Source: Pseudomonas sp. KU26590
GTDB taxonomy: Bacteria; Pseudomonadota; Gammaproteobacteria; Pseudomonadales; Pseudomonadaceae
Length of the DNA: 64,000 nucleotides
Reading direction: 5' to 3'
Assembly: GCF_026153515.1 (NCBI RefSeq)
Contig: NZ_CP110644.1
Span: 3,811,501-3,875,500 of the forward strand
Shown piece after piece: positions 1 to 64,000 of the stretch. The first letter of the stretch is position 1. Each line of letters opens with the position of its first letter. Below the pieces are notes generated by a model. The model searched no databases and had not been told where the DNA came from. It saw nothing but the letters and a program-made list of their open reading frames with translations. Both the position numbers and the translations under genes were made by a program.

Positions 1-6
1 GATCAA

Positions 7-270
7 TCAAACCTGCAGCGCATCTATCGCCACCTCAATAGCCAAAGCCGCTTGTCCCGCGTAAGCAGGATCGAACGATAAGTCTTCAGGCATCGCCTCG
101 ATGGCTGCCTCGCTGAACTCATCTACATCCAGCCCAGTTTTCCAAGCCGCGAGCAGCACAGAGCGCAGGGCCAGCTTAAGCATGTAAACACTGTCTTCAA
201 TCATCGCCGAAGCCCTTCTTGTTTTCCTAATGCTCTCATTATCCCGCACGCCTCCAGACGAGGTAAACAT
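7..270 (-). CDS. small hypothetical protein, prophage region
   Basis: An 87-residue protein of unknown function. I chose the ATG at 270 because AGGTGG sits just upstream on the minus strand; an in-frame ATG at 321 has no clear ribosome-binding site. The sequence looks mostly helical, with an acidic C-terminal half and no membrane segment or recognised motif. It is divergent from the adjacent methyltransferase gene. It may belong to the group of short Pseudomonas-specific proteins common in accessory regions, but I cannot assign a family. Confidence 0.5.
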   Translation of the reverse strand: MFTSSGGVRDNESIRKTRRASAMIEDSVYMLKLALRSVLLAAWKTGLDVDEFSEAAIEAMPEDLSFDPAYAGQAALAIEVAIDALQV

Positions 271-332
271 GGCCACCTGTTCAAAGGGCTGGTTCGGATG
301 TAGTCCATTTCCCAACCGCATGGAGTCGAACC

Positions 333-1451
333 ATGAGCCAGCAGCATCAGATTCTGGTCGGCGACTGCATCGATATGATGCGGACGCTGCCGGACAAGTC
401 AGTTCACACCTGCGTTACCAGCCCGCCCTACTTCGGCTTGCGAGATTACGGCGTCGAGGGTCAGATCGGCCTGGAAGAAACGCCCGCCGAGTTCATCGCG
501 CGACTGGTGGCGGTGTTCCGTGAAGTGCGCAGAGTGCTACGCGACGACGGCACGGCATGGGTGAATATGGGTGATAGCTACGCTGGCAGCTGGGGAGCAC
601 AAGGCAGGCCTCAAGGTGAAGGACAGATGTCCGGCCGCAGCGTGGCGTCTGCGCGACAGATCAACGAACACCCGCGATTCAAGTCGGGCACCGGCGTGCG
701 CGGCCGTGAGATGGGGATGAAGTCAAAGGACCTGATGGGTATGCCTTGGCGCCTCGCCTTCGCGCTACAGGACGATGGCTGGTATCTGAGGCAGGACATC
801 ATCTGGAACAAACCGAACCCGATGCCTGAGAGCGTTCGCGACCGGTGCACCAAGTCGCACGAATACGTCTTCCTGCTGACCAAAACGAAGAAGTACTACT
901 TCGACCAGGCGGCCATCCTCGAACCCTGCTCCCCGAACACCCACGCTCGACTGTCTCAAAACGTCCAGGCGCAGATCGGCAGCGAGCGGGCCAACGGCGG
1001 CACGAAGAGCAACGGCAACATGAAGGCGACGGCCCGAAAGAACAAAGGCGTGGGCTGGGGCCATGGCACCGATGCCGACGAGCGCCGGCGCGGTAGGGTC
1101 AAGGACAATGAGTCGATGAACTCGGCCCTCGCGATCATGCCGACAGAGCGAAACAAGCGCTCCGTATGGACGGTGGCCACACACAGTTTCAAGGGTGCCC
1201 ACTTCGCCACCTTCCCGCCCGACCTGATACGACCTTGCATTCTGGCCGGTGCGCCGCGAGGCGGCATCGTGCTGGACCCGTTCGGCGGCGCCGGTACCAC
1301 GTCGCTGGTTTCGATGCAGGAGGGTCGACGTTCGATCATCTGCGAGCTGAACCCTGATTACGCAGCCATGGCGCGGGCTCGTATCGATGCTGCCTGGCTG
1401 AACGGCGCGGCGCAGATGGATGTATTTCGCGATGCCACACCTGTCGCCTGA
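333..1451 (+). CDS. beta-class DNA methyltransferase (N4-cytosine or N6-adenine), prophage-borne
   Basis: Site-specific DNA methyltransferase of 372 residues. The catalytic motif TSPPYFGLR is near residues 29-37 and the SAM-binding motif DPFGGAGTT near 315-323. Catalytic-before-SAM order defines the beta class, and TSPPY favours N4-cytosine without excluding N6-adenine. The middle, roughly residues 85-290, is the probable target-recognition part. A GGAG lies 7 bases before the ATG. There is no cognate endonuclease next to it, so it looks like an orphan phage methylase that protects phage DNA against host restriction. A cytosine-5 methylase follows 0.8 kb downstream. Confidence 0.88.
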   Translation: MSQQHQILVGDCIDMMRTLPDKSVHTCVTSPPYFGLRDYGVEGQIGLEETPAEFIARLVAVFREVRRVLRDDGTAWVNMGDSYAGSWGAQGRPQGEGQMSGRSVASARQINEHPRFKSGTGVRGREMGMKSKDLMGMPWRLAFALQDDGWYLRQDIIWNKPNPMPESVRDRCTKSHEYVFLLTKTKKYYFDQAAILEPCSPNTHARLSQNVQAQIGSERANGGTKSNGNMKATARKNKGVGWGHGTDADERRRGRVKDNESMNSALAIMPTERNKRSVWTVATHSFKGAHFATFPPDLIRPCILAGAPRGGIVLDPFGGAGTTSLVSMQEGRRSIICELNPDYAAMARARIDAAWLNGAAQMDVFRDATPVA

Positions 1452-1468
1452 CAGGCTTGCTGCTCTCA

Positions 1469-2191
1469 TCACTGATCATCGGGAGCAAGTAGTTTCTTGA
1501 CTTCGTCCAATCCTTTGAAGGTGTCTTTCGCACGCGCAGGGATTATGTAAGTCCCGATCAAGATATGCTCGACGACTTCAAGCGCTAGCATTAGTTGGTC
1601 TTTAGTATGGCGTTTAGCAGCGTGCGCGGAAAGATTCCCTAGAAGCCTAATCTTGTGAAGCGTTTCGACGCCTTCTTTAGTAACTAAAGAACGGGCGTGG
1701 AGGTCATCAATTTTCTTAGCTAAATTTCGACCCTTGGCCTCTACATCCGAACAGATTGACTCAAGCAAGGACCTAATTGCTATGCCACCAATGATAAATA
1801 GTTCGTTTTCGATTGCGGTTCGGGCCTCCTTATAGACCTCACCGATTGACCATGGCAAAAGCCAGTGGTCGATGACTTTAGATCCAAGAGCGCGACCTGG
1901 ATAGAAAGCAACGGTCTCAACATAGTAGGGCTGACCGGTTTTGTAGTTGTAATCAAGAGATTCGGAATTAGTAGAACATTTTCGAAATGAAACTTCTTCA
2001 CAGCCTAGACATTGGATTATCTCGTTGGACTCTGCCCAATCGATATGGTGTCCGCCATAATATTGAGCTCCGCGCTCTGTATACCGCGAGACAGTTTGGT
2101 GTTTTGTTTCAAGTCCGCATTTTCTACACGGATAGTTGTGCGCAAGAAGCTTATCTGTCTGTAGCTCAAATTCCTTAGTTACATCGCTCAT
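1469..2191 (-). CDS. DUF4145-domain protein, possible cargo (moron) gene
   Basis: A 240-residue protein. Near the N-terminus is a zinc-ribbon-like set of cysteines (CRKC, then CLGC about 40 residues on). The rest carries the DUF4145 pattern: Y-x-EA-R-x-A-I-E, a central R-S-L-L-E-S-I helix, and a late LGNLSAHA segment. The start at 2191 has GGAG upstream; an in-frame start at 2275 would run into the next gene. It lies between two methyltransferase genes, on the opposite strand, and is visibly AT-richer than both, which suggests late insertion. DUF4145 occurs in some restriction-related proteins. Function unknown; defence is inference. Confidence 0.75.
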   Translation of the reverse strand: MSDVTKEFELQTDKLLAHNYPCRKCGLETKHQTVSRYTERGAQYYGGHHIDWAESNEIIQCLGCEEVSFRKCSTNSESLDYNYKTGQPYYVETVAFYPGRALGSKVIDHWLLPWSIGEVYKEARTAIENELFIIGGIAIRSLLESICSDVEAKGRNLAKKIDDLHARSLVTKEGVETLHKIRLLGNLSAHAAKRHTKDQLMLALEVVEHILIGTYIIPARAKDTFKGLDEVKKLLAPDDQ

Positions 2192-2265
2192 CTGATGCTC
2201 CGACCAGTTTTTACAGAGCATTAGTACCCCACTTCCATGAATCACGCCACTGGCGAGGATCCCGC

Positions 2266-4455
2266 ATGTCTGCACATCAGAAGAAACACCCCTTCGATTT
2301 CAAAACCCAGTACGGCCTAGGCTTCGACCCGCAAGACGATGAGATCGTCGTGGACTTATTCTGCGGCGGTGGCGGCGCCGGTACCGGGCTGGAAATGGGC
2401 CTCGGTCGGAAGGTCAGCGTGGCGAAGAACCACAGCGCTAAAGCGATCAGCATGCACACCATCAACCACCCGGGCGCCAAGCACTTCACCACAGACGTGT
2501 TCGATGGTGATCCGGACGCCGAATGCGGCGGCAAGGCGGTTGGCTGGTTCCACATGTCGCCGGACTGCACCCATCACAGCCAAGCCGCCGGCGGACAGCC
2601 GCGCAAGCGCGAGATCCGCAATCTGTCGTGGATCGGTCTGAAGTGGGCAGGCAAGAAGAGGCCTCGAGTCATCAGCCTGGAAAACGTGAAGCAGATCCTG
2701 CAATGGGGCCCGCTGATCGCCAAGCGCGACAAGGTGACCGGCCGCATCATCAAGCTGGTGCCAGGCGTCAACACAAAGGGCAAAAAAGTGATGGTGCAGG
2801 TGGTCGCCGCGCCCGGCGAGATCGTTCCTGTCGGCGAGCAGTTCCTCGTCCCAAACCCCAAGCGCAAAGGCAGCACCTGGCAACGTTTCGTGGAGCTGCT
2901 GGAGCAGCACGGTTACGTGGTCGAATCGCGAGTGATCAAGGCGTGCGACTTCGGCGCGCCCACCAGCCGGGAACGCCTGTTCATGATCGCTCGCTGCGAC
3001 GGACAGCCAATCATGTGGCCGGAGCCAACCCACGCGAAGAAGCCCGGCAAAGGCCAGCTGAAGTACCGCACCGCCGCCGAGTGCATCGACTTCAGCGATT
3101 TGGGCAAGAGCATTTTCGGCCGCAAGGATGAGCTGGCCGACGCCACCAAACGCCGAATCGCCAAGGGCATGAGGAAGTTCGTCATCGACCACCCCGCGCC
3201 GTTCATTGTGCCGATCGCGAACTGGTCGACTGAGACGGTGCAGTCGCTGAACGAGCCGCTGCGCACCGTGACGTCTTACCCGAAAGGCGGGGCGTTCTCG
3301 GTGGTGAGCCCAATCATCGCACCGGCCACGCATCAGGGCAGCGACCGTATCAACGATCCACTTGACCCGCTGCCGACGGTGACCTGCGCCAACCGCGGCG
3401 AACTGACATTGATCAGTCCTACGCTGGTTCAGACCGGCTACGGGGAGCGCGCGGGCCAGCAACCGCGCGTGCCGGGACTGGATCATCCGCTGGGGACTGT
3501 CGTCGCTGGAGGCGTAAAGCACGCGCTCGCCGCTGCGCACCTGGTGAAGTTCAGGTTTAACGACGAAGGCAAAGCGTTGGACGAGCCGCTGCCGACCATC
3601 ACCAGCGGCGGCAACTATCAGCGCCCGGCCGGCGCGGCGCACGCCATGGGCATCGCCACCGCGTTCATGACGCAGATGAACGGTGGCTTCAACACCACCG
3701 TAGCGAAAAGCCTCGAGGATCCGGTAACCACCGTCACGAATACCGGCGGCCAGCAACAGCTGGTGACGGCAACGCTGGTCACCAACACGACCGGCCACGC
3801 CCCGTCAGATATCGAAGGACCGGTACCGACGCTCACGACCGGGCAACACCAGATGCTCGCCACGGCGCATCTTCTGCATCTGCGCGGCAACTGCGACGCC
3901 CGCGCAGCTGCCGATCCACTCCACACGGTCAGCGCCGGCGGGACACACCACGGACTCGTCACCGCTTTCATGGAGCGTCAGTTTGGCGCCAGTGTTGGCC
4001 AGCACCTGGATGAACCCGCACCGACCATCACGGCCGGCGGCGGAGGCAAGAGTTCGCTGGTCAGCTTTGAGTTGTCGCCGGAGCACGAAGAAGGAGCGTT
4101 GCGTGTTGCCGCCTTCCTTATCAGTTACTACGGCACGGAGAACATGAGCGGCTGCGACCAGCCCGCTCCGACGATCACCACAAAGGATCGTCTCGGCCTG
4201 GTCACCGTCATGGTCAAGGGCACGCACTACGTGATCGTCGACATCCGACTGCGGATGCTGCAACCGGCCGAGTTGTACCGCGCGCAGGGCTTTCCAGCGG
4301 ACTACATCATCACCCACGGCGCAGACGGCAAGCCGTTCACGAAGACGGAGCAGGTCCATATGTGCGGCAACAGCGTAAGCCCTCCACCGATGGCTGCCTT
4401 AGCGCGGGCCAACGATCCATGGTCGGCCCTGACAAAGCGTCATTTGGCTACGTAA
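2266..4455 (+). CDS. DNA cytosine-5 methyltransferase with repeat-rich recognition region
   Basis: Large (729-residue) C5-cytosine methyltransferase. Motif I DLFCGGGGAGTG is at residues 30-41, motif VI ENV at 140-142, motif VIII FGAPTSRER near 229-237, and motif X GNSVSPP at 701-707. Motif IV is unusual: the usual PPCQ-x-FS is replaced by SPDCTHHS, with the presumed nucleophile Cys101. Residues 328-640, where the target-recognition domain belongs, hold about nine degenerate copies of a LDEPLPTIT(S/A)GG-like unit spaced 32-49 residues apart. No partner nuclease is visible, so it is probably an anti-restriction or epigenetic phage enzyme. Confidence 0.9.
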   Translation: MSAHQKKHPFDFKTQYGLGFDPQDDEIVVDLFCGGGGAGTGLEMGLGRKVSVAKNHSAKAISMHTINHPGAKHFTTDVFDGDPDAECGGKAVGWFHMSPDCTHHSQAAGGQPRKREIRNLSWIGLKWAGKKRPRVISLENVKQILQWGPLIAKRDKVTGRIIKLVPGVNTKGKKVMVQVVAAPGEIVPVGEQFLVPNPKRKGSTWQRFVELLEQHGYVVESRVIKACDFGAPTSRERLFMIARCDGQPIMWPEPTHAKKPGKGQLKYRTAAECIDFSDLGKSIFGRKDELADATKRRIAKGMRKFVIDHPAPFIVPIANWSTETVQSLNEPLRTVTSYPKGGAFSVVSPIIAPATHQGSDRINDPLDPLPTVTCANRGELTLISPTLVQTGYGERAGQQPRVPGLDHPLGTVVAGGVKHALAAAHLVKFRFNDEGKALDEPLPTITSGGNYQRPAGAAHAMGIATAFMTQMNGGFNTTVAKSLEDPVTTVTNTGGQQQLVTATLVTNTTGHAPSDIEGPVPTLTTGQHQMLATAHLLHLRGNCDARAAADPLHTVSAGGTHHGLVTAFMERQFGASVGQHLDEPAPTITAGGGGKSSLVSFELSPEHEEGALRVAAFLISYYGTENMSGCDQPAPTITTKDRLGLVTVMVKGTHYVIVDIRLRMLQPAELYRAQGFPADYIITHGADGKPFTKTEQVHMCGNSVSPPPMAALARANDPWSALTKRHLAT

Positions 4456-4462
4456 GTCTGCA

Positions 4463-5590
4463 TCATTTTTTTAGTCGTTCAATGAGCCCTGATATCTGCT
4501 CTATGCCGTCAAACGTGGATGGTATACCGGTCTCGTCAGTGACAATGCTGCTAAAAACAACCTGTTCAAATCTGGTGAGAATCTCTTTATCATCATCTTT
4601 CTTTGCCTCTTTTGCGAACTTGGTATACCCCTCAATGAATTGACACAGAGTAACCCTTAAGTCCAGCTGAAGAAGTTGCGCTTTGACTGATCTAAAATTC
4701 TGGAGGGTAACTCTAAAAAAATAGATCAACATAAGCTCAAGAGCGACCACGGCAATTCCGCTAGCTATTTCTTTAGCTGGATCAGCTGATACAGGCAACC
4801 AATTGAGTATCTTTGTTATGGGCAAAGCGACTAGCACAACACCTAAGCTACGGACAAATAGAAGACTCCACTTACGCTCCTCATCTTTCACATCCCTTAG
4901 CTGCTGAAAACCTCTAACTAAACCCAGGAAGTTGAGTTGAGAAGTGTAACCTTCTAGATTTTTGGCTAGAGTATCAGCCCTGCCCTCTCGATCATTTAGT
5001 TCACGCTCGTAAATTTCAGTGGTGACCTTAGCAGAAACAATCGCGGCCGGCAGTTCGCTCAAGGCCTGCATGTGGGGATGAGCAATGTACTCCCTCATTA
5101 TGTAAATTGGCATATGATATTGCGCAAATTTGATCTGAAATGACGATTCGGAGTAGCTGGAAAGATCGACTAATAGCAGTCGATTCCAAGCTATAGAGAG
5201 GGAATCGTGCAAGCCTGATCTAGCTTTGATTTCGAATTCGGTAATGAATCGGTAGCAGCTCGATAAAAGCTGAGACATCAGCGCCTTGTCGTACTTGAAG
5301 TACTGTTGGACGTCAGACTTAAATCGCTCACCGATGTGGATTATATTAAATGAACACGCTGCATTAAATGCGTCAGGCTGAGCCTTCATAGCAACTAATG
5401 CCTGAGCAACGAACTGCATAACTATACCCTGCTCGGAATCATTCCCAACGTTAAGGGTTTCAATGTCTGCGAATATCAACCCGCTGGTTCTAGCTAAAGC
5501 AGTGCGAAGTGCGTCATTGTCAAAAAATACAGGGCTAGACATCGCGTCTACGTTATCTACTACAGGTTCAGTCATAAGTTGCTCATCCAT
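4463..5590 (-). CDS. two-helix membrane protein of unknown function, prophage cargo
   Basis: A 375-residue protein. About 240 N-terminal residues look soluble and helical and have no motif I recognise. Two hydrophobic segments follow, near residues 245-265 (around FVRSLGVVLVALPI) and 275-297 (around IAVVALELMLIYFF), then a charged cytoplasmic tail. The gene points against the phage genes on both sides and is clearly AT-richer than they are, so it looks like a separately acquired cargo gene. A soluble domain tethered to a two-helix anchor is a layout seen in some phage-defence effectors, but no sequence motif supports that here. Confidence 0.7.
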   Translation of the reverse strand: MDEQLMTEPVVDNVDAMSSPVFFDNDALRTALARTSGLIFADIETLNVGNDSEQGIVMQFVAQALVAMKAQPDAFNAACSFNIIHIGERFKSDVQQYFKYDKALMSQLLSSCYRFITEFEIKARSGLHDSLSIAWNRLLLVDLSSYSESSFQIKFAQYHMPIYIMREYIAHPHMQALSELPAAIVSAKVTTEIYERELNDREGRADTLAKNLEGYTSQLNFLGLVRGFQQLRDVKDEERKWSLLFVRSLGVVLVALPITKILNWLPVSADPAKEIASGIAVVALELMLIYFFRVTLQNFRSVKAQLLQLDLRVTLCQFIEGYTKFAKEAKKDDDKEILTRFEQVVFSSIVTDETGIPSTFDGIEQISGLIERLKK

Positions 5591-5794
5591 CCAAGGAGTA
5601 TTGCAGGCAACAAATAAGCTCTGGATGTTACCTGCATATCAATAGCTAGTTAACGATTGGGCTAGCCGGCTATCACCAAACATAGAAAACATCATAGCTG
5701 CGGTCTGAGGGCAAATACTAGAAATCGAGCCCGCTGGTCATCTCAGCACGGCTGTCATTCAAGCAAGCGGCATCGTCTCGCCGCAGGAGGGGTT

Positions 5795-6265
5795 ATGAGC
5801 AATCAATCAAAGCGTTTGAGCAATTGCGCTGCAGAGCGCTTGGCAGTCTGCCGTGAGGATGTTGCGCCGGCAGGTGATGGCGTCGACTTCGGTATCGATT
5901 GCAGATCGGTTCGCGTGTCGCAGGAGGCCTATTCGATCTTTATTGCCAGGGAGCAGATGGGCAAGGATCGCGTAGCCGCCCTACAGCAGCGCCTGAACAT
6001 CGCCGATCAGAAGATCAATGATCTTGAACATGCTCGCGGCCAGCGCTTGGAGGTCAACCCGATTTCACTCCGAGCATTGCTTATCGCAGTGACTGGGGCA
6101 CCGCACGAAATCCGCGAGATTCAAGCTTGCCTCGGGATCCCCGACAATCCAATTGATCAGCTGCTGCGCGAATACAACGACTGGGTATACGCGCCAGCCG
6201 CGAAGCTCGATTCCAGCATGACCGGCATCGTGCACACCCCTCCGGTGGAGTACGACGAGCCATGA
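5795..6265 (+). CDS. hypothetical phage protein
   Basis: A 156-residue protein with no recognised domain. Residues 50-85 (EQMGKDRVAALQQRLNIADQ and onwards) look like a short coiled coil. A near-perfect AGGAGG precedes the ATG. It is the first gene of a tightly packed plus-strand run (5795-8118) in which stop and start codons overlap, typical of the early region of a temperate phage. It overlaps the next gene by four bases. Confidence 0.65.
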   Translation: MSNQSKRLSNCAAERLAVCREDVAPAGDGVDFGIDCRSVRVSQEAYSIFIAREQMGKDRVAALQQRLNIADQKINDLEHARGQRLEVNPISLRALLIAVTGAPHEIREIQACLGIPDNPIDQLLREYNDWVYAPAAKLDSSMTGIVHTPPVEYDEP

Positions 6266-6699
6266 CCAATAAAGTCGAACTGGTTAGCGTGCCGCGTGAG
6301 CTGCTGGAAAACATCAGTGCGTGGCTTGAGCGAGCGAACCAAAATTCAGATGCAGATATTGACGAGTGCCTAAAGGTACGCGCCTTACTTTCCGCCCCTG
6401 CCGAGGATTTCCGCGCAGTGGTGGAGGAGCCGGTTCCGTTCGGATACTGGCGAGTCCCTTTTGATCTACCTCTTCAGGGTTCTTTTCTGCTTTGGGAAAG
6501 TAAAGGTCCATGGGGTAACTCCAACACACATATTGCCACTGCGATTGAGGCTGGCTTTAAAATCACGAAGCTCTACCGCCGCCCGCATCGCCCGGTCGTG
6601 TTGCCGAGGCGCAGACCAAAGACTGAACTCGGCATCTACAGCCTGGAGGATGAAGGTTACAACGCCTGCCTCGACGATATCGCCAGACTCAACAAGTAA
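6262..6699 (+). CDS. hypothetical phage protein
   Basis: A 145-residue protein starting at an ATGA overlap with the preceding gene, which indicates translational coupling. The N-terminal segment VPRELLENISAWLERA is helical; the middle holds a FGYWRVP stretch and a basic LYRRPHRP segment. Similar small proteins of unknown role are common beside integrases in Pseudomonas prophages. No function can be assigned. Confidence 0.65.
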   Translation: MTNKVELVSVPRELLENISAWLERANQNSDADIDECLKVRALLSAPAEDFRAVVEEPVPFGYWRVPFDLPLQGSFLLWESKGPWGNSNTHIATAIEAGFKITKLYRRPHRPVVLPRRRPKTELGIYSLEDEGYNACLDDIARLNK

Positions 6700-6764
6700 C
6701 CCCGCCGCTCGTTTGGCCCCACCCCTATCCCTATTGCCTGCTGCGTATGCGGCGAGGAAAAGTC

Positions 6765-7151
6765 ATGCTCACAGAAAATGAACTTGAGGATCTGCACGCG
6801 GAAGTCATCCGGCTTTCAGGCCGCCACTGCTCAGCCGGCCTGATTGAGGCAGCACCCGTGATCCGCGACGAGAACGGATTTTTCCAGCACCCCGATCTGC
6901 CGGACTTCGATGAGGGCGACGGCGACAAGTGCAAAGCGTGGATTGCCGAGCAGGAACTGGAAGTTGCGATGGTTAGCCTGGAATACCACAGCGACGAAGC
7001 GATAGCCGAGCGGTACTTCGAGGCCGGCGACCCGGACTGCAGCTACTGGGAGCCGGACCGTCCAGAAGGTGACGGTTGGTTCTGCTTGGCGATCCATGAC
7101 ACTGACGACGGCCCCGTCTGCTGGTGGGCGCTCCCGGTGGTGACGCCATGA
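6765..7151 (+). CDS. hypothetical phage protein
   Basis: A 128-residue acidic protein. I prefer the ATG at 6765, which has GAGGAA 6 bases upstream, over the in-frame ATG at 6747. It is rich in Asp and Glu (for example DFDEGDGDK) and in Trp near the C-terminus. It overlaps the next gene by four bases, so it belongs to the same coupled run of phage genes. No domain recognised. Confidence 0.65.
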   Translation: MLTENELEDLHAEVIRLSGRHCSAGLIEAAPVIRDENGFFQHPDLPDFDEGDGDKCKAWIAEQELEVAMVSLEYHSDEAIAERYFEAGDPDCSYWEPDRPEGDGWFCLAIHDTDDGPVCWWALPVVTP

Positions 7152-7891
7152 CCGGCGCCAAAGAACGCCCCATCCTGTTCTCGGCGCCGATGGTGCGCGC
7201 CATCCTGGAAGGCAGGAAGACAGTCACGCGACGGGCCGTTAAAGCCTGGCAACAGCCTCAGATCGAAGATGACGGCTCGTGGTTCGCAGTCGCTCAACGT
7301 CATCCAAGGTGGGGATTTGGAGTAAGCGGGGACGACGCGAAGGCGTGCGGTGCAGAACTGGCGCGCTCAGGCTGCTGCCCTTACGGCAGACCCAGCGACC
7401 GGCTGTGGGTCCGCGAGACTTTCGCCTTGCTCGGCAATGAGGACGGCTGCTGTATCGACTGGCAAGACAACTTGGTCAAAGGCGATGAGCGTGGTGCGGC
7501 TCGGATCTACCGGGCGAGCTGTCCGCCGGGCGACTACGGCCTGAACCAGATCCCAGCGAAAGCGGAATGGAAGCCAGATACCGAAGCCATGGAGTATGAC
7601 GGTGCATGGCGCCCCAGTATCCACATGCCGCGTTGGGCCAGTCGCATCTTGTTGGGGATCACGGAAGTGCGCGTCGAGCGGCTGCAGGACATCACCGGCG
7701 ACCAGGCGGAAGCAGAGGGAGTTGACGTCGCGATGTGCCAGCTCTACCTCAAAAGCTCGCCTAGCAGGTTCGAATGCAAGGAAGCCGTGATTCACGGGTT
7801 CGCTGGGCTGTGGGAATCAATCAACGGCGCCGGCGCTTGGGACGCCAACCCATGGGTCTGGGTAGTTGAGTTCGAGCGGGTGATGCCGTGA
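7148..7891 (+). CDS. phage protein with ASCH/PUA-like N-terminus
   Basis: A 247-residue protein. It begins RPILFSAPMVRAILEGRKTV-TRR, a pattern common in phage proteins related to the ASCH/PUA-like fold, which may bind RNA or modified nucleotides. Later blocks (DRLWVRETFAL; HMPRWASRILL; ERLQDITGDQAEAEG; WVWVVEFERV) are typical of the same phage family. The start at 7148 overlaps the previous stop as ATGA. The biochemical role is unknown; the fold assignment is from memory of the family. Confidence 0.7.
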   Translation: MTGAKERPILFSAPMVRAILEGRKTVTRRAVKAWQQPQIEDDGSWFAVAQRHPRWGFGVSGDDAKACGAELARSGCCPYGRPSDRLWVRETFALLGNEDGCCIDWQDNLVKGDERGAARIYRASCPPGDYGLNQIPAKAEWKPDTEAMEYDGAWRPSIHMPRWASRILLGITEVRVERLQDITGDQAEAEGVDVAMCQLYLKSSPSRFECKEAVIHGFAGLWESINGAGAWDANPWVWVVEFERVMP

Positions 7892-8118
7892 CCTGGTACA
7901 CCGAGTGCTGGCAGCGAATGGAATCGATGTATTCGCGGTGCAAGGCTGAAGGACTGGATGCTTTGGCGACGAGCAAAGTTATCGACGAGTCATACCCCTA
8001 TAGCTCGCGCAGTGGCTGGGGTTACAAGGCCTGGCTTGCAGCACGCCGCAACTTCTTTCCGAAACACAACCTTCCGCTTCGCCGGGCCAAGCGCCCCAAA
8101 CCTGACCTGTTTTCTTAA
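7888..8118 (+). CDS. small hypothetical phage protein
   Basis: A 76-residue protein starting with GTG in a GTGA overlap with the preceding stop. It is rich in aromatic and basic residues, with a basic tail (PLRRAKRPKPDLFS) that could bind nucleic acid. No family recognised. It is the last gene of the overlapping run. Confidence 0.55.
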   Translation: MTWYTECWQRMESMYSRCKAEGLDALATSKVIDESYPYSSRSGWGYKAWLAARRNFFPKHNLPLRRAKRPKPDLFS

Positions 8119-8172
8119 CCCCTTCCCCATCTATCAACATACCTGCCGATGCACGGCGGGTGAGGAATTTTC

Positions 8173-8430
8173 ATGCCCATCAAAAACATGCCCGTCATGC
8201 GCAGCGTCAACATCAAGCAGATTCCGATGCGACTGCTGCAGCCCTTCGAGAAGCAGGCGCTGCGCAATCACAGCCAGTCTTTGCAGCGGCTGGCCAAACG
8301 CGGCGGGATGAACGCCTGCGAAATCCTCTGCATCATTCAAGGCCTGAGCTGGAGCCAACTGAAGCACCACGAGGATGACGAGGCCCGCCTCATTAAGTGG
8401 GTTGCCGCACAAACACTGAACCCCGCATAG
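8173..8430 (+). CDS. small hypothetical phage protein
   Basis: An 85-residue protein with GAGG upstream of the ATG. The body is helical and moderately basic (MRLLQPFEKQALRNHSQSL) and ends in a Trp-rich segment. It sits just before the AlpA-like regulator. In Pseudomonas prophages such genes lie in the early region beside the excision control genes. No function can be assigned. Confidence 0.55.
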   Translation: MPIKNMPVMRSVNIKQIPMRLLQPFEKQALRNHSQSLQRLAKRGGMNACEILCIIQGLSWSQLKHHEDDEARLIKWVAAQTLNPA

Positions 8431-8451
8431 ATCCCAGACGGAGTAGCCAAC

Positions 8452-8667
8452 ATGAACACAGCTCAAAAAGCCGAGCCTATCGAGTACATCCGCTTGCCAG
8501 AAGTGCGGCGCATCACCGGGCTCAGCACCGCAACCATTTATCGCATGGCCGTCGGCGGGAGATTCCCCCGCCAGGCGAAGGTCGGCGAACAGGCTGTCGC
8601 CTGGATACGCTCAGAGGTCGAGCAATGGGCGGCGAGCAAGGCTGAGGCGCGCAAGCACGTGCCTTAA
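8452..8667 (+). CDS. AlpA-family phage transcriptional regulator / excisionase
   Basis: A 71-residue winged-helix DNA-binding protein. The AlpA pattern is clear: YIRLPEVRRITGLSTATIYR, then GGRFPRQAKVGEQAVAW and a terminal EVEQWAASK helix. AlpA proteins control integrase expression or act as directionality factors during excision. The 3' end overlaps the convergent integrase gene by a few bases, a usual int/xis arrangement. Confidence 0.85.
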   Translation: MNTAQKAEPIEYIRLPEVRRITGLSTATIYRMAVGGRFPRQAKVGEQAVAWIRSEVEQWAASKAEARKHVP

Positions 8668-9890
8668 ATGGCCTCGACCTTGTCCAGGTAGTCAGCCCAG
8701 TTCTGCATCATCTCCCGCCGCTGTTCCACGTATTCGGCATGGTTGTACGTCTTCCGGATCTTGCTTGATCCGGCGTGCGACAGCTGCGCCTCGATCCAAT
8801 CCTCGTTGTAACCCATCTCGTTCAGGGCAGTCGAAATCGTCGCGCGGATCCCGTGCCCGGTTAGTCGGCCCTCATATCCCATACGCTTCAACGCCATGTT
8901 GACCGTTCCGTCGCTTATCGGCTTTGCCGGGTCACTTCGGCCCGGCAGTAGCAGTGTGTAGGCCCCGGTCATTTCCATGACGTTGCGTATCTCCTCCACC
9001 GCCTGCCGCGACAGCGGCACCAGATAAGGCGGCACTTTCGCCCCATCCTTACCTCGTATCAACTTCTGCAACTGCTTCACGCCTGTCGGCGGAATCGTCC
9101 ACAGCCCGCCGTCCAGGTCGAACTGATCGCGGGTGGCGAACCTTAGCTCGCCAGTGCGAACGCCGGTCAAGAGCAATATCCTCACCGCGCTGCGCGTGTA
9201 TTCGGCGCCGGTGAATGTCCGCAGCGCATTGAGAAACTCGGGAAGCTCAGCCAGCCGAAGCATCGGGTTGTGCTTCTCGGGCGGCTCCTTCACCGCGACG
9301 ATGTCCAGGTCGGACGCAGGGTTGTGCTCTATGTAGCCGGAGGCGATAGCGAACCGGAATATCTCATTCAGCCACGAGCGGCACTTCCTCGCGACATTCA
9401 ACGCGCCCCGGGCCTCAACCCTTCGCATGGTCGACAGCACATCGCTGCGACGGATATCAGATATCGGCAACTTGCCTAGCGACGGAATGAGGTCTTTGTC
9501 CAAGTACATGCGCGATTGAGTTGCACCGCCTTTCCGGGCCGCCGTCATGCGCGGTGACTTGAAGGCATGCCATTCTTCAGCGACAACTTCGAAGGTTTTC
9601 ACTGCGCCGGTGCTGGCGGTCAGCTTTTCTTCACGCCGGGCGGATCGCGGGTCTACTCCTTTTGCTATGAGCGAGCGGGCCTGGTCTCGGCGTTCGCGTG
9701 CTTGCTTGAGGCTGACTTCAGGGTAGGTGCCGAGGGAGATGCGCGGTTGGCGGCCGTGCCAGGAGAACCGGAAATGCCACGACTTCGCGCCCTTTGCAGC
9801 AACGAAGAGCGACAGCCCGGCCGAGTCAGTGAGGCTGTAGTCCTTGTCGCGGGGCTTCGCTTGCCGGACTGCCGTGTCAGTGAGGGGCAT
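8664..9890 (-). CDS. P4-type tyrosine integrase
   Basis: Site-specific recombinase of 408 residues. The N-terminal DUF4102-type arm-binding domain (residues 1-85, with LTDSAGLSLFV and ISLGTYPEVSL) is followed by a core-binding domain and the catalytic domain. Visible catalytic residues are Arg245 (TGVRTGEL), His346 and Arg349 (HGIR), His372 (LSHA) and Tyr382 (TYNHAEY). The start codon faces tRNA-Leu only 160 bases away, the usual position for an enzyme integrating into a tRNA 3' end. Full length, so probably active. Confidence 0.95.
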   Translation of the reverse strand: MPLTDTAVRQAKPRDKDYSLTDSAGLSLFVAAKGAKSWHFRFSWHGRQPRISLGTYPEVSLKQARERRDQARSLIAKGVDPRSARREEKLTASTGAVKTFEVVAEEWHAFKSPRMTAARKGGATQSRMYLDKDLIPSLGKLPISDIRRSDVLSTMRRVEARGALNVARKCRSWLNEIFRFAIASGYIEHNPASDLDIVAVKEPPEKHNPMLRLAELPEFLNALRTFTGAEYTRSAVRILLLTGVRTGELRFATRDQFDLDGGLWTIPPTGVKQLQKLIRGKDGAKVPPYLVPLSRQAVEEIRNVMEMTGAYTLLLPGRSDPAKPISDGTVNMALKRMGYEGRLTGHGIRATISTALNEMGYNEDWIEAQLSHAGSSKIRKTYNHAEYVEQRREMMQNWADYLDKVEAI

Positions 9891-9985
9891 TAGTACATCA
9901 CCAGATTAATCGAATTGAGAATGTGCTGGTAAATGTACTAAAAATTCTGAGCAGGCGTGAGAAGAGTTGCGGAAGCTTAAGAACA

Positions 9986-10022
9986 GAAAACCCCGCTTAG
10001 CCTGGGCTAGCGGGGTCTTTTG
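9986..10022. terminator. bidirectional intrinsic terminator beyond tRNA-Leu
   Basis: CCCCGC plus TAGCC pair with GGCTA plus GCGGGG around a two-base loop, with one bulged T. A-rich sequence lies on the left and CTTTT on the right, so it can end transcription from the tRNA (minus strand) and from the island side. Confidence 0.75.
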
Positions 10023-10053
10023 AGCATGCCTGAGAGGGCATGAGAATCGAATA

Positions 10054-10090
10054 TGGTGCCCCGAGCCGGAGTCGAACCGGCACATCCTTT
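10054..10090. other. probable attachment (att) site in the tRNA-Leu 3' part
   Basis: P4-type integrases usually recombine in the 3' half of a tRNA gene, and the integrase lies next to this end. The tRNA is intact, so the incoming element restored it. The matching direct repeat would be beyond the left end of the window, so the exact core cannot be seen. Confidence 0.4.
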
Positions 10091-10140
10091 CGGACGACGG
10101 ATTTTAAGTCCGGTGTGTCTACCAATTTCACCATCAGGGC
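10054..10140 (-). tRNA. tRNA-Leu(UAA)
   Basis: An 87-nt tRNA with encoded CCA. The acceptor stem GCCCTGA pairs with TCGGGGC, the long variable arm is typical of Leu, and the anticodon loop CTTAAAA gives UAA. Its 3' end faces the integrase gene, so it is the probable integration site of the island. Confidence 0.93.
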
Positions 10141-10373
10141 GGTAGCACATATCAACCTTGACCTTCGCGAGCCATGTCGCGAGGCCAGCTGACAAGAGTG
10201 GGGAATATATACACCCCCAGCCCTTGAGGCAAGTTCAAAGCGTTCGGATTCAATTGGTTACGTTTGTTTACCGTCGCAAACTCGATCCGCTGTCTATGCT
10301 CTCTCCCTGTACGGGGGGATTGGCAGGCGCAGCTGCCCAGCCCCTTTCTTTTGACGAACTGAATGAGGTGTCT

Positions 10374-10892
10374 ATGAAATCGGCTTTGTGGCTTGGTCTG
10401 CTGGGAGCATTTTCGGTGAGCGCTCAGGCGGCATCGTTCGATGTTCCGATGAACCTGGTGAGCGCTGATGGCGGCCCGCAGCCTGTTGGCGAGGTCACCA
10501 TCAGCGAGACCGCTTACGGGCTGGTGTTCACCCCCGAGCTGAAATCTTTACCCGCCGGGATTCACGGTTTTCATGTTCACGAAAATGCGAGTTGCGATCC
10601 AGGCATGAAAGACGGCAAAAAAGTCGCGGCACTCGCGGCAGGCGGCCACTTTGACCCGGCGCGCACCGGCAAGCACCTCGGCCCTTATGGCGAGGGCCAC
10701 TTGGGTGACCTGCCGGCGGTTTACGTCAACGCCGATGGGGTGGCCAACTATCCCGTGCTCGCACCACGCTTGAAGAAGATTTCCGACATCAAGGGTCACG
10801 CGCTCATGATCCATGTCGGCGGCGACAATCACTCCGATATGCCCATGCCATTGGGCGGTGGCGGAGATCGTATGGCCTGCGGTGTTATCTGA
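10374..10892 (+). CDS. sodC: periplasmic Cu/Zn superoxide dismutase
   Basis: Converts superoxide to hydrogen peroxide and oxygen in the periplasm. 172 residues, with an N-terminal signal peptide (MKSALWLGLLGAFSVSAQA, cleaved before ASFDV). The metal ligands are in HGFHVHENASC, GGHFDPARTGKHLGPYGEGH and a late MIHVGGDN, and the DRMACGVI terminus supplies the conserved second cysteine. I use the ATG at 10374 because the signal peptide starts there, not the longer in-frame ORF that overlaps the tRNA. Monocistronic, between two tRNA loci. Confidence 0.93.
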   Translation: MKSALWLGLLGAFSVSAQAASFDVPMNLVSADGGPQPVGEVTISETAYGLVFTPELKSLPAGIHGFHVHENASCDPGMKDGKKVAALAAGGHFDPARTGKHLGPYGEGHLGDLPAVYVNADGVANYPVLAPRLKKISDIKGHALMIHVGGDNHSDMPMPLGGGGDRMACGVI

Positions 10893-11028
10893 AGGCACTC
10901 AAACTTGCCTGGGCTCAGCTGAACCGGTGACAGAGAAGAGTGGCTTGGGATATGAGCTATCGCTTCATAGAGTGTTGCGGAAGCGATAGTCAGAGTTGCG
11001 GAAGTGATTCACTAAACGCCACCCACAA

Positions 11029-11062
11029 AAAAGCCCGTAAGACGTTGATCTTACGGGCTTTA
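11029..11062 (-). terminator. intrinsic terminator after tRNA-Cys
   Basis: AAAGCCCGTAAGA pairs perfectly with TCTTACGGGCTTT around a six-base loop; on the minus strand a run of Ts follows. It ends the pgsA/tRNA transcription unit. Confidence 0.85.
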
Positions 11063-11066
11063 AATG

Positions 11067-11140
11067 TGGAGGCCGAGGTCGGAATCGAACCGGCGTAAGC
11101 GGATTTGCAATCCGCGGCATAACCATTTTGCTACTCGGCC
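11067..11140 (-). tRNA. tRNA-Cys(GCA)
   Basis: A 74-nt tRNA with encoded CCA. The acceptor stem GGCCGAG pairs with CTCGGCC and the anticodon loop TTGCAAT gives GCA. It sits between tRNA-Gly and the terminator, in the standard Pseudomonas order. Confidence 0.95.
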
Positions 11141-11185
11141 TCAAACGCTCAACGATCCAACCACTACCGCTAAACGCATACAAAC

Positions 11186-11261
<76 letters not shown>

Positions 11262-11322
11262 TTTGTGTGGGCGCCATTCTATACACTCAAATGACCCCGT
11301 CAACCCCTTGATTTAAAAATAC

Positions 11323-11883
11323 TTATTTTTCATCGGTGGTCGTGCGCAGATGCGGCCATGCCGCCCGCAGGTATTGCACCATCGACCAGAGCGTCAGGCC
11401 CGCCGCGATCATCAACAGCACGTAACCCAACACCACCCAGAAGGTAAACGCAGGCGGGTTGGCCAGCAGGATGACCAGCGCCAGCATCTGCGCTGCGGTT
11501 TTCCATTTGCCCAGGTTCGACACGGCCACTTGCGCTCGCGCGCCCAGCTCGGCCATCCACTCTCGCAGGGCGGAGATGACGATTTCGCGACCGATAATCA
11601 CCGCAGCTGGCAGGGTCAGCCAAAGGTTGGCGTGAGCCTGCACCAGCAACACCAGTGCAACGGCCACCATCAGTTTGTCAGCCACCGGATCGAGAAAGGC
11701 CCCGAACGGTGTGCTTTGTTCCAGGCGTCTGGCCAGGTATCCGTCCAGCCAGTCGGTTGCGGCTGCCAGGGCAAATACCGAACTGGCGGCCATGTAGCTC
11801 CAGTGGTACGGCAGATAGAACAACAGAATGAAGAACGGAATCAGCAGGACACGTAATACGGTGATCAGATTAGGGATATTCAT
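11323..11883 (-). CDS. pgsA: CDP-diacylglycerol--glycerol-3-phosphate 3-phosphatidyltransferase
   Basis: Makes phosphatidylglycerol phosphate from CDP-diacylglycerol and glycerol-3-phosphate at the inner membrane. 186 residues with about five or six membrane segments. The CDP-alcohol phosphotransferase signature [10 protein letters not shown]8[11 protein letters not shown] is complete with its catalytic aspartates. The start could be GTG 11889 or ATG 11883; neither has a strong ribosome-binding site, and I take the ATG because homologues start MNIPNL. It lies downstream of gacA-uvrC and upstream of the tRNA genes. Confidence 0.93.
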
Positions 11884-11915
11884 CGGCACAACTGGCTACG
11901 AGGTGAGCGAGCATT

Positions 11916-13739
11916 CTACTCGCTGTGCAGGTTTGCATAAATCGACTCTGCGAGCTTTTTGCTGATTCCCGGCGCCTTGGCGATTTCTTCGATGCTGGCC
12001 CGGGACAATTCCTGAAGGCCGCCGAAATGCTTGAGCAAGTCGCGACGCCGGGTTGGCCCCACGCCTGCAACGCCTTCCAGGGTTGACGTTCGACGGGTTT
12101 TACCACGTCGCGCACGGTGCCCGGTGATGGCGAACCGGTGAGCCTCGTCACGGATTTGCTGGATCAGGTGCAGCGCGGGGGAATCGCCCTTGAGGGTGAA
12201 CTCATGGGCCGCATCGTTCAAGTACAGCGTCTCGAAACCGGCTTTGCGCGTAGCACCCTTGGCGACACCCAACAGAATCAGGTCGGGGATGGCCAGTTCG
12301 TTCATCACGTCGCGGGCCATGCTCAACTGGCCCTTGCCGCCGTCCACCAACAGGATGTCCGGTAACTTGCCCTCGCCGTCCTTGATTCTGCTGAAGCGAC
12401 GGGTGAGTGCCTGGTGCATGGCGGCGTAGTCGTCCCCCGCCGTGATGCCTTCAATGTTGTAGCGGCGGTAGTCCGACTTGATTGGCCCTTCCGGACCGAA
12501 CACCACGCACGACGCCACCGTCGCTTCGCCACTGGAATGGCTGATGTCGTAGCATTCCAGGCGCTGCGGCGGCTCATCCAGCTTGAGCACTTGCGCCAGC
12601 GCTTCAAAGCGCGCGGTGACGTGTTGACGATTGGCCAGCCGCGCCATCAGTGCCTGCTCGGCATTGGTCACCGCCAGTTGCTGCCAGCGCGCACGGGTGC
12701 CACGCACCCGATGGCTGATGATGATTTCGCGGCCGCGCGACGCATCAATCGCGTCGATCAGTGCCGGGAAATCCTCGTTGACCACGTTGACGATGACTTC
12801 ACCGGGCAACTCTCGCTCGCCGCCGCCCAGGAAATACTGGGCCAGAAAGGCGGACATAACCTCGCCCACCTCCTCCTCGATGCCGACCTGCGGGAAGAAA
12901 TTCTTGCTGCCCAACACCCGCCCGCCGCGCACGCTGATCAAGTGTACGCACGCGCCGCCCGGGTTGACGAATGCCGCCACTACATCGACGTCGCCGGTGC
13001 CGCCATCCATGCTCTGCTGGTCTTGAACGCGACGCAGCAGGCCGATCTGATCACGCAGCTCGGCGGCGTGCTCGAAATCCAGGTTCATCGCCGACTTTTC
13101 CATCAGCGCATTGAGTTCGTCGGTGAGGGCATTGCTGCGCCCTTCGAGGAACATCACCGAGTGACGCACGTCCTCGTTGTAGATCTGCGGCTCGACGAGG
13201 TTCACGCACGGCGCCTTGCAGCGCTTGATCTGGTATTGCAGGCAAGGCCGGGTGCGGTTCTTGTAGAAGCTGTCTTCGCACTGACGGACGTGGAAGGTCT
13301 TCTGCAGAATGCTCAGGCTCTCGCGAATGGCGCCGGCGCTGGGGTAAGGCCCGAAGTAGCGACCCTTGGCCTTTTTGGCGCCGCGGTGAATGCTCAGCCG
13401 GGGAAATTCGCCGTCGGACAGGTGCACGTAGGGGTAGGACTTGTCGTCGCGCAACAGGATGTTGTACGGCGGACGCGACTCCTTGATCAGGGTTTGTTCC
13501 AGCAGCAACGCCTCGGTTTCATTGGCGGTGATGGTGGTTTCAACCTGAGCGATCCGCGCGACCAGCGCACCGGTTTTCGGGGCATGGCCGGTCTTGCGGA
13601 AATAGCTGGCGAGGCGCTTCTTTAAGTTCTTGGCTTTGCCGACGTACAGCAGCTTACCGTCGATATCGAACATCCGATATACGCCGGGGCGGCCACTGCA
13701 GGTGGACAGAAAAGCACTGGGATCAAACGGTTGAGTCAT
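11916..13739 (-). CDS. uvrC: excinuclease ABC subunit C
   Basis: Nuclease subunit of UvrABC nucleotide excision repair; it makes the 3' and 5' incisions around DNA lesions. 607 residues, the normal length. The GIY-YIG domain starts at GVYRMF and continues with [12 protein letters not shown] UvrB-interacting UVR segment is near residue 205 ([20 protein letters not shown]), the RNase H-like nuclease core includes [11 protein letters not shown] and LVDGGKGQL, and tandem helix-hairpin-helix motifs end the protein. Its ATG directly abuts the gacA stop codon, so translation is probably coupled. Confidence 0.96.
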
Positions 13740-14384
13740 TTATGCGCTGGCGTCGACCATGCCGTGACGGACGGCCAGCAGGGCCAGCTCCACGTCACTG
13801 CCAATCGACAGCTTCTCGAATATGCGGTACCGGTAGGTATTCACGGTTTTGGGTGACAGGCAAAGCTTGTCGGAAATCGTCTGCACTTTCTGGCAGCCAA
13901 CAATCATAAGGGCAATCTGGATTTCCCGCTCGGACAAGAGGTCGAACGGCGAATTGCTGGTCTGTGGCTGGAACGATTTGAGCGCCAGTTGCTGGGCGAT
14001 CTGCGGGCTGATGTAGCGCTGGCCTGCGAACACCAGGCGAATGGCCTGAACCATCTCGGTCAAACCGGCGCCCTTGGTCATGTATCCCGCCGCGCCGGCT
14101 TGCAGCAGCCGTGTAGGGAACGGGTCTTCTTCGCACACCGTGACTGCCACCACCTTCATGTCGGGGTGGCTGCGGATGAGCTTGCGCGTGGCTTCCAGTC
14201 CGCCGATGCCGGGCATCTTGACGTCCATCAGCACGACGTCGGGTTTCAGCTCGCGGGCCTTCTGCAACGACTCTTCGCCGGACTCGGCCTGCCCCACCAC
14301 CTGCAAGCCTTCAATGTCGGCCAGCATGCGCGTGATACCTGTCCGAACCAGATCATGGTCATCGACAACCAGCACCCTAATCAA
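13740..14384 (-). CDS. gacA: response regulator GacA (UvrY family)
   Basis: Response regulator of the GacS/GacA system, which activates the Rsm small RNAs and so controls secondary metabolism and virulence. 214 residues: receiver domain with phospho-acceptor Asp54 (VVLMDVKMPG), acidic pocket DD at 8-9 and the conserved late Lys, then a LuxR-type helix-turn-helix (LSEREIQIALMI and LSPKTVNTYRYRIFEKL). It is complete, which matters because gacA is often mutated in laboratory or field isolates. First gene of gacA-uvrC-pgsA. Confidence 0.96.
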   Translation of the reverse strand: MIRVLVVDDHDLVRTGITRMLADIEGLQVVGQAESGEESLQKARELKPDVVLMDVKMPGIGGLEATRKLIRSHPDMKVVAVTVCEEDPFPTRLLQAGAAGYMTKGAGLTEMVQAIRLVFAGQRYISPQIAQQLALKSFQPQTSNSPFDLLSEREIQIALMIVGCQKVQTISDKLCLSPKTVNTYRYRIFEKLSIGSDVELALLAVRHGMVDASA

Positions 14385-14575
14385 GCAGACACCTCACCGA
14401 ACAGTTCATGACGACTACCCGCCATGTTGACAAAAAGAAAGTAAGCGACTTGCTCTGGAGCACTGCTCATGAATGTGTATCAGATGATCTACATCGGTGC
14501 GGACAAGCTATCATCATCGACCGCAAAACTTGATAAAAATCTTCAAACGCCCGACTGCTGCATCCCTCGATTGCC

Positions 14576-14950
14576 TTATAGCTTCTTGTCCGGGGCGTAG
14601 CTGGTCTGGTATTCCGCCAGGGTAGTGGTTAACCGGCAGATGGCATCCTGTTCCTCCTTTCCCAGGGTGCGGTAACTGCCTACCATCCACTCCTCGTTTT
14701 CGCTCAGGCCGACGATGGGCACCGGGGTGTGGCAGCCCGTCAGCACGTACAACACGTCAACACCGCGAAGGGCGACACGGGCCAGATAATCGGCCTTGGG
14801 GGTGCGCTCGCCGTTTTCGTACTTGCCCTGTGCGTTGGCTTCCACGCCACCGATTTCACCGAATGCGCGTTGTGAAAGCCCCAACCGCTCGCGCTCTTCC
14901 CTAATTCGGGCACCTATTCCACTCATTTGGATGCATAGCCTTGTTGACAT
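14576..14950 (-). CDS. Cro/CI-type helix-turn-helix repressor, prophage-like
   Basis: A 124-residue regulator. Residues 11-65 form an HTH_XRE domain (IGARIREERERLGLSQRAF, then ANAQGKYENGERTP). The C-terminal third is helical, without a LexA-type peptidase. AAGGG precedes the ATG at 14950; the longer in-frame ORF to 15268 would cross the divergent gene. With the gene at 15008 it makes a repressor/Cro-like pair sharing a 57-bp promoter region. It has no phage structural neighbours here, so it may be a remnant or a domesticated switch. Confidence 0.8.
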   Translation of the reverse strand: MSTRLCIQMSGIGARIREERERLGLSQRAFGEIGGVEANAQGKYENGERTPKADYLARVALRGVDVLYVLTGCHTPVPIVGLSENEEWMVGSYRTLGKEEQDAICRLTTTLAEYQTSYAPDKKL

Positions 14951-14971
14951 CACCCTTTCGAGTGATAGAAT
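14944..14971 (+). promoter_or_regulatory. sigma-70 promoter of the Cro-like gene
   Basis: TTGACA at 14944-14949 and TAGAAT at 14966-14971 are separated by 16 bases, a near-consensus promoter facing the 15008 gene. It overlaps the start codon of the divergent repressor gene. Confidence 0.65.
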
Positions 14972-14980
14972 CGAAATAAT

Positions 14981-15006
14981 TTGAACGAACTTGAACGGTT
15001 TTGAAC
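14981..15006. promoter_or_regulatory. triple TTGAAC operator
   Basis: TTGAAC occurs exactly at 14981, 14991 and 15001: three direct hexamers spaced one helical turn apart, between the predicted transcription start and the ATG at 15008. This is the likely binding site of the divergent repressor, of the Cro-like protein, or both. Confidence 0.6.
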
Positions 15007-15007
15007 T

Positions 15008-15238
15008 ATGCCCGGAATTCGTACTGCCGCACAAGCCAGGGCTTGGCTGGAACAGCAGGGCAAATCGGTTCAAGAATTTGCCAGGGAGCACAACGTGGAC
15101 CCGGCGACGACCTATCAAGTGTTGTCCGGGCGCAAGAAAGGGCGCCGGGGTGAGTCGCACAAAGTAGCGGTGCTGCTGGGAATGAAGATCGGCGTGATAC
15201 CCCCAGCCACCGCTTATGTGGAAGTGCCCGAGGACTGA
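15008..15238 (+). CDS. Cro-like DNA-binding protein (BcepMu gp16 type)
   Basis: A 76-residue basic protein. AQARAWLEQQGKSVQEFARE, DPATTYQVLSGRKKGRRG and a terminal HKVAVLLGMK segment match the small phage DNA-binding family typified by BcepMu gp16. It starts right after three TTGAAC repeats and is divergent from an XRE repressor, so it should act as the opposing arm of a lysogeny-type switch. I see no Mu-like genes around it. Confidence 0.75.
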   Translation: MPGIRTAAQARAWLEQQGKSVQEFAREHNVDPATTYQVLSGRKKGRRGESHKVAVLLGMKIGVIPPATAYVEVPED

Positions 15239-15364
15239 ATCAGCCTTTTGCAGTGTTGAGCGTTGCATATAAGCAGACTGGCCCCAATCAGCCCCATTGT
15301 AATTTCCAATTGAAGAACCCGACGGGTCTGAAGTAAGCTCGGCGGCATTCCACGGAGACAGACC

Positions 15365-15508
15365 ATGTTGCCTTCCCTTTCCACTCAGTTGCTCAGCACC
15401 GCCGACGGTTCACGTCTGGCTGGGCGCCCGGCTGCCTGGAATGCGACGGCGTCTACCGCTCCTGCTTCTTATTTTTATGGGTATTGGTTTAGCCACTGGC
15501 GCGCCTGA
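15365..15508 (+). CDS. aromatic-rich leader peptide 1 of the DAHP synthase gene
   Basis: A 47-codon ORF with GGAG 8 bases before the ATG. Codons 36-45 (15470-15499) read Tyr-Phe-Tyr-Gly-Tyr-Trp-Phe-Ser-His-Trp, that is 7 aromatic codons out of 10, very near the stop. Its end overlaps a possible hairpin (GGGTAT at 15479-15484 with ATACCC at 15508-15513), and a strong intrinsic terminator follows 50 bases later. This is the classical layout of a ribosome-stalling attenuation leader. The regulated gene would be the DAHP synthase at 15828. Confidence 0.75.
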   Translation: MLPSLSTQLLSTADGSRLAGRPAAWNATASTAPASYFYGYWFSHWRA

Positions 15509-15594
15509 TACCCAAGCGGCGCCCTGAACTTCGGGACGCCCACCAGAGATAACTCTCACCCCCGGTCGGCTTCCCGACCGGGGGTTTTGTTTTT
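15479..15594 (+). promoter_or_regulatory. predicted attenuator between leader 1 and the DAHP synthase gene
   Basis: Successive hairpins can form: GGGTAT/ATACCC across the aromatic codons, a shorter GGCG-CCC/GGG-CGCC hairpin near 15518-15540, and then the terminator at 15559. Ribosome stalling at scarce aminoacyl-tRNAs would be expected to shift the balance among them. The hairpins are visible; the switching mechanism is inference. Confidence 0.5.
15559..15594 (+). terminator. attenuator terminator upstream of the DAHP synthase gene
   Basis: CCCCCGGTCGG pairs perfectly with CCGACCGGGGG around a CTTC loop, followed by TTTTGTTTTT. It is a very strong Rho-independent terminator placed between leader 1 and the structural gene. 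Confidence 0.85.
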
Positions 15595-15636
15595 CTGGGC
15601 CACACATTTCTGACTGACTGATTCGAGGAACCGCAC

Positions 15637-15789
15637 ATGAACCACACCCACTATTACCGCTACGACACCGACTTCGCCTGGCGATTTAGCAACCTCCGAT
15701 CGGGACAGCCTGCCGCCTCCGATCGGTCACTGACAGGTGGCATCGCCCTGCTCACAGCCAATCCGGCCAATTGTCGAACACCCCATTAG
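15637..15789 (+). CDS. aromatic-rich small ORF, possible second leader peptide
   Basis: A 50-codon ORF with GAGGAA 6 bases before its ATG, a better ribosome site than many genes here. Residues 6-17 contain Tyr-Tyr, Tyr, Phe, Trp and Phe (YYRYDTDFAWRF). The stop is 38 bases before the DAHP synthase ATG. Two copies of CCTCCGATCGG (15693-15703 and 15716-15726) carry the palindrome CCGATCGG and can pair with each other inside the ORF. There is no T-run after it, so if regulatory it may act on translation rather than termination. Confidence 0.55.
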   Translation: MNHTHYYRYDTDFAWRFSNLRSGQPAASDRSLTGGIALLTANPANCRTPH

Positions 15790-15827
15790 GTCTGCGCGGG
15801 AACACCCGCCGACCAGGAAGCCAGCAC

Positions 15828-16913
15828 ATGAATTCGCCCGTTGTTAGCAACACCCTCATCGATCTGCCGTCCGGCGCCGTCACCCTGCATGACAGCCGCC
15901 CTGCCCCGAAACGCCTGCCCACACCGTTCGCGCTGAAACATCAGCTGCCGCTGGATGCTGCCATGACCGCGCAGGTCGCCGCCCACCGCCAGTCGATTCG
16001 CGCCATTCTCAACGGTGAAGATTCGCGCCTGCTGGTCGTCGTCGGCCCGTGCTCGATCCACGATCCCCACGCCGCCCTCGACTACGCCGAGCGCCTGGCA
16101 CGTCTGGCTGCCGAGGTCAGCGACCAGATGCTGCTGGTGATGCGCGCCTACGTCGAAAAGCCGCGCACCACGGTCGGATGGAAGGGCCTGGCATACGATC
16201 CGGCCCTGGACGGCAGTGACGACATGGCCGAAGGCCTGGCCCTGTCGCGGCAGTTGATGCGAGAAATGGTCCGGTTAGGTTTGCCCATTGCTACGGAATT
16301 GCTGCAACCGATGGCGGCAGGCTACTTCGATGACGTCTTGAGCTGGGTCGCCATTGGCGCAAGAACCACCGAATCGCAGATCCACCGGGAAATGGCCAGC
16401 GGCCTCGGTGTACCAACGGGCTTCAAGAACGGCACCGACGGCGGCATCTCCGTGGCCTGCGACGCGATCCGCTCGGCGGCCCACGCCCACCGCCATTTCG
16501 GCATGGATCCCCAAGGGCATCCCGCGATTATCGAAACGTCGGGCAATCCCGATACCCACATCGTTCTGCGCGGCGGTCACGGCGGGCCCAACTATGATGC
16601 CGCCAGTATTGCAGCAGTGAACGCCAGTCTGGCGAAGCACCGCATGGCCGCGCGCATCATGGTCGATTGCAGTCACGCCAATAGCGGCAAGGATCCGCTG
16701 CGCCAGCCGGCGGTCTTCAACGACGTGCTGCAGCAACGACTGGCCGGTGACCGGACGCTGATCGGCATGATGCTGGAGAGCCACCTGTTCGAGGGCTGCC
16801 AGCCGTTGAGTGCTTCCCTCAAATATGGCGTGTCAGTGACGGACGCCTGCCTGGGCTGGGAGTCCACCGAGCGCCTGCTGCGCGACGCCGTGAACAAACT
16901 TCGCTACAGGTAG
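15828..16913 (+). CDS. 3-deoxy-7-phosphoheptulonate synthase, class I
   Basis: First step of the shikimate pathway: phosphoenolpyruvate plus erythrose-4-phosphate to DAHP. 361 residues, in the AroF/AroG/AroH class, with VVVGPCSIHDP, EKPRTTVGWKGLAYDP, GARTTESQIHREMASG, GFKNGTDG and a late MVDCSHANSGKDP holding metal and substrate ligands. The ATG at 15828 has AGGAAG 7 bases upstream. The preceding attenuator points to feedback by aromatic amino acids; which one inhibits the enzyme itself cannot be told with confidence from sequence. Confidence 0.92.
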   Translation: MNSPVVSNTLIDLPSGAVTLHDSRPAPKRLPTPFALKHQLPLDAAMTAQVAAHRQSIRAILNGEDSRLLVVVGPCSIHDPHAALDYAERLARLAAEVSDQMLLVMRAYVEKPRTTVGWKGLAYDPALDGSDDMAEGLALSRQLMREMVRLGLPIATELLQPMAAGYFDDVLSWVAIGARTTESQIHREMASGLGVPTGFKNGTDGGISVACDAIRSAAHAHRHFGMDPQGHPAIIETSGNPDTHIVLRGGHGGPNYDAASIAAVNASLAKHRMAARIMVDCSHANSGKDPLRQPAVFNDVLQQRLAGDRTLIGMMLESHLFEGCQPLSASLKYGVSVTDACLGWESTERLLRDAVNKLRYR

Positions 16914-17250
16914 CCTCTGCAGCCACTCTCGCAGAAGCGTCAGCAGTAACGTTTGCACACAGGAAGCCGGCGCCGGCCGTGTCGCCGGCTTCCCTCAGAA
17001 TCGTCGCCGTTGTCAGCCACGGTCCGTCACCGCGAAGACGCCGATCGTGGGAAATCGTCTCGAGCGCCCGGCGCATTTGCAGCGCAACGCCAGCGTCTTT
17101 TCCAGCCTCCCCGTCACACAAGGCCTGTAGCGGTTAAACGCTTTCCACAACCTGCACCTATCGGCCCGTTGCCGCACTCCTGCGCGCCCTCCCCGCCGTA
17201 TTGCCCCTGGTTAAGCTCGATCCTTCATTTTCATCGAAGGAATGACCGAC
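16914..17250. other. non-coding gap with one inverted repeat
   Basis: No convincing gene. An 11-bp inverted repeat (GGAAGCCGGCG at 16962-16972 with CGCCGGCTTCC at 16983-16993) lies about 50 bases after the DAHP synthase gene and may end its transcript, though no T-run follows. The rest shows nothing I can name apart from the ribosome site of the lipase gene. Confidence 0.4.
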
Positions 17251-18132
17251 ATGTACAAGGAAGTCACCACCAAGTACCCCATTTTGCTGGTCCACGGCTT
17301 GTTCGGCTTTGACCGGATCGGCGCGGTTGAAATGTTCCATGCCGTACCCGAGGCGCTGGAGAGAGCCGGATGCAGGGTCCACGTGCCGGCGCTGTCCGGG
17401 GTCCACGACAACGAAACCCGCGGGAAGCAATTGATTGATCAGATCGAGCGCTTTCTGCGCCGCACCGGTTACCTGAAGGTCAACCTGATCGGACACAGCC
17501 AGGGCGCGCTGACCTCCCGCTATGCCGCTGCGATGCGTCCGGACATCGTGGCGTCGGTCACTTCCGTGAGCGGGCCCAATCACGGCTCGGAGGTGGCCGA
17601 CCGGGTGCGTCGGGCGCTGACGCCCGGGCAGATGCCTGAAGCGGTGGCATCGCGGCTGACCGCAGGTTTTGCCCACTTCCTGGCGCTGCTGAGTGGTAAT
17701 TCGGTGCTGCCTCAAGACCCGATTCAGGCACTCGATGCGCTGACGACCGAAGGCGTAGCGGCATTTAACCGCACGTATTCCCAGGGGCTGCCCTCGACGT
17801 GGGGCGGTGAAGGCGCTGAACGGGTCAACGGCGTTCACTATTACTCGTGGAGCGGCTGCATCGATGGTTCGTTGTTGTCCGAAGGCCGCAATGCGCTGGA
17901 TCCGCTGCACCTGGCGCTGCGCAGTTACGCGCGGCTGTTCGAGAAAGAAGCGGCTTCCAATGACGGCCTGGTCGGCCGATTCAGCTCCCATCTGGGCAAG
18001 GTGATCCGCTCCGACTACCCGATGGACCACGTGGACTCCATCAATCAAAGCGCCGGCCTGGTGCGCAAGCAGGTCGATCCGGTGGAGCTGTATGTGGACC
18101 ACGCTGCCCTCCTGTTCAGCAAAGGTCTTTGA
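17251..18132 (+). CDS. triacylglycerol lipase / esterase, alpha/beta hydrolase
   Basis: A 293-residue lipase of the Pseudomonas family I type. The oxyanion-hole segment PILLVHGLFGF is followed by the nucleophile elbow GHSQGA; SGPNHGS is also conserved, and the acid and base are probably in the late DGLVG and DHVDSIN segments. I start at 17251 because AAGGA is well placed for it; the ATG at 17242 follows AAGGA without spacing. There is no signal peptide, unlike secreted LipA, and no foldase gene next to it. So it is probably cytoplasmic or exported by another route. Confidence 0.85.
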   Translation: MYKEVTTKYPILLVHGLFGFDRIGAVEMFHAVPEALERAGCRVHVPALSGVHDNETRGKQLIDQIERFLRRTGYLKVNLIGHSQGALTSRYAAAMRPDIVASVTSVSGPNHGSEVADRVRRALTPGQMPEAVASRLTAGFAHFLALLSGNSVLPQDPIQALDALTTEGVAAFNRTYSQGLPSTWGGEGAERVNGVHYYSWSGCIDGSLLSEGRNALDPLHLALRSYARLFEKEAASNDGLVGRFSSHLGKVIRSDYPMDHVDSINQSAGLVRKQVDPVELYVDHAALLFSKGL

Positions 18133-18239
18133 CCGACGATGTCATCTGTCACGACCAGACAAAGGCGCCTGAACTTTCTCGGGAAACGCGGCCCTTATTC
18201 CGGTACGCTCGTTTCTTTTTTTTAACAGGAGTCTTCCAA

Positions 18240-18521
18240 ATGGCCAAAGCCACTGCCCGCCACATCCTCGTGTCCAGCGAAGAGAAGTGCAACGAACTCA
18301 AAGCGCAGATCGAAGGCGGCGCTGATTTCGCCGAAGTCGCGAAAGACAACTCCAGCTGCCCGTCCAGCCGTCAAGGCGGCGACCTCGGCTCCTTCGGCCC
18401 GGGTCAAATGGTCAAGGAATTCGACACCGTGGTGTTCAGCGCACCGGTGAACGTCGTCCAGGGCCCGGTGAAAACCCAGTTCGGTTATCACCTGCTGGAA
18501 GTGACCAGCCGTCAGGACTGA
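18240..18521 (+). CDS. single-domain parvulin peptidyl-prolyl cis-trans isomerase
   Basis: A 93-residue stand-alone parvulin of the PpiC/Par10 type, which speeds proline isomerisation in folding proteins. ARHILVSSEEKCNEL, the CPSSRQGGDLGSFGPGQMV block and FGYHLLEV are the family hallmarks, including the active-site His pair and Cys. AGGAG precedes the ATG at 18240; the longer ORF from 18129 lacks a site. No signal peptide, so cytoplasmic. A second parvulin lies at 29828. Confidence 0.9.
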   Translation: MAKATARHILVSSEEKCNELKAQIEGGADFAEVAKDNSSCPSSRQGGDLGSFGPGQMVKEFDTVVFSAPVNVVQGPVKTQFGYHLLEVTSRQD

Positions 18522-18540
18522 TCCTCCGCGCTGCTGCACG

Positions 18541-18573
18541 AACGGCCCGCCCTTGAAAGCGGGCCGTTTGTTT
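18541..18573 (+). terminator. intrinsic terminator after parvulin gene
   Basis: AACGGCCCGC pairs with GCGGGCCGTT around CCTTGAAA, followed by TGTTT. It separates the parvulin gene from the oligopeptide transporter operon. Confidence 0.8.
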
Positions 18574-18733
18574 ATCGGATCCTTGCTCCAGCGCAGTATT
18601 GTCCGGTTACAAAGGCTTGGGCTTTGCGGTACCTTGCCACCGGGGTAATCAATAAAAAAACCGGACCGGCCACCCTCGCCGTCATGACCTTCAACCCTGA
18701 TATTGCTCGCCAATGTCAGTCAGGATTCGTGCA

Positions 18734-20602
18734 ATGCGTTTTGTTTTGTCATCGCTGATGGTCGCAACACTCGTCCTCGTTTCAGGTTTTCAGGTTCTGT
18801 CCGCCGCCCCTCAACACGCGTTGACCGTTTACGGCGAGGCGCCGCGCTACCCGGCTAATTTCGAGCACTTCGATTACGTGAATGCCGATGCCCCGAAAGG
18901 CGGCAGCATGCGCCGCTCGGCGCAGGAAATCGGTCAGTTCGATCACATCATGCCGTACCTCGACAAGGGCACCGGCGTCGCCCAGGTCAACGGCTTGCTG
19001 TACTCGCCGCTGGCGGTCAGGTCGCTGGACGAGCCCTACACCGTTTATGGCTTGATCGCAGAGAAAATGGAACGCGCCCCCGACGGCATGTCCTTGCGTT
19101 TCTACCTGAGCCCCAAGGCCAGATTCTCCGACGGCTCGGCCATTACCGCCGAAGACGTGCGCTACACCTATAACCTGCTGATGACCCAGGGCAGCCTGTC
19201 GTACCGCACCGAGTTTCAGGACGTCAAAGGCGTTGAAGTCGAGTCGCCGACGCAAATCCGCTTTGATTTCAAAAGCAGTGAAAGCCGCACCCTGCCCCTG
19301 GATCTGGCCTCGCTGCCGGTGTTCCCCGAGCATTGGTGGAAGGACCGCGACTTTGCCAACGGCGGCGGCTTCGAGATTCCGGTGGGCAGCGGCCCGTATC
19401 GCATCGGCAAGGTCGACCCCGGGCGCAGCATCACCTTCGAGCGCAACCCCGACTGGTGGGGTAAAGACTTGCCGGTCAATCGCGGCCAGTACAACTTCGA
19501 TCATTTCAGCGTCGAGTATTTCGGCGACACCGACGTCGCGCGTCAGGTGCTACGCGGTGGCGGTTACGACTACAACCGCGAATATTCTGCCACCGGTTAC
19601 TCGATCGGCTATGACAGCCCGGCATTGACCGAAGGTCGTCTGCAGCGGGCGCACCTGGCCAAGGGTGCGGTGCAGAGCTCCCAGGGTTTTATCTTCAATC
19701 TTGATCGCCCGAAGTTTCAGGACCGGCGCGTGCGGCAGGCGCTGGCGATGTTGTGGGATTTTGAGTGGACCAACAAACAGATGATGCGCAACGTGTATGT
19801 GCGTCAGAACAGCTATTTCTCCAACAGTGATCTTGCGGCAACGGCGTTGCCCACCGCATCTGAGCTGAAGATCCTCGAGCCGTTGCGCGGTCAGGTTCCG
19901 CCGGAAGTCTTCACCACGGTGTTCCAGACCCCGAAAACCGATGGCAGCGGCTTCATTCGCGACAAACAGCTGCAAGCCCTGGCGTTGCTCGAAGAAGCAG
20001 GCTGGATGCCCCAGGGCGACAGGCTGGTCAACGCCCAGGGCGAACCGTTGAGTTTTACCTTCCTCAACGGCCAGAGCGGCTTCGAGAAAATCCTGCTGCC
20101 GTACAAGCGCAATCTGGCGCAGATCGGCATCGATTTCGAGATCCGCCGCATCGACTCGGCGCAGTACCTGAACCGGGTCATGGCCCGGGATTACGACATG
20201 ATCGTCACCGGCTACGGCGTTTCGACCTCCCCGGGCATGGAGCTGTACAACAACTTCGGTTCGAAAGTCGCCACCGATTCCGGTTCCAGCAACTACATGG
20301 TCCTGCGCGACCCGGCCGTCGACACCCTGATCGAAGGCCTGGCCAAAGCCGACAACAAGCCCGCGATGATCGACTACGCCCATGCCCTGGACCGGGTGCT
20401 GCAGTGGGGCTTCTACTGGATTCCCAACTATTACCCGCCCGGCTCTTCCACGGTGTGGTGGAACCGTTTCGGCATTCCCAAGGTGCAGGCCAGCAACAGC
20501 GAAGCCATCGACACCTGGTGGGAAGTCAGCCCCCAGGCCCTGACCAACGAACAGTTCGCTCAGCAACGGGGTGCTTCGGCCATTCCCTCGGAGGTCAAGT
20601 AA
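18734..20602 (+). CDS. yejA: oligopeptide ABC transporter, periplasmic binding protein (YejA type)
   Basis: A 622-residue SBP_bac_5 protein that binds peptides for YejBEF. The ATG at 18734 has AGGA 8 bases upstream; it is followed by a signal peptide ([18 protein letters not shown], cleaved near AAPQH). [20 protein letters not shown] and [10 protein letters not shown] are typical of YejA rather than DppA/OppA. Its stop overlaps the permease start (TAATG). In E. coli the homologous system takes up microcin C and translation-inhibiting peptides. Confidence 0.88.
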
Positions 20603-21666
20603 TGCTCGGCTACCTGATAAGGCGCCTGCTGCTGATTATTCCGACGCTGCTGTGCATTCTCCTGGTCAACTTCTTCATCGTGCAGGCTGCGCCCGGCGGC
20701 CCGGTGGAACAAGCCATCGCCAAGCTGCAAGGCGTCGCGGGCGGCACCATTGGCGCGGGCCACAGCGAAACCATGAACGTTGGTCAGTCCCGGGCCAGTC
20801 GCGGGCTCGATCCCAAGCTGATCAAGGAGATCGAGCATCAGTACGGTTTCGACAAACCCCTGCATGAGCGTCTATGGCTAATGCTGAAGAACTACGCCCA
20901 GCTGGATTTCGGCAACAGCTTCTTTCGCGGCGCCAAGGTCACGGACCTGATCCTGCAAAAGATGCCCGTGTCCATCTCGCTGGGGCTGTGGGCGACGCTG
21001 ATCACTTATCTGGTGTCGATCCCCCTGGGCATCCGCAAGGCGGTCAAGCACGGCAGCCACTTCGACATCTGGAGCAGCACCGCAATCATCATCGGCTACG
21101 CAATGCCCGCCTTTCTGTTCGCCATGCTATTGGTGGTGCTGTTTGCCGGCGGCACGTCGCTGAGCTGGTTCCCGGTGCGCGGACTGGTGTCCGAAAATTT
21201 CGATCAACTGAGCACCCTGGGCAAGATCGCCGACTACTTCTGGCACCTGGTGTTGCCGGTGACGTCACTGGTTATCGGCGGCTTCGCGACGCTGACCATC
21301 CTGACCAAAAACTCCTTCCTCAACGAAGTCACCCGCCAGTACGTGGTGACCGCCCGCGCTAAAGGCCTGAGTGAGCGACGCGTCCTTTACGGCCACGTGT
21401 TCCGCAACGCCATGTTGCTGATCGTGGCCGGCATTCCCCAGGCGTTCATCAGCGTGTTCTTCGCCGGTTCGTTGATGATCGAAGTGATCTTCTCCCTCGA
21501 TGGCCTCGGCCGCATGAGTTACGAAGCCGCGGTGTCCCGGGACTACCCGGTGGTATTCGGTTCGCTGTTCATCTTCACGCTGTTCGGGTTGCTGATAAAG
21601 CTGGTCGGGGACATCTGCTACACCCTGGTCGACCCCCGTATCGACTTCAGCGCGAGGAATGCGTGA
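20602..21666 (+). CDS. yejB: oligopeptide ABC transporter permease YejB
   Basis: A 354-residue inner-membrane permease. It begins [19 protein letters not shown], the classic first helix of BPD_transp_1 permeases, and has about six membrane segments. The coupling loop [20 protein letters not shown] contacts the ATPase. The start overlaps the binding-protein stop, and its own stop overlaps the next permease, so the operon is translationally coupled. Confidence 0.92.
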
Positions 21667-22688
21667 TGCGCAGACTGTCTCCGGTGGCTCGCCGTCGCTT
21701 CGAGCGCTTCCGCAACAACCGCCGTGGCTGGTGGTCGTTGTGGTTGTTCTGCGGGCTGTTCGTGCTCAGCCTGTGCGGCGAGCTGATTGCCAACGACAAA
21801 CCCTTGGTGCTGAGTTATCAGCATGAGCTGTACTTCCCTGCCTTCAAGCGCCACACCGAGCAGGAATTCGGCGGCCAGTTGCCCTTTCAGCCGGACTACC
21901 GCAGCGATTACGTGCGCCAGTTGATCAGCAAGGGCGATGGCTGGATGCTGTTTCCGCCAATCCCGTTCAGCGATGACACACCCAACTATGACCTGAACAA
22001 ACCGGCGCCGAGCCCGCCCTCCTCGATCAACTGGCTGGGCACCGACGATCAGGCCCGGGACGTGCTGGCCCGGGTCATTTTCGGCGCGCGGGTGTCGATT
22101 CTGTTTGCCCTGGCGCTGACCTTCATCAGTGCGCTGATCGGCATCGCCGCCGGCGCATTGCAGGGCTATTACGGCGGCTGGGTGGATTTGATCGGCCAGC
22201 GCGTGCTGGAAGTCTGGTCCGGCCTGCCGGTGCTGTACCTGCTGATCATTCTGTCGGGCTTCGTCGAGCCGAACTTCTGGTGGCTGCTGGGGATCATGGC
22301 GCTGTTTTCGTGGCTGGCGCTGGTGGACGTGGTGCGCGCCGAGTTCCTGCGCGGCCGCAATCTGGAGTACGTCAAAGCGGCGCGCGCGCTGGGGCTGAGT
22401 GATCGCAAGGTGATCCTGCGGCACATTCTGCCCAACGCCATGAACGCCACCCTGAGTTACCTCCCTTTCATTCTCACCGGGGCGATCTCCACGCTGACCG
22501 CGCTGGACTTCCTCGGCTTCGGCATGCCTGCCGGTAGCGCGTCACTGGGCGAGCTGATCGCCCAGGGCAAACAGAACCTGCAGGCGCCATGGCTGGGCTT
22601 CACGGCATTTTTCACACTGGCGCTGATACTGTCGCTGCTGGTGTTTATTGGCGAGGCCCTGCGGGATGCCTTCGACCCGAGGTCCTGA
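21666..22688 (+). CDS. yejE: oligopeptide ABC transporter permease YejE
   Basis: A 340-residue second permease. An N-terminal helix (WWSLWLFCGLFVLSLCGELI) is followed by a long periplasmic segment, then the transport core with GTDDQARDVLARVIFGAR and the coupling loop EYVKAARALGLSDRKVI. The ATG at 21666 shares TGATG with the YejB stop; a GTG at 21663 is equally possible. It pairs with YejB as a heterodimer. Confidence 0.92.
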   Translation: MRRLSPVARRRFERFRNNRRGWWSLWLFCGLFVLSLCGELIANDKPLVLSYQHELYFPAFKRHTEQEFGGQLPFQPDYRSDYVRQLISKGDGWMLFPPIPFSDDTPNYDLNKPAPSPPSSINWLGTDDQARDVLARVIFGARVSILFALALTFISALIGIAAGALQGYYGGWVDLIGQRVLEVWSGLPVLYLLIILSGFVEPNFWWLLGIMALFSWLALVDVVRAEFLRGRNLEYVKAARALGLSDRKVILRHILPNAMNATLSYLPFILTGAISTLTALDFLGFGMPAGSASLGELIAQGKQNLQAPWLGFTAFFTLALILSLLVFIGEALRDAFDPRS

Positions 22689-22689
22689 G

Positions 22690-24273
22690 ATGTCCGAAAA
22701 CCTGATCGAAATCCGCGACCTCTCGGTGTCGTTCAACGGCCACACCGTGGTCAAGCACTTGAGCCTGGACATCCCGGCCGGTGAGTGCCTGGCATTGGTT
22801 GGCGAGTCCGGCTCGGGCAAATCGGTGACCGCGCATTCGATCCTGCAACTGCTGCCCCAGGCGGGCACGCTGAGCACTGGCAGCATTCGTTATCGCGGCA
22901 AGGAGTTGCTCGGCGCCGATGGCAACGTCATGCGCGAACTCCGGGGCAATCAGATCGCGATGATCTTTCAGGAGCCGATGACCTCGCTGAACCCGCTGCA
23001 CACGGTGTCCCGGCAAATCGGCGAGACCTTGCTGCTGCACAAGGGCATGGCAGGCAAGGCGGCTCAGGCGCGGATCATTGAGCTGCTGGAGCTGGTCGGC
23101 ATTCAGCACCCGAAAAAGCGCCTGAAGGCCTACCCCCACGAGTTGTCCGGCGGCCAGCGCCAGCGGGTGATGATCGCCATGGCGCTGGCCTGCGAGCCGG
23201 AACTGCTGATTGCCGATGAGCCAACCACGGCCCTGGATGTGACCGTGCAGCGCAAGATCCTGCTGCTGCTCAAACAGCTGCAGCAACGGCTGAACATGTC
23301 GCTGTTGCTGATCAGCCACGACCTCAATCTGGTGCACAGCATTGCCCAGCGGGTGTGCGTCATGCGCGCCGGGGAAATCGTCGAGCAGTCCAATTGCCAG
23401 TCGCTGTTCAAAAACCCGCAACACCCTTACAGCCGCTTGCTGCTGGACGCGGAACCGGCCGGCGAGCCGTTGCCCCGCGACACCCGCGAGAAGGTGCTGG
23501 AGGTCGATAACCTGCGGGTCTGGTTCTCCCTCGGCGGCGGGATTTTCAACCGGCACCACGAATACCTGAAAGCCGTCGATGACATCAGCCTGAGCATCGA
23601 GCGCGGCAAAACCCTGGGCATCGTTGGCGAATCCGGCTCGGGCAAGTCGACACTTGGTCAGGCCATCCTGCGCTTGCTGGAATCGCGTGGCAGTATCCGC
23701 TTCAAGGGTCACGCGCTGGACAGCCTGAATCAGAAGCAGATGCGCCCGTGGCGCAAGCAGATGCAGGTGGTTTTTCAGGACCCTTACGGCAGCCTCAGCC
23801 CGCGCATGTCGGTGGCACAGATCATGAGCGAGGGCCTGGAAGTTCACAGCGACCTGGACAAGGCCAGCTGTGAGGCCGAAGTGATTCGTGCGCTGGAGGA
23901 AGTCGGCATCGACCCGTCGAGCCGGCACCGTTACCCCCATGAATTTTCCGGTGGGCAGCGGCAACGTATCGCCATTGCCCGCGCCCTTGTGCTCAAACCT
24001 GCCTTGATATTGCTCGACGAACCGACCTCTGCCCTGGATCGCACCGTGCAGAAACAGGTCGTCGCGCTGTTGCGTCAATTGCAGGAACGGCACGGCCTGA
24101 CTTACCTGTTCATCAGCCATGACCTGGCCGTGGTCAAGGCGCTGGCCCATGACCTGATCGTGGTCAAGGACGGCAAAGTGGTCGAGCGCGGCGCGAGCCA
24201 CGATGTGTTCGATGCGCCGCAGCACCCCTACACCCGGGAATTGCTGGCGGCGGCGCACCCCGGTTTCAACTGA
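22690..24273 (+). CDS. yejF: oligopeptide ABC transporter ATP-binding protein YejF (fused duplicate)
   Basis: A 527-residue protein with two complete nucleotide-binding domains in one chain, as in YejF. Domain 1 has Walker A GESGSGKS, signature LSGGQRQR and Walker [10 protein letters not shown]. Domain 2 has a second [16 protein letters not shown] and ILLDEPTS. Both have switch-His ISHDL. Each domain ends in the oligopeptide-type HPY(S/T)R region. GAGG precedes the ATG at 22690; the in-frame upstream start lies inside yejE. Confidence 0.93.
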
Positions 24274-24324
24274 AGCTCGTCCCAACCAGTAGTCTGTGCG
24301 GCCAGATGCCGAGGAACAGGATGG

Positions 24325-25752
24325 ATGGAACCGCAGATGAAAGACACTGAAAGCCTGAAGGATTACCGGCGCGTTCGGCGACTGGCGATCCGTTCGCTCT
24401 TCGAGATCATCGAGCAGTCCAGCGAAGGCACGGTGATCGTCGACCGCGATGCGCGCATCGTCTGGATCAACGAGCGCTACGCCCGCCGCTTTGGCCTGGA
24501 AGACCCGAGCCGCGCGGTCGGTCAGCCGTGTGAACAGGTAATTCCGGGCAGCCTTCTGCGCCAGGTGGCGAGCAACGGCCAGCCGATTCTGCTGGACATG
24601 ATGGACACGGCGAAGGACCCGCTGGTGGTCATGCGCCTGCCGATTCATGACGACGGCGGCGCGGTGATCGGCGCCATCGGCTTTGCCCTGTTCGACGAGC
24701 TGCACGCGCTGTCGCCGCTGCTCAAGCGCTATTCGAGCATGCAGCAGGAGCTGGCTTCGACCCGCTCGCTGCTGCGCGCCCGTCAGGCCAAATACAGCTT
24801 TGCCCATTTCATCGGCACCAGTGCCGCGAGCCTCGAAGTGAAACGCCGAGCGCGCCGCAGCGCCAACACCGATTCTCCGGTGCTGCTGCTCGGCGAGACC
24901 GGCACCGGCAAGGAGCTGCTCGCCCACGCCGTGCACAACAGCTCGCCACGGGCGCACAAACCCTTCGTCAGCATCAACAGTGCGGCGATTCCCGAGGCGT
25001 TGCTGGAGGCGGAGTTCTTCGGCACCGCCCCTGGCGCGTTTACCGGCGCCGACCGCAAGGGGCGCCAGGGCAAACTGCACCTGGCCGAGGGCGGCACGCT
25101 GTTTCTCGACGAAATCGGCGACATGCCTTTGCCGCTGCAGAGCAAATTGCTGCGGGTGCTGCAAGAAAAGGAATACGAGCCGGTAGGCTCCAACGAACTG
25201 ATCAAGAGCGATGTGCGCGTGATTGCCGCGACCTCCACCGACCTCGAAGCGGCGATCAAGCGTGGCGAGTTTCGCGCCGACCTGTATTACCGGTTGAGTG
25301 TATTGCCCATAAAAGTACCGCCATTGCGCGAGCGTCTGGATGATATTCCGGCGCTGGCCGAAGCGATTCTCGAGGACCTTCACAGCCATCACGAACTGGC
25401 GTCCGGTTCCTTGGTGGCCCTCGCTCAACATGCCTGGCCGGGCAACATTCGCGAGCTGCGCAACGTGCTCGAGCGTGCGGCGCTGCTCAGCGACGATCTG
25501 CAGCTCAACCCCAACGACATTCGCGCCGCCATCGGCACGCTGGTGCCGGTGGCCAGTCCGCCGGTACCGGGTTGGTCAGCGTCCAATGATCAAACCTACA
25601 GCGAGGCGCGGCAGCATTTCGACCGGGAGCTGATTCAGGCGAAGCTGGCGCAGTGCGCGGGTAACGTGATTCTCGCGGCTCGGCAGTTGGGGTTGGGGCG
25701 TTCGACGCTGTACAAAAAGATGGCCGCGCTGGGGATCGCTGAGTCTCAATAG
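24325..25752 (+). CDS. hbcR: sigma-54-dependent activator of hydroxybutyrate use (HbcR-like)
   Basis: A 475-residue activator: PAS sensor (residues 20-125), AAA+ domain with Walker A GETGTGKE (190-197), the sigma-54 contact loop GAFTGA (237-242) and Walker B LFLDEIGD (259-266), and a Fis-type HTH at the end (AARQLGLGRSTLYKKM). It lies just upstream of gntP and bdhA, the same arrangement as P. aeruginosa PA2005-PA2003, where HbcR activates 3-hydroxybutyrate catabolism with RpoN. The GAFTGA loop and ATPase residues are intact, so it should activate a -24/-12 promoter, and one is visible at 25937. Confidence 0.88.
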   Translation: MEPQMKDTESLKDYRRVRRLAIRSLFEIIEQSSEGTVIVDRDARIVWINERYARRFGLEDPSRAVGQPCEQVIPGSLLRQVASNGQPILLDMMDTAKDPLVVMRLPIHDDGGAVIGAIGFALFDELHALSPLLKRYSSMQQELASTRSLLRARQAKYSFAHFIGTSAASLEVKRRARRSANTDSPVLLLGETGTGKELLAHAVHNSSPRAHKPFVSINSAAIPEALLEAEFFGTAPGAFTGADRKGRQGKLHLAEGGTLFLDEIGDMPLPLQSKLLRVLQEKEYEPVGSNELIKSDVRVIAATSTDLEAAIKRGEFRADLYYRLSVLPIKVPPLRERLDDIPALAEAILEDLHSHHELASGSLVALAQHAWPGNIRELRNVLERAALLSDDLQLNPNDIRAAIGTLVPVASPPVPGWSASNDQTYSEARQHFDRELIQAKLAQCAGNVILAARQLGLGRSTLYKKMAALGIAESQ

Positions 25753-25936
25753 CGAGACTGTTTGTCTACGATTCCGGACTGATTGCCAGGTATCCCGATC
25801 TAGAGCTGTCGCAATCCGGGGCAATTGGTTTTTCACGCTCTCGCTTGCACAGTAGCGGTCTCGTTTTCTGGACATATCTGACGCCGCGCCCTAACGCCAT
25901 CGCGTAAATCGTTTCAAATTCAGCCACTTAGCGTAA

Positions 25937-25952
25937 TGGCATGAAAGTAGCT
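25937..25952 (+). promoter_or_regulatory. sigma-54 (-24/-12) promoter of gntP-bdhA
   Basis: TGGCATGAAAGTAGCT matches TGGCAC-G-N4-TTGC with the invariant GG and GC at the correct 10-base spacing; mismatches are at one -24 and one -12 position. It lies 58 bases before the permease ATG and downstream of the gene for a sigma-54 activator. Confidence 0.7.
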
Positions 25953-26009
25953 ATACCTCCTGTTGCGCGGCCTCGCCGCACCCAAAACAAAAACAACAGG
26001 AGACACTCG

Positions 26010-27401
26010 ATGAGTGTGATCATCGCTTTAGCGGCCCTTACGCTGCTGATGCTGGCTGCGTACCGGGGTTACAGCGTCATCCTCTTTGCCCCCATTGCGG
26101 CGCTCGGCGCCGTGCTGCTCACCGACCCCTCTGCCGTGGCGCCCGCCTTCACCGGCGTGTTCATGGACAAGATGGTCGGCTTCGTCAAACTCTACTTCCC
26201 GGTGTTTTTGCTCGGCGCCGTGTTCGGCAAGCTGATCGAGCTGTCGGGGTTCTCGCGCTCCATCGTGGCGGCTGCCATTCGCCTGCTCGGCACCCGCCAG
26301 GCGATGCTGGTGATCGTGCTGGTCTGCGCGCTGCTGACCTATGGCGGCGTGTCGCTGTTCGTGGTGGTGTTTGCGGTCTACCCGTTTGCCGCCGAGATGT
26401 TCCGCCAGAGCAACATTCCCAAGCGGCTGATTCCCGCGACCATCGCCCTTGGCGCGTTCTCGTTCACCATGGACGCCCTGCCGGGCACCCCGCAAATCCA
26501 GAACATTATCCCCTCGACCTTCTTCAACACCACGGCGTGGGCTGCGCCGTGGCTGGGTCTGATCGGCACGGCGTTCGTCTTCAGCGCCGGCATGCTGTTT
26601 CTGCAACGCCAGCGCAACCGGGCTCAACGTGCGGGCGAAGGCTATGGCACCGAGCTGCGCAACGAGCCTGACACCCCGGCCGATATCGCACTGCCCAACC
26701 CGTGGGTCGCCCTGGCGCCGCTGTTGCTGGTGGGGGTCATGAACCTGCTGTTTACCCAGTGGATTCCGCAGTGGTATGGCAAGACCCACACCCTGGCGCT
26801 GCCGGGCATGGCGACACCGGTGCAGACCGACATCGCCAAGATCACCGCGATCTGGGCGGTCGAGGCGGCACTGCTGGTCGGCATTGTCTTTGTACTGCTG
26901 TTCGCCTTCAGCACCGTCAAATCGAAGCTGGCCGAGGGCAGCAAGGGGGCGGTCGGCGGCGCGCTGTTGGCGGCGATGAACACGGCGTCGGAATACGGTT
27001 TTGGTGCCGTGATTGCGTCGTTGCCCGGATTCCTCGTGCTGGCCGACGGACTGAAGAGCATTCCCAATCCGCTGGTCAACGAAGCGATTACCGTGACCCT
27101 GCTCGCCGGGATCACCGGCTCGGCGTCCGGGGGCATGAGCATTGCCCTGGCGGCGATGTCCGACAGCTTTATCGCGGCGGCCCACGCGGCGAACATTCCG
27201 CTGGAGGTGTTGCACCGCGTCGCGGCCATGGCCAGCGGCGGCATGGACACGCTGCCGCACAACGGCGCGGTCATCACCCTGCTGGCGGTCACCGGGCTGA
27301 CCCACCGTGAGGCCTACAAGGACATCTTCGGCATCACGATCATCAAGACACTGGCGGTGTTTGTGGTGATCGGCGTCTTCTATGCAACCGGCATCGTATG
27401 A
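26010..27401 (+). CDS. GntP-family permease, probable 3-hydroxybutyrate importer
   Basis: A 463-residue inner-membrane transporter with about 12 helices, of the GntP/gluconate:H+ symporter family. AGGAGA precedes the ATG at 26010, making the N-terminus MSVIIALAALTLLMLAAY. Family features include the GVSLFVVVFAVYPFA and GMDTLPHNGAVITLL segments. It is cotranscribed with bdhA, so the likely substrate is 3-hydroxybutyrate rather than gluconate. Expression is predicted to need RpoN and HbcR. Confidence 0.88.
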   Translation: MSVIIALAALTLLMLAAYRGYSVILFAPIAALGAVLLTDPSAVAPAFTGVFMDKMVGFVKLYFPVFLLGAVFGKLIELSGFSRSIVAAAIRLLGTRQAMLVIVLVCALLTYGGVSLFVVVFAVYPFAAEMFRQSNIPKRLIPATIALGAFSFTMDALPGTPQIQNIIPSTFFNTTAWAAPWLGLIGTAFVFSAGMLFLQRQRNRAQRAGEGYGTELRNEPDTPADIALPNPWVALAPLLLVGVMNLLFTQWIPQWYGKTHTLALPGMATPVQTDIAKITAIWAVEAALLVGIVFVLLFAFSTVKSKLAEGSKGAVGGALLAAMNTASEYGFGAVIASLPGFLVLADGLKSIPNPLVNEAITVTLLAGITGSASGGMSIALAAMSDSFIAAAHAANIPLEVLHRVAAMASGGMDTLPHNGAVITLLAVTGLTHREAYKDIFGITIIKTLAVFVVIGVFYATGIV

Positions 27402-27411
27402 GGAATTGAAC

Positions 27412-28182
27412 ATGAGTCTGCAAGGCAAAACCGCACTGGTCACCGGCTCCACCAGCGGCATCGGCCTGGGCATCGCGATAACGCTGGCCAAGGCCGGCGC
27501 CAATCTGGTGCTCAACGGGTTCGGCGATGCGTCGGCGGTGATCGAGCAGGTCAAGCAGTACGGCGGCAAGGTCGGCCACCACCCGGCGGACGTCAGCGAT
27601 GTCGCGCAGATTGCCGACATGATTGCCTATGCCGAGCGCGAATTCGGCGGCGTCGACATCTTGGTCAACAACGCGGGGATTCAGCACGTCGACGCGGTGG
27701 AGGATTTCCCGGTGGAGAGCTGGGACAAGATCATCGCCATCAACCTGTCGTCGGTGTTCCACAGCACGCGGCTGTGCCTGCCGGGCATGCGGGCTAAGGG
27801 CTGGGGGCGCATCGTGAACATTGCCTCGGTGCATGGCCTGGTGGGTTCGACCGGCAAGGCGGCGTATGTGGCGGCCAAGCACGGCGTTATCGGCCTGACG
27901 AAGGTGGTCGGCCTGGAGACAGCAGCCAGTCACATCACCTGCAACGCCATTTGCCCGGGCTGGGTGCTGACGCCGCTGGTGCAGAAGCAGATTGATGATC
28001 GCGCCGCCGAGACGGGCGACCTGGAACAGGCAAAACATGACTTGCTGGCGGAGAAGCAGCCGTCGCTGGAGTTCGTGACGCCTTCGCAGCTGGGGGAATT
28101 AGCCCTGTTTCTGTGCAGCGAAGCGGGCGCGCAAGTGCGCGGTGCGGCGTGGAATATCGACGGCGGGTGGCTGGCGCGGTAG
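27412..28182 (+). CDS. bdhA: 3-hydroxybutyrate dehydrogenase
   Basis: Oxidises (R)-3-hydroxybutyrate to acetoacetate with NAD+. A 256-residue short-chain dehydrogenase: cofactor motif TGSTSGIGLG near residues 11-20, NNAG, catalytic Ser in NIASVHG, and YVAAKHG supplying Tyr and Lys. The ICPGWVLTPLV and QPSLEFVTPSQLG segments are typical of BdhA. AGGA precedes the ATG at 27412, 10 bases after the permease stop. Confidence 0.92.
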   Translation: MSLQGKTALVTGSTSGIGLGIAITLAKAGANLVLNGFGDASAVIEQVKQYGGKVGHHPADVSDVAQIADMIAYAEREFGGVDILVNNAGIQHVDAVEDFPVESWDKIIAINLSSVFHSTRLCLPGMRAKGWGRIVNIASVHGLVGSTGKAAYVAAKHGVIGLTKVVGLETAASHITCNAICPGWVLTPLVQKQIDDRAAETGDLEQAKHDLLAEKQPSLEFVTPSQLGELALFLCSEAGAQVRGAAWNIDGGWLAR

Positions 28183-28241
28183 GCGCAATGCTCTGTCGAA
28201 TGTCTCCAAGGCACAGGCGGTTGCTGGCTGAATGCATGGTC

Positions 28242-28330
28242 TGTAGGAGCCGGCTTGCTGGCGAACTGGGTGTGTCAGATACGAAAATGTGAATGACCCA
28301 CCGCGTTCGCCAGCAAGCCGGCTCCTACGG
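28242..28330. repeat. REPIN (paired REP palindromes)
   Basis: TGTAGGAGCCGGCTTGCTGG faces its reverse complement across about 45 bases, forming one long imperfect hairpin between bdhA and the convergent pilU-like gene. It may stabilise or end both transcripts. Confidence 0.85.
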
Positions 28331-28380
28331 ATCGTGCGCGGTCTTTCACTAACCCCGCAGCAGGCAGCGAGGCTTATCTT

Positions 28381-29547
28381 TCAACTCCCCCGCTCGTCCC
28401 GCTCGTCCACCAGCCCCCAATCCTTCACGTTCACCTGCGCAGCGGGCTGGGGCGCGCGTGGCGCGGTGGCGATGGTCGATGGCCCGTCCTCGCTGTGCAA
28501 TTTTAACCGCAGGCGCACGTTGTTGGCCGAGTCGGCGTTCTTCAGGGCTTCTTCTTCGGTGATCGCGCCCTCCACCGCCAAGTCATACAGCGCGTTGTCG
28601 AAGGTCTGCATGCCCAGATTGGTGGACTTCTCCATGATGCCCTTGAGCTCGGTCAGCTCGTTGCGGTGAATCAAATCGCGAATGGTCGGCGTGCCCAGCA
28701 TCACCTCCACTGCCGCGCGGCGCTTGCCGTCGGTGGTCTTGACCAGCCGCTGCGAGACGAACGCCTTGAGGTTGTTGCCCAGGTCATGGAGCAACTGCGG
28801 GCGCCGCTCTTCCGGGAAGAAGTTGATGATGCGGTCCAGCGCCTGGTTGGCGTTGTTGGCGTGCAGCGTCGAGATCGCCAGGTGACCGGTGTCGGCAAAC
28901 GCCAGCGCGTGCTCCATGGTCTCGCGGTCGCGGATCTCGCCGATCAGGATCACGTCCGGTGCCTGACGCAGGGTGTTCTTCAGCGCCGCGTGGAAGCTGC
29001 GCGTATCGACGCCCACTTCGCGCTGATTGATGATCGAGCGCTTGTGTTTGTGGATGAACTCCACCGGGTCTTCGATGGTGATGATGTGGCCGCTGGCGTG
29101 GCGGTTGCGGTGGTCGATCAGTGCGGCGAGCGAGGTCGACTTACCCGAACCGGTGGCGCCGACGAACAGCACCAGGCCGTGCTTTTCCATGATCACGTCG
29201 AGCAGGATCGGCGGCAGGTGCAGGTCTTCGAATTTGGGGATGTCGAGCTTGATGTTACGCGCCACGATGGACACTTCGTTGCGCTGCTTGAAGATGTTGA
29301 TGCGGAATCGCCCGACACCGGACAGGGAAAACGCCAGGTTCATTTCCAGATCGCGTTCGAAATCCATGCGCTGCTCGGCGTCCATGATGGCGTTGGCGAT
29401 CAGGCCGACGTCGCCGGGCTTGAACGCTTCAGTGCCCAGCGGTTTGAGCACGCCATTGAACTTGGCGCAGGGGGGCGCGCCGGTGGACAGGTAAAGGTCC
29501 GATCCATCCTGGGTGGCAAGCACCTTCAACAACGCCGGAAAATCCAT
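28381..29547 (-). CDS. PilT/PilU-family type IV pilus retraction ATPase
   Basis: A 388-residue hexameric ATPase of the twitching-motility class. Walker A GATGSGKST, the ASP box RQAPDVILIGEIRD, the His box STLHANNANQA and a PilU-like tail beyond the core are present. DGSDLYLSTGAPP matches the N-terminal family motif. It is closer to PilU than PilT in its C-terminal extension, but it lacks a neighbouring pilT and may be a third PilT-type paralogue. The start is the ATG at 29547; the GTG at 29562 adds five odd residues. Confidence 0.88.
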   Translation of the reverse strand: MDFPALLKVLATQDGSDLYLSTGAPPCAKFNGVLKPLGTEAFKPGDVGLIANAIMDAEQRMDFERDLEMNLAFSLSGVGRFRINIFKQRNEVSIVARNIKLDIPKFEDLHLPPILLDVIMEKHGLVLFVGATGSGKSTSLAALIDHRNRHASGHIITIEDPVEFIHKHKRSIINQREVGVDTRSFHAALKNTLRQAPDVILIGEIRDRETMEHALAFADTGHLAISTLHANNANQALDRIINFFPEERRPQLLHDLGNNLKAFVSQRLVKTTDGKRRAAVEVMLGTPTIRDLIHRNELTELKGIMEKSTNLGMQTFDNALYDLAVEGAITEEEALKNADSANNVRLRLKLHSEDGPSTIATAPRAPQPAAQVNVKDWGLVDERDERGS

Positions 29548-29623
29548 AAGGCAACACCGCACAAGAGGTTTGAGGAGACTACAGGCCTACAGTGTGTGGA
29601 CCTTCGGCCGGTTTCAATGTTCG

Positions 29624-29715
29624 GGCTATTTAACTGCCCGGGTCCCGGCTGTTTGAATAGCCGGGTCGCGGCTGTTTGACTAGCCGGGTCAGGGCTTCCT
29701 GACTAGCCGGGTCAG
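29624..29715. repeat. 23-bp tandem repeat, four copies plus partial
   Basis: Units begin exactly at 29624, 29647, 29670 and 29693, with a decayed fifth at 29716. The best unit, GGCTGTTTGACTAGCCGGGT plus CAG, contains GGCT...AGCC, so each copy can form a small stem. The array lies in the 280-bp divergent region between the pilU-like and parvulin genes. Confidence 0.8.
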
Positions 29716-29827
29716 GCCTGTCTGAGCGCCGATTCACACGTTCGTCCGGTCAAGGTGTGGGAAATTACCCCAAATCGCGCAGCAAAGGCATAATGCGCGG
29801 CTTTTTTATCGAGACGTCCGGTTCATC

Positions 29828-30103
29828 ATGAAAGCTCAAGCCCGCCACATTCTGGTCAAGACCGCTGAAGACGCCGAGCAACTGAAGCAGCGCATTGCCA
29901 AGGGCGAGGCGTTCGACGTGCTGGCAAAGAAGTACTCGACCTGCCCGAGCGGCAAGCGCGGCGGTGATCTGGGTGAGGTGCGGCCGGGCCAGATGGTCGG
30001 CGCGATTGATCAGGTGATCTTCAAAAAACCGCTGCGGGTTGTGCATGGCCCGGTCAAGAGCAAGTTCGGGTATCACTTGGTGCAGGTCTTTTATCGGGAT
30101 TGA
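29828..30103 (+). CDS. second single-domain parvulin peptidyl-prolyl isomerase
   Basis: A 91-residue cytoplasmic parvulin. QARHILVKTAEDAEQL, STCPSGKRGGDLGEVRPGQM and FGYHLVQVFYRD give the active-site residues. It is about half identical by eye to the parvulin at 18240, so the two look like paralogues. It is monocistronic, between a tandem repeat array and a REPIN. Confidence 0.9.
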   Translation: MKAQARHILVKTAEDAEQLKQRIAKGEAFDVLAKKYSTCPSGKRGGDLGEVRPGQMVGAIDQVIFKKPLRVVHGPVKSKFGYHLVQVFYRD

Positions 30104-30151
30104 GGGGCTGTCTCTGCAATTTTGTGGGGGTCACACTGGCCCCTTGGATTA

Positions 30152-30245
30152 GTAGGACCGGCTTTAGCCGGGAAGAGGCCCGAATGCACACCCTCGATTT
30201 CGCGGTGTGACACCTGACGCCTTCCCGGCTAAAGCCGGTCCCACA
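30152..30245. repeat. REPIN
   Basis: AGGACCGGCTTTAGCCGGGA and its inverted partner CTTCCCGGCTAAAGCCGGTC flank a 40-base spacer, between the convergent parvulin and KDG kinase genes. Confidence 0.85.
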
Positions 30246-30272
30246 GAGTAAGCGTGGGCACAATGAGCTACT

Positions 30273-31214
30273 TCAGGCCGGCATCACACTCCGCGGTATC
30301 AACGCCCCGGGGTGTTGAATCACCAGGCTCGCCAACCGATGCCCGGCATCGGCCGCATCTTTTGGACTGCCCCCGCGCAGACGCCGCGCCAGATAGGCTG
30401 CGCTGAACGAATCCCCCGCCGCCGTGGTGTCGATGACTTTCTGCACGGCGTGGGCAGGCACTTCATAACTCCGGGCGTCGACACTGACGAGACAGCTCTG
30501 GGCACCGCGTTTGACCACCACCTCACTCACGCCCATGTCCCGATAGGTCTGCAAAATCTGCTCGCTGTCGGTGTAGTCGAACAGCGCCTGCTCGTCCTCC
30601 TCGGTCAACAGGGCCAGATCCACTTCGTGCATGACCGCGCGATACGCCTGGCGGGCCTGCTCGACACTGCGCCACAGGCGCGGCCGGTAATTGTTGTCGA
30701 ACACCACCCGCGCGCCGCGGTCGCGGGCGTCGCCAAGGGTCGACAACAGCCGCGCCCTGCCCACCTCACCCAGCACCGCCAGGGTGATGCCGCTGAAATA
30801 CAGCACGTCGTACTCCGGCAGCGCGGCCAGCACCGGCTCGGCCGCCGGGGTGGTGAAGCATTCGCGCACCGCCGCCTCGTTGCGCCAGTACAGGAAGCGC
30901 CGCTCGCCGCTGGCATCGGTCTGAATGCAATACAGACCCGGCAGCCGCCCCGGCAAGCGCTGCACCCGACTCAGACCAATGCCCTCATCCTTCCAGACCT
31001 GGCACATGGCGTCGCTGAAACTGTCGTCGCCCAGCGCCGTGACGTAATCCACCTGCGCCGCCGAACCCAGCAGGCGCGACAGGTACACCGCAGTGTTCAG
31101 CGTGTCGCCGCCGAAGCTCTGCTTGAGCGTGCCGTTGGCGTGCTGTTGCAACTCGATCATGCATTCGCCGATCAGCGCGACGCGCGGGTAGCTGTGACTG
31201 ACCATTTCACTCAT
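30273..31214 (-). CDS. kdgK: PfkB-family sugar kinase, probable 2-keto-3-deoxygluconate kinase
   Basis: A 313-residue ribokinase-fold kinase predicted to phosphorylate KDG to KDPG for the Entner-Doudoroff aldolase. The N-terminal GECMIEL and GGDTLNTAVYLSRL are characteristic of KDG kinases, and DTTAAGDSFSAAYLARRL holds the catalytic Asp and anion hole. AGGAG precedes the ATG. It is the last gene of the minus-strand unit that includes the ammonia-lyase, which would produce KDG from glucosaminate. It could also serve the mannonate route further along the window. Confidence 0.85.
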   Translation of the reverse strand: MSEMVSHSYPRVALIGECMIELQQHANGTLKQSFGGDTLNTAVYLSRLLGSAAQVDYVTALGDDSFSDAMCQVWKDEGIGLSRVQRLPGRLPGLYCIQTDASGERRFLYWRNEAAVRECFTTPAAEPVLAALPEYDVLYFSGITLAVLGEVGRARLLSTLGDARDRGARVVFDNNYRPRLWRSVEQARQAYRAVMHEVDLALLTEEDEQALFDYTDSEQILQTYRDMGVSEVVVKRGAQSCLVSVDARSYEVPAHAVQKVIDTTAAGDSFSAAYLARRLRGGSPKDAADAGHRLASLVIQHPGALIPRSVMPA

Positions 31215-31226
31215 TGCAGACTCCTG

Positions 31227-32432
31227 TCAGAAGCAGGTATCGAAGGATTCGATGACGCACAGATCATCGCCGACCAGGCACCCCGTGCGCCATTTGTCGA
31301 AGGTCAGGCACGGGTGCGAGGTGCCGAACGAAATGATATCGCCGACCTTCAACTCGCATCCTGGCGCCACGGTCATGAACGCGTGTTGGTCCATAACGGC
31401 AGTGACTTTGCAGGCGCTCACGTCCTCGCCACTCGCGGGCACTACGCCTGGCGCATACCGCTTGATCGGGTTCGGCATACCGGCATCGAAGGCCACATCA
31501 CGCTTGCCCATGGCGATCACCGCAAAACCCGGCTCCGGCATCGACTGCACGTGGGCCCAGACTTCCATCGCCGGGCGCAGTCCCTCGCTCAGGTCGTGAC
31601 GGCGGTCGAGCACGCAGCACTGCGCGTCTTTGTAGATGCCGTGGTCGTGGACCACGTAACTGCCGGGACGCAGCACGCTCAGGAAGCGCTCGCGCACCTG
31701 CTGCTTGTCGAATTCTTCAGCGATCAGGTCGTACCACGCCGAGCCCGAAGCCGTAACGATCGGGCGATCCAGCGCAAAGGCGCCCTTGTCCTGCAGCGTC
31801 ACGGCCAGTCGTACCAGCGACGTGGCAAACGCGCGAATGCCGCTCACCGCCTGGTCGCCATGGATCACGCCTTCGTAGCCCTCAATGCCGGTCAGCTTCA
31901 GCGCCGGTTGTGCAGCAATCGCGTCGGCCAGAGACATGACTTCGGCTTCACTGCGGCAGCCGCAGCGTCCACCGACCACGCCGTACTCGATCATCACATT
32001 GAGGGTCAGGCCCTTAGCGGCGAAGAACTCCCCCAGCGCCTTGACGTTGTCCGGGTGATCGACCATGCAGTGAAAGTCGAACATCCCGTCAGTGAGCATC
32101 TCGGCAATGATCGTCATGTTCGGCGCGCCGACCAACTGGTTGGCCATCAGTATCCGGCGCACGCCATGGGCATAGGCCGCACGGGTCTGCACCGCCGTGG
32201 CGAGGGTCATGCCCCATGCGCCGTGCTGCAACTGCCGCAGAAACAACGCCGGGACCATGCTGGTCTTGCCGTGGGGAGCGAGCTCCGCGCCGCTGTCGCT
32301 GACGAACTTCTGCATCCAGCGCAGGTTGTGCTCCAGCGCCGTGTCGTGGATGACCAGCGCGGGCAGGCTGACGTCGCGCACCAGGTGGTCGCCGGGTTGC
32401 GTGGCGCCCTTTTCAATCGCGGCAATGCTCAT
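31227..32432 (-). CDS. fold-type III PLP enzyme, probable D-glucosaminate ammonia-lyase
   Basis: A 401-residue protein of the D-threonine aldolase / D-serine dehydratase (DSD1) family, with an alanine-racemase-like barrel. The PLP lysine is in LAPHGKTSMVPALF near residue 55. The metal-binding His and Cys of DSD enzymes appear in the C-terminal domain (DQHAFM, FGTSHPC). Annotations usually say amino acid deaminase. Between a KDG kinase gene and RidA, the best-fitting reaction is 2-amino-2-deoxy-D-gluconate to KDG plus ammonia; a D-amino acid deaminase is the alternative. AGGAGA precedes the ATG. Confidence 0.75.
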   Translation of the reverse strand: MSIAAIEKGATQPGDHLVRDVSLPALVIHDTALEHNLRWMQKFVSDSGAELAPHGKTSMVPALFLRQLQHGAWGMTLATAVQTRAAYAHGVRRILMANQLVGAPNMTIIAEMLTDGMFDFHCMVDHPDNVKALGEFFAAKGLTLNVMIEYGVVGGRCGCRSEAEVMSLADAIAAQPALKLTGIEGYEGVIHGDQAVSGIRAFATSLVRLAVTLQDKGAFALDRPIVTASGSAWYDLIAEEFDKQQVRERFLSVLRPGSYVVHDHGIYKDAQCCVLDRRHDLSEGLRPAMEVWAHVQSMPEPGFAVIAMGKRDVAFDAGMPNPIKRYAPGVVPASGEDVSACKVTAVMDQHAFMTVAPGCELKVGDIISFGTSHPCLTFDKWRTGCLVGDDLCVIESFDTCF

Positions 32433-32489
32433 CTCTGTTCTCCTGAATTTTTTGTTCGTGTGCCTTACGCGTATACACGTTCGGCGACG

Positions 32490-33269
32490 CTATTCGATGA
32501 CGCGCCGGGCCAGACCGTTGGCGCTGTCGATCAACACGCGGCGGTAATGCGCGTAATGGGCGGTGGCGTCGGCGCGCGGGGCGACGATGCACAAAGTCGC
32601 GATGCAGATACCCTGTTTGTCCCGCACGGGTGCGGCAAAGCAGTGGGTGAAGGTGTCGGCGATGCTGTCGAAGGAAAAGAAGCCGTCGTCGTGAGCCTTG
32701 CGGATCTCGGCCAGAAACGTCTCGATCGGCAGGCGCTTGCCGTCCGGGAGGATGAAGTCCTCGTCGTCGATCAGGTCGATGATCGCCTGATCGGTGAGGT
32801 GCCCGAGCAGCAGACGCCCGGAGGCCGTCCACGGGATTGGGGCGTCCTCGCCGATATCGGATGAAATACGGAAATGCCGCGCGCCCTCTTTCATCAGCGC
32901 GACGGTGTATTTGCGACCATTGAGCAGGCACATCTGCGCGGTTTCCCGGGTCTGCTCGACGATCTCACCCAGGCTGACTTCGGCCTCGCGGGTGAAGTCG
33001 AAATGGCGCAGATGCGCCTGCCCGAGGAAGTACAACTGCCGGCCCAGATACACGTGGCCGTCCTTGCCGACGGTCTCGAGGATGCGCCGTTCCAGCAGCG
33101 AACTGACCAGTTCATAGACCGTCGATTTGGGGCTGCAGATGCCGCTGGCGATCTCGTTAGGCCGCAACGGCGTACCGGTTTCCTTGAGGAAATCGAGAAT
33201 ATCGAACGCTCGGTCTAAACCACGGGCCCGGCGTTTGATGGTGTCTTCGGTCATGGTGACGTTGTCCAT
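32490..33269 (-). CDS. IclR-family transcriptional regulator
   Basis: A 259-residue regulator: N-terminal winged HTH (RAFDILDFLKETG; PNEIASGICSPKSTVYELV) and a C-terminal IclR effector domain (IPWTASGRLLLGHL; DSIADTFTHCFAAPV). It is embedded in the glucosaminate-type cluster on the same strand, so it probably controls it. A perfect 16-bp palindrome in front of the substrate-binding protein gene (36938) is a candidate operator. The start is uncertain among several Met codons at 33302, 33269 and 33254. Confidence 0.88.
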   Translation of the reverse strand: MDNVTMTEDTIKRRARGLDRAFDILDFLKETGTPLRPNEIASGICSPKSTVYELVSSLLERRILETVGKDGHVYLGRQLYFLGQAHLRHFDFTREAEVSLGEIVEQTRETAQMCLLNGRKYTVALMKEGARHFRISSDIGEDAPIPWTASGRLLLGHLTDQAIIDLIDDEDFILPDGKRLPIETFLAEIRKAHDDGFFSFDSIADTFTHCFAAPVRDKQGICIATLCIVAPRADATAHYAHYRRVLIDSANGLARRVIE

Positions 33270-33322
33270 TGAGGCGGCTGTTTCCTGAAGTAAGGCACGC
33301 AATTTACTAGCAAGACACTAAC

Positions 33323-33425
33323 TGTAGGAGCGCGCTTGGTCTGGGCCGCATCCGGACGATTGCCGTGGGTCAGGCAATAATTCGTTTGCAGACCCACCGC
33401 AATCGCGGGCAAGCGCGCTCCTACA
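33323..33425. repeat. REPIN between iclR-type and ridA-type genes
   Basis: TGTAGGAGCGCGCTTGG faces AAGCGCGCTCCTACA across the 180-base gap. It may weaken read-through within the cluster. Confidence 0.8.
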
Positions 33426-33446
33426 AGGATGCGTGCCTGACCTTAC

Positions 33447-33836
33447 TTACGCCTTCTTCTTGTACGCAATGCAATCAATCTCGACCTTGCAGTCGACCAT
33501 CATGTTGGCCTGCACGCAGGCGCGGGCTGGTGCGTGTTCCGGGGAGAAATACTCGCCGAAGACCTTGTTGAAGCTCCAGAAATCACGCGGGTCTTCCAGC
33601 CACACGCCGACGCGCACCACGTCTTCCAGGCCGTAACCGGCCTCGGTCAGGATCGCCACCAGGTTCTGCATGGTCTTGTGGGTCTGCTCGACGATCCCGC
33701 CGTTGATGATCTCACCGTTTTCAGCCGGCACTTGCCCCGACACATGCAGCCAGCCATCGGCTTCGACCGCACGGGCGAATGGACGTGGCTGGCCGCCACC
33801 TGCGGTACTGCCGGCACCGTAACGAGTAATGCTCAT
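33447..33836 (-). CDS. RidA-family enamine/imine deaminase
   Basis: A 129-residue trimeric RidA/YjgF protein. It hydrolyses reactive enamine or imine intermediates released by PLP dehydratases. The binding Arg is in PARACVQANM, with VEIDCIAY near the C-terminus and VSGQVPAE in the first third. A dedicated RidA beside a PLP ammonia-lyase fits detoxification or speeding of its product release. It is followed on the same strand by the iclR-type gene. Confidence 0.9.
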   Translation of the reverse strand: MSITRYGAGSTAGGGQPRPFARAVEADGWLHVSGQVPAENGEIINGGIVEQTHKTMQNLVAILTEAGYGLEDVVRVGVWLEDPRDFWSFNKVFGEYFSPEHAPARACVQANMMVDCKVEIDCIAYKKKA

Positions 33837-33860
33837 GAAAATCTCCTTTGAGTGAGCGTC

Positions 33861-34652
33861 TTAAAAACGAATGTTCTTGAGGAATTCAGCCAGACGCGCT
33901 GACTTGGGTTGTTCGAATAATGCCTTGGGCGGGCCCTGCTCTTCGATGCGGCCCTGATTCATGAACACGATCTGATCGGACACCTCGTAGGCGAAGCGCA
34001 TTTCGTGGGTCACCAGCAACATGGTCATGCCCTCTTCCGCCAGGCCCTTGATCACGCTGAGCACCTCGCCGACCAGCTCCGGATCGAGCGCCGACGTGAC
34101 CTCGTCGAACAGCATCAGGCTCGGGTTCATGGCAATGGCGCGGGCAATCGCCACCCGCTGCTGCTGGCCGCCGGACAACTGGCCGGGAAAGTGATTGCGC
34201 CGCTCCAGCAGGCCGACGCGCTCCAGCCACTTTTCCGCCAGGGCAATGGCTTGATCCTTGGGCAGCTTCTTCACTTTGAGCAAGCCGAGGGTGACGTTCT
34301 GCAGAGCGGTCAGGTGCGGGAACAGGTTGAACTGCTGAAACGCCATGCCGGTCATCGCTCGGTGCTGGGCAATCAGCTTCTCCGGATGACGCACGCGCTT
34401 GCCGCTGACGTCGCTGTAGCCGATGTCCTGCCCTTCCAGGCGAATGTGCCCGCCCTGAAACTCTTCCAGCAGATTGACGCACCGCAGCAGCGTGGTTTTG
34501 CCCGAGCCGCTGGAGCCGATCAGCGTGACCACGTCGCCTTTGTTCATCTTCAGGTCGACGCCCTTGAGCACTTCGACCGGGCCATAGGATTTGTGCAGCC
34601 CTTCGATGCTCAACAGAGCCGGGGCGGCAGGTGCAGTTTGAGTCTGTGTCAT
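33861..34652 (-). CDS. polar amino-acid-type ABC transporter ATP-binding protein
   Basis: A 263-residue GlnQ/HisP-class ATPase: Walker [11 protein letters not shown]-loop [13 protein letters not shown], signature LSGGQQQR, Walker [15 protein letters not shown] and switch TH. The true start is the ATG at 34652, which overlaps the permease stop by four bases; the longer open frame to 35279 is an artefact. The cluster context suggests an amino-sugar acid or glucosamine rather than a standard amino acid; comparable importers have been linked to D-glucosamine in other pseudomonads. Confidence 0.9.
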
Positions 34653-35311
34653 GGCAAGGCCACCCGTTTTTCGATTTGCCGCCCAAGAAGCTCGATGGCG
34701 TAGTTGATGACGAAGAAGAGAAAGCCGGCGAACAGGTAAAACTCCAGGGTCATGAAGTTGCGCGCGATGACCTGCTGGGTGCTGAGCAGCAGCTCGGCCA
34801 CGCCGATCACCGAGAGCAGGGTCGAGGCCTTGACGATCTCCGTCGACGAATTGACCCAGGTCGGCAATATCTGCCGTAACGCTTGAGGCAACAGCACGTA
34901 ACTGAGGGACTGGCCGAACGTCAGGCCGATGGCCTTGCCGGCTTCCAGTTGCCCGCGCGGGATGGCCTGCAAGGCACCGCGCACGATCTCGGCGACGTGG
35001 GAGCCGCAAAACAGCGTCAGCCCCAGCGCACCGGCCTGGAACGCGCCGATCTGCCAGCCCAGCGCCGGCGCCATATAGAAGCAGGCCAGCACCAGGACAA
35101 ACACGGGCGTGCCGCGAATCAGATCGACGTAGGTGCGAAACGGCAGGCGCGCCCACCATTTGCCATAGGTCAGGATCAGACCGGCAAACACGCCGATCAC
35201 CGTCCCGAACACGATCGCCAGGCCCGCGCACTGCACGCTGGTGAGAAACCCAGCCCACAGCGCCTCCCGGGCGATCCACAATTCATGCAACCAACTGGGT
35301 TGTTCGTACAT
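34649..35311 (-). CDS. polar amino-acid-type ABC transporter permease
   Basis: A 220-residue HisM/GlnP-class inner-membrane permease with about five helices. [17 protein letters not shown] is the family motif, and the coupling loop includes [20 protein letters not shown]. It overlaps the ATPase gene start and follows the other permease by 12 bases. Confidence 0.9.
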
Positions 35312-35323
35312 GGTCCGGGCCTC

Positions 35324-35986
35324 CTAGCGGCGAATCGCCAGGCGCTGCTCGAGGTAACGCAGCAGCATGGCAATGAGGTAACAGGCTGCGACGTACAGCG
35401 CCGTGGTCACCAGCCAGGTTTCAATCACCCGGTAGCTCTCGACGTTGATCTTGCGCGCGTAATAGGTCAGTTCCGGCACCGCGATGGCGGCGGCCAGCGA
35501 CGTGTCCTTGAACAGCGAAATAAAGTTGTTCGACAGCGCCGGCAGCACGTTGCGCAACATCACCGGGACGACGATGTACGCGCGCACCTGCCATTCGCCG
35601 AGGCCAATGGCCAGGCCCGCTTCGCGCTGGCCCTTGTGAATGCTCAACAGCCCTGCGCGGAACACTTCGGTCAGGTAGGCCCCGGCATACAGCGACAGGG
35701 TGACGATGAACGACGGGATCTTGTCCAGACGAATGCCCAGGCCGGGCAAGGCGAAGTAGATCAACAGGATCAGCACCAGAATCGGCGTGTTGCGCACGAC
35801 GGTGACGTAAATCGACGCCACGATGCGCAAAGCCCGGTAGCGCGACAGCATCGCGAACGCCGCCAGCATGCCGATGACGCATCCGATGGCGATGGAGATC
35901 AGGGCCAGTTCCAGGCCTAGCCCAAGCCCCGCCAGCAGACTGGGGAAATCCCGCCAGACCGCTGCAAAATTCAGCTGATAATTCAT
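35324..35986 (-). CDS. polar amino-acid-type ABC transporter permease
   Basis: A 220-residue partner permease: VVRNTPILVLILLIYFALPG and the coupling loop REAGLAIGLGEWQVRAYIVVP are clear. I use the ATG at 35986 (MNYQLNFAAVW); the longer ORF to 36028 runs into the upstream intergenic space. It forms the membrane pore with the permease at 34649. Confidence 0.9.
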   Translation of the reverse strand: MNYQLNFAAVWRDFPSLLAGLGLGLELALISIAIGCVIGMLAAFAMLSRYRALRIVASIYVTVVRNTPILVLILLIYFALPGLGIRLDKIPSFIVTLSLYAGAYLTEVFRAGLLSIHKGQREAGLAIGLGEWQVRAYIVVPVMLRNVLPALSNNFISLFKDTSLAAAIAVPELTYYARKINVESYRVIETWLVTTALYVAACYLIAMLLRYLEQRLAIRR

Positions 35987-36061
35987 GGTCAGCAGTACCT
36001 GGGGCGGGACGGCACCACGGCCGGCCACGCCCCCTTCAGTGGGCGACGCACGCGGCGCGGG

Positions 36062-36910
36062 TTATTTGTATTCCATCGGGAAACCGATCGCAGGGGTCGG
36101 CAGGTCCACGCCGAACCACTTCTTGAACGACTCGGCATACATCGGGAATTCAACCCCGGTCATGGCTTCATGCAGCGCGGTGTTGACGAAGTTCAGCCAG
36201 TCCTGATCGCCACGTTTGACGGCGCAGGCGTAGGTTTGCGGGCTCCAGGCGAATGCGGGCGAACGATACCGACCGGGGTTCTGCACCATCAGGTATTTCA
36301 CCGACGACTGATCGGTGGCAGCCGCATCGGCACGACCGGAGTTGATGGCCTGGTACATCAAATCGACACTGTCGTACTGGTCGACCTTCGCCTTGGGCAG
36401 CGCCTGATGCACCAGCTCTTCGGCGTAGACGTTCTGCAGCACGGCAACGGTGACGCCATCGCCGGCGCCTTTCAGGTCGTCGATTTCCTTGTACTTGCTG
36501 TTGGTCGGCAGCAGCAGCGCGACGCCCTCGCGGTAGTAAGGCAGTGTGAAGGCCACCTGCTGGGCGCGGCTGGCGGTGACGGTGATGAACTGACAGCTCA
36601 TGTCGACTTTGTCGGTCAGCAGGTTCGGGATTCGCGCGTCGGAGGACTGCACGACGAACTCGACTTTGCTCGGGTCATTGAACAGGCCCTTGGCGACGAT
36701 GCGCGCGATGTCGATATCAAAGCCCTGCAACTTGCCGTCTGCACCCTGGAAGTGCCAAGGGGCATTGGTGCTCCCCGTCCCTACGATCAAATGGCCGCGC
36801 TGCAGGACGCTGTCCAGTTTGCTGTCGGCGGCGTAAGCCGTCGTTGCAAACGTGGCTGCCGTTATCAGGGCCAATGCACAAGCTTTCAAAGAAAGGGATC
36901 CGCGCCGCAT
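36062..36910 (-). CDS. ABC transporter periplasmic substrate-binding protein
   Basis: A 282-residue SBP_bac_3 protein with a signal peptide (KACALALITAATFATTAYA, cleaved before ADSKL). VLQRGHLIVGTGSTNAPWHF and GFDIDIARIVAKGLF are the typical first lobe. First gene of the minus-strand unit. GGAG precedes the ATG, and a perfect palindrome lies 28 bases upstream. The ligand is probably D-glucosaminate, glucosamine or a related compound, by context only. Confidence 0.88.
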   Translation of the reverse strand: MRRGSLSLKACALALITAATFATTAYAADSKLDSVLQRGHLIVGTGSTNAPWHFQGADGKLQGFDIDIARIVAKGLFNDPSKVEFVVQSSDARIPNLLTDKVDMSCQFITVTASRAQQVAFTLPYYREGVALLLPTNSKYKEIDDLKGAGDGVTVAVLQNVYAEELVHQALPKAKVDQYDSVDLMYQAINSGRADAAATDQSSVKYLMVQNPGRYRSPAFAWSPQTYACAVKRGDQDWLNFVNTALHEAMTGVEFPMYAESFKKWFGVDLPTPAIGFPMEYK

Positions 36911-36937
36911 GAGAGAAACTCCGCCGGTTGTATGTTT

Positions 36938-36953
36938 TTCCGCTATAGCGGAA
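36938..36953. promoter_or_regulatory. 16-bp perfect palindrome, candidate IclR operator
   Basis: TTCCGCTATAGCGGAA is a perfect inverted repeat placed just before the substrate-binding protein gene. Its TTCCGC half-sites resemble operators of several IclR-family proteins, and an IclR gene lies in the same cluster. Confidence 0.6.
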
Positions 36954-37495
36954 CTGTGTTTGCCACAACGGAATAGACAGCAGAAAGTGTGCCACAGACT
37001 TGCACGGCAAAAGAAGCCGCAAGAATTGCCGCTGTTTTCAATAACCTGTGTATACCGGCAGGTGCGTACAGGTTGAAAACCCGCGCGGGCCGACAGTGTC
37101 CAGCGCTACGGTTCACCCCACGCGATGTGAACGGGCCCCACCGCTGTGCGCCCTGCGCCAATAACGCGCACCAACGCCTGGCACCGATGGACCGTCCATC
37201 GCGCCCAGGGCACGTTTCCCTCGGCGGCGACCCTAAACAGCGCGTCAGCTCTATAGCCCCATGTCGATGCATGCCGGCAGTACACCCATCAGGCGGAACA
37301 ACGCGCCGTTGGGCCGGTTACCCCGAAACTCTCCTCTATCCAGCTATGGTTTTCTTAAGACCTGCCGATTTATTAGGGTCAGGGGAACATTGGCACCGAT
37401 ACTGCTTCAAACGTCTTTATGAAAGTTTTGTTACAACCGTATGAACATGCACGGACGGCAGGCGCTTTTACGGGTCGTACGGTGGAGGAATGCCA
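36954..37495. other. long non-coding gap
   Basis: About 540 bases between the divergent transporter and Nudix genes. Overlapping ORFs occur on both strands but have no ribosome sites or family resemblance. I see only the probable promoter regions of the two flanking units and the GGAGG of the Nudix gene at the right edge. Confidence 0.4.
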
Positions 37496-37864
37496 ATGAA
37501 AGAACGAGCCACAGTCATTTGCCGAAGGGACAACCAGATCCTTTACGTGCGCAAATCCAAATCCCGCTGGAACCTGCCGGGCGGCAAGGTCGAGGCCGAC
37601 GAATCGCCTGCGCAAGCTGCAGCTCGCGAACTACGTGAAGAAACCGGGCTGATCCTGGAGGACCTGGCGTACGTCAGCCGGTTTGAAGGCGGCACGGTGA
37701 TGCACCACGTGTTCGAGGTGTCGGTCACGATGATTGCCACCCCCGCCCCGCATAATGAAATCGCCGACTGCCAGTGGTTTACCACTGAAGAGCTGGGCGG
37801 CCAAAAAGTCAGGCCCTCGGCGAAGTCCATCGTGAAGGCTTTTCTGACCAACGCTATTTATTAA
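37496..37864 (+). CDS. Nudix hydrolase
   Basis: A 122-residue Nudix protein that would cleave a nucleoside diphosphate linked to another moiety. The Nudix box is complete: GGKVEADESPAQAAAREL followed by REETGL. The start at 37496 is chosen because GGAGGA is 7 bases upstream; the ATG at 37490 is too close. Substrate unknown. Monocistronic, with its own terminator. Confidence 0.88.
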   Translation: MKERATVICRRDNQILYVRKSKSRWNLPGGKVEADESPAQAAARELREETGLILEDLAYVSRFEGGTVMHHVFEVSVTMIATPAPHNEIADCQWFTTEELGGQKVRPSAKSIVKAFLTNAIY

Positions 37865-37940
37865 TTGTTGTTGAGAGGCGTTCACAGGTTTTTCACATCG
37901 AGGGCGGTATTCTTCATTTGCTCCTCCAAGACTGACTTTA

Positions 37941-37972
37941 AGCCCGCACCCCCCATCGCGGGCTTTTTCTTG
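37941..37972 (+). terminator. intrinsic terminator after Nudix gene
   Basis: AGCCCGC pairs with GCGGGCT around a ten-base loop, followed by TTTTCTT. Confidence 0.8.
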
Positions 37973-38094
37973 TCCAAAATTCCTTGTCAGCGCCCTCCAT
38001 TTCTCCTTGCCTGATCTATAAACATTCTGACGACCGGACTTAATTTCGGCATATGAACGCCGACATTTAAGTGAGCATATCCAAGGAGCGGCAG

Positions 38095-39405
38095 ATGTTT
38101 AATTCCAAAATCAAAAAGCAAGTGTCCAGCCTGAGTTCGGAGCTGGTGGCGCTCAAAAACTTTCACGACGCCCTCATGCAGGAAATGTTGTCGGTGACGC
38201 TGGATTCCGACCTGCGCATCACAGACGCGAACGGCAAGTTCTGCGCAGCGATCGGTTACTCCCACGACGAACTGGTCGGCAAGCCCATGTCGGCATTTAT
38301 CCCAACCTACGTGACAACCATGCCGTGCTTCCGCAACTTCAAGGCGGCAGCCACCAACGGCACGGCAGTGACCGACGACTACCGCTTCATCAGCAAAAAC
38401 GGGGCGCTGATCTGGATTCACGCCACCTGGTCGCCGTTGAAAGATGAGCAGGGTCATCTCGTCGCGTTCAAATGCCTGGCGACCAACGTCACCGCCGAAA
38501 TCAACAAGGCTCGGGAGAACGAGTCGTTCATCAACGCCCTGCTGCGTTCGACAGCGGTCATCGAATTCGACCTCGGCGGCCACGTGCTGAAGGCGAACCA
38601 GTCCTTCCTCAAGGAAATGGGCTACAGCCAGGATCAGATTCTCGGCAAGCACCACAGCCTGTTCTGTGACCCGAAGTTCGCCGCCACCGAAGATTACAAA
38701 GTGTTCTGGAAACGGCTGAACAATGGCGAGTTTGTCGCCGACCGGTTCAAGCGCATCAACAGCCGGGGCGAAGAGGTCTGGCTCGAAGCGACCTACAACC
38801 CGGTGCACGACACCCAGGGCGAGCTCTATAAAGTGGTGAAATTCGCCACCGTGATCACTGATCAGGTACGCCGCGAGACGGACATCAGCATCGCGGCGGG
38901 CACTGCGTTCGAGATTTCCCAGCGCACCGATGTCTCGGCGCAGCGTGGGGCGGCCGTGATCAACGACACTGTGGAAACCATGAACGGCATCGCCGACCAG
39001 ATGCTCTCCGCCTCCCATGGCATGGAAGCGCTGGGCAAGCAGTCGCTGCTGATCAGCACCATCGTGCAAACCATCGGCGGCATCGCCCAGCAGACCAACT
39101 TGCTGGCGCTTAATGCCGCCATTGAAGCCGCCCGCGCGGGTGAACAAGGTCGTGGCTTTGCCGTGGTGGCCGATGAAGTCCGTCAGCTGGCCGGGCGCAC
39201 CAGCACCGCGACCGAGGAAATTGTCGCCGTGGTGCAGCAGAACCAGAAACTGGTGGATGACGTGGTCAAGGACATGGGCAGCACGCGGGTTCAGGCTGAA
39301 CAGGGGCTGTCGCTGGCCAACCAGGCCGGCAATGTAATCGTTGAAATTCAGGAGGGCGCGCGACAGGTCGTCGGTGCGGTACAGCGGTTCTCCCACCAGC
39401 TTTGA
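38095..39405 (+). CDS. soluble PAS-PAS methyl-accepting chemoreceptor (BdlA-like)
   Basis: A 436-residue cytoplasmic signalling protein without membrane segments. Two PAS domains (about residues 20-135 and 145-260, with [20 protein letters not shown] and [20 protein letters not shown]) precede a short MCP signalling helix pair. The hairpin tip [20 protein letters not shown] and [19 protein letters not shown] are conserved. This layout matches P. aeruginosa BdlA, which triggers biofilm dispersion. AAGGAG precedes the ATG at 38095. Confidence 0.88.
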
Positions 39406-39552
39406 CGGCGCCGGCCCTGTTTTTTGACGCAAAACCATAGCAAATGGTCGCAGTGAGCTGAGCGGGAGATACGCTTGCCCTACAAAATGCTAACCTGCGC
39501 CACATATGTGGCTCCATCCGGCATGCCACCCCACGTTTACATGGAGCCGACA

Positions 39553-40083
39553 ATGGCTTTGGATTCCCTGCTCTGCCCGGATTTGCTGACCATCGCAGAG
39601 CGTTCGGCGATCGCCGAGGTTGAAGCGACGACGAACATCCTCAAGCTCGTGACCCGGCTGACCGGCATGCGTTTTGCTGGCATCGCCAAGTTCACCGACG
39701 CCGAATGGGTCGCCTGTGCGGTCTACGACGAGATTCATATGGGCATCCAGGAAGGCGAAGTGCTGGAACTGGAAACGACCCTGTGCAACGAACTGATCGA
39801 AAACCCGAAGGCGCTGATCATCCCCAGCATCAGCAAAAACGAGCGCTATGCGGGTCGCCCGGTGGTCAAGCGATACGCCATCGAGAGCTACATCGGCGTG
39901 CCGATCACCCTCCCCGACGGCCAGCTGTTCGGCGCGTTGTGCCTGCTTGACTCCAAAGCCAGCTCTTTCGAAAGCCCCGACCTCGTCGAGACCCTGGGCC
40001 TGTTCTCCCGGCTGATCGGCTGCATCGTGTTCTCCCATTACTCCACGGTGAGCAAGGTCAGGACGCAGGTCGAGCACGCTTGA
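39553..40083 (+). CDS. GAF-domain protein
   Basis: A 176-residue single GAF domain. The pattern FAGIAKFTDAEWVACAVYD, CNELIENPKALIIPSISKN, SYIGVPITLPDGQLFGALCL and a final helix is standard for stand-alone bacterial GAF proteins, which may bind small ligands or act as a redox sensor. GGAG is 6 bases before the ATG at 39553; the earlier ATG at 39541 is less well placed. It follows the chemoreceptor by 150 bases and could be linked to it. Confidence 0.82.
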   Translation: MALDSLLCPDLLTIAERSAIAEVEATTNILKLVTRLTGMRFAGIAKFTDAEWVACAVYDEIHMGIQEGEVLELETTLCNELIENPKALIIPSISKNERYAGRPVVKRYAIESYIGVPITLPDGQLFGALCLLDSKASSFESPDLVETLGLFSRLIGCIVFSHYSTVSKVRTQVEHA

Positions 40084-40416
40084 TCAGATAATCCTCACCG
40101 GCGAGCGGCGGTAGGTGGATACCCAAGACGGTGTTACACTGCCGCGCCTTGAATTCGCATGCGCCGCTTGAGCTTTTCAAGGCGTCGCGGCGCGCGCCCC
40201 AGACCTGTGCGTCTTGCGGCATACAGCAAGCGTGGCCGATGCATGTCGGTCCCCCGCTGAACCCGTATCGGACGCTGCTCCCGTTCACCCATCTTCATCA
40301 GGTCATGTCCCCGTCACCGGTGACATGCAGGCTGCTGGTTGGATCACGAGCAATCGCCATCAGGTGTCAAAGGCCATCGCCAATCAGCCCCCTTGTAAAC
40401 AATCCAGGATAAGCAA
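40084..40416. other. non-coding gap with a 12-bp palindrome
   Basis: No convincing gene. GTCACCGGTGAC at 40313-40324 is a perfect palindrome about 90 bases before the ybiT start, and with flanking CATG it extends into a longer imperfect repeat. It could be a regulator site. The rest holds only the probable ybiT promoter and ribosome site. Confidence 0.4.
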
Positions 40417-42003
40417 TTGATTTCCACAGCTAACATCACCATGCAGTTTGGCGCCAAGCCGCTGTTCGAGAACGTTTCGGTCAAATTCGGCGGTGGCAAT
40501 CGCTATGGCCTCATCGGCGCCAATGGCTGTGGCAAGTCCACCTTCATGAAGATCCTCGGCGGCGATCTGGAGCCGTCCGGCGGCCAGGTGATGCTCGAGC
40601 CGAACGTGCGTCTGGGTAAATTGCGCCAGGACCAGTTCGCCTACGAAGACTTCTCCGTCATCGACACCGTGATCATGGGTCACGAAGAGCTGTGGAAGGT
40701 CAAGGCCGAGCGCGATCGCATCTACTCGCTGCCGGAAATGACCGAAGAAGACGGCATGGCCGTTGCCGAGCTGGAAACCGAATTCGCCGAAATGGACGGC
40801 TACACAGCCGAATCCCGGGCGGGCGAGTTGTTGCTCGGTCTGGGCATTGGTATCGAGCAGCACAACGGGCCGATGAGCGAAGTGTCGCCGGGCTGGAAAC
40901 TGCGCGTGCTGCTGGCTCAGGCATTGTTCTCCGATCCTGAAGTGCTGTTGCTCGACGAACCGACCAACCACCTGGACATCAACACGATTCGCTGGCTGGA
41001 AAACATCCTGACCCAGCGCTCCAGCCTGATGATCATCATTTCTCACGACCGTCACTTCCTCAACAGCGTGTGCACCCACATGGCTGACCTGGATTACGGC
41101 GAGCTGCGCCTGTTCCCGGGCAACTACGACGAGTACATGACCGTGGCGACCCAGTCCCGCGAGCAGCTGCTGTCGGACAACGCCAAGAAGAAAGCCCAGA
41201 TCTCCGAGCTGCAGTCGTTCGTCAGCCGCTTCTCGGCCAACGCCTCGAAAGCCAAGCAGGCCACCTCCCGCGCCAAGGCGATCGACAAGATCCAGCTGGC
41301 CGAGGTCAAGCCTTCGAGCCGGGTCAGCCCGTTCATCCGCTTTGATCAGAACAAGAAGCTGCACCGTCAGGCGGTCATCATTGACCAAATGGCTAAAGGC
41401 TTCGACGGCAAACCGCTGTTCAAGAACTTCAGCTTCCAGGTTGAAGCGGGCGAGCGCGTTGCGATCATCGGCCCGAACGGTATCGGTAAAACCACCCTGC
41501 TGCGTACCTTGGTCAATGAACTGACCCCGGATGCCGGCACAATCAAGTGGACCGATGCGGCAGAGCTGGGTTACTACGCCCAGGACCACGCACACGATTT
41601 CCAGGACGATGTCACGCTGTTCGACTGGATGGGCCAATGGACTCAAGGTGAACAAGTCATTCGTGGCACCCTGGGCCGGATGCTGTTCTCCAACGACGAG
41701 ATTCTGAAATCGGTCAAGGTCATCTCCGGTGGTGAGCAAGGCCGCATGCTGTTCGGCAAGCTGATCCTGCAGAAGCCGAACGTGCTGATCATGGACGAGC
41801 CGACCAACCACCTGGACATGGAATCGATCGAGGCGCTGAACCTGGCGCTGGAAAACTACCCGGGAACGCTGATCTTCGTCAGCCACGACCGCGAGTTCGT
41901 GTCGTCCCTGGCCACCCGCATCATCGAGTTGAGCCCAAGTGGCGTGACCGATTTTAGCGGCACCTACGACGATTACCTGCGCAGCCAGGGCGTCGCATTC
42001 TGA
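40417..42003 (+). CDS. ybiT: ABC-F family ATPase YbiT
   Basis: A 528-residue soluble ABC-F protein that acts on the ribosome. Two ATPase domains: GANGCGKST with [11 protein letters not shown], and GPNGIGKTT with [10 protein letters not shown] and [11 protein letters not shown], joined by the basic linker [20 protein letters not shown]. The closest family member is E. coli YbiT. It starts with TTG, preceded by AGGA; no in-frame ATG fits the conserved N-terminus [11 protein letters not shown]. The gene ends at a strong terminator. Confidence 0.93.
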
Positions 42004-42042
42004 TCAGGGAACTGCGCTGACCGAGTGATGCTGAAAACAAGG

Positions 42043-42072
42043 AGCCCCGTCCATCGTGACGGGGCTTTTTTG
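42043..42072 (+). terminator. intrinsic terminator after ybiT
   Basis: AGCCCCGT pairs with ACGGGGCT around CCATCGTG, followed by TTTTT. Confidence 0.85.
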
Positions 42073-42110
42073 TGGGCCTCGTTTGCCGCCCATGATGTCT
42101 TGGCAGGACT

Positions 42111-42350
42111 GGCCTCTTCCCGGCTGAAGCCGGTCCTACTCCGGCATACGCATGCCGTCAGTGGGGATAGGGCTTGCCCGGTGAAGTTGAAATAACGCGC
42201 GCACCCGTACGACCGGCTTTAGCGGGGAAGAAGCCAGGCCAGGCGCCCCCAATCCTGCGGTGTGACATCCGACGCTTTCCCGGCTAAAGCCGGTCCCACT
42301 GGAATCACGCGGTCAGTTAGTGGGACCGGCTTTAGCCGGGAAGAGGCCAG
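42111..42350. repeat. cluster of four REP elements
   Basis: Copies of the ACCGGCTTTAGCCGGGA core occur near 42117 (reverse), 42210 (forward, with an AGCGGGG variant), 42280 (reverse) and 42322 (forward). They fill most of the gap between ybiT and the MFS gene. Confidence 0.85.
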
Positions 42351-42452
42351 TCCGGGCGCCGTCACAGCCCAGATAAAACCGTTAGCCAGCTTTCATTTCC
42401 CGACCTCACGGGCGATGATGCGGCACTCCCACCGCTCCAGCGAAGCGTCCCC

Positions 42453-43679
42453 ATGTCTGCCGCCCTGCCGCCCGATACGCCTGCCAACTCCCCCATCAAT
42501 GACGCCAGTTCGACGGCGATCACGCTTCAAATCGTCTCCATCGTCGTTTACACCTTCATCGCCTTCCTGTGCATCGGTCTGCCGATCGCGGTGATGCCCG
42601 GCTACGTGCACAACCAGTTGGGCTTCAGCGCGGTGGTCGCGGGGCTGGTGATCGGCGCGCAATACCTGGCGACGCTGTTGAGTCGCCCGGTGGCCGGCCG
42701 CATCTGCGACACCATCGGCACCAAGCGCGCCATCGTTTACGGGCTATCCGGCATCGCGCTGAGCGGCGTGCTGACGCTGGCGGCAATCCTGCTGGAGCGT
42801 TTCGCCGGCGCCAGTCTGACCATCCTGATTATCGCTCGTCTGTTCCTCGGCGCGTCCCAGGGCTTGATCGGCGTGGGCACCATCAGTTGGTGCATCGGCC
42901 AGGTCGGTTCGGAGCACACAGCCCGCTCGATTTCCTGGAATGGCATTGCGTCATACGGCGCCATTGCGATTGGCGCGCCGCTCGGGGTGGTGATGGTCGG
43001 CGCACTGGGCTTTGCCAGCCTCGGCGTGGTGCTGTCCGTGCTGGCCGCCGGGGCGCTGCTGTTGATACGCAATAAAACGGCGATCCCGGTGGTGCGCGGA
43101 GAGCGCCTGCCGTTCTTCTCGGTGTTCGGCCGGGTGGCGCCGTTTGGCCTGAGCCTGACCCTGTCCTCCATCGGCTATGGCACCCTGACGACGTTCATCA
43201 CGCTGTTTTACGTGGCCCGAGGCTGGGAAGGCGCGGCCTGGTGCCTGACGGTATTCGGCATCTGCTTCATCGTCGCGCGACTGCTGTTCATCAACGCGAT
43301 CAACCGCTTCGGCGGCTTTCGCTCGGCGATCGTCTGCATCTCGGTGGAAACCCTGGGTCTGTTGCTGCTGTGGCTGGCACCCGACACCACCTTCGCCCTG
43401 ATCGGCGCAGGCCTGACCGGGTTTGGTCTGTCGCTGGTGTATCCGGCGCTGGGCGTCGAAGCCATCAAGCAAGTGCCCAACAGCAGTCGCGGCGCGGGAC
43501 TCAGCGCTTATGCGGTGTTCTTCGACCTGGCGCTGGCCATTGCCGGACCGCTGATGGGCGCCGTGGCGCTGGGCATGGGCTATGGCTGGATTTTCTTCTT
43601 TGCGGCGTTGTTGTCGATGGCGGCGTTGACGCTGGCGGTGGTGCTGTCGCGCAGGGCGCCAATCGATACGCGGGTGTAG
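42453..43679 (+). CDS. MFS transporter, YhhS/arabinose-efflux type
   Basis: A 408-residue major facilitator protein with 12 predicted helices. The loop 2-3 motif appears as GRICDTIGTKRAIVYG, and LFLGASQGLIGVGTISW is a typical helix 4-5 region. It resembles YhhS-like exporters. There is no clear ribosome site before the ATG at 42453, so the start is somewhat uncertain. Substrate unknown; REP elements flank it on both sides. Confidence 0.85.
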   Translation: MSAALPPDTPANSPINDASSTAITLQIVSIVVYTFIAFLCIGLPIAVMPGYVHNQLGFSAVVAGLVIGAQYLATLLSRPVAGRICDTIGTKRAIVYGLSGIALSGVLTLAAILLERFAGASLTILIIARLFLGASQGLIGVGTISWCIGQVGSEHTARSISWNGIASYGAIAIGAPLGVVMVGALGFASLGVVLSVLAAGALLLIRNKTAIPVVRGERLPFFSVFGRVAPFGLSLTLSSIGYGTLTTFITLFYVARGWEGAAWCLTVFGICFIVARLLFINAINRFGGFRSAIVCISVETLGLLLLWLAPDTTFALIGAGLTGFGLSLVYPALGVEAIKQVPNSSRGAGLSAYAVFFDLALAIAGPLMGAVALGMGYGWIFFFAALLSMAALTLAVVLSRRAPIDTRV

Positions 43680-43697
43680 AGGACGCGCGGTATAAAG

Positions 43698-43724
43698 GCT
43701 TCCCGGCTAAAGCCGGTCCTACAG
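43698..43724. repeat. single REP element
   Basis: CTTCCCGGCTAAAGCCGGTC followed by CTACAG, just after the MFS gene. Confidence 0.75.
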
Positions 43725-43862
43725 AGGGAAGAGGCTGGCGATCATGCAACAGGCCCCACTGGCTGTTGAGATCCCCCGACTAGAGCCCATCCCACCTAAA
43801 AGCTGAACTGCCGCCTCGCGTCCCGGTCGGAATAGCACATCCCCCCGATCAGGAGTGAGGGC

Positions 43863-44663
43863 GTGACCCCCGATCCCGCTGGCTCGAACGCTACCCCTCC
43901 GGACCCGGCCACGTTGCGCGAAGTCCACAAACTGCGCGTGCTGACCGTGAACACCCACAAGGGCTTCACCGCACTTAACCGGCGTTTCATCCTGCCGGAG
44001 TTGCGTGAAGCCGTGCGCAGCACCGGCGCCGACCTGGTGTTTCTCCAGGAAGTCCTCGGCGGCCACGACCGCCACGCTGCCAAATATGAGGACTGGCCCG
44101 ACACGCCGCATTACGAATTTCTCGCCGACAGCATGTGGACGGACTTCGCCTACGGCCGCAACGCGGTCTACCCCGACGGCCACCACGGCAACGCGCTGCT
44201 CTCCAAATACCCGATTTTGCATCACCGCAATCTGGACATCTCGATCACCGGGCCGGAGCGCCGCGGCCTGTTGCATTGCGTGCTGCAAGTGCCGGGGCAT
44301 GCCGAAGTCCATGCGATTTGCGTGCACCTCAGCCTGCTGGAAAGCCACCGCCAATTGCAGCTGAATCTGCTTTGCGACCTGCTCGACTCCCTGCCAGAGG
44401 ACGCCCCGGTGGTCATCGCTGGCGATTTCAACGACTGGCAGCTGCAGGGCAACAAGCGTCTGCAGCGCTGCGGCTATCTGCATGAGGCCTTCGAGCGCAG
44501 TCAGGGGCGGCTGGCGAAGACCTACCCGGCGCGCTTCCCGATGCTGCGTCTGGACCGGATCTACCTGCGCAACGCCACCAGCCACGATCCGAAAATCCTC
44601 GGCACGCGGCCGTGGACGCATTTGTCCGATCACCTGCCGCTGGCGGTCGAAGTGCATCTGTAA
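43863..44663 (+). CDS. endonuclease/exonuclease/phosphatase-family protein
   Basis: A 266-residue EEP-superfamily phosphohydrolase. LRVLTVNTHKGF supplies the first metal Asn, LVFLQEV the Glu, GHHGNALLSKYPI and HLSLLESHRQLQ conserved turns, VVIAGDFNDW the DxN pair, and LPLAVEVHL the end. These proteins cleave phosphodiesters in DNA or lipids; the substrate is not predictable. The start is GTG with AGGAG upstream. Confidence 0.85.
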   Translation: MTPDPAGSNATPPDPATLREVHKLRVLTVNTHKGFTALNRRFILPELREAVRSTGADLVFLQEVLGGHDRHAAKYEDWPDTPHYEFLADSMWTDFAYGRNAVYPDGHHGNALLSKYPILHHRNLDISITGPERRGLLHCVLQVPGHAEVHAICVHLSLLESHRQLQLNLLCDLLDSLPEDAPVVIAGDFNDWQLQGNKRLQRCGYLHEAFERSQGRLAKTYPARFPMLRLDRIYLRNATSHDPKILGTRPWTHLSDHLPLAVEVHL

Positions 44664-44675
44664 CGAACTGCGCCC

Positions 44676-44840
44676 TTATTTATCCGGATCAATGAGGGGA
44701 ACAGTGGCGTCACGATCAAACTGGGAGCCCGGGTCTTCGTTTCCCGGGTCCATATCGGCATCGAACTCTGTTTCGTCGTCATCGGGCTGATGCTCAGGGT
44801 GCGGTGCAAGGGGCGCAGCGTCGGGGGAGTGGGATTGCAT
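44676..44840 (-). CDS. small acidic hypothetical protein
   Basis: A 54-residue, strongly acidic protein (HQPDDDETEFDADMDPGNED). GAGGAAA is 8 bases before the ATG at 44840. The open frame continues upstream to 45152, but the ribosome site and composition favour the short form. Convergent with the EEP gene and divergent from the aldo/keto reductase. Probably disordered; function unknown. Confidence 0.55.
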   Translation of the reverse strand: MQSHSPDAAPLAPHPEHQPDDDETEFDADMDPGNEDPGSQFDRDATVPLIDPDK

Positions 44841-45054
44841 GGCAGTTTCCTCTCGTTTCGGTAGGTTCGATAAAGACGCTTTTAATGCCTTGAGCTTAGC
44901 AGGCGCCTCAGGCGCAACAAGACCGGTCCAGGCTACGAAGAACCCCTGGGGCAATCGACAAGTCAGTAAACAAGCGTCGCCGGTTTCATCGTGCTCGAAC
45001 GGGCTCATGAACCGCGCGCCATCAAACACGCTCCACCGCACAGGACACTCTGAC

Positions 45055-46050
45055 ATGAGTCTGCACGACAAGATCATCGGCCGCTTCGGCTTCGGCTCCG
45101 CGCCGCTGGGCAACATGTTCCGTACCATCGACGAAGAAGAAGCCGCGGCCACTGTTCAGTCTGCCTGGGATCAGGGCATTCGCTATTTCGACACTGCGCC
45201 GGTCTACGGCGCCGGCCTGTCCGAGCAGCGTCTGGGCAAGGCACTCGCCGGCGTCCCGCGCGACCAGTACACCCTGAGCACCAAAGTCGGCCGGCTGATT
45301 TCCGATGAGATCGACACCGAGGCCCGCAGTGGTCCGTTCGCTGAAGGCCTGAAGAACAAAATCATCACCGACTACTCCGCCGACGCCACCCTGCGTTCCA
45401 TTGAAGCGAGTTTGAAGCGGCTGAACACCGATCGGCTGGACATCGTGTTTGTCCACGATGTCGCCCAGGACGCCCATGGCGACGGGTGGATCGAGCATTT
45501 CAACATTGCCCGCACCGGCGCTTTCCGCGCCCTCACCCGCCTGCGCGAAGAAGGCGTGATCAAGGCCTGGGGCCTGGGCGTCAACCGCGTCGAGCCGTGC
45601 GAACTGACGCTGGACCTGGAAGAAGCCCAGCCCGACGGCTTCCTGCTCGCCGGCCGGTATTCCCTGCTCGACCATGAGCAGCCGCTGCAACGGCTGTTCG
45701 ACAAGGCCCGTCAGTACAACGCCGAGTTCGTCGTCGGCGGGCCTTATAGCTCCGGCGTGCTGGTGGGCGGCAAGCATTTTGAGTATCAGGAGGCGTCGCA
45801 GGCGATGCTCGACAAGGTCGCGCACATTCAGGAAATCGCTCGGCAGTATCAGGTCGACATCAAGTCGGCGGCGCTGCACTTTGTCCTCGCCAATCCGCTG
45901 GTGGCCGCGGTGATTCCGGGTGCCAGCCGGCCTTCGCGGATCATCGAAGACGTCACGGCGCTTAACGCACAGATGCCGGATGGTTTCTGGCAAGCCATGC
46001 GCGATCAGGGCTTCATTGCCCTGCAGGCGCCAGTTCCCGGCAAAGACTGA
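45055..46050 (+). CDS. aldo/keto reductase, aldose-dehydrogenase type
   Basis: A 331-residue NAD(P)-dependent oxidoreductase of the fucose/D-threo-aldose 1-dehydrogenase group. RYFDTAPVYGAGLSEQRLGK gives the catalytic Asp and Tyr, LSTKVGRL the Lys, DIVFVHDV the His, and VIPGASRPSRI the cofactor site. AGGA precedes the ATG at 45055. It is followed on the same strand by a racemase-like gene, and the two may form an operon. The true substrate may be a sugar such as fucose. Confidence 0.88.
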   Translation: MSLHDKIIGRFGFGSAPLGNMFRTIDEEEAAATVQSAWDQGIRYFDTAPVYGAGLSEQRLGKALAGVPRDQYTLSTKVGRLISDEIDTEARSGPFAEGLKNKIITDYSADATLRSIEASLKRLNTDRLDIVFVHDVAQDAHGDGWIEHFNIARTGAFRALTRLREEGVIKAWGLGVNRVEPCELTLDLEEAQPDGFLLAGRYSLLDHEQPLQRLFDKARQYNAEFVVGGPYSSGVLVGGKHFEYQEASQAMLDKVAHIQEIARQYQVDIKSAALHFVLANPLVAAVIPGASRPSRIIEDVTALNAQMPDGFWQAMRDQGFIALQAPVPGKD

Positions 46051-46110
46051 TATCGTGCCCAACGACGCCGGGCCAGACGCCCGGCTTTGTTCCCTGCGCG
46101 AGATCCGTCC

Positions 46111-46833
46111 ATGCGAATTCTGATCGTCAACGTCAACACCACCGAATCCATGACCGAGACCATTGCCGAGCAGGCCCGCAGCGTGGCCTCCCCCGGCACT
46201 GAAATTATCGGCCTGACCCCGCGCTTCGGCGCCGAGTCGGTGGAAGGCAACTTTGAAAGTTACCTGGCCGCGATCGCGGTAATGGATCGGGTGATGTCCT
46301 ACGAAGGGCCTTATGACGCAGTGATTCAGGCCGGCTACGGCGAGCATGGCCGCGAGGGTTTGCAGGAATTGCTCGACGTACCGGTGGTGGACATCACCGA
46401 AGCGGCGGCTAGCCTGGCGATGTTGCTGGGGCATAAATACGCGGTGGTCACGACGCTGGACCGCACCGTTCCTTTGATCGAAGACCGCCTGAAGCTGGCT
46501 GGCGTGTATGAACGCTGCGCGTCGGTGCGGGCCAGCGGCATGAGCGTGCTGGAGCTGGAGGAATCCCCGCAGCGTGCGGTTGAGGCGATCCTTGAGCAGG
46601 CCATCGAAGCGGTGACCCGGGACAAGGCCGAAGTGATCTGCCTGGGCTGTGGTGGCATGGCCGGGCTGGATCAACTCATTCGCGACCGCGCCGGCGTGCC
46701 GGTGGTCGATGGCGTCACGGCAGCGGTGGCACTGGCGGAATCGTTGGTGCGTCTGGGATTGAAGACCTCGAAAGTGCGGACCTACGCGACACCACGGCCA
46801 AAGAAGATCGTCGGTTGGCCGTTTAAGTTGTAG
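46111..46833 (+). CDS. aspartate/glutamate/hydantoin racemase-family protein
   Basis: A 240-residue HyuE-like protein. RILIVNVNTTESMTETIAEQ is the typical start, DAVIQAGYGEHGREGL and ICLGCGGMAGLD carry the second-half catalytic Cys, and the first-half Cys position reads Gly/Ala here (AGYGEHG instead of A-C-FGDPG), so racemase activity is doubtful. The ATG at 46111 is preferred over the upstream 46087. It is 60 bases after the aldo/keto reductase. Confidence 0.75.
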   Translation: MRILIVNVNTTESMTETIAEQARSVASPGTEIIGLTPRFGAESVEGNFESYLAAIAVMDRVMSYEGPYDAVIQAGYGEHGREGLQELLDVPVVDITEAAASLAMLLGHKYAVVTTLDRTVPLIEDRLKLAGVYERCASVRASGMSVLELEESPQRAVEAILEQAIEAVTRDKAEVICLGCGGMAGLDQLIRDRAGVPVVDGVTAAVALAESLVRLGLKTSKVRTYATPRPKKIVGWPFKL

Positions 46834-46878
46834 GTCATGGTTTCGGGTGCCGGACGCGAAGGAATGGCTGACGACGCC

Positions 46879-47268
46879 TGTAGGAGCCGGCTTGCTGGCG
46901 AACGCGGTGGGTCAGTTAACTTCCTGTCGCCTGACACCACGCATTCGCCAGCAAGCCGGCTCCTACGGATTTTGTGTGCGCCGACGATTGCATGCGTTGC
47001 CGAGATCCATTGTAGGAGCGCGCTTGCCCGCGATTGCGATCTGCGGCCGCCAGCCATTTAGCCTGACCCACCGCGTTCGTCCGATCGCGGCCCGCAGCAA
47101 GCCGGCTCCTACGGATTTTGTGTGCGCCGACGATTGCGCGCGTTGCCGAGATCCATTGTAGGAGCGCGCTTGCCCGCGATTGCGATCTGCCACCGCCAGC
47201 CATTTAGCCTGACACACCGCGTTCGTCCGATCGCGGCCCGCAGCAAGCCGGCTCCTACGGATCGGGTA
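46879..47268. repeat. REPIN cluster with a 146-bp tandem repeat
   Basis: A classical REPIN (46879-46968) is followed by two 146-bp units starting with GGATTTTGTGTGCGCC at 46967 and 47113; the third start at 47259 is only GGAT. Each unit holds a TGTAGGAGCGCGCTTGCCCG element and an AGCAAGCCGGCTCCTACG element of a different REP type. Confidence 0.85.
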
Positions 47269-47386
47269 CTGTGCCGGATCTGCGCAAGTGCTCGGGCAGA
47301 TGATGAGCCCGGTGCCGCCCGCAAAACGCCCCTTCCCGCCACTGCATTCGCCTCCACCCGCCGAATCGTTTAGTATCGCCGCCGCC

Positions 47387-47553
47387 GGTTTCCACTCGGA
47401 ATTAATAGGGAATCCCCAGGCGCGTACTGCGCGCTGGAAGGGAACTGTCCCCGCAACTGTAGGCGCCGAGCCCTGCTTCCTGTTTGCCACTGGGTTACTC
47501 CGGGAAGGCCGAAGCAAGGCAATGAAGCGCCAGTCAGGAGACCTGCCGGCCAG
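47387..47553 (+). ncRNA. cobalamin (B12) riboswitch
   Basis: The conserved core is easy to read: AATAGGGAATC at 47404, GGGAACTGTCCCCGCAACTGT at 47439-47460 region, TTTGCCACTGGGTTACTCCG, GGGAAGGC, and the B12 box AGTCAGGAGACCTGCC at 47532. It lies 150 bases before a cobalamin-type ABC importer, which it should repress when adenosylcobalamin is bound. Confidence 0.92.
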
Positions 47554-47707
47554 CATATTCATTCACCGGCGGGGTGTCCGGGGAAGGACTCCCGTTTGCG
47601 CGTCGTGCGCGCACGCTGTGCTCGCCCTTTTCTGTGGTGTGCCTGTCGGGATGGACTTTCCAGCGCCTGCTTCGCCCAGTATTCAGGCTTTCTGGAGATC
47701 GCTGTTC

Positions 47708-48709
47708 ATGCCGCTGCGCCGCCTCGCCGCCCTGCTCGTCACGCTGACACTGCCCACTGCCGCCCTGGCGGCGTCAACGGTCTACCCCTTGACCGTGGAC
47801 AACTGCGGCCAAGCGCTGACTTTCAACCACGCTCCGCAGAAAACCGTGAGCATCGGCCAGGCCGCCACCGAGATGCTGTATGCGCTCGGCCTGGGCCCGA
47901 ACGTGGTGGGCACGTCGCTGTGGTTCAACCCCGTCCTGCCCCAGTACCAAACCCTCAACGACCGCATCGAGCGCCTGGCCGACAACGCGCCGAGTTTTGA
48001 ATCAGTGATCGGCAAACGCCCGGATTTCGTCCCGGTGCAGTTTGAATGGATGGTCGGGCCGCAGGGCGCCGTCGGCACACGCGAGCAGTTTCGCGATCTG
48101 GGCATTCCCGCCTACATCCTGCCGTCCGACTGCGAGGGCAAGAACAACCGCGTCGGCGCCGACGGCACGCGCCTCGAAGCCTTCCGCATCGACACGCTGT
48201 ACAAAAGCCTGCGTCATCTGGCGCAGATCTTCGACGTACAGGACCGTGGCGAGCAACTGATCGCCGATTACCAGACACGGCTGGCCCGGGCTGTGGTGCA
48301 GGCAAAACTCCACGCCACCCCACCCGTCTCGGCGGTGTTCTGGTTCTCCAGCCCGGACATCAACGTCGACCCGTACGTCGCCGGGCGCAAGGGCATTCCC
48401 AACTTCATGCTCGACACCCTGGGCATGCGCAATGTCATCGACTCCGACGAGGAATGGCCGACCGTGGGCTGGGAAACCATCGCCAAGGCCAATCCGACGG
48501 TGCTGGTCATCGCGCGCATGGACCGTCGCCGCTTCCCGGCTGACGATCATGAAAAGAAGCTGGCGTTCCTGCGCTCCGACCCCGTCACACGCAACATGGA
48601 CGCGGTGAAAAACAATCGCATCGTGATCATGGACGCCAGCGCCATGGAGTCCAGCGTTCGGCTGTTTGACGGTATCGAACAACTGGCCCAGGCCACTCAA
48701 GCGCAATGA
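47708..48709 (+). CDS. B12-regulated ABC transporter, periplasmic binding protein
   Basis: A 333-residue BtuF/FhuD-class (cluster A) binding protein. The signal peptide is PLRRLAALLVTLTLPTAALA. TVDNCGQALTFNHAPQKTVS and GQAATEMLYALGLGPNVVG are the family opening, and VGWETIAKANPTVLVIARMD the second lobe. The ATG at 47708 has GGAG upstream; the open frame from 47288 runs through the riboswitch and is not coding. The riboswitch makes cobalamin or a corrinoid the most likely ligand; a siderophore is the alternative from family alone. Confidence 0.87.
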   Translation: MPLRRLAALLVTLTLPTAALAASTVYPLTVDNCGQALTFNHAPQKTVSIGQAATEMLYALGLGPNVVGTSLWFNPVLPQYQTLNDRIERLADNAPSFESVIGKRPDFVPVQFEWMVGPQGAVGTREQFRDLGIPAYILPSDCEGKNNRVGADGTRLEAFRIDTLYKSLRHLAQIFDVQDRGEQLIADYQTRLARAVVQAKLHATPPVSAVFWFSSPDINVDPYVAGRKGIPNFMLDTLGMRNVIDSDEEWPTVGWETIAKANPTVLVIARMDRRRFPADDHEKKLAFLRSDPVTRNMDAVKNNRIVIMDASAMESSVRLFDGIEQLAQATQAQ

Positions 48710-49752
48710 CGTCATTGCGAATGTCCCGCGTCAGCGTCGTCCGAATCTTCGGGCATGGTGCCTGGGCCATCGCGTTGTTGGCGCTCGCGGTGCTGGCGGG
48801 CGTGGCGATCGGCGAGACGTCGATCAGCCTGCCAGTGATCGTTCAGGTCCTGGCCAACAAGCTGTGGGCCGCAGGCTATCCCCTCGACCCTATCGACGAG
48901 GGCATCGTCTGGAATTACCGACTGACCCGGGCCATCGTTGCCGCCACCTGCGGCGCAGGGCTGGCGGTGTCGGGCGTGGTCTTGCAATCGCTGCTGCGCA
49001 ACCCGCTGGCTGATCCTTACTTGCTGGGTATTTCCGCGGGCGCTTCGACCGGCGCGGTGTTGGTGGCGATCATCGGCATCGGCGCCGGGACGATCTCCCT
49101 GTCCACCGGCGCGTTTGCCGGGGCGATCGCTGCCTTCGCGCTGGTCGCCCTGCTCGCCCGCGCCTCTCGGGGCCAGACCGCTGCCGGCCAGATCATCCTG
49201 GCGGGCATCGCCGGGTCCCAGTTGTTCAACGCCCTGACGTCCTTCCTGATCACCAAGTCAGCCAATGCCGAGCAGGCCCGCGGAATCATGTTCTGGTTAC
49301 TGGGCAATCTCAGCGGCGTGCGCTGGTCGTCGGTGGCGCTGTCGGTACCGGTCGTGGTGCTCGGCTTGCTGGTGTGCCTGTGGCATCGGCGCGCGCTGGA
49401 TGCGTTCACGTTCGGCAGCGATTCGGCCGCGTCGCTGGGCATTCCGGTGCGCCGGGTGCAGGCCGTGCTGATCCTGACCGCCGCGCTGATGACGGCGGTG
49501 ATGGTGTCGATCGTCGGCTCCATCGGCTTCGTCGGTCTGGTGATTCCCCACGCGGTGCGCCTGATGGCCGGTGTGCGCCATGCGCGGTTGTTGCCTCTCA
49601 GCGCCTTGATCGGCGCGCTGTTCATGATCGCCGCCGATGTGCTGTCGCGCACGTTGATCAAGGGTCAGGTGTTGCCGATCGGGGTGATCACGGCGCTGGT
49701 GGGCGCACCGGTCTTTGCGATGATTCTGGTCCGTGGGAATCGTCCTCGATGA
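48706..49752 (+). CDS. B12-regulated ABC transporter permease (FecCD/BtuC type)
   Basis: A 348-residue permease with about ten helices. YRLTRAIVAATCGAGLAVSG, LLRNPLADPYLLGISAGAS and GSIGFVGLVIPHAVRLMAG are the FecCD hallmarks. Its start overlaps the binding-protein stop (ATGA) and its stop overlaps the ATPase start (ATGA). Confidence 0.9.
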   Translation: MTSLRMSRVSVVRIFGHGAWAIALLALAVLAGVAIGETSISLPVIVQVLANKLWAAGYPLDPIDEGIVWNYRLTRAIVAATCGAGLAVSGVVLQSLLRNPLADPYLLGISAGASTGAVLVAIIGIGAGTISLSTGAFAGAIAAFALVALLARASRGQTAAGQIILAGIAGSQLFNALTSFLITKSANAEQARGIMFWLLGNLSGVRWSSVALSVPVVVLGLLVCLWHRRALDAFTFGSDSAASLGIPVRRVQAVLILTAALMTAVMVSIVGSIGFVGLVIPHAVRLMAGVRHARLLPLSALIGALFMIAADVLSRTLIKGQVLPIGVITALVGAPVFAMILVRGNRPR

Positions 49753-50555
49753 ACGCCCGTCAGGAGGTGCCCGGCGCCATGCTCGAAGGCAGCGACTTGA
49801 GTTACTCGGTCAAGGGCGCGCCACTGCTCAGTGGGGTGAGCCTGGCGATTCGGCCGGGGGAAAACCTGGGGATCGTCGGGCCCAATGGCTCGGGGAAGTC
49901 GACGCTGTTGAAGTTGCTGGCGGGGATTCAGACGCCGTCTCAAGGCGAAGTTCGTTTGGGCGGCAAGCGCTTGTCGGCACTGAACCGGCGGGATATTGCG
50001 CGGCAGGTGGCGGTGGTGGAGCAGCATGCGCAGACCGGCGATTCGATCAGTCTGTTGCAGGCGGTTGAGCTGGGGCGTACGCCGTGGCTGTCGGCGCTGG
50101 CGCCGTGGGGCGAGGACGATGACCGGATTGTGGCGCAGGCGATTGCGGATGTGAGTTTGCAGCACCTGGTGCATCGGGCGTGGCATACGTTGTCGGGTGG
50201 GGAGCAGCAGCGGGGACATATTGCGCGGGCGTTGGCGCAGCACCCGCAGGTGTTGTTGCTGGATGAGCCGACGAATCATCTGGATATTCAGCAGCAGTTG
50301 TCGATTTTGCGGTTGGTGCAGGATTTGCCGGTGACGACGGTGGTGGCGTTGCATGATTTGAATCAGGCGTTGGGGTGTGACCGTCTGGCGGTGATGGACG
50401 GTGGGCGGTTGGTGGCGCTGGGTTCGCCCTTTGATGTGTTGTCGCCGGCGCTATTGGGTGACGTTTTTGGGGTGCGGGGGCATTGGCTGGTTGATCCGTT
50501 TGACGGGGCCCGAGTGCTAAGGCTGAGGGCGCCAGGATCACAAGCGTCTGCCTAG
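49749..50555 (+). CDS. B12-regulated ABC transporter ATP-binding protein (BtuD/FecE type)
   Basis: A 268-residue ATPase: Walker A GPNGSGKST, signature LSGGEQQR, Walker [13 protein letters not shown] and switch LHD. It is the third gene of the overlapping importer operon. From about 49990 to 50500 codon use shifts visibly to TTG leucine, CAT, GAT and GTG-rich codons, unlike the C-ending codons of the first two genes, which may mark recombination with a distant homologue. Confidence 0.9.
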   Translation: MNARQEVPGAMLEGSDLSYSVKGAPLLSGVSLAIRPGENLGIVGPNGSGKSTLLKLLAGIQTPSQGEVRLGGKRLSALNRRDIARQVAVVEQHAQTGDSISLLQAVELGRTPWLSALAPWGEDDDRIVAQAIADVSLQHLVHRAWHTLSGGEQQRGHIARALAQHPQVLLLDEPTNHLDIQQQLSILRLVQDLPVTTVVALHDLNQALGCDRLAVMDGGRLVALGSPFDVLSPALLGDVFGVRGHWLVDPFDGARVLRLRAPGSQASA

Positions 50556-50805
50556 GGGCAGACTGTTTCGCCTTCGGCGAGTTACTTTTAAAAAGCACTA
50601 AAAGTACCAAAAGTGCCTGCTCCTGGTTTGGCCCGACTTCGTCGGGTTCCCTCACTCCGACGACGCTCCGTGGGCCCGCGCCGAACGGACATCCATGTCC
50701 TGACGGCGCTCTCGCCGCATCCATGCGGCTCGGCCCACTCCGCGTCGTATACGTTCGGCCTGCACCAAAGTCGCGATTGGCGGTGTCTGGACCTTCTGCG
50801 CAGGA
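50556..50805. other. non-coding region, possible dispersed Pseudomonas repeat
   Basis: No supported gene. It starts with a GGGGCAGACTGTTTCGCC-type segment, then GTTACTTTTAAAAAGC, then GACTTCGTCGGGTTCCC, an arrangement that resembles degenerate intergenic repeats common in Pseudomonas. Any short ORFs here lack ribosome sites. Confidence 0.4.
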
Positions 50806-50809
50806 AGAT

Positions 50810-50870
50810 CAAAAGCAGGTCAAGAGCAGATCAAGAGCAGATCAAGAGCAGATCAAGAGCAGATCAAAGC
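50810..50870. repeat. 11-bp tandem repeat
   Basis: CAAGAGCAGAT is repeated exactly four times (50821, 50832, 50843, 50854), with a variant copy at 50810 and a partial copy at 50865. It directly abuts REP elements. Confidence 0.9.
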
Positions 50871-50945
50871 TTCCCGGCTGAAGCCGGGCCTACTGACTGC
50901 ACGCGTTGCTTTTTAGTGGGACCGGCTTTAGCCGGGAAGAGGCCG
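50871..50945. repeat. REP pair
   Basis: CTTCCCGGCTGAAGCCGGGC and ACCGGCTTTAGCCGGGAAGA face each other across about 30 bases. Confidence 0.8.
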
Positions 50946-50975
50946 GTATGGGCAACGGGAATTTCGCTGCCCAAC

Positions 50976-51060
50976 GCTGATCGTACCCACGCTCCGCGTG
51001 GGCATGCATCCCGTGACGCTCGGCGTCATCCCGCGTTTCGGACAGCGGCCCGCTGATAGC
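50976..51060. repeat. possible DUF1534-type dispersed repeat
   Basis: GTACCCACGCTCCGCGTGGG, followed by GCATCCCGTGACGCTCGGCG, resembles the repeat often mis-annotated as DUF1534 proteins in P. syringae-group genomes. Recognition is from memory of the pattern. Confidence 0.4.
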
Positions 51061-51073
51061 TCTCACCCCCACC

Positions 51074-52348
51074 TCAATACCTCGGCTTCACCGCCTTCCA
51101 CTCCGGTTTGTATTTTTGCATCTGCCGCACATCATCACGCTGACGAATCCCACACGTTAGAAATTGGTCGTTGAGTTTGCCCAACTGGTCGTAATCGAGC
51201 TCAAGGCCCAACCCGGGTTCGCGGGTGAGGTGGACGCAGCCGTCGACGATGGGCAGTTTGCCGCCTTTGATGACTTCTTCGTCCGGTTCCTGCCACGGGT
51301 AGTGGGTGTCGCAGGCGAAGTCGAGGTTGGGGACGGCGGCGGCGACGTGGGTCATGGCCATGAGGCTGATGCCCAGGTGGGAGTTGGAGTGCATGGAGAC
51401 GCCGAGCCCGAAGGTGTCGCACATTTTTGCGAGCGCCTGGGTGTCGCGCAAGCCGCCCCAGTAATGGTGGTCGGCGAGGACGATCTGCACGCTGTTCAGC
51501 GCAACGCTGCGGCGGAATTCGTCGAAGTCGGTGACGACCATGTTGGTCGCCAGCGGCAGGCCGGTGCGTTTGTGCAGTTCGGCCATGCCTTCCAGCCCGG
51601 GCGTCGGGTCTTCGTAATATTGCAAGTCGTCGCCGAGCAGTTCGGCCATGCGAATCGAGGTTTCCAGCGACCAGTTGCCGTTCGGGTCGATGCGCAGCGG
51701 ATAGCCCGGAAAGGCCTTTTTCAGCGCCTTGATGCACGACACTTCGTGTTCCGGGTCCAGCGCCCCTGCTTTGAGCTTGATGCTTTTGAAGCCGTAGGCT
51801 TCGATCATTCGCCGCGCCTGGGCGACGATCTGTTCTTCGCTCAGCGCTTCACCCCAGCTGTCTGGCGCGTAGGGCGAGTCAGCGTGTTGGGCATATTTGA
51901 AGAACAGGTACGCACTGAACGGCACGCGGTCGCGAACGGCACCGCCCAGCAGGTCAACCAGCGGCAGGTTCATCGAGCGCGCCTGCACATCCAGAAAGGC
52001 GACTTCGAACGCCGAATAGGCATTGCTCACCGCCTTGCTGGCGTGGGAACCCGGCGCCAGCTCGGCCCCGGCAATGCTCGCCGGTTTGTTTGCAGCAACG
52101 GTCGCTTTGACCACCGCACGCAGGTGGTTGAGGTTGAACGGGTCCATGCCGATCAACTGGCTCTGCAGGTGCTGCTGGATCGCCAGCGCGGGGGCATCGC
52201 CGTAGCTTTCGCCGAGGCCGAGGTAGCCGTTGTCGGTTTCGACTTCGATGATCGAGCGCAAGGCGAAGGGCTCGTGGATGCCGCTGGCGTTGAGCAACGG
52301 CGGATCGCGGAAGGCAATCGGGGTGACGGTGACGCGTGTGATTTTCAA
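51074..52348 (-). CDS. gudD: glucarate dehydratase-family enzyme
   Basis: Dehydrates D-glucarate (or L-idarate) to 5-keto-4-deoxyglucarate. A 424-residue enolase-superfamily protein: catalytic Lys in SIKLKAG, metal ligands in RIDPNGNWS and YYEDPTPGLEG, ATNM, and catalytic His/Asp in GVSMHSNSHLGI. I prefer a TTG start at 52348 because GGGAGAAG is correctly spaced and gives KITRVTVTPIAFRDPPLL, the normal N-terminus; the ATG at 52366 would place the ribosome site inside the gene. Next to an MFS transporter gene and a LysR regulator gene. Confidence 0.88.
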   Translation of the reverse strand: MKITRVTVTPIAFRDPPLLNASGIHEPFALRSIIEVETDNGYLGLGESYGDAPALAIQQHLQSQLIGMDPFNLNHLRAVVKATVAANKPASIAGAELAPGSHASKAVSNAYSAFEVAFLDVQARSMNLPLVDLLGGAVRDRVPFSAYLFFKYAQHADSPYAPDSWGEALSEEQIVAQARRMIEAYGFKSIKLKAGALDPEHEVSCIKALKKAFPGYPLRIDPNGNWSLETSIRMAELLGDDLQYYEDPTPGLEGMAELHKRTGLPLATNMVVTDFDEFRRSVALNSVQIVLADHHYWGGLRDTQALAKMCDTFGLGVSMHSNSHLGISLMAMTHVAAAVPNLDFACDTHYPWQEPDEEVIKGGKLPIVDGCVHLTREPGLGLELDYDQLGKLNDQFLTCGIRQRDDVRQMQKYKPEWKAVKPRY

Positions 52349-52393
52349 ATGACTTCTCCCGGTCAATCAGGGTGTGAGGCTAAGGCTTGAGGC

Positions 52394-53788
52394 CTAGGGT
52401 TTAAGGCTCGAAGGTGGGCTGAGCGAGGTGGCTGCGCAAAGGGGCGCAGCGTCTTCAAGCTTCGGGCGGTGTGGGTCGCCCTTCGGCGTGGTACGGGCGA
52501 AGAAGATCACCACGGCCGCCACCAGCGAGGTCAGTGCCAGGCCGTACATGCCGCCTTGGATGGAGCCGGTTTTCTGCTCCAGAAAGCCGAACGCTGTGGG
52601 CGCGACGAAGCCGCCGAGGTTGCCGATGGAGTTGATCAGCGCGATCACGGCAGCCGCGATGCGCGCGTCCAGATAGCCCTGGGGAATCGGCCAGAACAGC
52701 GCCGAAGCCGCCTTGAAACCGATAGCCGCAAAGCAGATGGCGACGAAGGCAAAGATCGGCCCACCGATGGTGGACATGAACATCCCGCAGGCGGCAATCA
52801 CCAGGGTGACGGCGACCCACGCCTGCTGATGCTTGAACCGGGCGGCCAGCGCCGCGAAGCCGTACATAGCGATGATCGAGATGATCCACGGGATCGAGTT
52901 GAACAGGCCGACTTCGAAATCGGTGAGGCTGCCCATCTTCTTGATCATGCTCGGCAACCAGAAGGTCGCGCCGTAGATGGTCAAGGCCACGGAAAAGTAG
53001 ATGAAGCAAAAGAGCATGATCTGCCGATCGGCGAGCAGCTTGAAGATCGACGGCTTGACCACTTGCGCCGCTTCCCGGGCACGCTGCTCCGCGTCGATGG
53101 CACTGATCAGTGCGCCCTTCTCTTCTTCGCTCAGCCACTTGGCCTCGCGGGGATGGGACTGCAGCCAGAACCAGACGAAGCCGCACAAGGCGATGGAGGC
53201 AAAGCCTTCGATGATGAACATCCACTGCCAGCCGTGCAGGTTCATACCGCTGACGCCGAGCAACGCGCCGGACACCGGCCCGGAAATCACCGACGCAATG
53301 GCCGAGCCACTGAGAAAGATGGCCATGGCCTTGCCGCGTTCGCTCGAAGGCAGCCACTGGGTGAAGTAATAAATGATGCCGGGGAAGAACCCGGCCTCTG
53401 CGGCGCCGAGGATGAAGCGCAGCACATAGAAGCTGGTTTCGCCGCGCACGAAGGCCATCGCCATGGCCGCAGCGCCCCAGGTGAACATGATGCGCGTCAG
53501 CCAGGCGCGGGCGCCGAAGCGTTGCAGGAGCATGTTCGACGGGACTTCGAACAGCGCGTAGCCGACGAAAAACAGCCCGGCGCCTAGCCCGTAAGCGGCA
53601 GCGCCGATGCCCAGATCGGTTTCCATGTGGCTGCGAACGAAGCCGATGTTGACCCGATCGATGTAGTTGACGATGAACATGATCACGAACAACGGCAACA
53701 CATGACGCTTCACTTTTGTGGCCGCGCGGGCCAGCACGGTGGGATCGGCGCTGCGGATGGGTTCATTGATGGGAACGGTGCGGTTCAA
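52394..53788 (-). CDS. MFS transporter, anion:cation symporter family (sugar acid)
   Basis: A 464-residue, 12-helix ACS-family transporter. FIVNYIDRVNIGFVRSHM and the RFGARAWLTRI motif are typical of the phthalate/sugar-acid branch. I use a TTG at 53788 with GGGAG 7 bases upstream; the longer ORF to 54001 would cross the LysR promoter. The likely substrate is glucarate or galactarate, from the neighbouring dehydratase gene 45 bases downstream. Confidence 0.87.
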   Translation of the reverse strand: MNRTVPINEPIRSADPTVLARAATKVKRHVLPLFVIMFIVNYIDRVNIGFVRSHMETDLGIGAAAYGLGAGLFFVGYALFEVPSNMLLQRFGARAWLTRIMFTWGAAAMAMAFVRGETSFYVLRFILGAAEAGFFPGIIYYFTQWLPSSERGKAMAIFLSGSAIASVISGPVSGALLGVSGMNLHGWQWMFIIEGFASIALCGFVWFWLQSHPREAKWLSEEEKGALISAIDAEQRAREAAQVVKPSIFKLLADRQIMLFCFIYFSVALTIYGATFWLPSMIKKMGSLTDFEVGLFNSIPWIISIIAMYGFAALAARFKHQQAWVAVTLVIAACGMFMSTIGGPIFAFVAICFAAIGFKAASALFWPIPQGYLDARIAAAVIALINSIGNLGGFVAPTAFGFLEQKTGSIQGGMYGLALTSLVAAVVIFFARTTPKGDPHRPKLEDAAPLCAATSLSPPSSLKP

Positions 53789-53918
53789 GGTGCGACTCCC
53801 GGTCTTTGTATTTTTTGTGGGATTGGCATAGGAAGAGCGTGTGATAAGCCGATCATGGACCGCAGCATTGTTCCCGTCTAATCTAGATTGACTGTTGATT
53901 GATACCTGGATTAGATCA

Positions 53919-54827
53919 ATGTTCGAGCTTGCCCAGCTGCGCTGCTTCACCACCGTCGCCACCGAACTCAACTTCCGCCGGGCTGCCGAACGCCTGAACA
54001 TGACCCAGCCGCCGCTTAGCCGGCAGATTCAGTTGCTGGAGCATTCGCTGGGCGTTCAGCTGTTCAACCGCAGCACCCGCAGCGTCGCGTTGACTGCGGC
54101 GGGCCGGGCGTTTTTCATCGAAGCGCAGACGCTGCTGGAGCGTGCGCATCAGGCCGCCATCGCAGCGCGGCGTTTTGCCGAAGGCGACATCGGCTCGGTG
54201 ACCATCAGTTTCGTCGGCAGCGCGGTGTACGAGTTTCTGCCACGGGTCATCGCCGAAGCCCGGCAGAACCAGCCCCACGTGAAAATCTCCCTGACTGAGC
54301 TCAATACCTATCAGCAACACGAAGCCCTGCGCGCCCGGCGTATTGATCTGGGCATCGTGCGCGCGCCGCTGCTGCAACCCGGTTATGAGACCGAATGCCT
54401 GGTGCGCGAGCCTTTCGTATTGGCGGTGCCCAGCAGCCATCCACTGGCGAACGCCCGGAGCATCAGCGTGCAAGAACTCGACGCCCAGCCCTTCCTCATG
54501 TACTCGCACTCGGCCTACCCGCCGTTCAACGAACTGCTCACCGGCATGTTTCGCTCGGCGCAAGTGGCGCCCGAGTACGTGCAGTGGCTGGGTTCGTCGC
54601 TGACCATTCTGGCACTGGTGAACGCCGGCATGGGCCTGGCGCTGGTGCCACGCTGCGCCACCAATGTGGTGTTCAAGGGCGTGACGTTCCGCGATATCGA
54701 TCTGGGTGAGGGGGTGCAGAGCGAGCTGCATCTGGTCTGGCGCTCGGACAACGACAACCCAGCGTGTCAGATGCTGCTGGAGGCGATTCGCGCGGCGGTG
54801 AAAGCCGAAGGGCGCACCGCGCAATAG
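53919..54827 (+). CDS. LysR-family transcriptional regulator
   Basis: A 302-residue LysR protein: N-terminal winged HTH (FELAQLRCFTTVATELNFRR; RLNMTQPPLSRQIQLLEHSLG) and a periplasmic-binding-like effector domain. Divergent from the MFS-gudD operon, so probably its regulator. A candidate LysR site (an ATCTAGAT-like AT-rich stretch near 53879-53889, with CTGGATTAGATC at 53906) lies in the 130-base gap. Confidence 0.92.
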   Translation: MFELAQLRCFTTVATELNFRRAAERLNMTQPPLSRQIQLLEHSLGVQLFNRSTRSVALTAAGRAFFIEAQTLLERAHQAAIAARRFAEGDIGSVTISFVGSAVYEFLPRVIAEARQNQPHVKISLTELNTYQQHEALRARRIDLGIVRAPLLQPGYETECLVREPFVLAVPSSHPLANARSISVQELDAQPFLMYSHSAYPPFNELLTGMFRSAQVAPEYVQWLGSSLTILALVNAGMGLALVPRCATNVVFKGVTFRDIDLGEGVQSELHLVWRSDNDNPACQMLLEAIRAAVKAEGRTAQ

Positions 54828-54831
54828 GACC

Positions 54832-55167
54832 GGCTGGAACGCCGACCTGTGGGACCGGCTTTAGCCGGGAAAGCGTCAGTGGGCACACCGCGAGAGTAAC
54901 GCTGCTTGCGCTGGCCTCTTCCCGGCTAAAGCCAGTCCCACTAAACCATCCGCGTGCATTCAATGGGACTGGCTGGAACGCCGACCTGTGGGACCGGCTT
55001 TAGCCGGGAAAGCGTCAGTGGGCACACCGCGAGAGTAACGCTGCTTGCGCTGGCCTCTTCCCGGCTAAAGCCAGTCCCACTAAACCATCCGCGTGCATTC
55101 AATGGGACTGGCTGGAACGCCGACCTGTGGGACCGGCTTTAGCCGGGAAAGCGTCAGTGGGCACACC
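54832..55167. repeat. REPIN tandem array, 139-bp period
   Basis: GGCTGGAACGCCGACCTGTG begins at 54832, 54971 and 55110: two complete, essentially identical 139-bp units plus a partial third. Each unit has an outward ACCGGCTTTAGCCGGGAAA element and an inverted CTTCCCGGCTAAAGCCAGTC element. Confidence 0.93.
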
Positions 55168-55198
55168 ACAGAAGTGAGGTCCGCATCCGTTTCAACAC

Positions 55199-56488
55199 TC
55201 AGGTGCGCTGGGCGACCGCTGGCGTGTCCAGCGGCGCGGCATCCTCCGGCGTCGTGGAAAACGGCTCGATCTTGCCGACAATGAACAGATAGCTGAACGC
55301 CCCCAACAGCGCAAACGCCCCGGCGGTGAGCAGCGGCGCGGTGAACGAGCCGTTGCCGATCACCAGCATGAAACCGGTGAAGGTGGTGATGAAGATCCCG
55401 GCGGTGTTCGACGCGAAGTTCTGGATGCCACCAATCGACGCCACATGAGCCGGGGATGGCGCCACGTCGGCTGGCAGGCACCAGATGCTCGCGCCGGCAA
55501 ACGCCAGACTTGCGTAGGCCAGACTGAAAAAGCCGAGCATTGCCCAGGTGCCGTCGACGAACACCGACAGGGAAATGCTCGATGACATCAGCATGCCGCC
55601 GACGATGCAGGTCTTGCGCGCAGCAGTCAGGCTCCAGCCCCGGCGGTACAGCGCGTCGGAGGTCAGCCCGCCGATCCAGCCGCCGAGGATGGAAGCCACC
55701 GCCGGAATGGTGCCCAGTGTCCCGAGGGATTTCAGCGAGAAACCGCGTTCGGTGACCAGGTAGGTCGGGAACCAGGTGATGAAGAAATAGATCACGAAGT
55801 TCAGGCAGAAGAAGCCCAGCATCATCCCCCACAGGGTGCGGTGGCGAAACAGCGACGCCCATTTGACCTTGGGCCGTGCCGCGAGGGTCGCCGCCTTGCC
55901 CGCCTCGTGCTGCTCGATGGCGGCAACGGCCTGAGGCTCTTTGTAGATCAGGAACCAGCCCACGACCCAGATCACGCCGACAGCGCCGGTGATGATGAAC
56001 GACGCGCGCCAGCCCCACAGCTCGATGATCAACGCCACCAGCGGGATGGACAGCGCCGAACCGACCCGTGAACCGCTGTCGAAGATGCTGGTGGCAAAGC
56101 CACGTTCCTTGACGTCGAACCACTGGCTGACGATTTTCGCGCAGGATGGATACGCTCCCGCCTCGCCCACGCCGAGCATCAGCCGGCAACCGAACATCGA
56201 CGCCAGGCTGCCGGCCGCTGCCGTGGCCGCCGTGAACAGCGACCACCAGGCGACCGCCAGGGGCAGCGCGATGCGCGCGCCGACCTTGTCGACGAACCAG
56301 CCAAACGGCATTTGCATAAGTGCGTAGGTCCAGAAGAAACCGCTGAGCAGCAGGCCCATTTGCCCTGAGCCAAGACCGAGTTCTTTCTGGATATAGGGGG
56401 CGGCAACCGCGAGGTTGGCCCTGTCGATGTAGTTGATGGCCACCGCGAGGAAGCACAGAAAAATTACCAACCAGCGCCCTTTCTGCAT
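55199..56488 (-). CDS. MFS transporter, hexuronate/sugar-acid type
   Basis: A 429-residue ACS-family permease: INYIDRANLAVAAPYIQKEL, GWFVDKVGARIALP and GVGEAGAYPSCAKIV match ExuT/GudP-type transporters. AGGAGGA precedes the ATG. It is divergent from uxuA across a 338-base region with two operator palindromes, so it is probably the importer of the sugar acid that enters the mannonate route (glucuronate, gulonate or galactonate). Confidence 0.88.
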   Translation of the reverse strand: MQKGRWLVIFLCFLAVAINYIDRANLAVAAPYIQKELGLGSGQMGLLLSGFFWTYALMQMPFGWFVDKVGARIALPLAVAWWSLFTAATAAAGSLASMFGCRLMLGVGEAGAYPSCAKIVSQWFDVKERGFATSIFDSGSRVGSALSIPLVALIIELWGWRASFIITGAVGVIWVVGWFLIYKEPQAVAAIEQHEAGKAATLAARPKVKWASLFRHRTLWGMMLGFFCLNFVIYFFITWFPTYLVTERGFSLKSLGTLGTIPAVASILGGWIGGLTSDALYRRGWSLTAARKTCIVGGMLMSSSISLSVFVDGTWAMLGFFSLAYASLAFAGASIWCLPADVAPSPAHVASIGGIQNFASNTAGIFITTFTGFMLVIGNGSFTAPLLTAGAFALLGAFSYLFIVGKIEPFSTTPEDAAPLDTPAVAQRT

Positions 56489-56604
56489 GGCGAGTCCTCC
56501 TAATTATTTTTATGAGTAAGACGTCGTTAGAGCTTCGTCTAGCGCCCAGCCCTTGATTCACACGCTGTTCAACGAGGGATAAAGCATCCTTCGAGAACCG
56601 CAGA

Positions 56605-56620
56605 ATTGGCCTGACCAAAT
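56605..56620. promoter_or_regulatory. UxuR/ExuR-like operator 1
   Basis: ATTGGCCTGACCAAAT, an imperfect inverted repeat of TTGG...CCAA form, in the MFS-uxuA divergent region. Confidence 0.7.
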
Positions 56621-56718
56621 ATCCGAATGCAGCGGATACTAGACCCGCAATCCGAGTTATGGAAATCGAAAAGGCGATTTAATTGCCAATTTATGGCTCG
56701 ACGGTCGGCATTTGCGTA

Positions 56719-56734
56719 ATTTGGCCTGACCAAT
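56719..56734. promoter_or_regulatory. UxuR/ExuR-like operator 2
   Basis: ATTTGGCCTGACCAAT shares TTGGCCTGACCAA exactly with operator 1, 114 bases away and nearer uxuA. Confidence 0.7.
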
Positions 56735-56826
56735 CTATGCTGCTGCGCAAGCCACCTTCCGCCCGCCTTCAGTGAGGCACTCGCGGTCTAGAGCGGCTTG
56801 CCTCCCCTAACAACAAGGACTGCGCA

Positions 56827-57870
56827 ATGAAGATGACCTTCCGTTGGTACGGCAACAGCGATCCCGTCACCCTGCCCTATATTCGCCAGATTCCCGGGAT
56901 GACCGGCGTGGTTTCAGCCATCTACGACATCCCTGTGGGCGAGGTCTGGCCGCTGGAAAAAATTGCCGCCCTCAAGGCCTCGGTGAATGCCCACGGGCTT
57001 GATCTGGAGGTCATCGAGAGCGTGCCGGTCCACGAAGACATCAAGCGTGGTTTGCCTTCCCGCGATCAACTGATCGACAACTACGGCCAGACCCTGCGCA
57101 ACCTGGCGGCCTGCGGGATCAAGGTGGTCTGCTACAACTTCATGCCCGTATTCGACTGGACCCGCTCGACCCTGGCCATGGAGTTGCCGGACGGTTCGAC
57201 CACGCTGGCGTTCGACGTGGCGGTGATCGAGCAGGCGAACCTGGACAACGGCATCAGCCTGCCCGGCTGGGACGTTAGCTATGAGCCGGAAGTCCTGCGC
57301 GCGCTGATCAACGAATACGCCCAGGTCGACGAAGCCACCCTGCGTGAACGGCTGGCGTACTTTCTGGAGCGCATCATTCCGGTGGCGCGAGATGCGGGCA
57401 TCAAGATGGCCCTGCACCCGGACGATCCGCCGTGCTCGATGTTCGGCATGCCACGGGTGGTGAAGAACCGCGAAGACCTGGCGCACATCCTGGCCATGGT
57501 CGATGACCCGGCCAACGGCCTGACCCTGTGCTCAGGCTCACTCGGTGCGGATCTGGGCAATGACATCCCCTCGCTTGTGCGGGAATTCGGCGGTCAGGGG
57601 CGCATTCACTTCGCCCATCTGCGCAATGTGAAGGTCAACGAAGCCGGTGATTTTTTTGAGACCGCGCACCGCTCGGAAGACGGCTCGCTGGACATGGCCG
57701 AGATCGTCAAGGCTTACGTGGAGACGGGATTCGAGGGTTACTACCGGCCAGACCACGGACGGATGATCTGGGGCGAAACCGGCAAACCGGGCTACGGCCT
57801 GTACGACCGGGCGCTGGGCGCGGTGTACCTGAATGGCTTGTGGGAAGGGATTCGCAAGACGATGGCGTGA
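56827..57870 (+). CDS. uxuA: mannonate dehydratase
   Basis: Dehydrates D-mannonate to 2-keto-3-deoxygluconate. A 347-residue TIM-barrel enzyme of the UxuA type: [41 protein letters not shown] and FAHLRNVK provide metal and substrate residues. AAGGA is 8 bases before the ATG. Shorter than E. coli UxuA (394) but in the range of the bacterial family. Two operator palindromes lie upstream. Confidence 0.92.
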
Positions 57871-57951
57871 GGCTCGTAACTCGTAACTCGTAGCTCAGGA
57901 CTCAGGGCTCGCGATCCCGGATTGGAAACCGTCCTCAGAATCCCCACGAAC

Positions 57952-58043
57952 TGTAGGAGCGCGCTTGCCCGCGAAATCGTAGGTACATCCGACGCATCTT
58001 CAGGGTCTGTACCCACGCGTTCGCGGGCAAGCGCGCTCCTACA
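57952..58043. repeat. REPIN
   Basis: TGTAGGAGCGCGCTTGCCCG faces CGGGCAAGCGCGCTCCTACA, between convergent uxuA and gntR-type genes. Confidence 0.88.
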
Positions 58044-58139
58044 CTTTCATCCGGTTCACAGGCGATTTAGCGTTAAGCCAAAGGGCGCAGGCGTCTGGGG
58101 TGTCACGAAGCGCCAAGGGATTCGCCGAAGCCACTCGCT

Positions 58140-58850
58140 CTAACGCAACTCCGCATCCATCCCGTCCAGCCAGCGCGCTTCTGACCGGCGCAGGTGTTCG
58201 CGCATGGCGGTCTGGGCGCCGATCAGGTCGCGGGTCTGGACGGCGTGGAGGATGGCTTCGTGCTCGGCAACGGCCATGGCCCAGGTTTCGCTGGTTTCGG
58301 AGTGTTCGCTGACGTGGGCGGTGAGCGGGCTGTAACGCTCTTCGAACAACGAGGTGATGATGCGCACCAGGGTCGAGTTACCGCTCATTTTCGCGAGCCG
58401 CTGGTGGAATTTGCGGTCGTCATCCAGCGCCGGCACACCTTTGAGCGCACCTTCGCGCATCTTGTCGATGCACCCCTGCAGGTAGCGAAAATCCGCCTTG
58501 CTGCCGTGCAGACAGGCCAGCATCACGCTCTCACCTTCGATCAACGCCCGGGCCTGCATCAGCTCGGACGGGCTCTCCCCCAGCGTGCGGGTTTTGCCTT
58601 TGACGCCCAGCAGGTGCTCACAGACGTAGATGCCGGACCCCATGCGAATCTCGACGCTGCCTTCGATTTCCAGGGCGATCAGGGCTTCGCGCAAGGAAGG
58701 CCGAGAGACGCCGAGCAACTGCGCCAGATCGCGCTCGGGCGGCAGCCGCGCGCCGGGGGCGATGCCATGCTTGCGGATGTGCTCGCGCAATCGGTCGGCG
58801 GTGATCTGGTAAAGGCGGCGTTCGGGTGCAGGGCTTGGCGCGGTCATCAA
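58140..58850 (-). CDS. GntR-family regulator, FadR/UxuR subgroup
   Basis: A 236-residue regulator: N-terminal GntR winged HTH (ADRLREHIRKHGIAPGARLP, SRPSLREALIALEIEG) and a C-terminal FCD effector domain (with RKFHQRLAKMSGN and a metal-binding-type His, EHEAILHAV). It is surrounded by hexuronate-type genes; UxuR and ExuR of enterobacteria belong to this subgroup and bind TTGG...CCAA sites like the four seen here. Confidence 0.9.
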   Translation of the reverse strand: MMTAPSPAPERRLYQITADRLREHIRKHGIAPGARLPPERDLAQLLGVSRPSLREALIALEIEGSVEIRMGSGIYVCEHLLGVKGKTRTLGESPSELMQARALIEGESVMLACLHGSKADFRYLQGCIDKMREGALKGVPALDDDRKFHQRLAKMSGNSTLVRIITSLFEERYSPLTAHVSEHSETSETWAMAVAEHEAILHAVQTRDLIGAQTAMREHLRRSEARWLDGMDAELR

Positions 58851-58945
58851 TCACGTTCCATCAGGATGCGCCGGAGGATATCACAGGCGTTGAGGCGCCT
58901 TGTGGCGTGGCCATGGACGCGGTCGCCACTGGATTCGCGCGGTGT

Positions 58946-59434
58946 TTTAGCCGGGAAGAGGCCAGTGCGTTCACCCTCAATGTTGTGGTGTGACCACCGA
59001 CGCCTTCCCGGCTAAAGCCGGTCCCACTATTAAGTGCGCGGTGTGTCAGTTTGATTGACGCGGAGCGTCTCGGGCGGCACACCATTGGATGCACGCAGTG
59101 TTTTAGTGGGACCGGCTTTAGCCGGGAAGAGGCCAGTGCGTTCACCCTCAATGTTGTGGTGTACCCACCGACGCCTTCCCGGCTAAAGCCGGTCCCACTA
59201 TCTAAGGCGCGGTGTGTCAGTTTGATTGACGCGGAGCGTCTCGGGCGGCACACCACTGGATGCACGCCGTGTTTTAGTGGGACCGGCTTTAGCCGGGAAA
59301 TGGCCGGTGTGAGCACTCGCAATGTTGGGTGCACCCACTTACGCCTTCCCGGCTAAAGCCGGTCCTACAATTGGAGTTCAGCCAGTCCCAATGGATGCAC
59401 GCGATGTGTCAGTGGGACCGGCTTCAGCCGGGAA
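58946..59434. repeat. REPIN tandem array, 171-bp period
   Basis: TTTAGCCGGGAA recurs at 58946, 59117 and 59288. The first two 171-bp units are nearly identical and include GATTGACGCGGAGCGTCTCG; the third diverges. A further REP (ACCGGCTTCAGCCGGGA) ends the region just after the reductase stop. This explains the whole 584-base gap; I see no gene in it. Confidence 0.92.
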
Positions 59435-60565
59435 TCAATCCGCCAACGCACCCTCAAGCTTCGGCTGCTCCAACCCCGTAATCCCCCGCCCCATCTCCAC
59501 CACCGGCAAGAACCTGCGGCGTTTCTTCTCCTCGTGGTTCTGCGCGATGTCGGCAATCCGGTGCTGCAAGAACGGGTTCAGGAAGCGGTCGCGTACGCTG
59601 CCCACATAATCCCGCGCCTGGTCCATTTGCCCCTTCGCCGCAAACACTGGCAGCACCTCACGCTCCCACAGATCCTCCAGGCTCCCGCGCAGCCGCGGAT
59701 CATTCATCGCCTGAATCACCGTTTCACCCTCAGGCCGGCCATCCTTCAACCAACGCTCGGCCAGCCAAGTGTGCCCGAGATTGAGCATGAACAACTTGAA
59801 CTGCTCGTACTGTTCCAGCTCATCCGTCACCACCACGCAAGGGTGCGTACACGGCAGCACCAGCCCCGGCTGACGCTCAATCGCCCAGATGGCGTACGGC
59901 TCGGCGATGGCGCCCACAGGCTGGATGGGCTGCGAGACGATGCGATCGACCAACGAATTCGCCCAGCGACAGGTGCCTCGCAGATAGTGCGCAAAGCCGG
60001 CGTCGATGCCCCACGCCGCCGCCAGCTCAATGATCAGGTCGCGCAGCACATCGCCATTGCGCGACACCAGCTCACAGGGGAACAGCGACAACGGCGTCTC
60101 AGGATTCGCCTGCCAGCGGTCATGGAGCAAGACCAGCAGTTTCGCCGGAAAACTGTGGGGTGTCGGCGCCTCGGCAGCCAGGCAAGACGCCGTGTCGGCC
60201 GCGTCCAGCACGTAGCCTTTATCACCGGTGTTGGAAATCACCACCTGTACGTCGTGCCGTATCCCCTGACGAATCAACGCCCAGTCGGGGCCGGCTTGCA
60301 GCGCGCCGGCAATCGATGTCGACCAATGCTCTTCATCCACCGTGCAACCGTTTTCCGTGCCCTGGATGCGCACCGGATAACCCGTGCCACCGGCCAGCGC
60401 CGCAACCCTCTGGGCACTGTCGGCGCTGCCAGTGGTTTGCACAACGGTGATTCTGCCCAGCGCTTCGCCCTTCTCAAGGGCCTGGGAAATGAACAAGTCG
60501 GCATGGGCCTGAAGAAAGCGGCTGGTGCCGAACTGCAGGATCGGGGTGAACGGGGTTGCATGCAT
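59435..60565 (-). CDS. tagaturonate/fructuronate reductase, mannitol-dehydrogenase family
   Basis: A 376-residue NAD-dependent oxidoreductase of the long-chain mannitol dehydrogenase class, closest to UxaB. ILQFGTSRFLQAHADLFI is the nucleotide-binding start, with VVISNTGDKGY and the C-terminal MLNLGHTWLAE. AGGAGG precedes the ATG at 60565. It would interconvert a keto-uronate (fructuronate or tagaturonate) and the aldonate (mannonate or altronate). It lies 11 bases after the Zn dehydrogenase, in the same operon. Confidence 0.85.
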   Translation of the reverse strand: MHATPFTPILQFGTSRFLQAHADLFISQALEKGEALGRITVVQTTGSADSAQRVAALAGGTGYPVRIQGTENGCTVDEEHWSTSIAGALQAGPDWALIRQGIRHDVQVVISNTGDKGYVLDAADTASCLAAEAPTPHSFPAKLLVLLHDRWQANPETPLSLFPCELVSRNGDVLRDLIIELAAAWGIDAGFAHYLRGTCRWANSLVDRIVSQPIQPVGAIAEPYAIWAIERQPGLVLPCTHPCVVVTDELEQYEQFKLFMLNLGHTWLAERWLKDGRPEGETVIQAMNDPRLRGSLEDLWEREVLPVFAAKGQMDQARDYVGSVRDRFLNPFLQHRIADIAQNHEEKKRRRFLPVVEMGRGITGLEQPKLEGALAD

Positions 60566-60576
60566 GCCCGCGCCTC

Positions 60577-61587
60577 CTAGCATTCGACGATGGCTTTGAC
60601 GACCCGCTGCGCAGGGTCGAGCAGCGTGGTGAAGCGCTCGGTCACTTCGCTCAGGGCCATGCGATGGGTGTTGAGCGCGGCGTCAGGGATCAGGCCGTCG
60701 CGCAGGCACTGCTCGACGTAGCGAAAGTCTTCGACGGTGGCGTTACGGCTGCCCATCAACGTCGCTTCGCGCTTGTGAAATTCGGGGTCGGAGAAGCTGA
60801 TGGTGTCGCGAACGATGGACACCAGCACGTATTTGCCGCCGTGGGCGATGAATTCGAAACCGCGCTCCATGGCCTTGGCGTTGCCGGTGGCGTCGTACAC
60901 CACATCGAAGAATTCGCCCTGAGTCAGTTGCTCCAGTTGCTGTTTGTCGTCCTCCCCGATCAGCACGGCCGAGTCGATCTGCAGGTGCTGCTTGCAAAAC
61001 GCCAGGCGGTCCTCGCGAGTATCGAGCACAGTGACTTTCGCTCCCCGCAGGCGGGAGAAAATCGCCACGGCCATGCCTATCGGACCAGTGCCGACCACCA
61101 GCGCGCGCTGGCCGGATTGCACGTCCGAGCGACGCACCGCGTGGGCGCCAATGGACAGAAATTCGATCATGGCCGCCTGATCCAGCGTGACCCCGTCGGC
61201 CTTGAGCACGAAGCCGTGGGGCAGGCTCAGGTATTCGGTGAACGCGCCGTCGCGGTGGACGCCCAGCACTTGAATGCGTACGCAGCAATTGGTCTTGCCC
61301 TGACGACAGGCGATGCAGTCGCCACAGGACAGGTACGGCATGACATACACCACGTCGCCGGCTTCCAGCCCGCTGCCCGCCTCACTTTGCTCAACAATGC
61401 CGGAGAACTCGTGGCCCATGACCCGAGGGTATTCGAGAAACGGCTGATTGCCGTTGAAGATATGCAGATCAGTGCCACAGACCCCGACCCGTTTGATGCG
61501 GACCAGCGTCTCGCCGGGTGCGCGTTCGGGTTTCGGACGGTCGAGGGCCAGCAGGGAACCGGGTTTTTCGCAGACGACGGTGAGCAT
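60577..61587 (-). CDS. Zn-dependent alcohol dehydrogenase, L-galactonate/L-gulonate 5-dehydrogenase type
   Basis: A 336-residue MDR-family dehydrogenase. Catalytic zinc site GVCGTDLHIFNG and GHEFSG; the structural-zinc loop is CGDCIACRQGKTNCC; cofactor site GTGPIGMAVAI. FSDPEFHKREATLMGSRNAT closely matches E. coli LgoD (YjjN), which oxidises L-galactonate to tagaturonate. The RspB group oxidises L-gulonate to fructuronate, which fits the neighbouring uxuA better. The start at ATG 61587 gives the normal N-terminus MLTVVCEKPG. Confidence 0.87.
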   Translation of the reverse strand: MLTVVCEKPGSLLALDRPKPERAPGETLVRIKRVGVCGTDLHIFNGNQPFLEYPRVMGHEFSGIVEQSEAGSGLEAGDVVYVMPYLSCGDCIACRQGKTNCCVRIQVLGVHRDGAFTEYLSLPHGFVLKADGVTLDQAAMIEFLSIGAHAVRRSDVQSGQRALVVGTGPIGMAVAIFSRLRGAKVTVLDTREDRLAFCKQHLQIDSAVLIGEDDKQQLEQLTQGEFFDVVYDATGNAKAMERGFEFIAHGGKYVLVSIVRDTISFSDPEFHKREATLMGSRNATVEDFRYVEQCLRDGLIPDAALNTHRMALSEVTERFTTLLDPAQRVVKAIVEC

Positions 61588-61766
61588 CTTCTCTCTCCAG
61601 ACCAGGCATGCCGGCATCGCTGAAACGGCCAGAGCCGCCGGTTACCGGGCAGTGATCTTGTTGTTGTGAGGTGACGGATGGATTCTGGAAGCGCGGGCCG
61701 CCGTTGCAGTGGCTTGGGCGATGACACGTGCGGCGCTGCAGGAAAAAACTACACAGCCGCCCGGTC

Positions 61767-61782
61767 ATTGGCAAGACCAATT
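61767..61782. promoter_or_regulatory. UxuR/ExuR-like operator 3
   Basis: ATTGGCAAGACCAATT, in the divergent region upstream of the Zn dehydrogenase operon. Confidence 0.65.
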
Positions 61783-61795
61783 AAATAATTATGAT

Positions 61796-61811
61796 ATTGG
61801 CCTTACCAAAC
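61796..61811. promoter_or_regulatory. UxuR/ExuR-like operator 4
   Basis: ATTGGCCTTACCAAAC, 29 bases (about three helical turns) from operator 3, so two dimers could bind the same DNA face. Confidence 0.65.
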
Positions 61812-61888
61812 TAGCCATTCGAGCTTTCAGCACGATCGCCCGTGCCACGGCTATAAATCCCCGCAGCCCATGGTTATGATCGCAGCCC

Positions 61889-62290
61889 ATGACTTCCCCA
61901 TTGCCGATCCGCACGCCCTGCCCGCCCGGCGCCTGTCAATGCGACCGCGAACGACTGTTGGCGCTGGACGGGGCGGACATGCGCATCCTTCGCCTGACCC
62001 GTCAGGAAGAGAAGCGCCTGCTTGAGCGTCTGGAAAATATCGCCACGCTGGAAGATCTGCAGCGCCTGCAACAGCGGATGTTCGACCAGTTGGGCATCCG
62101 CCTGGACATCGGCCCCGGCTTCAATGAAGTGCGCACCATGCGCGGCATGGTCATCGACATCGCCGAGCTGCCCGGCATGTGCCGCAAGACCCGCGCTGCC
62201 ATCCCCGCCGCCATCCGCCGGGGCCTCGAAAAGAACCCCGAAATCGCCTGGCGCCTGCTCAACGCCCACGACTTGTTTCGGGATGCCTGA
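61889..62290 (+). CDS. conserved hypothetical protein with N-terminal CxC-type motif
   Basis: A 133-residue protein. It begins with PCPPGACQCDRERLL, a Cys-rich start that may bind metal, then a helical RILRLTRQEEKRLLERLENI segment and a conserved end (GMCRKTRAAIPAAIRRGLEK). Similar proteins are frequent in Pseudomonas, but I know no function. It faces the Zn dehydrogenase operon across the operator region, so it may or may not share its regulation. Confidence 0.6.
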   Translation: MTSPLPIRTPCPPGACQCDRERLLALDGADMRILRLTRQEEKRLLERLENIATLEDLQRLQQRMFDQLGIRLDIGPGFNEVRTMRGMVIDIAELPGMCRKTRAAIPAAIRRGLEKNPEIAWRLLNAHDLFRDA

Positions 62291-62344
62291 AGGCGTTGAG
62301 ATGGCTGCGAGACCTCTCACTGAAACACCACAAAAAGTCCGGCC

Positions 62345-63196
62345 TTACTTCTCCCAGTCCGCCTTGTCGATCTTCAATCCGTGCAAACCGTTGTACGCCG
62401 CTCGTTTGGGCTGCTCCCAGCCTTGCAGCAGCGTCGGATCAATGTCGTAGATCTCGACGCCCAGCGGCCGGCACACGGTCAGGGGGTCCTGGGCGTCCGG
62501 GCCCCACATCGGCAATGAAAGATCGCCCCCGGGGCATGTCGACAATGCGCAGAGCAGGTCGATCTCGGCGAAGAACTCAAGGTAATCCCCTTGTTTTGCC
62601 GGGCAGGCTTTCATGAAATACAGGTCGTCGTGGTTCAAGCCGGTGCACTGGAAGATGTTCAGCACATCGTGCACGTCAAATTCGGTCAGGCCATGGGGCA
62701 ACACGGCACGGGTCAGATTCGAATGGCAGTGGTGGTGAAAGTCCTCGCCGGTGAGCATCTTGTTGACGTAGGGATCACAGCGGGTGCCGAGCAGGTCATG
62801 CAGTCGACCGCCGTGTTCGTCGATGCCGTAACTGGCGAGGCTGTCGTCGGTGATGGTGACCATCGGCCGCAGGAACGGCAGATTCGACCACAACCGGTCA
62901 TGGGTCGTGACGTGCGCGCCCTGCAATTGCCGGGTGCGCGCAGCCCACATCCTCTCGCGCGGATCATCGGCGCTCCAGACATTGAAGTCGCCCACTTGCG
63001 GACCCACCGGGGTGGTCACGCGGAACACCTGACCGGCCTTGACCTTCCACGCCCGACCGGTGCGGACTGGCACTTCGAACTGCTCGACCAGCGTGCGGCT
63101 TTCCCGGGCCTCGCGGATGCGTTGGTAAAACGCCGTGTCGACCTGCAGGGCCGAGCCTTTGCTGACCTGATACGCAGCGGGATAGTCTTTGTACAT
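62345..63196 (-). CDS. DUF1989 (urea carboxylase-associated) family protein
   Basis: A 283-residue DUF1989 protein. The family pattern is clear: GDFNVWSADDPRERMWAART, an early VKAGQVFRVTTPVGPQ and a C-rich centre (LGTRCDPYVNKML; FHHHCHSNLTRAV) that probably holds a metal ion, plus PAKQGDYLEFFAEIDLLCAL. AGGAG precedes the ATG at 63196. There is no urea carboxylase here. Some DUF1989 proteins act in guanidine or carboxyguanidine breakdown, but a single-gene form may have another substrate. Confidence 0.82.
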   Translation of the reverse strand: MYKDYPAAYQVSKGSALQVDTAFYQRIREARESRTLVEQFEVPVRTGRAWKVKAGQVFRVTTPVGPQVGDFNVWSADDPRERMWAARTRQLQGAHVTTHDRLWSNLPFLRPMVTITDDSLASYGIDEHGGRLHDLLGTRCDPYVNKMLTGEDFHHHCHSNLTRAVLPHGLTEFDVHDVLNIFQCTGLNHDDLYFMKACPAKQGDYLEFFAEIDLLCALSTCPGGDLSLPMWGPDAQDPLTVCRPLGVEIYDIDPTLLQGWEQPKRAAYNGLHGLKIDKADWEK

Positions 63197-63413
63197 GGGT
63201 GCTCCTGGCGAATGATTTTCATCTGACACATTGAGCACAGCACAGCCCGTGCCAAGGGCTTTGAGTCGTTCAACACGCAGATCAACAATCTCGGATTTGG
63301 AATTTAATTTCCATCTGTACAAGTAATAGAACAGCGATTAGCATTGCGACAGCCTCACCGAGGCCCCGAATCGACCTCAACAAGACCTCACCGAGAGGCT
63401 TCAGGGGATTCAC

Positions 63414-64000
63414 ATGCTCGAACGCGCCAGACGTTTTTCCATCAAGCAGATCGCAACCCAGGCCGGCGTGAGCAAGGCAACGGTTGATCGCGTCCTGCAT
63501 CAGCGCGGCAGCGTGCATCACCAGACCCACCGCCGCATTCATCAAGCCCTCGAAGAACTCGAAGCCCAGGAAAAGTCCGGGCCTGCGGTGGGCCGCACCT
63601 TCCACATCGACGTTATCCTGCACACACCCAAACGCTTCAGCGACGCGGTGCAGGAGGCGATTCTCGCGCAGCTCGGCAGTCTCGCGCCGTTTCGTATCTT
63701 TCCGCGCTTTCACCTGTATCAGGCCATCGGCCCGCAGCAGATGCACGACCTGATTCTGCGTTGCGTCGGCAAAGGCAGTCAGGGGCTGATCATCAAAGCT
63801 GCAGATGAGTTGCCGATCAACGAAGCGGTGAATCAGGCCACGGCGGCGGGTGTGCCGGTGGTGACGTTTGTTTCCGATCTGCCCCAGAGTGAGCGCATCG
63901 GTTACATCGGCATGGACAATCGCACCGCCGGGCAAACGGCGGCGTACCTGATGTCGCGCTGGCTCGACCATGCCGCCCAAGACGTGGCCGTGGTGATCAG
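63414..64000 (+). CDS. LacI-family transcriptional regulator (partial, runs off the window)
   Basis: The first 195 residues of a LacI-type regulator; the end is beyond 64000. The HTH is FSIKQIATQAGVSKATVDRV followed by LHQRGSVHHQTHRRI, then a periplasmic-binding-like domain (IDVILHTPKRF; GLIIKAADELPINEAVNQA; RIGYIGMDNRTAGQTAAYLM). AGGGG precedes the ATG. The closest type is the sugar-binding LacI/RbsR group. Divergent from the DUF1989 gene across 217 bases. Confidence 0.88.
   Translation, partial: MLERARRFSIKQIATQAGVSKATVDRVLHQRGSVHHQTHRRIHQALEELEAQEKSGPAVGRTFHIDVILHTPKRFSDAVQEAILAQLGSLAPFRIFPRFHLYQAIGPQQMHDLILRCVGKGSQGLIIKAADELPINEAVNQATAAGVPVVTFVSDLPQSERIGYIGMDNRTAGQTAAYLMSRWLDHAAQDVAVVI

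Follow-up and report, generated by a model that had tools for sequence, protein, structure and literature searches.

A candidate two-stage, ribosome-sensed leader of a DAHP synthase gene in Pseudomonas and a likely function for the Rfam RNA P15

Attenuation of the his operon in enteric bacteria relies on six RNA segments, A to F, which pair as A:B, C:D, and E:F in the off state and as B:C and D:E in the on state. The leader described here, upstream of a DAHP synthase gene of Pseudomonas, fits this segment scheme in folding predictions; like the his attenuator, it also encodes a peptide in which codons for the regulated product are clustered, and it contains an intrinsic terminator. It differs from it in three respects: the Pseudomonas run mixes three amino acids, segment D is predicted to pair with the terminator loop together with the upper arm, and a second leader open reading frame (ORF) follows the terminator.

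Leaders have also been proposed for other DAHP synthase genes. Corynebacterium glutamicum aroF has a putative leader peptide with Phe-Tyr-Phe before the DAHP synthase gene (PMC4046766), the Acholeplasma uORFC-13-1 motif places an upstream ORF by a terminator before aroF, with the speed of Phe incorporation as the proposed signal (PMC8632094), and an aroF entry reads "Attenuator sensing tyr-tRNA," with E. coli work cited (PMC2659441). The C. glutamicum case differs from ours in that one leader is reported, with Phe and Tyr only and in another phylum, and the Acholeplasma motif in having a single upstream ORF and Phe only; the latter is likened here by layout and not by structure. Tandem leader ORFs have likewise been described: Salmonella mgtCBR has the tandem attenuators mgtM and mgtP, which a 2012 paper termed "a singular example" (PMC3641672), and induction of ermB needs two leader peptides, ermBL and ermBL2 (PMC8274638). 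With mgtCBR our locus shares two short ORFs in one leader; there each has its own signal, ATP and proline, acting on transcription, whereas the Pseudomonas ORFs are both aromatic-rich and the terminator scan gave no terminator-like site 3' of ORF2 on the + strand up to position 16000. ermB differs in that stalling is drug-induced and control is translational. DAHP synthase leaders and tandem leader ORFs are thus each known already; an earlier note on this DNA had pointed to a two-leader arrangement with two possibly different mechanisms as unfamiliar, and tandem leader ORFs as such have a precedent in mgtCBR. In the openly accessible literature searched, we found no report of a Pseudomonas DAHP synthase leader or of both traits combined.

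The locus lies on the + strand of the window, that is, the whole stretch of 64,000 nucleotides of Pseudomonas sp. KU26590 that was analyzed. A probable promoter, TTGAAG-18-TAAGCT, is predicted at 15310-15339 (+), which would put the transcript start near 15346; of 105 genus loci, 94 carry TTG and then TAAGCT ahead of ORF1, and 93 of these 94 have an 18-nt spacer. Behind a ribosome site, ACGGAGAC (15352-15359; GGAG in at least 97% of the 105 aligned loci), ORF1 (15365-15508) encodes 47 amino acids and ends in SYFYGYWFSHWRA before its stop codon (YFYGYWFSHWRA). Just as the earlier note had it, aromatic codons make up 7 of 10 (YFYGYWFSHW) directly 5' of R-A-stop, and ORF1 is alone among the 661 window ORFs of at least 30 amino acids in having at least seven F/W/Y in ten codons. 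The terminator with a T-run that had been noticed after this leader is also there (15558-15593, stem 15558-15585, from the terminator scan and the sequence): we count a 12-pair stem, 10 pairs being G-C, followed by TTTTGTTTTT, beginning 49 nt past the ORF1 stop. Overlapping terminator-like sites numbered 3 versus 0.8 in shuffles.

ORF2 (15637-15789, +; 50 amino acids, N-terminus MNHTHYYRYDTDFAWRFS) has the three traits first attributed to it, namely, its own ribosome site, CGAGGAACC (15624-15632; AGGA in at least 97% of aligned loci), six aromatics in residues 6 to 17, and a distance of 38 nt from its end to the synthase start codon (ATG, 15828). Its aromatic density is ordinary (5 in ten codons, by eye; 13 of the 661 window ORFs reach at least 5), and ORF2 is marked out by its conservation, in 109/109 loci, not by its aromatic density. 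Downstream, the consensus fold predicts a hairpin, GCGCGGGAACACCCGC (15794-15809), just 5' of the synthase ribosome site, ACCAGGAAG (15812-15820). The gene itself (15828-16913, +) encodes a 361-amino-acid DAHP synthase of the AroFGH type (NF009395, 4.8e-158; TIGR00034, 2.6e-135; PF00793, 3e-78). Elsewhere in the window, divergent phage-type regulators are found upstream, a repressor-like one at 14576-15268 (-) and a small HTH protein, phrog_925, at 15008-15238 (+), whose gene ends ~70 bases before the aro promoter, and a TTGACA-16-TAGAAT site lies at 14944-14971. A cobalamin riboswitch match is located at 47369-47564 (+), and the long frame over and after it resembles, by eye, a substrate-binding protein.

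The end of ORF1, the hairpins, and the terminator fall within a full-length match to the Rfam covariance model P15 (RF00627, "Pseudomonas sRNA") at 15466-15584 (+), with 122.4 bits versus a gathering score of 70. P15 is present in 109 of 119 sampled genus genomes, and a relative of the window's synthase lies downstream of it in 109/109 loci, all of which were fetched. Where P15 was missing, in 10 genomes, the DAHP synthase search showed only a paralogue, 52 to 54% identical to the window's enzyme, and the strain's own genome holds a second DAHP synthase, 55% identical; upstream of these 11 paralogous genes, no aromatic leader was found in the scanned stretch. P15 is tied to the DAHP synthase gene, because the two are linked in 109/109 loci and genomes without P15 show only the paralogue. 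Rfam catalogues P15 as an sRNA gene, whereas we interpret it as the final part of an attenuator leader, and the RNA is best read as the terminated leader. Of the other candidates considered, sX11 (RF02230) was rejected as a relative, at 30.1 bits versus a gathering score of 70 and with one match in 274 class genomes, at a locus where a DAHP synthase was not found. The strain's genome contains one further exact TGGCGATTTAGC, and the ORF1 core recurs with at most two mismatches at eleven places; no aromatic leader was seen at the extra copy or at the four of the eleven near-matches that were inspected.

Both leader ORFs are under purifying selection, each in its own frame only. Computed on nearest-neighbour pairs of loci, the dN/dS-like ratio of ORF1 was 0.50 in frame and 1.18 and 1.05 out of frame (67 pairs, 105 loci), and that of ORF2 was 0.60 versus 0.95 and 0.97 (84 pairs, 108 loci). 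The sensing codons TAT TTT TAT GGG TAT TGG TTT (Y F Y G Y W F; 15470-15490, +) have an aromatic residue at the first position in 97 of 105 loci and at the other five in all 105. The conservation in relatives that the earlier note had called for is found for both ORFs, with ORF2 in 109/109 loci and five of the six aromatic positions of the ORF1 run in all 105. At the three positions preceding the fixed Gly, Phe and Tyr replace one another: position -3 has 74 F, 23 Y, and 8 other residues, position -2 has 90 Y and 15 F, and position -1 has 89 F and 16 Y (105 loci). These codons mostly end in T (TTT 84 versus TTC 5 at -1; TAT 80 versus TAC 10 at -2), and six window genes show the opposite usage (TTT 21, TTC 64, TAT 20, TAC 56). 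The C-terminus of ORF1 is clade-dependent (SHWRA, SH, SHRRR, SHRRA, or SQRRA), and the end FYFGYWFSHWRA is nearly fixed across many species. In loci L043 and L060, a TAG follows His where relatives have Trp, giving a shorter ORF1 with most of the hairpin sequence kept.

The behavior of leader 1 was modeled by equilibrium folding of an RNA cut off a few bases into the terminator 3' arm. A ribosome was placed on one codon after another, and in the main run its footprint reached 11 nt past the first base of the A-site codon. Six segments emerged, all on the + strand: A (GGGTATTGG, 15479-15487), predicted to pair with B in the off state; B (GGCGCGCCTGATACCC, 15498-15513), with A or C as partner; C (GGCGCCC, 15518-15524), with B or D; D (TCGGGACGCC, 15531-15540), with C in the off state or with E plus the terminator loop in the on state; E with the loop (GGCTTCCCGA, 15568-15577), forming 9 of 10 pairs with D; and F, the terminator 3' arm. 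One scan found a terminator in 140 of 148 related loci. In the 122 loci of family f1 with a located terminator, at least 4 D:E pairs formed in 98 to 99% for every stall position between -3 and +3 relative to Gly (F/Y, Y/F, F/Y, G, Y, W, F), versus 52% with the ribosome at the stop codon and 56% without a ribosome. The corresponding values were 88 to 100%, 50%, and 75% in f3 (8 loci) and 71 to 100%, 71% (the same as for the +3 stall), and 43% in f211 (7 loci); in Acinetobacter (2 loci), D:E formed in every ribosome state. With another footprint, 12 nt past the last base of the A-site codon, f1 showed no contrast between the stop (98%) and stalled (99%) states, and the +3 stall gave 82%; the off signal of the modeled ribosome-at-stop state depends on the footprint assumed.

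To what extent the switch exceeds chance was estimated in 15 hand-picked loci by shuffling the stretch from the ORF1 stop to the terminator. Stalled D:E averaged 8.6 pairs versus 2.7 in shuffles, and in no locus did more than 4 of 40 shuffles come up to the real value; the stop state gave 5.1 versus 5.3 and the ribosome-free state 5.9 versus 3.1. Taking the lower of the stop and free states as off, 11 of these loci had a switch strength that no more than 2 of 40 shuffles equaled; in the remaining four, L097, L106, L150, and L153, it was equaled by 4, 14, 11, and 20 of 40, respectively. At the window locus, D:E was favored without a ribosome too (9.4 pairs), and the stop state had 5.0, so that the off signal there would come only from a ribosome at the stop codon. 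Segment A is changed to GGTTAT in L091 and L100, together with ATAACC, and in L095, without ATAACC. A simpler antiterminator, between the S-H-W codons and the terminator 5' arm, stood above the cut in 53/122 f1, 1/7 f211, 1/8 f3, 0/2 Acinetobacter, and 1/1 Marinobacter loci and was given up in favor of D:E, which applies more generally.

The D:E match was also compared between loci by a sequence search that lists the best complement per locus, with shuffles and swapped loops as controls. The best complement is the TCGGGACGCC/GGCTTCCCGA pair (9/10) in the window, CGGGTTGCC/GGCAACCCG (9/9) in L149, CGTGCTGCC/GGCAGCACG (9/9) in L153, and GGTTGCC/GGCAACC (7/7) in Acinetobacter L201; the commonest form, in 31 loci, has two inner mismatches, and the match is retained in other families with different letters. 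In f3, at most 1 of 30 shuffles reached the complement in 7 of 8 loci. In f1, this was so in 13 of 94 loci, the median number of shuffles doing as well was 11.5 of 30, and the score was 6.9 with own loops versus 6.4 with swapped loops. D:E covariation within Pseudomonas is weak. Since the f1 control is weak and that of f3 is clear, the case for D:E rests on folding energy and f3, not on Pseudomonas covariation.

Turning to the second leader, TGGCGATTTA (W-R-F) occurs in frame after a start codon in 109/109 loci, and in L054 the frame extends past the usual end. The ORF2 loci were selected by the W-R-F motif, a requirement that lost none of the 109. The codons TGG CGA TTT (15679-15690 together with the following AGC, +) are identical in 108/108 aligned loci, and the next codon is AGC or ACC in 107/108; CGA is uncommon among Arg codons (8 of 161 in six window genes). 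Tyr codons stand shortly 5' of WRF in most ORF2 versions across families, and the remaining N-terminus is variable. The string TTT AGC is common to both leaders (15488-15493 and 15685-15690), right after Trp or Trp-Arg codons, its AGC being fixed in ORF1 (105/105) and present in 70/108 in ORF2. Six bases after the codon following WRF, helices of 7 and 6 pairs cross as a predicted H-type pseudoknot (15697-15741, +; 15697-15703 with 15719-15725 and 15712-15717 with 15736-15741). In 41 hand-picked sequences of 80 distinct ones, L157 with a 3-base insertion being among those left out, 93.8% of 533 cells were paired (3/500 shuffles as high) and two pairs were changed on both sides (11/500 as high); the number of further pair types did not go beyond shuffles (436/500), one control, slid by +3, scored higher for covariation, and 26 of the 41 have pair 9-33 open. 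Covariation of the candidate pseudoknot appears modest. The pattern was found in 116 of 139 module loci and was absent in 23; in some of these, inspection by eye suggests a plain hairpin at this place.

Two leaders with two mechanisms had been envisaged at the outset, and this idea is retained in part. ORF2 is a conserved second leader; the translational mechanism gained no support from folding, where ribosome position on ORF2 left access to the synthase Shine-Dalgarno sequence unchanged (mean P(unpaired) of 0.38 to 0.43 in all states, 109 loci, pseudoknot-free folding). The idea that the TGGCG segment masks the ribosome site of the synthase was rejected, as there was hardly any coevolution (-11.8 for own versus -11.5 for swapped sites, 97 distinct loci); shuffled sites gave -9.4 on average, and L073 has a 14-base match. 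Frameshifting at CGA TTT AGC before the pseudoknot was set aside as well, with no slippery heptamer seen by eye.

Across the order, P15 was found in 21 of 244 genomes, from 11 genera and three families, and the ORF2 motif accompanied it in 9/9 genomes of f1, 3/7 of f211, and 5/5 of f3. Of two further f3 genomes that lack a P15 match, L245 shows the ORF2 motif and L256 only an ORF1-like frame. Among the 80 named relatives listed, out of at least 592, both motifs occur in 6 of 7 halomonad loci (Halomonas, Modicisalibacter, and Chromohalobacter), the exception being Salinicola L159 with ORF1 only, and in 13/13 loci of Pseudomonas and Stutzerimonas (L161 to L173); the other 60 of the 80 have neither. 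ORF2 is absent or degraded, with an aromatic ORF1 kept, in G431, G523, G588, G628, Salinicola L159, and Marinobacter L197; the latter has one leader, and the filter showed none at the other two of three Marinobacter loci. In halomonads ORF2 comes near the synthase start: its stop overlaps the start in L150 and lies at most 5 nt away in L151 and L152, a position that favors coupling in these three loci. ORF1 with its terminator is the more constant part of the module and ORF2 an old but dispensable one, its absence probably reflecting loss. In both listed Acinetobacter loci (L194 and L201), a short ORF ending in YYFWQFR or YFYFWQFR is followed by a terminator, and between this and the synthase lies another ORF, which contains NFYWSYFSQ or NGYWFYFSQ. 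This pair hardly resembles the Pseudomonas sequences and forms an analogous arrangement. In Chloroflexi L177 and L224, a single aromatic leader with a terminator (YGYWYFFTG and YCYYFFTG) recalls halomonad ends such as YWYWFTGGAPAG.

Altogether, we propose that a two-stage, ribosome-sensed leader controls the DAHP synthase, a reading to which we give a probability of about 0.68. The computation backs its conservation, its linkage, the coding selection, and the stall-dependent D:E pairing in the folding, whereas the start site, every effect on expression, and the second stage as a whole are inferred. Attenuation with a mixed Phe/Tyr/Trp read-out, as the earlier note had suspected, draws on the same evidence and on the F/Y interchange, with weak D:E covariation in the genus, and ORF1 very probably acts as the transcription on/off switch. 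Transcription would begin near 15346, and a ribosome would translate ORF1. When charged tRNA-Phe, -Tyr, or -Trp is short, the ribosome would stall on Y-F-Y-G-Y-W-F and cover A; B would then pair with C, leaving D free to pair with E, i.e., the upper 5' arm of the terminator plus its loop, and read-through would follow. When aromatics are ample, the ribosome would reach the stop codon and leave, A:B and C:D would form, and transcription would terminate near 15593, the short RNA being P15. If this scheme is right, a shortage of any one aromatic tRNA would allow read-through. In the second stage, ORF2 would be carried on read-through RNA only, with its Tyr run and Trp-Arg(CGA)-Phe just 5' of the putative pseudoknot, and slowed ribosomes would probably retune synthase output via mRNA fold or stability before the start codon. 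We lean towards a second aromatic-sensing step at ORF2, because Tyr codons before WRF persist in most versions and the rest of the N-terminus varies. A stronger form would be a dual checkpoint in an old Pseudomonadales module, with ORF1 gauging Phe/Tyr/Trp charging for transcription, ORF2 regauging it on each read-through mRNA, the pseudoknot braking the ribosome at Trp-Arg(CGA)-Phe and thereby setting synthase translation, and P15 as a by-product; we hold this form to be speculative and rather unlikely.

ORF1 and the terminator could also regulate alone, the translation of ORF2 serving to stabilize the mRNA or to couple ribosomes and not to sense aromatics. The loci named above that keep ORF1 with ORF2 absent or degraded fit such a single stage, as do the overlapping or adjacent ORF2 stop in L150, L151, and L152 and a synthase Shine-Dalgarno sequence unaffected by ribosome position in folding. 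It explains less well why Tyr codons before WRF are retained in most ORF2 versions despite an otherwise variable N-terminus and why TGG CGA TTT is invariant in 108/108 loci although CGA is rare (8/161), and we regard it as a serious possibility, if a somewhat doubtful one.

Further from our two-stage reading are explanations in which leader 1 is not an attenuator sensing tRNA charging. That P15 is a trans-acting sRNA or a metabolite riboswitch with incidental reading frames would agree with its Rfam type (Gene) and with its being counted among the sRNAs detected by Livny et al. (PMC2375449) and suggested as a riboswitch on synteny grounds (PMC2527527). Selection in the ORF1 frame only, F/Y interchange at aromatic codons, and the strict DAHP synthase linkage speak against incidental frames and make this very unlikely, even if the terminated RNA may have an additional role in trans. 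The nearly fixed end FYFGYWFSHWRA in many species could instead be that of a ribosome-arrest peptide that responds not to tRNA charging but to the free aromatic amino acids themselves or to a metabolite of the pathway. Such a peptide is hard to reconcile with a C-terminus that varies (SH, SHRRR, SHRRA, or SQRRA before the stop), with the F/Y swap before Gly, and with the same bases serving A and B pairing in folding, and we consider it the least probable of these readings.

Our analysis provides a likely function for a catalogued sRNA, P15, and points to a probable control of shikimate pathway entry in a large bacterial group. It also offers a compact natural case of a first leader that may integrate three amino acids and of a second that may retest the signal after the transcription decision.
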